DNA of 32,833 nucleotides from Pseudomonadota bacterium (lineage in GTDB: Bacteria > Oederibacteriota > Muellerivitia > Muellerivitales > Muellerivitaceae): the NCBI GenBank assembly GCA_021324075.1, contig JAJPJW010000098.1:1-32833 (forward strand), read 5' to 3'. Every line of letters begins with the position of its first letter. The stretch's first letter is position 1. Positions 1-32,833 of this stretch are shown one piece after another. A program made the translations under genes and the position numbers. The notes beneath the pieces are model-generated. The model worked only from the letters and a program-made list of their open reading frames with translations, was not told the origin of the DNA and made no database searches.

Positions 1-1211
1 ATCTGACGCTTTGGGATGTGCCGCCCAAATCCCTTCCCTTGGACCGCCAAATTTGGGAAGAAACCGTAGCCCGCTTCGAACAAGCCAACCCCGACATCAA
101 AATTGAAGGCGTGGAACGCCAATACCAGCCCGAAGAATTCGTGACCGTTATGGCCGGCGGCAAGGGCCCGGATGTGGTGAAAGTCTGGGTGGGGGCGATT
201 CAAACCCTGGCCAACCTGGGCTTCCTCCAACCGGTGGATGCCTACCTTAAAGATTGGTCCCAGAAGGATTTCATAAAACCCGTGCTAATGGACAGCACGA
301 AAGTGGGGGATTCCCATTACGGGGTTCCAGCCGACAGTTATTTCCTTTTTTTACTTTACCGAAAGGATCTTTTCACCCGAGCCGGGTTGAACCCCGAAAC
401 CCCGCCGACCAACTGGGATGACTTGGTAGCGGATGCCCGTGTACTGACCCATCGGGAGAAGGGACAATACGGCCTGGGATTGGTGCCGAAAACCTGGTAT
501 TTCCAGGACTTCGTCTGGCAGGCAGGCGGGGAGATGATCCGTACCGGCCCGACGGGCCGTCCACAGGCGGCCTTTGAGGATGCACCAGCCGTGGCGGCGT
601 TGAACTTTTGGAAAACCTTGCGTTGGAAATATAACCTCCTCCAACCGGATGTTTTGATGCCTGAAACCGAATTGCTCCACCTCTTCGCCCTGGGCAAGGT
701 CGCCATGATCATGGGCACGGAAAACCAGCTGCCCGCCCTGATCAGTAGGTACAAAATCGATCCCCAGACCTTCGGCATCGCGCCCCTGCCTGCGGGCCCC
801 ACCAGCATCCGGGCCGCCCATTTGAGCGGAGATGTTTATGTCGTCAACGCCGCCACCACCCCGGAAAAGAAGGAGGCGGCCTGGAAATGGATCTCCTTCG
901 AACTCGACCCCCTGAACCAGATATGGAAGTGGGGCCGGATGCACGATTTGAAGATGGTCATTTATCCAGGGGCTTTTAGCTCCGCCGTCAGTATCGCCAA
1001 TGTACCGGAGTTCCAAAGGGTCCAAAGCGCGATCGATATGGCCCGGGTGGAACCCCATGTCAATGGCTGGCCACAGGTAAGGGACCTGTTGGACCAGGAC
1101 CCCCTCCAGGAAGTCCTGCTGGACCCCAATGCGGACCCCCAAAACCTGCTGTTGATCAAGGCCAAGGAAGCGGACCGGGAAATCTTCGCCAAAACGGCGG
1201 CCATCCCATGA
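1..1211 (+). CDS. Sugar ABC transporter substrate-binding protein, 5' end missing
   Basis: This is the extracytoplasmic solute-binding protein of a carbohydrate ABC importer (SBP_bac_1 / MalE-UgpB type). The reading frame is already open at base 3 and reads LTLWDVPP, the first beta strand of a mature binding protein, so the true start and signal peptide lie upstream of the window. About 400 residues are present. Family features include the ARFEQANPDIKIE segment, the GKGPDVV segment that normally follows the first ligand-contact strand, and the late AAWKWISFELDP helix. The two permeases follow directly, with a 30-base gap to the first. Family membership is clear. The substrate cannot be read from sequence; a di- or oligosaccharide or a glycerol-phosphate compound is possible. 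Confidence 0.85.
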   Translation, partial: LTLWDVPPKSLPLDRQIWEETVARFEQANPDIKIEGVERQYQPEEFVTVMAGGKGPDVVKVWVGAIQTLANLGFLQPVDAYLKDWSQKDFIKPVLMDSTKVGDSHYGVPADSYFLFLLYRKDLFTRAGLNPETPPTNWDDLVADARVLTHREKGQYGLGLVPKTWYFQDFVWQAGGEMIRTGPTGRPQAAFEDAPAVAALNFWKTLRWKYNLLQPDVLMPETELLHLFALGKVAMIMGTENQLPALISRYKIDPQTFGIAPLPAGPTSIRAAHLSGDVYVVNAATTPEKKEAAWKWISFELDPLNQIWKWGRMHDLKMVIYPGAFSSAVSIANVPEFQRVQSAIDMARVEPHVNGWPQVRDLLDQDPLQEVLLDPNADPQNLLLIKAKEADREIFAKTAAIP

Positions 1212-1241
1212 CCCGCCCTTTTCCCACGGGAGGCGCCCCCG

Positions 1242-2504
1242 ATGCCTGATTACAAGCCTTTTTCCATTTACGACGACGATGAGGAAAAGAAAAAGCCCAT
1301 TTCGGTTCCCGAAGAAATGAAGGTCCCCTCGGGGGAACTGGACCTGGAAATCGAGGATGTTCCCACCGGAGACGATGAAAAAACCCGGAAGGAATTGATG
1401 AAACAGCTGGGAATATCCAGTGCCACATCCACGCCCGGATCGGAAGAAAAGAAAACTTCCGAAGCGCTCGAAAAAACCCCTTTTCTCCAGGGCCAATCCA
1501 CTGAAACGGTGGAGGAACGCGCCAAGGAACTGATCCGCAAGCGGCAGGAAACCGGCAAGGTGAGGGACCGCCGGAAAACGGCCTCCATTTTCGACAAGCC
1601 CATCGAACCGGACAAACCCATCCAGCCCGGAAAAGGGGCCTGGCACCCCTTGGGTTACCGGGCCCAGGCCTTTTGGTATTTATTCCCGGCCCTGGCTTTC
1701 TTCGGCCTTTTCTACCTCTATCCCATGGTGGAGGGCTTCAAGATCAGCCTGACCCACTACAGCCCCCTGGGAAACAGCGTCGACGTCGGATGGGGAAACT
1801 ATGCAAGGGCCCTTTCGGATTCCCTCTTTTGGCAGACCGTCACCAATGCCGTCTATTTCACGCTCTTCACCCTGGTGCTGGGAATCTGGCCCCCTGTGCT
1901 TTTAGCGATCGTCTTAAATGAAATCTCGAGGGGGAAAGGGTTTTTCAAGGTCCTTTACCTCCTTCCTTTCGTGATTCCCACCGTGCCTGCCGCCAATCTC
2001 TGGAAATGGATTTTTGACGACGGTTTCGGGGTCCTTAATTCGATCCTTCAGGCCTTGGACCTTCCGCCCGTCGGCTGGCTGACCTCCACCTGGGCCCTTC
2101 TCTCGATCGTCATCATGTTCGTGTGGAAAAACACCGGCTGGTTCATGCTGATCTACTACGCCGCCCTGCAAAACCTGCCCGAGGAGCAATATGAGGCCGC
2201 CGAGCTGGATGGGGCCGGTACCATGAAGAAAGTTCTCAACATCACTTTGCCCCATCTGCGGCCCGTCGTCTGGATCCTTTCCATCATCCAGGTTTTGACG
2301 GCCTTCCAGATCTTTACCGAGGTTTACGTCATGACCAACGGCGGCCCCATGCACTATACCGAGGTGATCGGGACCTATATCTATAAAACGGCTTTCGGTT
2401 CCATGGACCTGGGTTACGCCTCGGCCATGGCCATGCTCATGTTCGCTTTCTTGTTCGTCTTTACGATGATCCGCTTCTTCCAAATCCGCCAGGCGGCCCG
2501 GTGA
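1242..2504 (+). CDS. Sugar ABC transporter permease, MalF/UgpA type, with long charged N-terminal extension
   Basis: Inner-membrane permease subunit of the sugar importer, 420 aa. The ATG start follows a GGGAGG ribosome site around 1228. The transmembrane core begins near residue 141 and carries six hydrophobic segments to the C-terminus. The cytoplasmic coupling (EAA) loop is at residues 318-340, with YEAAELDGAGT followed by ITLPHLRP, which fits binding of a MalK-like ATPase. The first 140 residues are unusual. They are rich in Asp, Glu, Lys and Pro with no hydrophobic stretch, so they are probably disordered and cytoplasmic, and they make the protein about 120 residues longer than ordinary permeases of this family (around 290-310 aa). 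It lies between the binding protein and the second permease, 10 bases from the latter. No ATPase gene is in view. Confidence 0.9.
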   Translation: MPDYKPFSIYDDDEEKKKPISVPEEMKVPSGELDLEIEDVPTGDDEKTRKELMKQLGISSATSTPGSEEKKTSEALEKTPFLQGQSTETVEERAKELIRKRQETGKVRDRRKTASIFDKPIEPDKPIQPGKGAWHPLGYRAQAFWYLFPALAFFGLFYLYPMVEGFKISLTHYSPLGNSVDVGWGNYARALSDSLFWQTVTNAVYFTLFTLVLGIWPPVLLAIVLNEISRGKGFFKVLYLLPFVIPTVPAANLWKWIFDDGFGVLNSILQALDLPPVGWLTSTWALLSIVIMFVWKNTGWFMLIYYAALQNLPEEQYEAAELDGAGTMKKVLNITLPHLRPVVWILSIIQVLTAFQIFTEVYVMTNGGPMHYTEVIGTYIYKTAFGSMDLGYASAMAMLMFAFLFVFTMIRFFQIRQAAR

Positions 2505-2514
2505 AAAGAGGGAA

Positions 2515-3453
2515 ATGATGGAATCCGAAACGACAATCAGGCCCGCGCAGGGGTCCTCCCGGCCCAAGGAAGTCCGGGGTCTCTTTTCCCACCAGGACAG
2601 GAAAAAGGCCGCGGTCAAGCTGTTGTTGATGTTGGGCACCCTGGCCTTGGTGGTGGGGGCCCTCGTCACTTTGGCGCCGATCGCCTGGATGTTGCTGGGT
2701 TCCTTTAAAACTTCCGCTGAAATCTACTCCATCCCCCAGGCCTATCTGCCCGCCGACTACAATACCGGCAATTACGAGGAAGCCCTGAGGCTGGTGGATT
2801 TCGGGCGCTATTTCCTGAACAGCCTTTTTATTTGCGCCTGTGTGGTGGCGGGGCAGCTCCTGATCAGCTCCATGGCGGCTTATTCCCTGACGAAGCTCCG
2901 TGTCCGTTTCGCAGGCGGGATTTTGCTGATGTTCATGACCACCCTTATGGTGCCTTTCGAGGTCCTGATCATCCCCCTTTACCTCATCATGAAGTTCTTC
3001 CCCTTCGGGCCCGACATCCAGAACGTGAACCTGGTCAACACCTATTGGGCCGTCATCCTTCCGGGAATCTTCAGTGCCTTCAGCATCATGGTGTTGAAGG
3101 ATTTTTACGATTCCATCCCGAACGAAATCCTCTATGCCGCCCGGATCGACGGTTGCAGCGAAACCAGGGTTTTTTTCCGCTTTATCCTGCCCATGACCAA
3201 GCCCATCATGGCCATCCTGGCCATTTTTTCCTTCGTGACGACTTGGAACGGTTTCTTTTGGCCCCTCATCGTGTTAAACAACCCGGATTTCTATCCCCTG
3301 GTCCTGGGGGTCCAGAAACTTATTGATACCGGTGAGCCTTGGAACGTGGTGATGGCGGCCCTGGTCTTAAGCACCATCCCCTCCGTCCTGCTTCTCCTTT
3401 TCTTCCAAAGAACCATCATCCGGGGGATCGCCTATACGGGCATTTACGGATAA
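2515..3453 (+). CDS. Sugar ABC transporter permease, MalG/UgpE type
   Basis: Second permease of the importer, 312 aa, pairing with the upstream MalF-like subunit in the membrane. There are two adjacent ATG codons at 2515 and 2518; a GAGGG ribosome site lies just upstream. A charged N-terminal tail of about 30 residues precedes the first transmembrane segment (about 33-55). The EAA coupling loop is at residues 207-226, with YAARIDGCSETR and FILP. The C-terminus GIAYTGIYG resembles the usual GLTAGAVKG-type ending of MalG-like proteins. The TAA stop shares one base with the ATG of the next gene, so translation is probably coupled. Substrate unknown. Confidence 0.9.
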   Translation: MMESETTIRPAQGSSRPKEVRGLFSHQDRKKAAVKLLLMLGTLALVVGALVTLAPIAWMLLGSFKTSAEIYSIPQAYLPADYNTGNYEEALRLVDFGRYFLNSLFICACVVAGQLLISSMAAYSLTKLRVRFAGGILLMFMTTLMVPFEVLIIPLYLIMKFFPFGPDIQNVNLVNTYWAVILPGIFSAFSIMVLKDFYDSIPNEILYAARIDGCSETRVFFRFILPMTKPIMAILAIFSFVTTWNGFFWPLIVLNNPDFYPLVLGVQKLIDTGEPWNVVMAALVLSTIPSVLLLLFFQRTIIRGIAYTGIYG

Positions 3454-4028
3454 TGCCGACGACCTCGAGGCTTTCGGCCATCCAGGATTGGGTGGCGACC
3501 CAAGTCAGCCCCCATCGCCTGAAACACATCGAGGGAGTCGCCCAAACCTCCGGACGCCTGGCCAAGCACTTTGGCCTTGCAGTGGAAAAAGCCCGCCTGG
3601 CGGCCTGGCTTCATGATTGCGCCAAGGAGCTTCCGCGGTCAGAAATGAAGAAGTGGATACGAAAAGCGGGATTCCGATTGGATGCCTCGGAGGAAAGGAT
3701 GCCGGGCTTATGGCATCCCCATGCGGGGGCGGCCATTGCCTTGAAAAAATGGGGGATCAGGGACAATGCGGTCTTAGAAGCGGTCCGGTGCCACACCTTG
3801 GGAAGCCCCCAAATGGGTCCCTTGGCCCAAGTGGTCTTCGTATCGGATTTCATCGAGCCGGGCCGCCGTTTCGAAGGGGTAGGAACGGTCCGGTCCTTGG
3901 CCGGGAAAAACCTTCGGAAAGCGGTATTGGCTAAAGCCTCCATGACCATCGGGTTTTTATTTGATAAAAAGATGAAGGTTCATCCACGGCTTTTGGAAAC
4001 TTGGAACGAATTCCTGGACGGGAAATGA
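3453..4028 (+). CDS. yqeK: YqeK-type HD-domain hydrolase (predicted symmetrical Ap4A hydrolase)
   Basis: HD-superfamily metal-dependent phosphohydrolase of 191 aa. The YqeK family cleaves diadenosine tetraphosphate symmetrically to two ADP. Metal ligands expected for the family are visible: H25 (KHIEGV), H54-D55 (WLHDCAKEL), H88/H90 (WHPHAG), H114 (RCHT) and D132 in SDFIEPGR, a YqeK signature. The start was taken at the ATG overlapping the upstream stop codon (TAATG), because this gives the normal family length; the frame stays open upstream without similarity. In many bacteria yqeK sits next to nadD and rsfS. Neither is here, but the LytR_C-domain gene that often follows it is. The ATGA overlap with that gene suggests translational coupling. 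Confidence 0.88.
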   Translation: MPTTSRLSAIQDWVATQVSPHRLKHIEGVAQTSGRLAKHFGLAVEKARLAAWLHDCAKELPRSEMKKWIRKAGFRLDASEERMPGLWHPHAGAAIALKKWGIRDNAVLEAVRCHTLGSPQMGPLAQVVFVSDFIEPGRRFEGVGTVRSLAGKNLRKAVLAKASMTIGFLFDKKMKVHPRLLETWNEFLDGK

Positions 4029-4882
4029 TGCGGAATAAAAAGGCCATTTTGCTCTTATTGCCGGTGGTTCTAGCCCTGGCCGCGCTTTACCCGGCTTTGT
4101 CCCGGCATCCGGTGCATTTGTTCCTGCTCAAAGGAACGGAAGGGACGGTGGAAGCCTACAAATTGTCCCTGCCACTCAACGGCCAGGAAGCGGCAGTCGA
4201 ATCCATCCCACTCAACCCAAGCCAACAAAAGGCGGGTGGGGAAATCCTCGCCTTGAAAGACAGCCAAAGACTCGGGGCCTTCGCCAGGGACCTTGGTGTT
4301 TTTGCGGGTGTGGTCGGCGTCCCTTCCACCCAGGATGGATGGCCCGGCTTTTTGGGTGGGGGATGCAAGGGCCTTTTGAGCGACTCCCTCCCCGGTAGTT
4401 TCGATAACCTGCAATGGACCGACCGGCTTTACCTGGCCTTTTACACGCGGATTCCCCCTCCGGCTCCTTATTCGGCCCATGCGGCAAAAGATGCTACGCT
4501 TCCGGCCGCTACTCCCGTTCCTTCCGCGACCCAGGCTCCGGCCACGCCCAATCCGGCGCCGACCCCCGGGGTGGTTCGGGTGGAAATCCTTAATGGTTGT
4601 GGTATAACCAATGCCGCCGATTGGGTCGCCCGCCGCGTGAAGGGGCCCGGCATCACCATCACCGATACGGGCAATGCGGATAATTTCCGCTATGCAAAGA
4701 CTATCGTCCGTTCTTGCGCCGGCACACCGGTCGCCTTGGAGGAAGCGGTGGAGCGCCTGGGACTTCCCAAGGACGCGGTTGAGGAAATACCGAGCCTTTC
4801 CTCCTCCGTGGACGTGGTCATTATCGTCGGCAAGGATTACCGGAAATTACGGGAGCAGTTTCGTGAACGAAATCGTCACTGA
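4025..4882 (+). CDS. Membrane-anchored LytR_C-domain protein
   Basis: A 285-residue protein with one N-terminal transmembrane or signal-anchor segment (about residues 8-26), a poorly conserved middle part, a Pro/Ala/Thr-rich linker (about 146-182) and a C-terminal LytR_C domain (about 183-271). The domain has the typical opening VRVEILNGCG and the closing strand VDVVIIVGKDY. LytR_C domains occur at the ends of LytR-CpsA-Psr proteins and as stand-alone envelope proteins beside yqeK and rsfS; their biochemical role is not settled. There is no LytR-CpsA-Psr catalytic domain here. The ATG at 4025 overlaps the yqeK stop as ATGA; an in-frame TTG at 4001 is possible but has no better ribosome site. 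The end overlaps the next gene by 20 bases. Confidence 0.75.
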   Translation: MMRNKKAILLLLPVVLALAALYPALSRHPVHLFLLKGTEGTVEAYKLSLPLNGQEAAVESIPLNPSQQKAGGEILALKDSQRLGAFARDLGVFAGVVGVPSTQDGWPGFLGGGCKGLLSDSLPGSFDNLQWTDRLYLAFYTRIPPPAPYSAHAAKDATLPAATPVPSATQAPATPNPAPTPGVVRVEILNGCGITNAADWVARRVKGPGITITDTGNADNFRYAKTIVRSCAGTPVALEEAVERLGLPKDAVEEIPSLSSSVDVVIIVGKDYRKLREQFRERNRH

Positions 4883-5228
4883 GCGCAACAAATTCAAGAA
4901 GCTTTTCGCCAATACCACGTCCCGGATGCTGCTGGGAGTGTGGCTGATCGTCAAGGGTTCCCGGTTTTCGATGAAGTCCATCGGGGAACTGGTTTCCTAC
5001 CCGGAGGACGCCTTGGAGGCCAAACTGCAAACTTTCGCAGGCATGGGCCTGGTCCATGTCATCACGGACGCCCAGGGGGAGCGCCAGGTCGAATTTCTCG
5101 CCCCCTCCAGCCCGGATGTGGAAAAAATCATCCTGGAACTTTTCGAGGGGCGCAAAAACGATTTTGATTCGGTCGAGTTGAAATTAAGGTCGCTGATCTA
5201 TAAAACCCTGTTGACAACCCCCCTCTAA
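4863..5228 (+). CDS. Small protein of unknown function, possibly winged-helix
   Basis: A 121-aa protein that I do not recognise. The GTG start at 4863 lies inside the end of the previous gene, with a GGGAG ribosome site 7 bases upstream. Upstream codons in this frame look like a shadow of the LytR_C gene. The sequence is soluble and alternates helices with a short beta-like segment. The order of a hydrophobic helix (MLLGVWLIVKG), a second and third helix (MKSIGELVSYP, ALEAKLQTFAGMGLV) and a strand pair (HVITDAQGERQVEFLAP) resembles a winged helix-turn-helix. The C-terminal 35 residues form a charged amphipathic helix that could dimerise. It ends 5 bases before argS. The DNA-binding idea is inference from predicted shape only. 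Confidence 0.6.
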   Translation: MNEIVTERNKFKKLFANTTSRMLLGVWLIVKGSRFSMKSIGELVSYPEDALEAKLQTFAGMGLVHVITDAQGERQVEFLAPSSPDVEKIILELFEGRKNDFDSVELKLRSLIYKTLLTTPL

Positions 5229-5233
5229 GCCCC

Positions 5234-6892
5234 GTGACCAACGAAATTTTTTCCATCCACCAAAGCTTGACCGACGCTTTGCAAAGGGCCGTCGCCGTCT
5301 ATGGGGTTCCTGAGATCACCATTACCCTGGAAAGCCCGAAGGACAAAACCCACGGGGATTACGCCACACCCATTGCCATGGCCCTCGCCAAAAAGCTTAA
5401 AAAAGCACCCCTTTCCATAGCTCAGGACATGGTTAAAAACCTGTCCTTGGACCCGTCGCTCGTCAGCGGGGCAGAGGTAGCGGCTCCAGGTTTTATCAAC
5501 CTGCGGCTGGCGCCCAAGGCCTATTACGGGGTTTTGGAAGGGATTCTCACGGCCGGCGCCCAATACGGGGAAAACAAGCAACTACAAGGACGTCGGCTCC
5601 TATTGGAATTCGTCAGCGCCAACCCCACCGGTCCTCTTAACGTCGTCAACGCCCGGGCCGCCGTCCTGGGGGACACCATCACCCGGCTTACACGAGTTTC
5701 TGGCGGACAAGTGGACACGGAATATTACGTTAATGACGCCGGCAACCAAGCCAGGCTTTTCGGGGAATCGTTGGAAGCCGCCATCAGCCGGGTCCGGGGC
5801 GTACCGAAGGATGCCCCTGAAGGAGGGTACCAGGGTGCCTATATGGAAGACCTGGCCCGCGAGTTTCTCACCGAGACCGAGGGGAATTCGAAGGACTTCA
5901 ACCTGTCCACTGCCAAGCTCGGCGAATGGGGGATGGACCGGGTGGTCCAATGGCACAAGGAATCCTTGGGGAAATTCGGGGTAAGTTTTGAACGCTGGTT
6001 CTCCGAACGGAGGGAATTGCATGAACCCGGTTTGGTGGCTGAAACCCTGAAGAAGCTGACGGAAATGGGGTTGACCTACGACAAGGACGGCGCCACTTGG
6101 ATCAAGACTTCGGAGTTTGGTGCGCACAAAGATGAAGTATTGATCAAAAGCAACGGCATACCCGCCTATATCGTGGCTGACATCGCCTATCACCTTCACA
6201 AGCTGAAAAGAGGTTATTCCAAGGTGATCAATATTATGGGGCCCGACCATCACGGCCATATCCTCAGCATGAAGGCCGCCCATAAGGCCCTGGGCTTTGA
6301 GGAATCCCTCTTTGAGGTCCTCATCGCCCAGCACGTCAGCCTCCTCTCCGGCGGGCAAAAGGTCAAAATGTCCAAACGGGAGGGAAAGTTCGTGACGATG
6401 GAGGAGCTTTTGGGCCAGGTGGGGAAGGATGCGGCCCGCTATTTCTTCGTCATGCGGGGGGCCAACAGCCACCTGGATTTCGACATTGAAGTGGCCCAGA
6501 AACAAACCGATGAAAACCCGGTTTTTTACGTTCAATACGCCCATGCGCGAATTTGCAGCCTCCTGAAAAAATGCGCGGAAAGGGGACTGCATCCCTCCCG
6601 CCACGCCAGGGACTTCACCTCCCTTCAGGAACCGGAGACCTTTTTGCTGTTGAAAGAAATCATGGAATTCCCACAATGGGTGGTCGAGAGCGCCAAATCC
6701 TATGAGCCCCACCGCATGGTGGTCTATCTCCAGAACTTGGCGGCCGATTTCCACCTTTTCTACACCAAACACCGGATATTGGACGCCCCTTCCGAAGTGG
6801 CCCAGGCCCGTTTGGGACTGGCCCAGGCGGTCCGGATCGTGCTTGAAAACGCATTGGGCCTTTTGGGTGTTACGGCCCCGGAACAAATGTGA
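5234..6892 (+). CDS. argS: Arginyl-tRNA synthetase
   Basis: Class I aminoacyl-tRNA synthetase, 552 aa, charging tRNA-Arg. The Add1-like N-terminal domain occupies about residues 1-115. The catalytic core starts with EFVSANPTGPLNVVNARA at 125-142 and contains EYYVNDAGNQ (163-172), MGPDHHGHI (335-343) and a canonical KMSKREG loop (378-384). The C-terminal anticodon-binding DALR domain follows, with the VQYAHARI helix at 433-440. The HIGH tetrapeptide, usually HVGH or HIGH after the SANPTGPL segment, reads NVVN at residues 136-139, so both histidines are replaced by asparagine. The start is GTG at 5234, with no strong ribosome site, close behind the preceding gene. The ATG-TGA end overlaps the GTG of the next gene. 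Identity is secure; the motif is discussed as a finding. Confidence 0.96.
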   Translation: MTNEIFSIHQSLTDALQRAVAVYGVPEITITLESPKDKTHGDYATPIAMALAKKLKKAPLSIAQDMVKNLSLDPSLVSGAEVAAPGFINLRLAPKAYYGVLEGILTAGAQYGENKQLQGRRLLLEFVSANPTGPLNVVNARAAVLGDTITRLTRVSGGQVDTEYYVNDAGNQARLFGESLEAAISRVRGVPKDAPEGGYQGAYMEDLAREFLTETEGNSKDFNLSTAKLGEWGMDRVVQWHKESLGKFGVSFERWFSERRELHEPGLVAETLKKLTEMGLTYDKDGATWIKTSEFGAHKDEVLIKSNGIPAYIVADIAYHLHKLKRGYSKVINIMGPDHHGHILSMKAAHKALGFEESLFEVLIAQHVSLLSGGQKVKMSKREGKFVTMEELLGQVGKDAARYFFVMRGANSHLDFDIEVAQKQTDENPVFYVQYAHARICSLLKKCAERGLHPSRHARDFTSLQEPETFLLLKEIMEFPQWVVESAKSYEPHRMVVYLQNLAADFHLFYTKHRILDAPSEVAQARLGLAQAVRIVLENALGLLGVTAPEQM

Positions 6893-7641
6893 AATTAGAG
6901 GGTTTCTTGAAAGCTAAAAAAATCTTTTACCCGGCCTTCCGCCTTCCCTTGGTTTTAATGGTTTGCGTGATGGGAACTGGATGCTCCAAATCCAAACCCA
7001 ATCCCGGCCCGGACGATTCGCCCATTCAAAAAGTCCGGGACGACCTGAAAAAGGGTGATTATGAGCAATGCCTGACGGACAGCAAGGACGTCACCAGCCA
7101 GGCCCCGCCGGGGCCCTTCACGGAAGAAGCTTATTACCTCCATGCCTATGCCATGGCCTTTGGACGGTCGGATTTCCAAGGAGCCAAACTTTCCCTCAAG
7201 CAGCTGCTGGCCCTTTACCCTTCCGGCCGTTATGCCATGGATGCCCAAAAACTTCTGGCCGATTGCCAGTATTGGCTGGGACATTACCAAACCGCCGGGA
7301 AGGAATACAAGAAATTGGGCTCGGCTTACGCCGGGAAGGGCCTGGACAGTTACGCCCTTTTTCAAGGCGGGAACTGCCTTTTGCTGGACGACAAAGTGGA
7401 AGACGCCTTGGCAGCCTACCGGGAATTGACCGACAAATACCCCACTGACCCACTGGCCGATTCGGCCCAATTGATGGTCGCCGACTCCTATATCAAGCTT
7501 CAAAATACCAAGCAGGCCAAGGCGGAACTCCAAAAACTCATATCCTTCACCCGGGACAAGGACATCCAGGATGCGGCCCAAAAAACCCTCCGACAAATCG
7601 AAGAAAAGGAATCACTTCGAAAAGACGCGGGGGTCCCGTGA
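6889..7641 (+). CDS. TPR-repeat lipoprotein (YbgF/CpoB- or BamD-like)
   Basis: Probable lipid-anchored envelope protein of 250 aa with tetratricopeptide repeats. The N-terminus is basic, then hydrophobic, ending in MGTGC with the candidate lipidated Cys at residue 32; the lipobox is imperfect. The rest is helical with TPR-like units: YYLHAYAMAFGRSDFQGAK, YAMDAQKLLADCQYWLGHY, SYALFQGGNCLLLDDKVEDAL and DSAQLMVADSYIKLQNTKQAK. Their spacing of about 36 residues fits YbgF/YfiO-type repeats. The GTG at 6889 overlaps the argS stop. An in-frame TTG at 6907 behind AGAGGG (6897-6902) is an equally good start and gives a tidier signal peptide. Its end overlaps the TadB-like gene by 4 bases, so it may help assemble that secretion apparatus; that role is inferred from position. 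Confidence 0.75.
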   Translation: MKLEGFLKAKKIFYPAFRLPLVLMVCVMGTGCSKSKPNPGPDDSPIQKVRDDLKKGDYEQCLTDSKDVTSQAPPGPFTEEAYYLHAYAMAFGRSDFQGAKLSLKQLLALYPSGRYAMDAQKLLADCQYWLGHYQTAGKEYKKLGSAYAGKGLDSYALFQGGNCLLLDDKVEDALAAYRELTDKYPTDPLADSAQLMVADSYIKLQNTKQAKAELQKLISFTRDKDIQDAAQKTLRQIEEKESLRKDAGVP

Positions 7642-8507
7642 TAATCCCCGCCAGCCTCAAGTTGTTTTTGGGATTGGGTTCGGCCGGCTTCTCCGTTGGA
7701 TTTCTCACTTGGTCTTTCACTCGATGGTTATTGGAACGCCTGCCCTCTTTTGCCCCCAAAATCCCATCCATTTCCGCCGTCCGAACAGGTAAGAAACCGG
7801 ACCGCGCCCAAACTCTTTTAGCCCTTGGACTTTTACTGGGCCTAATGGTGGCGGTTTTTGCCGATTTTTCAACGGGGCTCCTGCTCATGATCGTGGTCGT
7901 TGGGATTTGGTACGGGGTCCGAAAGGGGCCCGGTCGCAAAAAGAATTTTGAAACCAAAAAACGGATGGCGAAGCTTAAGGAAGTCTTTCCCCAAACCCTG
8001 GGCATGGCGGTCCAGGCCCTTAAAACCGGGCAAACCATCCCTCAAGTATTGGAATACCTGTCCCGGGAATGCCCACCACCCTTGACGGAGGAACTGTCGC
8101 AGGTTTGCGGCGAGATGGATTTGGGCAATTCCGCCGAACTGGCCCTTTCGAAAATGGACGAACGGTTTCCCGACTTCGCCGAATTCCATCAGTTCTTGGA
8201 ATCCTATAAAATTTCGAGGCAAACGGGCGCCAATTTAACCCATTTGTTGGAAGTGCTTTTGGAGGGGATGGAGGAAAAAAACCGCCTTTTACGGAAAATG
8301 GAGGCGATGACGGCCCAAGCCAAGCTCTCCGGAACGCTCATGGGCCTACTGCCATTCCTTTTGGCTTTTGTCTTTTTCGTAATGGACCCGGAGCTGATGA
8401 CACCCTTGTTCACGACCCAAATCGGTTTAGCCATTCTTCTTTTGGCCCTGGTTCTGGAAGCCATCGGCTTTTTCTGGATCCGCCAGTTGCTCCAACTGGA
8501 GGTTTGA
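7638..8507 (+). CDS. TadB-like type II/IV secretion membrane protein (T2SSF domain)
   Basis: Polytopic inner-membrane protein of 289 aa belonging to the GspF/TadB family, which forms the platform of Tad pili and type II-like secretion machines. There are two N-terminal hydrophobic segments (about 8-26 and 58-92). A cytoplasmic T2SSF helical domain follows (about 112-230, starting LKEVFPQTLGMAVQALKTG and including FHQFLESYKISRQTGANLTHLLE), then two C-terminal membrane helices (about 236-255 and 262-283). The start is a GTG overlapping the upstream stop by 4 bases. A paralogue, the TadC-like gene, follows after one base. No TadA/CpaF ATPase, pilin or secretin is visible in the window, so it must work with partners elsewhere or in a reduced system. 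Confidence 0.85.
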   Translation: MIIPASLKLFLGLGSAGFSVGFLTWSFTRWLLERLPSFAPKIPSISAVRTGKKPDRAQTLLALGLLLGLMVAVFADFSTGLLLMIVVVGIWYGVRKGPGRKKNFETKKRMAKLKEVFPQTLGMAVQALKTGQTIPQVLEYLSRECPPPLTEELSQVCGEMDLGNSAELALSKMDERFPDFAEFHQFLESYKISRQTGANLTHLLEVLLEGMEEKNRLLRKMEAMTAQAKLSGTLMGLLPFLLAFVFFVMDPELMTPLFTTQIGLAILLLALVLEAIGFFWIRQLLQLEV

Positions 8508-8508
8508 A

Positions 8509-9378
8509 ATGGCCTACGCCTTCCTTGCAGTTGGCTGCTGCCTGATAGGTTGGGCCGTGCGAAACCTGTCTTGGGGCCTTCTGATCCGCGTTTCGCGGCA
8601 TCAGCAAGAAGTGCGGTTGAAAAGTTTGGTGACCCTGGCCCGCAAACCCCTGCCTTTCCAAAGCTTTTTAGCCGTTGTGGAGGACAACCTCCAACGGCTG
8701 GAAAAATCCGATTGGTTGGAGAAATACCTTCGATATCTTTCCCGCCAACTCCAAAGGATGGGGCTGGAAGGGTTGAAACCGGTCCATATCCTGGGTTACC
8801 AGGTCCTCGCCGCGCTTTTCGGCACCCTTCTTTTCGGCCTTCTTGCCGGTAGTTTCTGCCTTGGGTTTTTGGCTTTCCTCGCTGGTGCCAGTTTGCCCCT
8901 TCTCTGGCTAAGGGATAGGGCCCTGCGGCGTGAACAGAGGATTTTGCGGGAACTTCCCAATGCATTGGAGGTCATTTCCCTTTGTTCGGAGGCTGGCCTC
9001 TCTTTGGAACAAGCTTTGGACCAGTACCTGAAAAACGCCAAGAAAGGCCCGCTGTTGGAGGAATTAGCGGGGATCTTGGAACAGACCCGCAGCGGTGCCA
9101 GCCGCAAGAACGCCCTGGAGACGGTCAGCCGGCGGCTCAACTTGACGGACTTCTCCCTTTTTTCAACCAGCCTTATCCAGGCCGAGAAGTTCGGCACCGG
9201 CATCGCCAAAACCCTACGCCAACTTTCCCTGACCCTGCGCGACAAGCAAACCCAAAGGGCGGAAAAGGCGGTCCAGGAAATGCCCGTCAAGTTGCTGCTA
9301 CCCCTCGTCCTTTTTATCCTGCCCGTGACCTTCCTGGTCATTTTCGGTCCAGTGGTCCTGCAGTTCCTTCAGCCGTGA
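8509..9378 (+). CDS. TadC-like type II/IV secretion membrane protein (T2SSF domain)
   Basis: Second GspF/Tad-type platform protein, 289 aa, the same length as its upstream neighbour and with the same topology: N-terminal membrane segments, a cytoplasmic T2SSF domain and C-terminal membrane helices. The T2SSF part begins LRELPNALEVISLCSEAGLS around residue 148, a typical TadC motif, and includes the later FSLFSTSLIQAEKFGTGIAKTLRQ helix. The C-terminus is the usual VKLLLPLVLFILPVTFLVIFGP membrane helix. The ATG start has a GGAGG ribosome site about 8 bases upstream. TadB and TadC normally act as a heteromeric inner-membrane complex with the TadA ATPase, which is not here. The stop overlaps the start of the DUF192 gene by 4 bases. 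Confidence 0.87.
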   Translation: MAYAFLAVGCCLIGWAVRNLSWGLLIRVSRHQQEVRLKSLVTLARKPLPFQSFLAVVEDNLQRLEKSDWLEKYLRYLSRQLQRMGLEGLKPVHILGYQVLAALFGTLLFGLLAGSFCLGFLAFLAGASLPLLWLRDRALRREQRILRELPNALEVISLCSEAGLSLEQALDQYLKNAKKGPLLEELAGILEQTRSGASRKNALETVSRRLNLTDFSLFSTSLIQAEKFGTGIAKTLRQLSLTLRDKQTQRAEKAVQEMPVKLLLPLVLFILPVTFLVIFGPVVLQFLQP

Positions 9379-9716
9379 AGAAACGGACCCTTGGGGGGAT
9401 CCTGGTTGCCCAAGGTTATTTCCTTCGCCTGCGGGGGCTCATGGCTCGAAACCGCTGGCCTTCCTCCTTCCGGGGCATCTATTTCCCCCATTGTGGCTCG
9501 GTCCACAGCTTCTTCACTTTCCTGAAACCTGATATTCTTTTCCTGGACAAAAACCATAAAATACTGAAAATCTTCCCATCAGCCGGGCCTTGGAGAATCC
9601 TCCTGGGCCCCCGTGGGAGCCGGCATTGCTTGGAATTACCGGGAGGTTCCTCGCGGCGCTACGGCCTGGAACCCGGCGGATCCATCCGTTTGAAAACAGT
9701 GACCAATCACCAATAA
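9375..9716 (+). CDS. DUF192 family protein
   Basis: Small protein of 113 aa matching the DUF192 family (PF02643). Visible family features in order are [10 protein letters not shown], the central [11 protein letters not shown] segment (usually C-x-S-I-H-T/M-F-F-M), [18 protein letters not shown] and the C-terminal [18 protein letters not shown]. The molecular function of DUF192 is not established; members often lie next to Tad or type IV pilus genes, as here. The start is a GTG (9375) overlapping the TadC stop as GTGA, which argues for coupled expression. No signal peptide is seen, unlike many exported DUF192 proteins, so it is probably cytoplasmic. It is slightly shorter than usual. The glyA ribosome site overlaps its stop codon. 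Confidence 0.8.
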
Positions 9717-9727
9717 GGAGAACCAAA

Positions 9728-11038
9728 ATGATGGAGTTTTTGAAAAAATCCGACCCGCAGGTCTGGGAAGCCAATAAAAATGAATTGAGGCGCCAGAATG
9801 AAAAACTGGAGCTTATCGCCTCGGAAAACTTCACCAGCCTCTCCGTCATGGCCGCCCAGGGCGGGGTCATGACCAACAAATACGCCGAAGGCTATCCCGG
9901 CAACCGTTATTACGGCGGGTGCGAATACGTGGATGTGGTGGAAAACCTGGCCCGGGAGCGGGCCAGCAAAATCTTTTCGAACGCCGAATACGTGAACGTC
10001 CAACCCCATTCGGGCAGCCAGGCCAACATGGCGGTTTATTTCACTTTCGTGAGGCCCGGCGACCCGATCCTGGGTCTGGATTTGACCCATGGCGGCCACT
10101 TGACCCATGGCGCAAAGGTGAATTTTTCCGGGCAAATGTACAACTTCTTCGCTTACCAGACGCGCAAGGAAGACGGGCGGGTGGATCTTAACCAGGCGAG
10201 AGACCTGGCCTTGAAGCACAAGCCTAAAATGATCAGCATCGGCGCTTCGGCCTATTCCCGCGATTGGGATTACGCCGCATTCCGCAAGATTGCCGACGAG
10301 GTGGGGGCCTTCCTTTGGGCCGACATCGCCCACACGGCAGGGTTGATCGCGGCCGGGGAACTCAATGACCCGATGGCGCATTGCCACGTCGTGACGACCA
10401 CCACCCATAAAACCTTAAGGGGCCCGCGGGGCGGTATGATCCTCATGGGGAAGGACTTCGATAATCCCTTCGGCATCACGGCCCCTAAAAGCGGGCGCAC
10501 AAAAAAAATGAGCGAGCTTCTGGACAGCCAGATCATTCCCGGCATCCAGGGCGGCCCCTTGATGCACGTGGTGGGGGCCAAGGCGGTGGCTTTTAAGGAA
10601 GTCCTCGAGCCATCGTTTAAAACCTATGCCAAGCAGGTCCGGGCCAATGCGAAGGCGTTATGCGAAGCCTTGATCGGCTTTGGTTTCCAGGTGATTTCGG
10701 GCGGCACGGACAACCACTTGATGTTGATCGATTTGAGGAACAAGAAAATCAATGGGAAACAAGCCCAGTTGGCGCTGGATGAAGCCAATATGACCGCCAA
10801 TAAGAATCCTGTTCCTTATGACACCGAATCGCCGCTTTTGACCAGCGGTTTGCGGCTGGGTTCGCCAGCCTTGACCACCCGGGGGTTCAAGGAAGGGGAT
10901 TTCAAACAAGTGGCCAAATGGATCAGCGACGTGGTTTCGGCTCCCGAGGATGAAGGAGTCCGCAAAAGGGTTAAGGGGGAAATTGCCGAGCTTACGAAAA
11001 AATTCCCGCTCTATCCGGAACTGTTAAAGGAAATCTAG
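9728..11038 (+). CDS. glyA: Serine hydroxymethyltransferase
   Basis: PLP-dependent enzyme of 436 aa interconverting serine and glycine with transfer of a one-carbon unit to tetrahydrofolate. Signature segments are LIASENFTS (29-37), [20 protein letters not shown] (50-69), [10 protein letters not shown] (91-100), [18 protein letters not shown] (118-135) and [16 protein letters not shown] (221-236), with the PLP lysine at K228. The start was set at the ATG at 9728, 7 bases after an AAGGAG site at 9715-9720, which fits the family's N-terminus; the longer frame back to 9590 overlaps DUF192 and has no family similarity. It is the last gene of the long plus-strand run and is followed by a terminator. 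Confidence 0.97.
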
Positions 11039-11065
11039 GAAAACGGGCTCGTCAGGAAGGCAAAA

Positions 11066-11100
11066 GCCGTTCCCGCTTTGGCGGGGCGGCTTTTTATTTT
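11066..11100. terminator. Bidirectional rho-independent terminator between glyA and the TolB-like genes
   Basis: The stem GCCG-TT-CCCGC, loop TTTG and return GCGGG-G-CGGC (11066-11090) is followed by a T-rich run at 11091-11100 on the plus strand. On the minus strand the same hairpin is followed by TTTTG. It lies between the convergent ends of glyA (11038) and the minus-strand gene ending at 11094, whose stop codon lies inside the T run. Confidence 0.88.
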
Positions 11101-12134
11101 CCAACAGGTGTGGGCAGGCCGGAGGGTTTGGAAACCGCGGGGGTCATCATTGTAGCGGATTGGGCCGGGACATCGCTTAAGATGCGGGCCGGGGCCCAGG
11201 AGGGGGAAGCGACGTTATCCGAGGACAAGACCTTTAAATCGGTGCCGTTGACGTTCGCCAAGTTGAGGCTCAAGCCCACGTCCTCGCCGGTACCGTAAGT
11301 GCAGTACAGGAGTTTGTGGTCGTTTTGCGCGAAGCGCGGGCAAAGGCTGCGGCTATTGCTGGTGATGTTCAAGGGACCCGTTCCATCGGGCCCGACCGTA
11401 TAAATCTGGGTTTCATTTTGCCTATAAAGGTTGAAAAGGATCTTCCGGCCGTCCGCTGAAAAGCTGGGGGACCCGACGTTCCAATCGGTGTAATTGGTCA
11501 GCTTTTTGAGGGCCCTGTCCGAGAGGTTCAGGCTCCAAAGATTGAAGGCCGTGTCATCCCCCATGGAAATGAAAACCACCGACTTCCCATCCGGGGAATA
11601 GCAAGGGCAAAGGGCCTTGTGTTCCGACAGCAAGGTCTCGGGGTTGAAACCGTCCGAATCCATCGCCCAGATGTCGCCCTCGAGGCTGTAGATGATCCTC
11701 TTTCCGTCCGTGCTCCAGGCGGGTGAATTGTTGACGAGAAGGTTTTGGTCGCCGGAACCGGCCGTATTGCCTTCGTCGAAAGTCAGCTGCACACGGTTGG
11801 AACCGTCCAAGTTGATCTTCCAAAGATTGTAAACCTCGCCTTCGGCGTTGGACCAGTAAGCCACCTGGTCGCCCTTGGGGGAGCAGGCAGGGAACCATTC
11901 GGTGCTTTTTCCACTGGTCAAGGGGGTGGTTTGGGAGGAATCCAGGTCCAAACGGACCAAATGCCCCCGCTGGACGTAAACAACGCTGCCGGGGGGAACC
12001 ACAGCGGTGGGGGTGGGGGGCGGAAGGGGAGCTTCCACTTTTTTAGGTTTGCAGCCCAAAGTCCCCAGTGAGGCGAGGAGGCATAGGGCCAAAGCGCAGA
12101 CCGCCAGTCGCCGCAACAAAGGATTTTGTTTCAT
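11094..12134 (-). CDS. TolB-like beta-propeller lipoprotein (downstream copy)
   Basis: Secreted protein of 346 aa with an N-terminal lipoprotein-type signal (basic start, hydrophobic core, candidate lipid Cys at residue 28 in GTLGC) and a short Pro-rich linker. A WD40/PD40 beta-propeller like the C-terminal domain of TolB follows. Repeats are readable from their WFPACSPKGDQVAYWS, PAWSTDGKRIIYS, PCYSPDGKSVVFIS, PSFSADGRKILFN and PRFAQNDHKLLYC cores, each followed by a strand naming the variable (NLWKINLDGSN, DIWAMDSDG). It lacks the N-terminal TolB domain, so it is not a true TolB. It lies 7 bases behind a longer paralogue, so the two probably form one transcript and may assemble together at the envelope. 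Function and partner are unknown. Confidence 0.82.
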   Translation of the reverse strand: MKQNPLLRRLAVCALALCLLASLGTLGCKPKKVEAPLPPPTPTAVVPPGSVVYVQRGHLVRLDLDSSQTTPLTSGKSTEWFPACSPKGDQVAYWSNAEGEVYNLWKINLDGSNRVQLTFDEGNTAGSGDQNLLVNNSPAWSTDGKRIIYSLEGDIWAMDSDGFNPETLLSEHKALCPCYSPDGKSVVFISMGDDTAFNLWSLNLSDRALKKLTNYTDWNVGSPSFSADGRKILFNLYRQNETQIYTVGPDGTGPLNITSNSRSLCPRFAQNDHKLLYCTYGTGEDVGLSLNLANVNGTDLKVLSSDNVASPSWAPARILSDVPAQSATMMTPAVSKPSGLPTPVGK

Positions 12135-12141
12135 AACACGC

Positions 12142-13461
12142 TCACTTTTTGGACCAATTGGGCGATTGGACGCCGATCAAGGCCACCCGGTGCTTGTTGG
12201 TCCCAGTGGCATCCATGATCCAGAGATCGCCCGATTGGACATAGGCGATTTTAGACCCGTCGGGGGACCAGGTAGCGTCTTCGACTCCGGGATCGGTTAA
12301 AAACTTAAGGACCCCGGTGTCAGGAGAACCTTTGGAGGCGGTGGCCATCAATGCCACGCGGTAATCCGGGTCGGCGGCATATTGCTTGGCCAAGAGCATC
12401 AGATTTCCAGCCGATTCGGAAGGGGAATAGGCCACCAAGGGCCCCAATTCGGGGCAAGGATTGGTCAGGACCAATTTGGGCTGGGAATTCTGGGAAGATG
12501 CCGTGAAAAGGGTTTTCGACCCGACCAAATAGGCCACATCCCTCGCGTCCGAGGTCCAAGAAATATCCGTGAAGGGCTCCGATCCGGAGGCAAGTTTTAG
12601 GGAATCCTTCAAACGCGGATTTACCAATAAGAGCGATGTGTAGTTCACGCCCTGGTGCACGATGAAAGCCACAAACTTGTTGTCGCGGTGCGGGGCCCAT
12701 TCCAAGGCGGAGACAATGTTGTTGGGATCGTCGGTGTAAAGGGTCTGCAATTCGTGGTTTTCAACATTGACCTTCCAAACTTGGTTTTGGTAACAAAAGG
12801 CGATCTCGTCGCTCTTAGGGGACCAGGAAAAAGGCGGCTTGAGGTGGGAATAAGTCGGCAGGGCCATATCGTTCAAGAAAGTGAGCTGTTGGAGGTTGGA
12901 ACCGTCCTTGGCAACGACAAAAAGGTTCATTTTTCCTTCCTTCATATCCGAAAGGAAGGCAAGAAGCTTCCCGCTGGGCGACCAGAGGGGGAACCAACTG
13001 CTGGTTCCCAAGGGCGTTAGACGGACCCGGTCCGTCCCATCCGTGTTCATGGTCCAAAGGTCGGGCTTCCCTTGTTCCAAGGTGGTATAGGCGATTTTTT
13101 CCATTTCCTGCGGTGTAGCAGTGGCCGTGGGGGTTCCGGTGGCCGTGGGTTTGGCTTTTGTAATGTTCATTTCGACTGGAACTTCATTGTTGCCTTGTTG
13201 TTTGGGCGTGGGTTTAGCCCCTACGGGAGGGGCCAAAGCCTTGGAAAGGCTCACCGGGGCCGAAACGGCGGCGGAAACTGGCGCGGAAGACGCGGAAATA
13301 GGGTTTGAGGGAGCGGCGGAAGGGGGGGGCGTCACGGGCTTAAAAAAAGGAAGGGAACGCTTGCCGCAACCGGGAATGTTAACGTCGCAACCGGAGGAAA
13401 TTAGAAGCAGGAGCAACAGCATCGCGGAGAAGATGGATAGGCTTTTTAAGGTTTCGCGCAA
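12142..13461 (-). CDS. TolB-like beta-propeller lipoprotein (upstream copy)
   Basis: Secreted protein of 439 aa. A signal sequence ends in ISSGC (candidate lipid Cys at residue 25). It is followed by about 100 residues rich in Pro, Ala, Ser and Thr, which probably span from the membrane, and then a PD40/TolB-type propeller from about residue 115. Readable blades include IAYTTLEQGKPDLWTMNTDG, WFPLWSPSGKLLAFLSD, PFSWSPKSDEIAFC, DISWTSDARDVAYL and DATWSPDGSKIAYVQSGD. The start is a TTG at 13461 preceded by GGGGAA on the minus strand; no ATG fits. It has its own promoter in the preceding gap. It is a paralogue of the next gene, but with a longer linker and more divergent blades. Role unknown. Confidence 0.8.
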   Translation of the reverse strand: MRETLKSLSIFSAMLLLLLLISSGCDVNIPGCGKRSLPFFKPVTPPPSAAPSNPISASSAPVSAAVSAPVSLSKALAPPVGAKPTPKQQGNNEVPVEMNITKAKPTATGTPTATATPQEMEKIAYTTLEQGKPDLWTMNTDGTDRVRLTPLGTSSWFPLWSPSGKLLAFLSDMKEGKMNLFVVAKDGSNLQQLTFLNDMALPTYSHLKPPFSWSPKSDEIAFCYQNQVWKVNVENHELQTLYTDDPNNIVSALEWAPHRDNKFVAFIVHQGVNYTSLLLVNPRLKDSLKLASGSEPFTDISWTSDARDVAYLVGSKTLFTASSQNSQPKLVLTNPCPELGPLVAYSPSESAGNLMLLAKQYAADPDYRVALMATASKGSPDTGVLKFLTDPGVEDATWSPDGSKIAYVQSGDLWIMDATGTNKHRVALIGVQSPNWSKK

Positions 13462-13533
13462 TCGGGTTCCCCGGAATGAATAATCAGGAATTGGTTGTCT
13501 ATTGCCCTAATCGGCCAGCTCGCAATTGTTGGC

Positions 13534-13562
13534 AGTTTATGGGTTTCACCCTTAAAAGTCAA
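13534..13562 (-). promoter_or_regulatory. Sigma70-type promoter for the TolB-like pair
   Basis: On the minus strand a -35 element TTGACT (13562-13557) is separated by 17 bases from a -10 element TAAACT (13539-13534). Transcription would start near 13527, giving a leader of about 65 bases before the TTG start at 13461. This is one of the two best promoter matches in the window. Confidence 0.6.
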
Positions 13563-13576
13563 CAAATTCAACGTTT

Positions 13577-14446
13577 TTAGAAGGGTTTGGGATGAACCAT
13601 GCTTTCCAAAATCAAAAGGCAGCCCTCCGAATCCGGTTTGAGCCGGACGGCCACATCCGGGCAACCGGGAAAAGGTTTTGGGACGACCCTTTCTTCCGGA
13701 TTTTCAAAAGCCTGGATCAAGCCGGGATCGGGAGCCAGATCCAAAAGATGGCTGTCTTGAAGCTCTTCAACTTTTCGGCGCAGGATGATAGCCGCTTGGG
13801 GTGACACCTGCCGGATGACGTAGTTCTTGTCCACGAAAAGACAGGCCTCATTTTTCCCCAAGGAGATTCCTGCCGGCTTTGAAACGGGCTTGGCTGCCGC
13901 CGAAGTTGACGGGACGGAAGCCTTTTCTGGAGAGGAGGCCGGTCCAGCCCTGGCCGGTATGATGGAAGCCCGGTTCGAAAACAGGCCTAACCCGCAACCG
14001 CTCACAAAAGAAACCAGGAAGAAGATAGATCCCCAAAGAACAGGTCCGGGGCGGTAATGGAAAAGGACCGTGAACTCGAAGGGGGCGGGAGTGCCTTTCA
14101 CGGAAGTTTCGTGATAAGTCCAATCCGAAGGGAAAAGGTAGGCCACCCCCTCCGGTGTGGAGGAAGGAAGATAATTCACATTGCCGCCTTGGACGATGCT
14201 CTTGGAATGGGCGGTCACTTGAAAGGCGCGGACCGATTCCAGCTTTTCCAGGTTCTTGGACAAGTCGATGACGGCCATGTCGTCCTTCAATTCCTGGGCA
14301 TAGGCCAAATGAACCCAGGCGAGCCTCCCCAAATCCGCCGTATGGGACGCATCCTGTTGATAGGCGATTCCAAAGCCCGCGAGAAAAGCCAAAAGCGCCG
14401 GACCTAAGGAGAAAAAGAGGATAGGGAACAAAGGAGACGATTTCAC
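13577..14446 (-). CDS. Membrane protein with periplasmic sensor-like domain and C-terminal PAS-like domain
   Basis: A 289-aa protein with one membrane helix near the N-terminus and an extracytoplasmic domain of about 110 residues. The extracytoplasmic part has helix-then-strand order as in single Cache sensors, with AYAQELKDDMAVIDLSKNLEKLESVRAF followed by strands. A second membrane helix (GSIFFLVSFVSGCGLGLF) and a Pro/Ala/Ser-rich linker lead to a cytoplasmic PAS-like domain (NEACLFVDKNYVIRQVSP, AAIILRRKVEELQDSHLLDL). No kinase, GGDEF, methyl-accepting or DNA-binding output domain follows, so it would have to signal by contact. The start was chosen at the GTG at 14446 because AAGGGAAG lies just upstream; an ATG at 14494 in the same frame has a weak ribosome site. 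The assignment rests on domain shape, not on a recognised family. Confidence 0.6.
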   Translation of the reverse strand: MKSSPLFPILFFSLGPALLAFLAGFGIAYQQDASHTADLGRLAWVHLAYAQELKDDMAVIDLSKNLEKLESVRAFQVTAHSKSIVQGGNVNYLPSSTPEGVAYLFPSDWTYHETSVKGTPAPFEFTVLFHYRPGPVLWGSIFFLVSFVSGCGLGLFSNRASIIPARAGPASSPEKASVPSTSAAAKPVSKPAGISLGKNEACLFVDKNYVIRQVSPQAAIILRRKVEELQDSHLLDLAPDPGLIQAFENPEERVVPKPFPGCPDVAVRLKPDSEGCLLILESMVHPKPF

Positions 14447-14475
14447 AAACTTCCCTTGAAAAACACGAATTGTAA

Positions 14476-14481
14476 TATAAT
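14476..14481 (+). promoter_or_regulatory. Candidate -10 element for pheA
   Basis: A perfect TATAAT lies 45 bases before the pheA GTG. A TTGAAA at 14456-14461 is only 14 bases upstream, which is short for a -35 element, so the promoter is tentative. Confidence 0.4.
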
Positions 14482-14495
14482 TCCGCCAGCCCATT

Positions 14496-14524
14496 ATTTT
14501 ATTCCGTTTTCAGCGGATTTCGAA
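14496..14524 (-). promoter_or_regulatory. Candidate promoter for the PAS-like membrane protein
   Basis: On the minus strand TTCGAA (14524-14519) is 17 bases from TAAAAT (14501-14496). Transcription from about 14489 would leave a leader of roughly 43 bases to the GTG at 14446, which agrees with that start. The -35 match is weak. Confidence 0.3.
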
Positions 14525-14525
14525 C

Positions 14526-15608
14526 GTGAAAAAAATCGAAAATAACCTCAAAAAAATTCGGAACGCCATCGACCTCATTGACACCCAGTTGGTCCGGCTG
14601 TTCAACGAAAGGGCCAGGAATGTCCTGAAGGTCAAGGCCGTCAAGGCGAAGGATGACCTGCATTTTTATGCCCCGCACCGGGAGATGGAAGTCTACCGGC
14701 GGGTGACCCGGTTGAATAAGGGGCCTTTTTCCTCCGAAGCCCTCAAGGCCATTTTCAGCGAGATCATGTCGGCCTCCTTGGCCCTGGAATCCCGGCTCAA
14801 AATCGCTTATTTCGGGCAGGTGGGCACGAACACCCATATCGCCGCCCTTCAGAAATTCGGAAGTTCCTCCCTCTACACGCCCGGGTTTACTTTGAAGGAT
14901 GTTTTTTTGGAGGTAGAGAGGGGAAGGGCCCATTACGGCGTGGTGCCGATCGAGAATTCGACCGAAGGCACCATCAACCACACCTTGGATTTGTTCGTGG
15001 AGTCGGATCTCAAGATCTGTTCCGAAATCTATACACCCATCACCTATACCCTGATGTCCAAGAGCGGCGACGCCTCCAAGGTCAAACGCGTTTACAGCCA
15101 TCCCCAGGCCTTGGGCCAGTGCCGCGTCTGGCTGGAAGCCAACCTGCCCGGAATCAAGATTGTTGAAAGCGCCAATACGGCCAAGGCCGCCCAAACAGCG
15201 GCTTCCGAACCTGCCGCCGCCGCTATCGCGCCGGACATGGCCGCAAAGCTTTATTCCCTGAAGCCGATCGCCAAACGCATCGAGGATATGCAGGACAACT
15301 ACACCCGGTTCCTGGTCATCGGCCGTACCAACGCTGAGAAATCCGGCAATGACAAGACTTCCGCCATGGTTTCTATCAAGGATAAGGTGGGCGCCCTTTT
15401 CGCGCTTCTTCATCCTTTCGAGAAAAGGGGACTCAACCTGACCAGTATCGAATCCAGGCCTTCCCGGAAGAAGGCATGGGATTATTACTTCTTCATCGAC
15501 TTCCTCGGCCATGTCAGCGACCCCAAGGTCCAAGAAGCCCTCAAGGAAATCGAAAAAGCGGCCCTGACTGTCAAAGTCCTGGGTTCCTACCCGCGCAGCG
15601 AGAGCTGA
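14526..15608 (+). CDS. pheA: Bifunctional chorismate mutase / prephenate dehydratase (P-protein)
   Basis: Two-step enzyme of phenylalanine synthesis, 360 aa: chorismate to prephenate, then to phenylpyruvate. Residues 1-88 form an AroQ-type chorismate mutase (IRNAIDLIDTQLVRLFNERA; E53 region HREMEVYRRV). Residues about 92-266 form the prephenate dehydratase domain (IAYFGQVGTNTHIAA, VVPIENSTEGTINHTLDLF, SHPQALGQCR, and the catalytic TRF at 260-262). Residues about 280-355 form the regulatory ACT domain, with ESRP at 309-312 suggesting allosteric phenylalanine binding. The GTG start at 14526 has no strong ribosome site. It is the first gene of the aromatic cluster; the next gene starts 31 bases later. 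The AroQ-PDT-ACT order is the usual P-protein architecture. Confidence 0.96.
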   Translation: MKKIENNLKKIRNAIDLIDTQLVRLFNERARNVLKVKAVKAKDDLHFYAPHREMEVYRRVTRLNKGPFSSEALKAIFSEIMSASLALESRLKIAYFGQVGTNTHIAALQKFGSSSLYTPGFTLKDVFLEVERGRAHYGVVPIENSTEGTINHTLDLFVESDLKICSEIYTPITYTLMSKSGDASKVKRVYSHPQALGQCRVWLEANLPGIKIVESANTAKAAQTAASEPAAAAIAPDMAAKLYSLKPIAKRIEDMQDNYTRFLVIGRTNAEKSGNDKTSAMVSIKDKVGALFALLHPFEKRGLNLTSIESRPSRKKAWDYYFFIDFLGHVSDPKVQEALKEIEKAALTVKVLGSYPRSES

Positions 15609-15639
15609 GAGCAAATCCACCGTCATCCGAGGCAAAACA

Positions 15640-16731
15640 ATGTTTCCCGTAGTTTTTCGAAAAAACCTGTTAACCGTAAAGCCTTATGTCCCCGGTAAAC
15701 CCATCGAGGAGTTGGAGAGGGAACTGGGGATCTCAAACGCTTCCAAAATTGCCTCCAACGAGAATCCATTGGGTCCTTCCCCCAAGGTCATTCAAGCCCT
15801 GGAAAAAGCCCTGCCGAACCTGCACCGCTATCCTGACGGAAGCGCCCATGCCTTGACCGGGGCCCTTTCCCGCCACTTGAAGGTGGAAGCCAACCGGGTT
15901 TTTTGGGGCCATGGTTCCAACGAACTGATAGTGCGTTTGGGGCAGATGGTGCTGGCTCCGGGTGACGAAGTCCTTTTCGCCGAGCCCGGATTCGTGGTTT
16001 ATCCCTCGACCGCCCAGCTTTGCGAAGCGGTGGCCCGGCCCCAGCCCTTGCGTGACTTCACCCACGATTTGAAGCTTTTCGAGAGGGCCGTGACCCACAA
16101 AACCAAGGTTGTTTATATCGCCAATCCCAACAACCCCACAGGCACCCTCGTCCCCCTTTCCGATATTGAGTCCTTCTTAAAGGCCTGTCCTTCCCACGTA
16201 TTGGTAGTGCTGGACGAGGCTTACTACGAATACGTGGACGATCCATCTTATTTTGGATCCTTGGGCCTTTTGGCCAAATACCCAAACTTGGTGGTTCTCC
16301 GGACTTTTTCCAAAGCCTTTGGACTGGCGGGCCTCCGGGTGGGTTACGGTATCGGCCATCCCGAACTGGTCGAGGTTTTCAACAGGGTCCGGGAGCCGTT
16401 TAATGTCAACAGCCTGGCCCTGGCGGCGGCTGAAGCGGCCCTGGGCGACCCGGACCACGTGAAAAAGGTGACCGACTTGAACAAGGCCATGCGGCAAAAG
16501 CTTTTCGATGGCCTGGCCCGGTTGGGTTTGAAACCCGTCCCCACCCAGACCAACTTCGTTTATTTGGAAGTTCCCAATGCCCAAGACCTTTACCAGGGCC
16601 TTTTGAAAAAGGGCATCATCGTTCGCCCCATGGGGCCCGGGGCCCTCAGGGTGACTACCGGCACGGAAAAAGAAACATCGGGTTTCTTGGAAGCTTTCGA
16701 GGAAATTCTGGCGGCAAAGGGGGCCGCCTAA
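15640..16731 (+). CDS. hisC: Histidinol-phosphate / aromatic aminotransferase (HisC family)
   Basis: Class I/II PLP aminotransferase of 363 aa. Family features are NENPLGPSP (40-48), YPDGSAHALTGALSRHL (64-80), HGSNELI (91-97), NPNNPTGTL (162-170), LDEAYYEY (191-198) and RTFSKAFGLAGLRVGYG (221-237) with the PLP lysine at K225. The close match to HisC and the position between pheA and tyrA recall the hisH-b gene of the aromatic supraoperon, whose product transaminates aromatic keto acids or prephenate as well as imidazole-acetol phosphate. The true substrate cannot be told from sequence; no other histidine gene is present, which favours an aromatic role. A GAGG ribosome site lies upstream. Its TAA shares a base with the tyrA ATG. 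Confidence 0.92.
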   Translation: MFPVVFRKNLLTVKPYVPGKPIEELERELGISNASKIASNENPLGPSPKVIQALEKALPNLHRYPDGSAHALTGALSRHLKVEANRVFWGHGSNELIVRLGQMVLAPGDEVLFAEPGFVVYPSTAQLCEAVARPQPLRDFTHDLKLFERAVTHKTKVVYIANPNNPTGTLVPLSDIESFLKACPSHVLVVLDEAYYEYVDDPSYFGSLGLLAKYPNLVVLRTFSKAFGLAGLRVGYGIGHPELVEVFNRVREPFNVNSLALAAAEAALGDPDHVKKVTDLNKAMRQKLFDGLARLGLKPVPTQTNFVYLEVPNAQDLYQGLLKKGIIVRPMGPGALRVTTGTEKETSGFLEAFEEILAAKGAA

Positions 16732-17579
16732 TGGCCGGCAAACCCAAAATAGCCATCATTGGAGTGGGACTCCTCGGCGGCTCCTTGGCCCTGGCGTTGA
16801 AAAGGCGGGGCGAAAAAAACCTGGTGGGTTGGAACCACCGCGCCGGTTCCCGTAAAAAAGCGGCCCGGCTGCTGACGGTTGCCCCGAGTTTTGATAAGGC
16901 CGTGGAAGGCGCGGACGTGGTCCTGCTTTGTTCCCATTCGGCGTCCATGGGCCCGGTGCTTCAACAAATGACAAACCACCTCGGGAAGAGCGCGCTCATT
17001 ATGGACGTCTCCAGCGTGAAGGGAGCCGTTGTACGGGAAGCCGGGGCGATATACGGAATGCCCCGACATTTCGTGCCCTGCCATCCCATGGCCGGGAAGG
17101 AAAAATCCGGGCCCCTCAATGCGGATCCTTTCCTTTATCAGGGCAAATATGTTTTTATCACGCCCTTGCCGGGCAATCCCAAACCTTTGGTCCAAAAAGC
17201 CATCCGGTTTTGGAAAAAGGTCGGAGCTGTTCCAATTATCTTGGATTCCAAAACCCATGACCGGGGAGTGGCCTTGACCAGCCATCTGCCGCACCTCTTG
17301 GCCTCGGCCATGATCCAGCTTTACTCCCAAAATGAAAAGAAATCGCCGGTTTTCCAAAAAGCCGTCGGATCGGGTTTCAGGGACTTTACACGCATCGCCG
17401 CGGGCAACCCCGCCATGTGGAGGGATATTGTGGAAATGAACGCGGGCGCCATAAAATCCTTCCTGGCCAAATACCGCCGCCAATTGGGCGGACTCGAGAA
17501 AAACCTCAAAAAGGGAAAAGGCCGATATTGGTTTTCTTTTTTTGAAAAATCAAGGAAAGCGAGGGAAGGACTCGGATGA
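16731..17579 (+). CDS. tyrA: Prephenate (or arogenate) dehydrogenase
   Basis: NAD(P)-dependent enzyme of tyrosine synthesis, 282 aa. The N-terminal Rossmann fold shows the dinucleotide motif GVGLLGG at residues 11-17. The substrate domain has the family's CHPMAGKEKSG segment and the SHLPHLLASAM helix, followed by the GSGFRDFTRIAAGNPAMWRDI segment typical of TyrA. No chorismate mutase or ACT domain is attached, so it is a mono-functional cyclohexadienyl or prephenate dehydrogenase. A basic residue downstream of the second strand (KRRG, NHRAGSRKKA) makes NADP use possible, but this is only a hint. It overlaps hisC by one base and aroA by four, indicating tight co-translation. Confidence 0.94.
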   Translation: MAGKPKIAIIGVGLLGGSLALALKRRGEKNLVGWNHRAGSRKKAARLLTVAPSFDKAVEGADVVLLCSHSASMGPVLQQMTNHLGKSALIMDVSSVKGAVVREAGAIYGMPRHFVPCHPMAGKEKSGPLNADPFLYQGKYVFITPLPGNPKPLVQKAIRFWKKVGAVPIILDSKTHDRGVALTSHLPHLLASAMIQLYSQNEKKSPVFQKAVGSGFRDFTRIAAGNPAMWRDIVEMNAGAIKSFLAKYRRQLGGLEKNLKKGKGRYWFSFFEKSRKAREGLG

Positions 17580-18871
17580 AACAACTCGTCATCCATCCCG
17601 TCAAGAACCTGCAGGGAACCCTTGCCGTTCCCGGGGACAAGTCCATATCCCACCGGGCGGTCATGCTGGGGTCGTTGGCCTACGGCACAACCCACATCAC
17701 CCATTTCCTCAATTCGGCCGATTGCCTTTCCACCATCGGCATTTTCAAGGCCATGGGGGTCAAGATCAAACAATCAGGCGACCGGGTGACCATCGTGGGA
17801 AGGGGGCTCAACTCCCTCAAGCCCCCGCGCCAGATGCTCAATGCGGGCAATTCGGGAACCACCGCCCGCATTTTGCTGGGGCTTTTGGCCGGCCAGCCTT
17901 TTACCAGCCGCCTCACCGGGGACAAATACCTGCGGCGACGGCCCATGCGCCGCGTGGTGGGGCCCTTGATCCAGATGGGGGCGCGCATCAGCGGAAACGA
18001 CAGTGGAAACTATCTTCCCGTGAAGGTAGAGACCCGCAAGCTCAAAGGCATCACTTACGAATTGCCGGTGGCTTCCGCCCAGGTCAAAAGTTCGCTCCTG
18101 CTGGCAGGGCTCTTCGCCGACGGGACCACCAAGGTTCTGGAACCTACGCCGACCCGCGACCATACCGAAAGGATGTTCAGCGCCTTTTCCATCCCCTTTT
18201 CCCAGCGGGGAAAAGCCATTACGGTCAAGGGACCGGTCATGCCCTTTAAAGGCCAATGGATCAAGGTGCCGGGCGACATCTCCTCGGCTGCCTTTTTCGT
18301 TGTAGCCGGATTGATCACCCCCGGTTCGACCCTTCGTCTTATGAACGTCGGCCTTAATCCAACCCGGACGGGCCTCCTGAACATCCTGCAAAGGATGGGA
18401 GCCCATATGGGGGTTACCTACCACAAAACCCGGGGCGGTGCCGAACCGATAGGAGACCTGACGGTGGCTACTTCCGCCCTGAAAGGCGTGGAAGTAGGGG
18501 GGGAGATTGTCCCCCGCATGATCGACGAATTTCCCATTTTCGCCGTTGCCGCCACCCAGGCCAGGGGGACGACGGTCGTTAAAAACGCGGAGGATTTGAA
18601 GGTCAAGGAATCGGACCGCATCCTGATGATGGCCGTTACCTTGAAAAAAATGGGGGCCCATATCCAACCCACTCCGGACGGCTGGGTCATCAAGGGGCCC
18701 ACGCCCTTGAAAGGCTGCCGGATCTCCTCCGGCGGGGACCACCGCGTGGCCATGGCCTTGGCCGTGGCCGCCTTGATCGCCAAGGGAACGACGACCATCC
18801 TGGACACCGAAAACATCAACACTTCCTTTCCGGGTTTTTCCCAACTCCTCGAAAGGATATCGGTCCGATGA
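17576..18871 (+). CDS. aroA: 3-phosphoshikimate 1-carboxyvinyltransferase (EPSP synthase)
   Basis: Shikimate-pathway enzyme of 431 aa joining shikimate 3-phosphate and phosphoenolpyruvate. Signatures are PGDKSISHRAVMLGSLA (19-35; K22, S23 and R27 contact substrates), LNAGNSGTTARILLG (88-102), RRPMRRVVGPL (121-131), a central VASAQVKSSLLLAGL, DEFPIFAVAATQARG, KVKESDRI and the C-terminal SSGGDHRVAMALAVAAL. The GNSGTT-R and RPM-RV forms resemble the Bacillus/CP4 (class II) enzymes more than the E. coli one; whether this changes inhibitor sensitivity is unknown. It overlaps tyrA (ATGA) and cmk (ATGA). Identity is certain. Confidence 0.97.
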   Translation: MKQLVIHPVKNLQGTLAVPGDKSISHRAVMLGSLAYGTTHITHFLNSADCLSTIGIFKAMGVKIKQSGDRVTIVGRGLNSLKPPRQMLNAGNSGTTARILLGLLAGQPFTSRLTGDKYLRRRPMRRVVGPLIQMGARISGNDSGNYLPVKVETRKLKGITYELPVASAQVKSSLLLAGLFADGTTKVLEPTPTRDHTERMFSAFSIPFSQRGKAITVKGPVMPFKGQWIKVPGDISSAAFFVVAGLITPGSTLRLMNVGLNPTRTGLLNILQRMGAHMGVTYHKTRGGAEPIGDLTVATSALKGVEVGGEIVPRMIDEFPIFAVAATQARGTTVVKNAEDLKVKESDRILMMAVTLKKMGAHIQPTPDGWVIKGPTPLKGCRISSGGDHRVAMALAVAALIAKGTTTILDTENINTSFPGFSQLLERISVR

Positions 18872-19557
18872 ACCGCGTCACCATCGTCGCCATCGACGGC
18901 CCCGCGGGGGCGGGCAAGAGCACCGTGGCCAAGACCCTGGCGCGCAAGCTGGGATTTCTCCATATTGATACGGGCGCCATGTACCGTGCGGTGACCCTCT
19001 CGGCCCTTCGCCAAAAAGCCGACTTGAAAAGCGACGCTGAACTGGAAAAGATCGCAAGGGATTCCAAAATCGAGCTCAAGCCCGGCGACCCCGAGAACAA
19101 AGTCTTCCTCAACGGGGAGGATGTCAGCAGGGAAATCCGCACGCCTGAAGTCACCCAAGCTTCGGCCCATATCGCCAATTCGGTGCCGGTACGCAAAATC
19201 CTGGTCTCCCGGCAGCAACAAATGGGCCGCTCGGACAGCGCACCTTACGGTGGAGCGGTACTGGAGGGGAGGGACATCGGAACCGACGTTTTTCCCGACG
19301 CCCAGTACAAATTCTACCTGGATGCCTCGGTGGAAATGCGCGCCGAGCGCCGCTTGAAGGACTTGGAAAAAGCCGGTGTCAAGACCAGCCTGGAAAAGGT
19401 CATGGAGGACGTGAAGGCCCGGGACGAGAGGGACATCAACCGCGCCGTGGGGGGGCTTCGCAAGACCCCCGAATCCATTGTGGTGGACCATTCCCACCTG
19501 ACGGTGGAAGGTTCCGCCGACGCCCTTTACCAGTACATCCGGCAACATGCCCGGTAA
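18868..19557 (+). CDS. cmk: Cytidylate kinase
   Basis: Phosphorylates CMP and dCMP with ATP; 229 aa. The P-loop GPAGAGKST is at residues 11-19, followed by the CMK-specific LGFLHIDTGAMYRAVTL, the NMP-binding VLEGRDIGTDVFPDAQYKFYLDASVEMRAERR segment and the lid region RDERDINRAVGGL. The C-terminal VDHSHLTVE strand is typical. It overlaps aroA by four bases. An aroA-cmk pair followed by rpsA is a widespread gene order; here rpsA is 10 kb away. No clear terminator was found in the 108 bases after it. Confidence 0.96.
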   Translation: MNRVTIVAIDGPAGAGKSTVAKTLARKLGFLHIDTGAMYRAVTLSALRQKADLKSDAELEKIARDSKIELKPGDPENKVFLNGEDVSREIRTPEVTQASAHIANSVPVRKILVSRQQQMGRSDSAPYGGAVLEGRDIGTDVFPDAQYKFYLDASVEMRAERRLKDLEKAGVKTSLEKVMEDVKARDERDINRAVGGLRKTPESIVVDHSHLTVEGSADALYQYIRQHAR

Positions 19558-19665
19558 GACTCCATAAAATAAGTCCGACAAAATTTCCCGCGCTCATAGC
19601 GGTTCAAGCTCCGCCCCGGAAAATCAGTTATGATGTGGCCGTTTTAAAAAATCGGAGAACAACCC

Positions 19666-20697
19666 ATGGCCTCGCCTGAGAACAGAAGCATCTTCCGCCT
19701 TGAAGCTTCCGCCATCCTTCTTTGGTGCCTGCTTCTTGCCGCCTCATCGGCGGGCCTCTGCTGGTATTTCACCCAGAATTGGATGGCGACTCTGGGGGTG
19801 AGCCTCACGGGTGTTTTTATCCTCATCCTGTCCTGGATCGCTTTTTTCCGCAAAGCCCAAAAGGGTCTTTTTATCGAACTGCAGCTCTTTCTCGTTCGCT
19901 GCCGGCTTTTGCCGGAGGATTACAAGGTCGTGCGCAACGTGCTTGGAAGCCTGGAAAAGCGGAAGGAAGAATTGATGAACCTGGCCTCCGAGCAGTTCCA
20001 ACAAAAGGAAAAGAAACTCACGGAAACCCGGCACGTACTGGACAAGTTCGTGGGGACCAAAGCCTCCCAATTCGCCACCCAAAAAGGGCGCCAGGCCGTC
20101 TGGGAAGGGGAATTGACGAGGGCCGTCGTGCTTTTCTCCGACGTGCGGGGCTTCACCTCCATGACGGAGAAGTTAAAACCGCAGGAAACGGTGCGCTACC
20201 TGAACCGAATGTTCACCGAATTCGAAGAGATCATCGCTTTCTCCGGCGGGGAGATTAACAAGTTCATCGGTGACGCCATCATGGCCTTTTTTCCCTTACC
20301 AGTGGAGGGGTCCGAAGCCTCGGTGAAGAAGGCCATCCTGGCGGCCTTGCGGATGCAGGACAGCTTTCACCAGATCCAGGCGACCTTCCAGGAACACTAT
20401 AGTGAGAGCGTCCAGACCGGCCTGGGAGTCGGGATGGCCTGCGGGGAAGTGGTGATCGGCAACCTGGGATCGGCCCGCCGCATGGAATTCACCCTCATCG
20501 GTGATACGGTCAATTTCGCATCCCGGCTCTGCTCGGTGGCCGAGGACGGACAAATCTTGATCAACCAGGACCTGGCCCACATCGCGGCCGACATGTTCCG
20601 CATGGAGGCCCTGGACCCCGTGCGCATCAAGGGTAAAAGCGGCACACACCGCCCCTATTCGGTCGCGGGTGAAAAACTCCAGCCGGGTTTGGCTTAG
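19666..20697 (+). CDS. Membrane-bound class III adenylate cyclase
   Basis: A 343-aa protein predicted to make cAMP. Two membrane helices (about 12-34 and 41-61) are joined by a very short outside turn. A charged helical, possibly coiled-coil, region follows (about 90-130), then a class III cyclase domain (150-335). Catalytic residues are visible: metal-binding D159 (FSDVRGFTS) and D203 ([10 protein letters not shown]), purine-selecting K199 and T276 (MEFTLIGD), and transition-state N283 and R287 (TVNFASRL). The Lys/Thr pair fits ATP rather than GTP. There is no HAMP or large sensor domain, so the input is unclear. The ATG has GGAGAAC upstream; a TATGAT at 19629-19634 might be a -10 element. 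No cAMP receptor gene is nearby. Confidence 0.88.
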
Positions 20698-20779
20698 CCT
20701 TCCTTTCATTTCCCGGTGTAACCTGCTTGCCCCTGGCCGAGGTACAACTTCCATGGATAAATTGATTTTCGAGGGGAAA

Positions 20780-21280
20780 ATGGGCAAAATCCTGATTTTT
20801 AGTTTGGCGTTATGGGCGGCTGCCGGCATCCTTCAGGCTGGGGGCCCGTCCAAATCCAAAGACAAGGGGAGATATATGGGGGACAAGATCGTCAAGACCG
20901 ACGCCGAGTGGAAGGCCCAACTAACCCCTGAGCAATACGATGTCCTGCGTCAGCACGGTACCGAAAGGCCCTTTGGAAAAGGCGGCCTTTGGGAAAACCA
21001 CGAGAAAGGCGTCTATGTCTGCGCGGCCTGCGGCTTGGAGCTCTTTTCCTCCGATACCAAGTTTGAATCCGGCACGGGCTGGCCCAGTTTTTTCAAACCC
21101 CTCTATCCGGAAAATGTCGCCACCGAGGAGGACGATTCGTTTTTCATGCGCCGCGTGGAGGTCCATTGCCCGCGTTGCGGGGGCCATTTGGGCCACGTCT
21201 TCGAGGATGGCCCCCAACCGACGGGACCCCGCTATTGCATCAACGGGGTCTCCTTAAAATTCATGTCCGACAAGAAGTAG
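20780..21280 (+). CDS. msrB: Peptide-methionine (R)-S-oxide reductase, exported form
   Basis: Reduces methionine-R-sulfoxide in proteins; 166 aa. The start was placed at the ATG behind GAGGGG (about 20771), which yields a clean signal peptide ([20 protein letters not shown]), so the enzyme is probably periplasmic or lipid-free secreted; an ATG at 20753 is the alternative. The MsrB fold shows [30 protein letters not shown] (95-105), two zinc-binding pairs C81/C84 and C130/C133 ([12 protein letters not shown]), and catalytic C153 in [11 protein letters not shown]. The usual second redox Cys in the RQ-x-GTE region is His59 here, so no classical resolving cysteine is seen. It sits alone between the cyclase and the GT-C-like gene, and no msrA is present. 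Confidence 0.9.
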
Positions 21281-21304
21281 CACGATCTTCCTGCCGGTAA
21301 ACCT

Positions 21305-21334
21305 TGCCGAAACCGCCCTTTTGCCTTTAAATAC
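21305..21334 (+). promoter_or_regulatory. Candidate promoter for the GT-C-like/glycosidase pair
   Basis: TTGCCG (21305-21310) is 18 bases from TAAATA (21329-21334), about 60 bases before the ATG at 21394. The match is moderate, and the 113-base gap contains no other obvious element. Confidence 0.3.
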
Positions 21335-21393
21335 GAGATTCCAAATGCCCCGGTAAACGCCGGAGGGTCTCGGATTTATTTAAAGGAAAGTCG

Positions 21394-23169
21394 ATGCGCG
21401 AGTGGAATAAACCGGCCAGTACCCTTCTCTTGGGATTCGGGCTTTGGACCCTTTGCCTTTACCTCTACCTTTCCCACCTGTCCTTTAATTACACCTTCGA
21501 CGGTTTGGCCATGTCCGGCCAGGTCGAAAAGGACAGCACCCCCCTCTACCTCTTCTTCCATCCCCACCACCTGCTTTACACTTTTCTAGGCCGGTTGTTT
21601 TTCCTTTGGGGGAGGGACCACGGGGCAACCTGGGACGGCTTGGTCGCCCTGCAGGTCCTCGACTTGATGACCGGACTGGCGGGGGTCCTTTTGGCTTTTC
21701 ACCTTCTGGTCCGGGAAACCAACGACCGCTTGGTAGCCGCCCTGGCGGCCGCAGGCATGGCCTTCTCCCACAGTTACTGGTATTTCTCCACGATCCCGGG
21801 TGTGAGGATTTTCGCCACTGTCACACCCCTTTTGGCCTGGTACCTTCTCACCTACCAAAAAAGGATGCCGGCCGCCTTCGGTTGGGTCACCGGTTCGGCC
21901 CATGGTTTGGCCGTGCTGGGACACCAGACAAACCTCCTGCTCGTGCCCGCCTTTTTGGGCGCCATCCTGATTCTGAAGGAAAAGACCTGGTGGGAAAAAC
22001 TCAGGGCCTGCCTTTATTACTTGGTTTCCTTGACCCTGATCGTCCTGGCCGCTTATGGGCTGGTCGGCCGCTATGTCAATTACCGCAAGACTTTCCACGA
22101 CTGGTTATGGTGGGTCTTTTCCTATTTCCACTCGCCCCAAAACTGGGGCGGTCACTTCGATAAGACAGGCTTCGGGCACGGCCAATCCGCCATGGTGAGG
22201 GCCTTCCTTCCCCACACCCGCCCCCTGGACAATATGGCCGAGCCCTTCACCTTCGGGAGCGCGGAAACAATCCTCCAATGTTCCGTTCTCTTCCTTTTGG
22301 CGGTATTCCTCCTGCGCCTCCCGCACTATTGGAAGCACAACCGCCAAACCCTTTGGGTGGCCGTCACCTGGGTGGCGGCTTTCGTCCCCTTTTTCGTCTG
22401 GTGGGAACCCTGGAACATCGAATTCTGGGTTTCCTCCACCGTGCCCTGTTGGATCCTGATGGGGGTCGTGGGGGCGGACCTGTCCCAACTTTGGAAAAAC
22501 CCGGTCCTTCATTTTGCCAACCGCGGAATGACGATCTGTCTCTGGACCTTCCTGATCACCCTGCTTTTTTTCCACAATGCCGAGGGCAGGGGCAGCAAAC
22601 TGGTGGCCAACCACTACGACTTTCAGGAACTGTTGGGCGCCTTGGATTGGAAAGTGCGCGCGGACGACGTACTCGTGTTGGATGGGATCAACAACGTGCA
22701 TTACTACCTCGACCGTTTTCAAAAAAGAAAATACCTGAGCCTCTATAATTTTTTGCGCACTTATAAAACGATCGGGGACAAGGAAACCGGGAAAAACCCG
22801 GAAAAGGAAAAAAACAAGAAGGCGTCGGCAGGGCCGGACCCCTGGGGCGACCTTTCGGAGGTGTTCCAGGATGCCTGGAAGCGACACCGCAAGGTTTGGG
22901 CCCTCACCGAAACGGTGGACAGCATCGACGGGGGACGCCAATTGCTGGAGGAAACCCTGAAACTGCCGGAAGGGACCATCCGGGAATACTTCGTCAATAC
23001 CTACAAATTGAAACCCATCGCTTACCATAAAAAAGTGTATTTCTACGAAGTGTTAAAACCGGTTCCGACTCCCGCTGCAGCAACAGTACCATCCGAATCC
23101 GCGGTCGATTCGGCCCCGACAACCGCTCCCCAGCTTCCCAAAAAAGAAAAACCGGGTAAAAAACCATGA
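21394..23169 (+). CDS. Multi-spanning membrane protein, GT-C glycosyltransferase-like
   Basis: A 591-aa integral membrane protein. About ten hydrophobic segments occupy residues 10-395, followed by a soluble tail of nearly 200 residues that ends in a Pro/Ala/Thr-rich, then Lys-rich stretch. The first outside loop carries an acidic residue (FTFDGLAMSGQ, D36) and a histidine cluster (FHPHHLLY, 55-62), a layout seen in GT-C enzymes that transfer sugars from lipid-phosphate donors (PMT/DUF2723-like). Other polar, possibly functional spots are GHQTN (176-180) and WWEPWNIEFW (336-345). I cannot assign a family with certainty, and a non-catalytic membrane role is possible. The ATG has AAAGGAAAG upstream. 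Its TGA overlaps the ATG of the following giant glycosidase-like gene, so the two are almost certainly made together. Confidence 0.6.
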   Translation: MREWNKPASTLLLGFGLWTLCLYLYLSHLSFNYTFDGLAMSGQVEKDSTPLYLFFHPHHLLYTFLGRLFFLWGRDHGATWDGLVALQVLDLMTGLAGVLLAFHLLVRETNDRLVAALAAAGMAFSHSYWYFSTIPGVRIFATVTPLLAWYLLTYQKRMPAAFGWVTGSAHGLAVLGHQTNLLLVPAFLGAILILKEKTWWEKLRACLYYLVSLTLIVLAAYGLVGRYVNYRKTFHDWLWWVFSYFHSPQNWGGHFDKTGFGHGQSAMVRAFLPHTRPLDNMAEPFTFGSAETILQCSVLFLLAVFLLRLPHYWKHNRQTLWVAVTWVAAFVPFFVWWEPWNIEFWVSSTVPCWILMGVVGADLSQLWKNPVLHFANRGMTICLWTFLITLLFFHNAEGRGSKLVANHYDFQELLGALDWKVRADDVLVLDGINNVHYYLDRFQKRKYLSLYNFLRTYKTIGDKETGKNPEKEKNKKASAGPDPWGDLSEVFQDAWKRHRKVWALTETVDSIDGGRQLLEETLKLPEGTIREYFVNTYKLKPIAYHKKVYFYEVLKPVPTPAAATVPSESAVDSAPTTAPQLPKKEKPGKKP

Positions 23170-26100
23170 CCCGGAATATGGGAACTTTGTTTCTTTTAAA
23201 TTCGCTGCTCCTGATCCCGGCCGGGGCCGGGCTTTCAGGGGAACCCCTGACGCCCCTGGTGGCGGCCGCGCCCGCGCCAATGACCGCCACTGCGGCCGTC
23301 CCCACTCCAACGCCTTCCACCCAATCCCTTGAAAAAGCGGGTGCGGACTTTCTGAAGGACCGCCCCTGGCTTTCGGACCTTTATTCCTGGAACGAAACTT
23401 TTGACATGGACCACCAAAAAGTAGAGGCCAACAAAAGCGGGGCCTACTGCGTCGGCAATGGCCGCAGCTTCGCGCTGGTCGGCCTTTCGGCGCCCCTCTG
23501 GAACTGGTCCAATATTTACGGCGCTTCCTACCAGGAGCCGGACCTGGGAAGCATGCATATGAGCGTGACCCGGGCCGGCCAGGACATCGACACGCCCAAA
23601 CAACAGATTGGATGGGTGCGGCGTTCGGGCGTGATAAAGGTGCGTGCCGAAGGCCAGGCGCTGTCAGTGGAAAGTTACGATTTTGCGCCGGTGGCGCCTT
23701 CGGATAACAATGCCTGGGACAACCCGGCCGTCCTCGTACGGTTGGTCCACCTCGTCAATTCGGGCGGCCAGGACCAAAACGACCTGGATATCGAGCTGAA
23801 GGTCCAGCCCGAATGGAACCTCAAATATGAGGTCAAGGATGAAGAGCGGGATGTCCTTTGGGAGCAAAAGCCGAAGAAGCCGAAGAAAAAAACCTTTTGG
23901 CGCCTGGGTTCCTTTGCGCCGAAAAGGGCCAAGGTCTGGGACCACAGCCTCCATTACAGCGTCCCCAGCCTCAAAGCCGGGGAGGAAGCCTGGGCGGCAT
24001 TCTACCTGGTTTCAGCCAATTCGCAGGGGGACAACAGCGCCCAGACCGAGGACATCAAAAAGAAGGGACCCGTCAGGTTGTTGGACGAGACCCGGGACTA
24101 TTACGCGGCCTGGTTCGAGAAGGGAACCACCTTTTCGGGGGACCCCAAGATGGCCGACCTTTTTGAGATCGAGTCGCTCATTTTCAAGTCCCAACAATCC
24201 TATTCGGGAAGCTTCACGCCCATCATCGGCTATACCTATGCCTGGATCCGGGACAATAACGGGCCCATCCGCTGGTTCCTGAAAACCGGCCACCTGGATG
24301 AAGCCAAAAGGGCCATGGAATTTTTCTACGGCGTGGCTTCCACCGCCGGGTCCCTGCCCAACAGCATCCGCGTGGACTACCCCTTGGACTACCATTTCAA
24401 GGATCTTTCCCACATGCGCGTTGAATTCGCCGAAACGCCCAACTGGATCGTCCTGCAATACTGGTGGTATTACCTGACGACCGGGGATATCGAACTTGTC
24501 CGTGCCCGGTGGAGCTACCTCAAGCGCTGCATCCTCGGCCAGCTCAATATCGACGACAAGTATTTTTTCCAAAGGGACGAAACCTATCTTTGGTGCCTGG
24601 AGTCCCGCATTTTCGATTATGTCCCCTTTCCCAACTATTACCTTTCCACTTTCGGCTTTTCCACCGATTCAAGCTTTGAACTGGTTTCGGCCGCCGACCA
24701 CCTGGCCTACCTGGGGAAATACCTGGAAATGGACAAGGACGTTTCCTATCTCAAAAAATTCGCCGATGAGGTCAGGACCAAGACCGAACAAAATTATTGG
24801 AATGAAAAGGCGGGATATTGGGCCCCCGCCCAATCCCTTTTGGGCCCGCTTTACAACGCGCCCTTCGCCAACATCCTGCTCAACCCCTTTTGGTGCGGTT
24901 ATGCCCGCAACGACCTGAGCCCCCTGGGAGAAACCCCCAAAAGCCAGGTGAAGGCGGTGGACGCCATTAAGAACGCCTATCCCTGGCTGGGCCGTCCCGA
25001 CGGGTTTTGGAAGACAACGCCCACCGTTGATTTCTACGTGGGAATGAATCCCGGGCAATTGCTGTACGACCTGTGCAAGGTCCGGCTGCCCTGGGCCGCC
25101 CTGGCCTACCAGGCCACCTTAAAGTCCGCCACACCCTCGGGTGATTTCACCGAGATGTACGACGGCAATTACCACCCCTGGAACCCGCCCTCCCTGGGCG
25201 TGGGGACCACTGGAAGGGTCAGGCCCTGGGAGGGGGGACTTAATACCGAAGCCCTTTTGGACTACCTCACGGGCTTTGCCCCGGACGCGGGCAACGGAAA
25301 GGTGGTCTTTTCACCCCACCTGCCGGAAAACATGAAGGAATTCAACGCCTCGCACCTCTGGGTTGGACCTGCCCGGGTTTCCCTCAGCATGAAGAGGACC
25401 GGGTCCAGGGAATGGAGTTTCACCCTGCATTTGGACCGGGGGGAGCAACTGGATGTGACGGCGGATTTTTGGCCGGGAACCCGCATGATCGCGGGGTTGG
25501 AACCTTCGGGGGAAGTGGCCTGGGACAAGACCCTGTCGGATACCGACGGACGGGAAGGGCTTTGCCATTTCACCCTGGAGGCGGACCAGGATTTTTCCTT
25601 CACCGTATCCGAGGGTTCCAAGCTCCCCGACGAAGAGGCTGTCCCGCCCAAGCCCCAGGCCTTCCAACCCGACCCCTACAGCGTCGACAGCGGGGAACTC
25701 CTGCTTTTGACTTCACCCACGGCGGTCCTCAACCGGCACCGGTATAAATACGTGGACCCGGAAAATTTCCTCTCAACAGGCAAGAGTGAATGGAAGCTCA
25801 TGGAGAAGGTCGCCCATTCCAAGGCGTTTTTGGACATGGACCTTCCGGTCTCCGCCGACGACCTGGCCCACGCCCTTTTGGACGACAAGGGCCGGCCCCG
25901 GTTCCGCCTGGCGGTCTTCGGGCGCGGAGTTTTTTCCTCCGGCAACCACCATTTCAAACCCGATCTCTATTGGGCCGATCCCAAAGTGGGGCAGGCGGTG
26001 AAAAAATACCTGGAAGCGGGGGGCTGCCTTTACCTGGGGCCTTCCTTCCCGAACCGGGAGGACCTGCCCGACTGGTTCGTCAATTTGACCGGCGGCTGGG

Positions 26101-26876
26101 AGGAAGGGACGCTGGCGGACAAGGTGGTGGTCAGCGAACCGGCGAAGATGCAGGCCAACCAGAAATTTTTGGACGAGGTGAGCGTGAATAACGCCGGTTC
26201 GGAGGCCTCCCATTCGGTCACCTTTGCCGGTGAGACTTTTGAGGACAGCCAGAACCTCCCGGACAGCCAGAACGAGAAAAGGATGATCCAGGACCAGGGA
26301 AGGGGTTTCACCGGCTATTACCAATTCGCCGTCAAGACCGAACCCGGCGTCAACCACCGGCTTTGGATCCGCGTCAATACGGGCCACAATATCAAGGGCA
26401 TGGCCCTGCAGGTCCAGGACGGTGACGACTGGAAACAGGTCGGCGTACGCACCCAAGCCGACGGGACAACCCGGCACTTCCTGGCCCTTTACTTCGACAT
26501 CCCGCAAAAATACATTACCTCCCCCCGGACGGTGTTTCGCTTCATCTCGAAAACCGAGGACGAGGTCAACCTCTACCATCTTTGGATGTACAAACTGGAG
26601 GGCGGCTCCAGCCAGCCCATCGCCCAGCTCCTCGGTTTTTCCCCCGACCAAGCCGTGGGGGAAGTCGCGCACGGCCTCCTGCCCAAGGGAAACGAATGGC
26701 GCAGCCCCCTTCTTTTGTCCCAACATCCCGAACAAGCGGCCTTGCTCATCCAAAAAGTAGGGAAAGGCTACCTGATCCGCACCGAACTGGCTTTGGAGGA
26801 TTCGCTCGGCCTCTTAAGGGCCCTTTTAAAGCCTGAAACCATGGATGCTTTGGACGATTCCTGGTCCGGTTCTTGA
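23166..26876 (+). CDS. Large exported six-hairpin glycosidase-like protein
   Basis: A 1236-aa protein with a signal peptide (about 1-24), a Pro/Thr/Ala-rich linker (28-52) and a beta-sandwich region (about 70-300). An (alpha/alpha)6-barrel of the six-hairpin glycosidase superfamily (GH15/GH63/amylo-1,6-glucosidase-like) follows at about 320-715. Barrel features are GYTYAWIRDNNGPIRWFLKTG (355-375), VEFAETPNWIVLQYWWYYLTTGD, QRDETYLWCLESRIF and GRVRPWEGGLNTEALLDYLTGF, where E689 is a candidate acid residue. A short beta region (720-815) precedes an alpha/beta part (about 843-990), a probable jelly-roll (about 1015-1145) and a final alpha/beta tail (1152-1225). The substrate is unknown; an alpha-glucan or surface glycan is possible. 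It is coupled to the GT-C-like gene by an ATGA overlap and followed by a terminator. Confidence 0.7.
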   Translation: MTRNMGTLFLLNSLLLIPAGAGLSGEPLTPLVAAAPAPMTATAAVPTPTPSTQSLEKAGADFLKDRPWLSDLYSWNETFDMDHQKVEANKSGAYCVGNGRSFALVGLSAPLWNWSNIYGASYQEPDLGSMHMSVTRAGQDIDTPKQQIGWVRRSGVIKVRAEGQALSVESYDFAPVAPSDNNAWDNPAVLVRLVHLVNSGGQDQNDLDIELKVQPEWNLKYEVKDEERDVLWEQKPKKPKKKTFWRLGSFAPKRAKVWDHSLHYSVPSLKAGEEAWAAFYLVSANSQGDNSAQTEDIKKKGPVRLLDETRDYYAAWFEKGTTFSGDPKMADLFEIESLIFKSQQSYSGSFTPIIGYTYAWIRDNNGPIRWFLKTGHLDEAKRAMEFFYGVASTAGSLPNSIRVDYPLDYHFKDLSHMRVEFAETPNWIVLQYWWYYLTTGDIELVRARWSYLKRCILGQLNIDDKYFFQRDETYLWCLESRIFDYVPFPNYYLSTFGFSTDSSFELVSAADHLAYLGKYLEMDKDVSYLKKFADEVRTKTEQNYWNEKAGYWAPAQSLLGPLYNAPFANILLNPFWCGYARNDLSPLGETPKSQVKAVDAIKNAYPWLGRPDGFWKTTPTVDFYVGMNPGQLLYDLCKVRLPWAALAYQATLKSATPSGDFTEMYDGNYHPWNPPSLGVGTTGRVRPWEGGLNTEALLDYLTGFAPDAGNGKVVFSPHLPENMKEFNASHLWVGPARVSLSMKRTGSREWSFTLHLDRGEQLDVTADFWPGTRMIAGLEPSGEVAWDKTLSDTDGREGLCHFTLEADQDFSFTVSEGSKLPDEEAVPPKPQAFQPDPYSVDSGELLLLTSPTAVLNRHRYKYVDPENFLSTGKSEWKLMEKVAHSKAFLDMDLPVSADDLAHALLDDKGRPRFRLAVFGRGVFSSGNHHFKPDLYWADPKVGQAVKKYLEAGGCLYLGPSFPNREDLPDWFVNLTGGWEEGTLADKVVVSEPAKMQANQKFLDEVSVNNAGSEASHSVTFAGETFEDSQNLPDSQNEKRMIQDQGRGFTGYYQFAVKTEPGVNHRLWIRVNTGHNIKGMALQVQDGDDWKQVGVRTQADGTTRHFLALYFDIPQKYITSPRTVFRFISKTEDEVNLYHLWMYKLEGGSSQPIAQLLGFSPDQAVGEVAHGLLPKGNEWRSPLLLSQHPEQAALLIQKVGKGYLIRTELALEDSLGLLRALLKPETMDALDDSWSGS

Positions 26877-26898
26877 GCTTTGGAAATGGAAAGAGCGG

Positions 26899-26924
26899 CC
26901 GGGGTGCAAAGGACCCGGTTTTTT
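26899..26924 (+). terminator. Rho-independent terminator after the glycosidase-like gene
   Basis: The stem CCGGG(G)T / ACCCGG, with one bulged G and a 7-base loop (26899-26918), is followed by six T residues (26919-26924). It lies 23 bases past the stop codon. Confidence 0.7.
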
Positions 26925-26956
26925 GGTAAATTAAACGCCGTTCAAAGGATGGGGTT

Positions 26957-27619
26957 ATGAAAGCACCGGTCATCAACATTTTCAAAAAAAACCACCCCGA
27001 AGGGGGCAAAGCGGCCGGCAGTGAACACCCGCTTCGGTCCAAGATGTCCCCGGCGCCTTCGGCCGCACCGGCTTCTTCCGACCTCACCTTCAAAGCCACG
27101 CCGTCCTGGTGGGTTGCAGCCGGAGCTTATATCCTCGCCGCCTTTTTTTGCTATTGCGTCCACCAATTTTTTCTTTGGTTCCCGCCTTATCTTAAGGAGG
27201 TTTTCCTGAACCTCAAGGGTTTGCCCATGGCTTGGGCCGACCTGGGCCTCCTTTGGGGGGAAAAGATGCTTGTTTGGATCGCCATCGCCGCGGCGATTTA
27301 CCATAACCTTTGGCAGGTGGGGACCCGCTATCAATTGACGGCCCATGACGTCAACGTGGAAAACTGGTTTCCCATGCACCGCGTGGTTTCCGCCCCTTAC
27401 GGGTCGGTGAGGCGGGTGGGCTTCCAACAAAGCCCCCTGGGTTTTGTCCTCAACTATGGCCAGGTCGAAATCGACACAGGCAGCCCATCGGGCCCGCTGG
27501 TTTTGCTCAACTGCCCCAAGCCCGCCAAGTTTGTCTCGCTTCTTCAGCCCAAGGTGGAGGCTGTAATCCAACCGGGTTTGGCCTCCCATGTGCGCCGAAG
27601 TACCGATCCTCACGCCTGA
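26957..27619 (+). CDS. Membrane protein with bacterial PH (bPH2/YdbS-like) domain
   Basis: A 220-aa protein. It has a polar, Pro/Ala/Ser-rich N-terminal tail (1-48), two membrane helices (about 50-75 and 95-117) and a cytoplasmic bacterial pleckstrin-homology domain (about 121-200). The domain carries RYQLTAHDVNVEN, a strand ending SVRRVGFQQSPLGFVLNYGQVEIDTG and LNCPKPAKFVSLL. The order RY-x-LT, then V--V--QS-LG----YG-VEI-TG, then P-----L matches the bPH_2 (YdbS/YdbT) pattern. Such proteins are thought to act at the membrane, but their roles are mostly unknown. ATG at 26957 follows an AAGGA site. It stands alone between a terminator and the DAHP synthase promoter, so it is probably a one-gene unit. 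Confidence 0.75.
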   Translation: MKAPVINIFKKNHPEGGKAAGSEHPLRSKMSPAPSAAPASSDLTFKATPSWWVAAGAYILAAFFCYCVHQFFLWFPPYLKEVFLNLKGLPMAWADLGLLWGEKMLVWIAIAAAIYHNLWQVGTRYQLTAHDVNVENWFPMHRVVSAPYGSVRRVGFQQSPLGFVLNYGQVEIDTGSPSGPLVLLNCPKPAKFVSLLQPKVEAVIQPGLASHVRRSTDPHA

Positions 27620-27651
27620 GCCGGCCAACCCTCACCGCTGAAAAAAGCCGC

Positions 27652-27680
27652 TTGGAAGGGCCGGTTGAACTCCCTATAAT
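27652..27680 (+). promoter_or_regulatory. Sigma70-type promoter for DAHP synthase
   Basis: TTGGAA (27652-27657), a 17-base spacer and a perfect TATAAT (27675-27680) lie 36 bases before the ATG at 27717. Transcription would start near 27687. No attenuator-like leader peptide or TrpR/TyrR-like operator was recognised. Confidence 0.65.
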
Positions 27681-27716
27681 TCCTCATTCAAATTCACCTG
27701 AAAGAACGGCAAACCC

Positions 27717-28829
27717 ATGGCCATGAAAACCGCAGCCAAACGAAAACTCACCCAAATTGGAAAGGTCTCCTTTCGCGCCAAGGCCCAGGACACCCATGTG
27801 GCGGGTGCGGAAGTCCTCATTACACCCAAGAAGGTCAAGGCCCAGCTGCCGGGCAACAAGAAATCCTATGAGACTGTGTTAAAAGGGCGCAAGGAAGTGG
27901 AAACCATCCTGGACCACGAGGACCGCCGCCTTTTCGTGGTGGTAGGCCCCTGCTCCATTCACGACCCCCAGGCCGCCTATGAATACGCCACCAAGCTGAA
28001 GCGCCTCGCCGGCTTGCTACAGTCCACAATGGTCCTTGTCATGCGGGTTTATTTTGAGAAGCCCCGAACCACCATCGGCTGGAAAGGCCTGATCAATGAC
28101 CCGGACATGAACGACTCCTTCAATATCGAGAAGGGGATTCTGCTGGCCCGCCGCCTGCTCCTGAAGTTCACCGAAATGGGCCTGCCCACCTCCACCGAAG
28201 CCTTGGACCCCATCATCCCCCAATACCTGGCCGACCTGATCAGCTGGTCCGCCATCGGGGCCCGCACCACCGAATCCCAGACCCACCGCGAGATGGCCAG
28301 CGGCCTTTCCATGCCGGTCGGCTTCAAAAACGCCACCGATGGCAGCATCCAAGTAGCCGTGAACGGCATCAAGTCGGCCCGAACTTCCCACCATTTCCTG
28401 GGCATCAACCAGAACGGCCAGACCGCCGTTTTCAGGACCACGGGCAACTCCTACGCCCATATCGTGTTGCGGGGCGGGGCCAAACCCAATTATGACGCCG
28501 CCTCCATCGAAGCCTGCGAAAAGGGCCTGGAGGCCGCAGGCCTGCCCAAGAACATCGTGGTGGACTGCAGCCACGGCAATTCCAACAAGGACTACCGGCG
28601 TCAGCCGGAAGCCTTTAACGCCGTCCTGGACCAGATCGAGAAAGGGAACCAATCGGTGGTGGGCTTCATGCTGGAAAGTAACCTCAACGAAGGCAACCAA
28701 CCCCTTCAAAAAGACCGTTCAAAACTCAAATACGGTGTTTCCATCACCGACGCCTGCATCAATTGGGTCACCACCGAGGAACTCCTGCTCTCGGCCCACC
28801 AACGGCTCAAGAAACTCTGGGGCCGGTGA
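27717..28829 (+). CDS. aroG: 3-deoxy-7-phosphoheptulonate (DAHP) synthase, class I AroG type
   Basis: First enzyme of the shikimate pathway, condensing phosphoenolpyruvate and erythrose 4-phosphate; 370 aa. Signatures are VVVGPCSIHD (75-84), MRVYFEKPRTTIGWKGLINDP (109-129), QYLADLISWSAIGARTTESQTHREMASGLS and VVDCSHGNSNKD (281-292). The metal ligands correspond to C79, H286, E320 (FMLESNL) and D345 (SITDAC). Compared with E. coli AroG/F/H (about 350 aa), the N-terminus is about 20-28 residues longer and Lys-rich. This type is usually feedback-inhibited by an aromatic amino acid; which one cannot be judged here. Two ATG codons (27717, 27723) are possible. A strong promoter stands upstream, and the plsC-like gene begins 7 bases after its stop. 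It supplies the aromatic cluster 8 kb upstream. Confidence 0.96.
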   Translation: MAMKTAAKRKLTQIGKVSFRAKAQDTHVAGAEVLITPKKVKAQLPGNKKSYETVLKGRKEVETILDHEDRRLFVVVGPCSIHDPQAAYEYATKLKRLAGLLQSTMVLVMRVYFEKPRTTIGWKGLINDPDMNDSFNIEKGILLARRLLLKFTEMGLPTSTEALDPIIPQYLADLISWSAIGARTTESQTHREMASGLSMPVGFKNATDGSIQVAVNGIKSARTSHHFLGINQNGQTAVFRTTGNSYAHIVLRGGAKPNYDAASIEACEKGLEAAGLPKNIVVDCSHGNSNKDYRRQPEAFNAVLDQIEKGNQSVVGFMLESNLNEGNQPLQKDRSKLKYGVSITDACINWVTTEELLLSAHQRLKKLWGR

Positions 28830-28836
28830 GGCCCCT

Positions 28837-29490
28837 TTGGCCTCCTTCCCGGTCATCCGTTTTTTAACGACCTGGTTCGTCGAACTTTATTTCCACACCC
28901 GGGGGCACGGCACCCAAAACATCCCCGAAAGGGGCCCCTTTGTGGTCGTGGCCAACCATGCCAGCTTCCTGGACCCCTACATGATCGGCTATACCAGCCT
29001 CCAAAGGCAGGTGGGTTTCATGGCCAAGGAGGAGCTCTTCCGCGCACCGCTCTTCGGTCCCTTTATCCGGCGTTGCGGAGCATTCCCTGTTAAACGCAAT
29101 TCCCGAGATATGGAAGCGGTGCACCAGTTTCATGATTTTTTGAATTCTGGAAAACCGCTGGTGGTTTTTGTGGAAGGGACAAGGACCCTGAACGGGGAAT
29201 TGCAACCTGCCAAAAAAGGGTCAGGTATGCTTCTTTACAATGCCAAGGTGCCCGTCATCCCGGCTTACATTGACGGGACTTTCCATTGCTGGCCGAAGGG
29301 TAAACTGTTACCCAAGCCGGGGCCCATCTCCGTTACTTACGGCGCACCCGTTCCCTTGGACGATCTTTACGCTGAAAAACCTGAAAAAATCACCTATGCC
29401 AAAATCGCGAACCGTGTGATGGAACATATCACCAAGTTAAAACCTCAAAAGAACCAGCAAAATCATGCCTCCATATCCGAATCCAATTAA
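28837..29490 (+). CDS. plsC: 1-acyl-sn-glycerol-3-phosphate acyltransferase (PlsC family)
   Basis: Membrane-associated acyltransferase of 217 aa making phosphatidic acid in phospholipid synthesis. It has the four acyltransferase blocks: NHASFLDP (motif I, HX4D), FIRRCGAFPVKRNS (block II), FVEGTRT (motif III) and VIPAYIDG (block IV). A short hydrophobic N-terminus (FPVIRFLTTWFVELYF) probably binds the membrane. The start was set at a TTG (28837), 6 bases after GGTGAGG, giving the normal family length; no ATG or GTG fits, and upstream codons lie inside aroG. Position between a biosynthetic gene and rpsA matches the frequent cmk-plsC-rpsA order of other bacteria. Confidence 0.9.
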   Translation: MASFPVIRFLTTWFVELYFHTRGHGTQNIPERGPFVVVANHASFLDPYMIGYTSLQRQVGFMAKEELFRAPLFGPFIRRCGAFPVKRNSRDMEAVHQFHDFLNSGKPLVVFVEGTRTLNGELQPAKKGSGMLLYNAKVPVIPAYIDGTFHCWPKGKLLPKPGPISVTYGAPVPLDDLYAEKPEKITYAKIANRVMEHITKLKPQKNQQNHASISESN

Positions 29491-29502
29491 AACCTCTGGT
29501 AA

Positions 29503-29559
29503 AACGGGAAAACCTCTTTTCCGTTGTCCCCCATCCGCCGACCCTTTGGTGGAAAGGGT
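29503..29559 (+). promoter_or_regulatory. Two hairpins in the gap before rpsA
   Basis: The 161-base gap holds two possible RNA hairpins: AACGG-G-AAAA / TTTT-CCGTT (29503-29525, loop CCTC) and ACCCTTT / AAAGGGT (29541-29559, loop GGTGG). Neither is followed by a good T run, so they are poor terminators. They could be a weak terminator for plsC or part of an rpsA leader. Confidence 0.35.
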
Positions 29560-29583
29560 TTCCTGTCTCCTTGTTTCCTGTTG

Positions 29584-29589
29584 TAGAAT
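29584..29589 (+). promoter_or_regulatory. Candidate -10 element for rpsA
   Basis: TAGAAT lies 63 bases before the rpsA ATG. No good -35 hexamer lies at the usual distance. A 9-base direct repeat GTTTCCTGT (29558-29566 and 29573-29581) occupies the -35 region and ends beside the element, so a regulator could act here. Confidence 0.3.
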
Positions 29590-29651
29590 GCCCAACAAAG
29601 CTGAACCAATTCCTCCCCCCGCGGAGCAATAAAAAAATTATGAGGTCCCCC

Positions 29652-31379
29652 ATGGCCGATTCACCCATCCAAGAAATGACAATGGAAGAACTTTTAAATG
29701 AAGAACAGCGCGTCGCGCGCGGCCAGGTCGTCACCGGCGAAATTGTCAAGATCGGCGAGGACGAGATCATCGTGGACGTTGGCTATAAGACGGAAGGCGT
29801 CATTCCCCGCGCTGAATTCCAGGACATCACCGGGACACTGACGGTGAAGGTGGGTGACAAGGTGGAAGTTTCGGTGGAACGCATGTCCGATTCCAACGGC
29901 CGCCTGCGCCTTTCCAAACGCAACGTGGACAAAAGCCGGGTCTGGCAAAACCTGGAGGAATTGCACCATTCGGGCGGCCTCATTAAGGGCCGCATTACCA
30001 AGAAGGTGAATGGCGGCTTCCGGGTGGACCTGGGGGTTGTCGAGGCCTTCCTGCCCGCCAGCCAGGTAACCCTGCAGAAAAACCCCGAGGGTGGCGACGA
30101 ACATCTGGAAAAGATCTACGATTTCAAGATCATCAAGCTGGACCGAGGCCGTTCCAACGTCGTGGTTTCCCGCCGGCCGGTGCTCGAAGTCGAGAGGGAT
30201 GAGAACCGGCACAAGCGCCTGGGCGAACTCAACCCCGGAGACGTGGTCGAAGGTAGGGTCAAGAGCATCGTCAGTTACGGGGCCTTTGTTGATATCGGCG
30301 GGGTCGACGGCCTGCTCCATATCGCCGACATCGACTGGGGGCGGGTCAACAAGGTCGAGGACTTCGTCAAGCCCGACAGCAGCCTCAAGGTCATGGTCCT
30401 GCAGGTGGACAAGGAAAAGGGCAAGATTTCCCTAGGCATCAAGCAGATGAGCACCGATCCCTGGACATTGGCGGAGAAACGCTACCGCGTGGGCCAGATC
30501 GTCGACGTGGAAGTCACCCATTTCGCCGATTACGGCGTCTTCCTGAAGACCGAGGACAACCTGGAAGGCTTCTGCCACATCACCGAACTTTCCTGGTCCA
30601 AGAAACTCAAGAAACCCTCGGAGCTGTTCAAGGTGGGCGACAAGCGCCAGGCCCAGATCATCGAGATCGACTTCGAAAAGCGCAAGATCAGCTTCAGCTT
30701 CAAGCGCCTGGAAAAAAGCCCCTGGGACAACGTGACCCAGCGCCACCCCATCGGCTCCAACGTGCAGGCCACCGTCACCAACGTGGCCGACTTCGGCCTC
30801 TTCATGGAGATCGAGGAGGGCTTGGAGGGCCTCCTGCACCAGTCCGACATCACCTGGGACAAGCGCGTCAAGACACCCCAAAAGGAGTACAAGGTCGGCC
30901 AAGCCCTGACCGTCCGGATGCTGGCCATCGACACCGAGAAAAAGCGCATTTCCCTCGGCCTCAAGCAGGTGGAGGGCGATCCCTGGGATAAAGCGGAAGA
31001 AAAGTACAAGCCTGGCCAGGTTTTAAGCGGCAAGGTCCAGCGCTTAGTGGAGTTCGGCGCCTTCGTCGAGCTGGAAAAGAACATCGAGGGGTTGATCCAT
31101 AAGACGGAAATCGCCTCACCCGCCCCCAAGACGGTGGAGGAAGCCTTAAAACCGGGCCAGGAAGTGTCGGTCAAGGTTCTTTCGGTGGATACGGGCAAAC
31201 GCCGCATCGCCCTGAGCATCAAGGCTCTCACCCAGAAGCCCGGTGAAAGCCGGGAAGAGGGGGAGAACGAAGAGGACAGCGTCCACCGCCGGACCGGTGC
31301 CTTCCAGAAAATGCTCAAGAAGTTCCTCAAGAAGGTTAAGACCGAAGGGGGAGAAGACGAAGAGGACGACTTCGAGTAA
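29652..31379 (+). CDS. rpsA: Ribosomal protein S1
   Basis: Small-subunit protein S1, 575 aa, which binds mRNA and helps initiation. Six S1 (OB-fold) domains are visible at about residues 22-90, 109-175, 196-263, 281-352, 367-438 and 455-525. Domains 3-6 show the standard G-V-----YGAFV-------GL-H pattern (for example SYGAFVDIGGVDGLLHIADI), while 1 and 2 are divergent, as in E. coli, where they bind the ribosome. The C-terminal 50 residues are acidic and Lys-rich. Six domains are the Gram-negative form. The start was set at ATG 29652 after GAGG (29642-29645); the ATG at 29640 is less likely. It ends at a strong terminator. Confidence 0.97.
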   Translation: MADSPIQEMTMEELLNEEQRVARGQVVTGEIVKIGEDEIIVDVGYKTEGVIPRAEFQDITGTLTVKVGDKVEVSVERMSDSNGRLRLSKRNVDKSRVWQNLEELHHSGGLIKGRITKKVNGGFRVDLGVVEAFLPASQVTLQKNPEGGDEHLEKIYDFKIIKLDRGRSNVVVSRRPVLEVERDENRHKRLGELNPGDVVEGRVKSIVSYGAFVDIGGVDGLLHIADIDWGRVNKVEDFVKPDSSLKVMVLQVDKEKGKISLGIKQMSTDPWTLAEKRYRVGQIVDVEVTHFADYGVFLKTEDNLEGFCHITELSWSKKLKKPSELFKVGDKRQAQIIEIDFEKRKISFSFKRLEKSPWDNVTQRHPIGSNVQATVTNVADFGLFMEIEEGLEGLLHQSDITWDKRVKTPQKEYKVGQALTVRMLAIDTEKKRISLGLKQVEGDPWDKAEEKYKPGQVLSGKVQRLVEFGAFVELEKNIEGLIHKTEIASPAPKTVEEALKPGQEVSVKVLSVDTGKRRIALSIKALTQKPGESREEGENEEDSVHRRTGAFQKMLKKFLKKVKTEGGEDEEDDFE

Positions 31380-31408
31380 CCTGCCATTTGGATGCTTGTC
31401 TCCCGGAA

Positions 31409-31440
31409 AGCCCTTCACCCAAGTGAAGGGCTTTTTTGTT
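31409..31440 (+). terminator. Strong rho-independent terminator after rpsA
   Basis: A perfect 10-bp stem AGCCCTTCAC / GTGAAGGGCT (31409-31418 and 31423-31432) with a CCAA loop is followed by a T-rich run from 31432 (TTTTTTGTTTT). It lies 30 bases after the stop codon. Confidence 0.95.
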
Positions 31441-31491
31441 TTGGGAAACTTTTAAAAGCTGCCGATCGTCTCAACTGGTGGGGAAAACCCA

Positions 31492-31521
31492 TTGATTTAT
31501 CGGGACCTTTTGGGTTAGTTT
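31492..31521 (+). promoter_or_regulatory. Weak candidate promoter for the 119-aa secreted protein
   Basis: TTGATT (31492-31497) lies 18 bases from TAGTTT (31516-31521), about 33 bases before the ATG at 31554. The gene follows a strong terminator, so it needs its own promoter, but the -10 match is poor. Confidence 0.28.
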
Positions 31522-31553
31522 AAAACCATGCTTCCGGACGGAAAAACCTCGAA

Positions 31554-31913
31554 ATGAAACCATTCCTTAAAACATTGGTTCGCTTCGCCTTCGTTTCCTT
31601 GATGATGGCGGTGGCCCTGCGTCCTGTGGTCGTTGAGGCCAGCTTTTCTTCGGGACTCGGCAACGGTTCCACCTCTCATTTGTCTTCCCGGTCCCGCCAT
31701 GAAGGCCAAGGCCTTCCGCTCGCGTCCTTGCGGATCTCCAAATCCCAAAAATTCTCAAGTCTGAAGGTGCTCCCCAAGGAAACTGTTGATTTTGACGGTT
31801 TGTTCCCGCGTTTTGCGGGGTTCCGTTTTTCCTTGCCATCACGTTTCCAATCCACCGCCGCCTGCGAATCGGGCGGCCTTTCCTCGCCGAAGACCCTCGT
31901 CCTAAGAATCTAA
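31554..31913 (+). CDS. Small exported protein of unknown function
   Basis: A 119-aa protein that I do not recognise. It begins with a good signal peptide: a basic start MKPFLKTLVR, a hydrophobic core FAFVSLMMAVAL and probable cleavage after VEA at about residue 29. The mature part of about 90 residues is basic, rich in Ser, Leu, Phe and Arg, and has a single Cys near the end, with no recognisable domain. The ribosome site is weak. Its ATG overlaps the stop of a 9-codon frame (31528-31557) as ATGA. It stands alone after the rpsA terminator. A coding role is likely from the signal peptide, though composition alone could mislead. Confidence 0.5.
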   Translation: MKPFLKTLVRFAFVSLMMAVALRPVVVEASFSSGLGNGSTSHLSSRSRHEGQGLPLASLRISKSQKFSSLKVLPKETVDFDGLFPRFAGFRFSLPSRFQSTAACESGGLSSPKTLVLRI

Positions 31914-31935
31914 AAAAACCCTTTTGTTGTTTTGG

Positions 31936-31963
31936 CCCGCGCCAAATCCATTTCCGGCGCGGG
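31936..31963 (+). terminator. GC-rich hairpin after the small exported protein
   Basis: A perfect 8-bp stem CCCGCGCC / GGCGCGGG with a 12-base loop lies 23 bases after the stop codon. Only TTG follows directly, so it is a weak candidate for a rho-independent terminator; it might instead mark a 3' stabilising structure. The remaining bases to 32170 hold no other feature I can support. Confidence 0.35.
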
Positions 31964-32170
31964 TTGTCCGCGTTTGCTTTTTGCGCGCGGTAAAAGGGGG
32001 TTTTGATGGAACAACTCCATCTTCCGTTTTCAGGCCTTTCTTTCCATTTTGTTCCGCCGATGTCCGACGGCTTTTTCCTGCTTGAAAACATAAGCTTTTA
32101 TAGGGGCTCCCCCCTCTCCCGCGCAGCCTCTTGGTCCCAGACGACTTTAGCACCCCGCAAGGAGATGACT

Positions 32171-32488
32171 ATGGAATCCATTAAGAAAGACCTCACCCAG
32201 ATCAAGACCGATTCCTTCCCGGTTGTATCGCTGTTTTTGAAATGGTACCTGTGCCGGACCACGCTGATCCGCAATAAAAAAATCAGGCGGTTGTTGGAAG
32301 CCAAGGACGAGGGAAAGGTGCCTGACCCCCAGCAGTGGGCAAGCCTGCTTCGCCTGCAAATCCTTGGGGAGGCTTTCCAAGGCTTGAACGCCCTTTTGGA
32401 AAGGCAGTTGACTCCCGCCGAAGTGGCGAACCTTTTCGAAAGGATTGAGGAATTCGTCCAGTTGTATGCCATTGGGTTGAAGACTTGA
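32171..32488 (+). CDS. Small helical cytoplasmic protein of unknown function
   Basis: A 105-aa protein that I do not recognise. The start was chosen at ATG 32171 because a perfect AAGGAG (32159-32164) lies 6 bases upstream; the frame stays open back to 32003, but that part looks non-coding. An ATG at 32165 directly abuts the ribosome site and is unlikely. The sequence is almost all helix: a basic segment (TTLIRNKKIRRLLEAKDEGK), a middle helix (WASLLRLQILGEAFQGLNALLERQ) and a last helix (PAEVANLFERIEEFVQLYAIGL). There is no signal peptide and no long membrane helix. The gene for a LysM lipoprotein begins 70 bases later, so the two may be co-transcribed. Confidence 0.6.
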   Translation: MESIKKDLTQIKTDSFPVVSLFLKWYLCRTTLIRNKKIRRLLEAKDEGKVPDPQQWASLLRLQILGEAFQGLNALLERQLTPAEVANLFERIEEFVQLYAIGLKT

Positions 32489-32558
32489 AGTCCGCCCGTG
32501 GATGGAAACAAGGCTGTGGAACGCCTCGACGTTCCGAAAAACTGAAAGGAGAAAGGTC

Positions 32559-32833
32559 ATGATGAAAAAACAAAGTTGGTTATTGCCGGTTTGCGGCCTC
32601 GCCGCCCTCTTGGGGACCGTGGGCTGCGGCCAGAAACGTTTGGAAACTACGGAAGTTCCCAAGGAACCCGCAGCTGGAGGCCCTGCCCGGGCCGCCAGGG
32701 CCCCTTTGGGCCGGTACCTGGTGGAAAAGCACGATTGCCTTTGGACCATCGCCGCCCAACCCCGTGTTTACGACGATTCGTTCCAATGGCCCATTCTTTT
32801 CAAGGCCAACCGGGACCAGATCCAGGACCCGGA
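32559..32833 (+). CDS. LysM-domain lipoprotein, 3' end missing
   Basis: The first 91 codons of a gene that runs off the window. The ATG at 32559 follows GGAG (32548-32551) by 7 bases. The signal peptide MMKKQSWLLPVCGLAALLGTVGC ends in a lipobox-like site with the candidate lipid Cys at residue 23. After a short Pro/Ala/Arg linker a LysM-like domain begins (about residue 52): RYLVEKHDCLWTIAAQP, VYDDSFQWPILFKANRDQI. The WP-I---NRD-I-DPD pattern is typical of bacterial LysM proteins that bind peptidoglycan. The product is probably an envelope lipoprotein; what follows the LysM cannot be seen. Confidence 0.75.
   Translation, partial: MMKKQSWLLPVCGLAALLGTVGCGQKRLETTEVPKEPAAGGPARAARAPLGRYLVEKHDCLWTIAAQPRVYDDSFQWPILFKANRDQIQDP

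Follow-up and report, generated by a model that had tools for sequence, protein, structure and literature searches.

The window analysed here is an entire contig of 32,833 bp from a 3.57 Mb draft genome in 228 contigs, the named close relatives of which are candidate division FCPU426 records. Coordinates refer to the forward strand unless stated otherwise. Two long reading frames are located where the initial annotation had placed them. The first (21394–23169) encodes a 591-residue membrane protein, predicted to be a GT-C-type glycosyltransferase (hereafter GT) on the basis of conserved residues, PDB fold matches and a weak PMT_2 match. The second (23166–26876) encodes an exported, six-hairpin glycosidase-like protein of 1236 residues (GH), which was assigned from an N-terminal hydrophobic segment, PDB fold matches and a 17-member alignment. 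The frames share an ATGA start/stop overlap (23166–23169), as had also been described. A −4 overlap, formed by ATGA or GTGA, is present in five of the six other FCPU426-family genomes (G001, G002, G003, G004 and G006), and the sixth (G005) has an overlap of −11. Because the −4 overlaps recur in family relatives, the overlap is not a product of chance. Beyond this family, values of −29, −1 and +10 were obtained for the spacing, and the two frames overlap or lie within 10 bases of each other in all 10 phylum genomes that hold them.

The genes neighbouring the pair are those for adenylate cyclase, msrB, aroG, plsC and rpsA, together with a gene for a bPH_2-domain protein (discussed below). None of the genes adjoining the pair encodes a donor-synthesis enzyme, a polyprenyl-phosphate sugar synthase or a flippase. 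The GC3 values of GT and GH (0.72 and 0.75, respectively) are as high as those of the neighbouring genes. Recent import was considered on the basis of base composition and set aside, as both GC and GC3 fall inside the range of the neighbours. The promoter proposed upstream of GT was not recovered: the scan gave no sigma-70-like match in 21280–21394, and promoter-like matches across the region were as frequent as in shuffled sequence (3 versus 3.0). The proposed terminator fared better, as a hairpin followed by a T-run is located at 26897–26925. Its loop exceeds the limit of the scanner and only some relatives have such a structure, and we regard it as a plausible terminator. Elsewhere in the window, two adjoining TolB/PD40-type beta-propeller proteins are encoded on the minus strand (11094–13461), and G006 has similar neighbours.

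GT has approximately nine hydrophobic segments. The first loop, which is predicted to be extracytoplasmic, contains the conserved residues Asp36 and His56, His58 and His59, in agreement with the acidic and histidine residues originally pointed out there. In an alignment of 11 homologues, there is little or no variation at Asp36, His59, His177, Trp240 and the WWEPxNxEF region, and Asp36 is invariant at identities of 22–67%. Relatives were recovered from the genome contigs by an alignment-based scan, whereas a single-sequence scan of the same contigs found none. No curated Pfam or NCBIfam family matches GT above its cut-off. The only recurrent Pfam match is PMT_2 (PF13231), which is found in 6 of the 11 family members (1e-6 for the best member). 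The GT of the window itself scores 15.9 bits, compared with a gathering cut-off of 26.1 (E = 0.015), and a distant relative in G011 scores 26.7.

The AlphaFold models of GT and GH were built on shallow alignments (7 and 9 sequences, respectively), and that of GT is of middling confidence (pLDDT 64.7). Six PDB entries match the GT model at E ≤ 0.001, all of which are PglB/STT3-type enzymes or complexes that hold STT3, including translocon complexes. The next matches are PimE, ALG3, AftA, AftB and Emb, with probabilities of 0.92–1.00 for PimE, ALG3 and AftA. The best fold matches are thus GT-C enzymes, not transporters, and the model shows GT to be a GT-C enzyme at the level of the fold, as the initial annotation had suggested. 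GT resembles PglB/STT3, PimE, ALG3 and AftA/AftB in its many membrane helices and its first-loop aspartate (Asp36), and a lipid-linked donor is expected. In PimE, the first-loop aspartate (Asp58) is the proposed catalytic base (PMC12041525). In contrast to these enzymes, GT shows no sequence match over the curated cut-offs and carries a His-rich H-P-H-H motif in the loop. The sugar donor would be a polyprenyl-phosphate sugar.

These matches bear on the kind of acceptor. GT might be a PMT/STT3-like protein O-glycosyltransferase and GH might trim the protein-bound glycan, which would be a special case of the add-and-trim scheme presented below. PMT_2 as the sole recurrent Pfam match and oligosaccharyltransferases as the best fold matches point in this direction. 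However, PMT_2 stays under its cut-off in the window GT, the TM-scores of the oligosaccharyltransferase matches are low (0.35–0.44), and the GT-C fold is common to enzymes with many kinds of acceptor. We therefore consider protein glycosylation unlikely as the specific function.

GH has a single hydrophobic segment at its N-terminus (residues 5–26), which we read as a signal peptide. Its model, also of middling confidence (pLDDT 65.4), has a helical barrel flanked by a beta sandwich and a beta domain. There are 143 PDB matches at E ≤ 0.001 (best E = 1.4e-15), and those listed nearly all have the six-hairpin fold, with GH94, GH65, GH95, GH78, GH116 and GH15 among the families represented. The beta sandwich, six-hairpin barrel and beta domain are features that GH has in common with GH15, GH65 (PGGHG), GH94, GH78 and GH63/MGH1 enzymes. 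However, unlike members of the (alpha/alpha)6 glycosidase families, GH reaches the cut-off of no single family and has an extra C-terminal region of approximately 400 residues. The glycosidase-like barrel noted at first sight was thus borne out, whereas a placement in GH15, GH63 or GH37 was not, and the assignment holds at the fold level only.

The putative active site is well conserved. In 17 relatives with identities down to 23%, the residues Tyr356, Trp360, Arg362, Asp363, Asp471, Glu472, Thr473, Glu663, Arg686, Trp688 and Glu689 are invariant, and the conserved catalytic-type residues in GT and GH together span identities of 23–75%. Tyr356, Trp360, Arg362 and Asp363 belong to a YxxxWxRDNNGP motif (residues 356–367; 24231–24266) of the GH15 sugar-binding type. 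In the profile of the 17 relatives, the WxRD portion aligns with ‘GYHLVWSRD’ of a bacterial GH15 glucoamylase (1lf6). The DETY motif (residues 471–474; 24576–24587) contains the probable general acid Glu472, and the RPWEGG motif (residues 686–691; 25221–25238) contains the probable general base Glu689. These roles are suggested by spacing and by comparison with GH15: Glu472 and Glu689 are separated by 217 residues, which is similar to the 221 residues between the acid and base of glucoamylase, Glu179 and Glu400 (PMC4837477). Glu472 and Glu689 would thus form the acid/base pair of an inverting glycosidase. Glu423 was also examined as a catalytic residue but was rejected, because it is replaced by Asp in two relatives.

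The closest structural neighbours of GH are GH94 phosphorylases, followed by GH65 enzymes, and the GH profile also gives a match to the GH94 domain of cyclic beta-1,2-glucan synthase. GH might accordingly act mainly as a transglycosylase, a phosphorylase or a glycan-binding scaffold that sets chain length, as the GH94 domain does in that synthase. Against this reading, which we judge quite unlikely, Glu472 and Glu689 are invariant at the positions where an inverting acid/base pair is expected; to our knowledge, phosphorylases lack a catalytic base.

Sequence families do not narrow the specificity further, as GH falls below every curated Pfam and NCBIfam cut-off. It scores 12.6 bits on the GH15 family PF00723 (cut-off 22) and 13.4 bits on the GH78 alpha-L-rhamnosidase family PF17389 (cut-off 24.5), and one relative from another phylum scores 30.1 bits on the latter. 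Among relatives from other phyla, scores exceed the cut-offs for MGH1-like_GH, Trehalase and, once, Bac_rhamnosid6H. These matches support membership of the predicted superfamily rather than a particular specificity.

The C-terminal extra region (residues 840–1236; 25683–26876) is missing in most relatives outside the phylum, and no Pfam or PDB family was found for it. A weak match to 4jqs, which we take to be a ThuA-like protein, offers a lead. Partial versions of the region occur at L040 and L106. The relative at L040 (8001–10589) belongs to an uncultured bacterium that is not one of the named relatives, and no GT homologue was found in its flanks.

The distribution of the two genes was examined in 45 genomes of the phylum. 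GT homologues scoring above 600 bits and GH are present in an identical set of 10 genomes and in no others. These genomes fall into three families, namely FCPU426 (seven genomes), a family that holds Firestonebacteria (G010 and G030) and a third family (G018). The naive probability that the two sets coincide by chance is 3e-10, which is too strong given the relatedness of the genomes; seven of the ten belong to one family, and a fair count is approximately three independent lineages. GT and GH adjoin in 9 of the 10 genomes, in the same order with GT first. In G030, one contig closes with GT and the opening codons of GH, and another begins with the remainder of GH. The two genes are therefore neighbours in every genome that holds them, once across a contig break, and the pair sits at more than one chromosomal locus across the three families. 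In another genome of the same phylum (G011), two tandem GT-C-like homologues of GT are found without a GH of this kind (L064: 2–2934).

The initial annotation had described a two-gene module. The linkage of GT and GH holds, but the extent does not: in FCPU426 the module comprises three genes, the third of which (26957–27619) had been overlooked. This gene encodes a 220-residue membrane protein with a bPH_2 domain (PF03703, just over the cut-off). It lies directly 3′ of GH in all eight genomes in which it accompanies the pair, namely every pair-bearing FCPU426 genome (seven) and the Firestonebacterium G010. It was found only in genomes with both GT and GH, and elsewhere in the phylum there is one weak match (35 bits). 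The copy in G010 is homologous to that of the window (E = 2e-12), and the cassette of G010 occupies an unrelated locus, surrounded by MFS, rhaB-like and rhaA genes. G030 lacks the bPH_2 gene, and the contig of G018 ends where the gene would have to be judged.

The edges of the cassette in FCPU426 are sharp, because in G008, a genome of the same order, msrB and aroG adjoin without it. G008 retains the run hisC-tyrA-aroA-cmk-msrB-aroG-plsC-rpsA with a gap of approximately 56 bp between msrB and aroG. The difference may reflect either a gain in FCPU426 or a loss in G008. The absence of the module from G007 was not counted as a true loss, because its contig stops inside rpsA and the site is not assembled.

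The surroundings of the cassette in Firestonebacteria raise the possibility of a catabolic function, in which the exported GH would release a sugar such as L-rhamnose from external glycans or from glycans undergoing turnover, the cell would take this sugar up, and the linkage of the GT-C protein would have another cause. In both Firestonebacteria, genes for a rhamnulokinase-like FGGY kinase and L-rhamnose isomerase are located 3′ of GH (L074: 15681–18618; L076: 3315–6283), an MFS transporter gene lies upstream (the family match was tested in G010), and 7 of the 11 family members show weak Bac_rhamnosid6H matches. However, RhaA was found in none of the FCPU426-family genomes, and rhamnose specificity was rejected as a general reading on this ground. 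Catabolism alone also poorly explains the tight overlap with the GT-C frame in three families, and the GH15-like WxRD motif would argue for a hexose with an O6 atom rather than a 6-deoxy sugar. Salvage is thus a rather unlikely main function.

Seven GH-bearing genomes outside the phylum were tested. Six of them have no GT homologue; only G079 has one, and it does not adjoin GH. The relatives of GH elsewhere mostly occur without such a GT, and a GH of this type can therefore do without GT. Within the sample searched, the pairing of GT with GH is characteristic of this phylum. The distant GT homologue in G079 is found in a glycan locus, where its neighbours encode a priming sugar transferase and a methyltransferase. 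A relative of the GH catalytic domain is also encoded in G224, a genome from a different phylum, approximately 740 bp upstream of, and on the same strand as, an 869-residue multi-spanning TPR protein (L105: 5760–11906). A motif of the latter resembles that of AftB-type GT-C enzymes, and the locus is possibly an independent association of a GH with a GT-C protein. A common origin of the TPR protein and GT was considered, and hhalign found none.

The linkage of the cassette genes is an observed property of these genomes. Since the genes occur and lie together in relatives, they probably build and trim one surface sugar, although the linkage of GT and GH alone does not imply a shared substrate. 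In the scheme that we prefer, GT would take a sugar from a polyprenyl-phosphate carrier at the outer face of the inner membrane and transfer it to an envelope acceptor. The co-translated GH, probably an inverting (alpha/alpha)6 glycosidase, would remove or shorten the product of GT and thereby set its final length or terminus. The bPH_2 membrane protein would probably anchor or regulate the pair, which is the weakest step of the scheme. We assign a probability of about 0.5 to a conserved three-gene extracytoplasmic glycan cassette that adds and then trims. The fuller version is put forward more tentatively: a GT-C enzyme and a glycosidase of an undescribed family may act sequentially on one acceptor with a bPH_2 partner, as a dedicated envelope glycosylation system whose three-gene cassette has sharp edges in FCPU426 and occupies a different locus in Firestonebacteria.

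Known systems offer partial parallels. In the eukaryotic endoplasmic reticulum, the GT-C glucosyltransferases ALG6, ALG8 and ALG10 add sugars and glucosidase I (GH63, (alpha/alpha)6) removes them on the same side of the membrane. The division of labour is similar, with a GT-C enzyme adding and an (alpha/alpha)6 glycosidase removing, but the analogy is functional only, because the eukaryotic genes are unlinked, belong to other organisms and have no demonstrated sequence kinship to the cassette. The three-component Gtr-type systems for extracytoplasmic glycosylation (PMC11127046) likewise use a GT-C enzyme with a lipid-linked sugar outside the membrane, as predicted here. In contrast to those systems, the cassette adjoins no polyprenyl-phosphate sugar synthase or flippase gene; its additional genes encode a glycosidase and a bPH_2 protein.

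The cassette belongs with GT-C transferases that have partner enzymes, and it is real and larger than first described. GT and GH fall below the curated Pfam and NCBIfam families, yet their genes stay together across families of a mainly uncultured phylum. If confirmed, the system would represent a new combination of a transferase and its trimming glycosidase outside polysaccharide clusters, and GH would be a candidate for a new glycoside hydrolase family with an unexplained C-terminal region. It would also open the envelope glycans of FCPU426 to specific tests.
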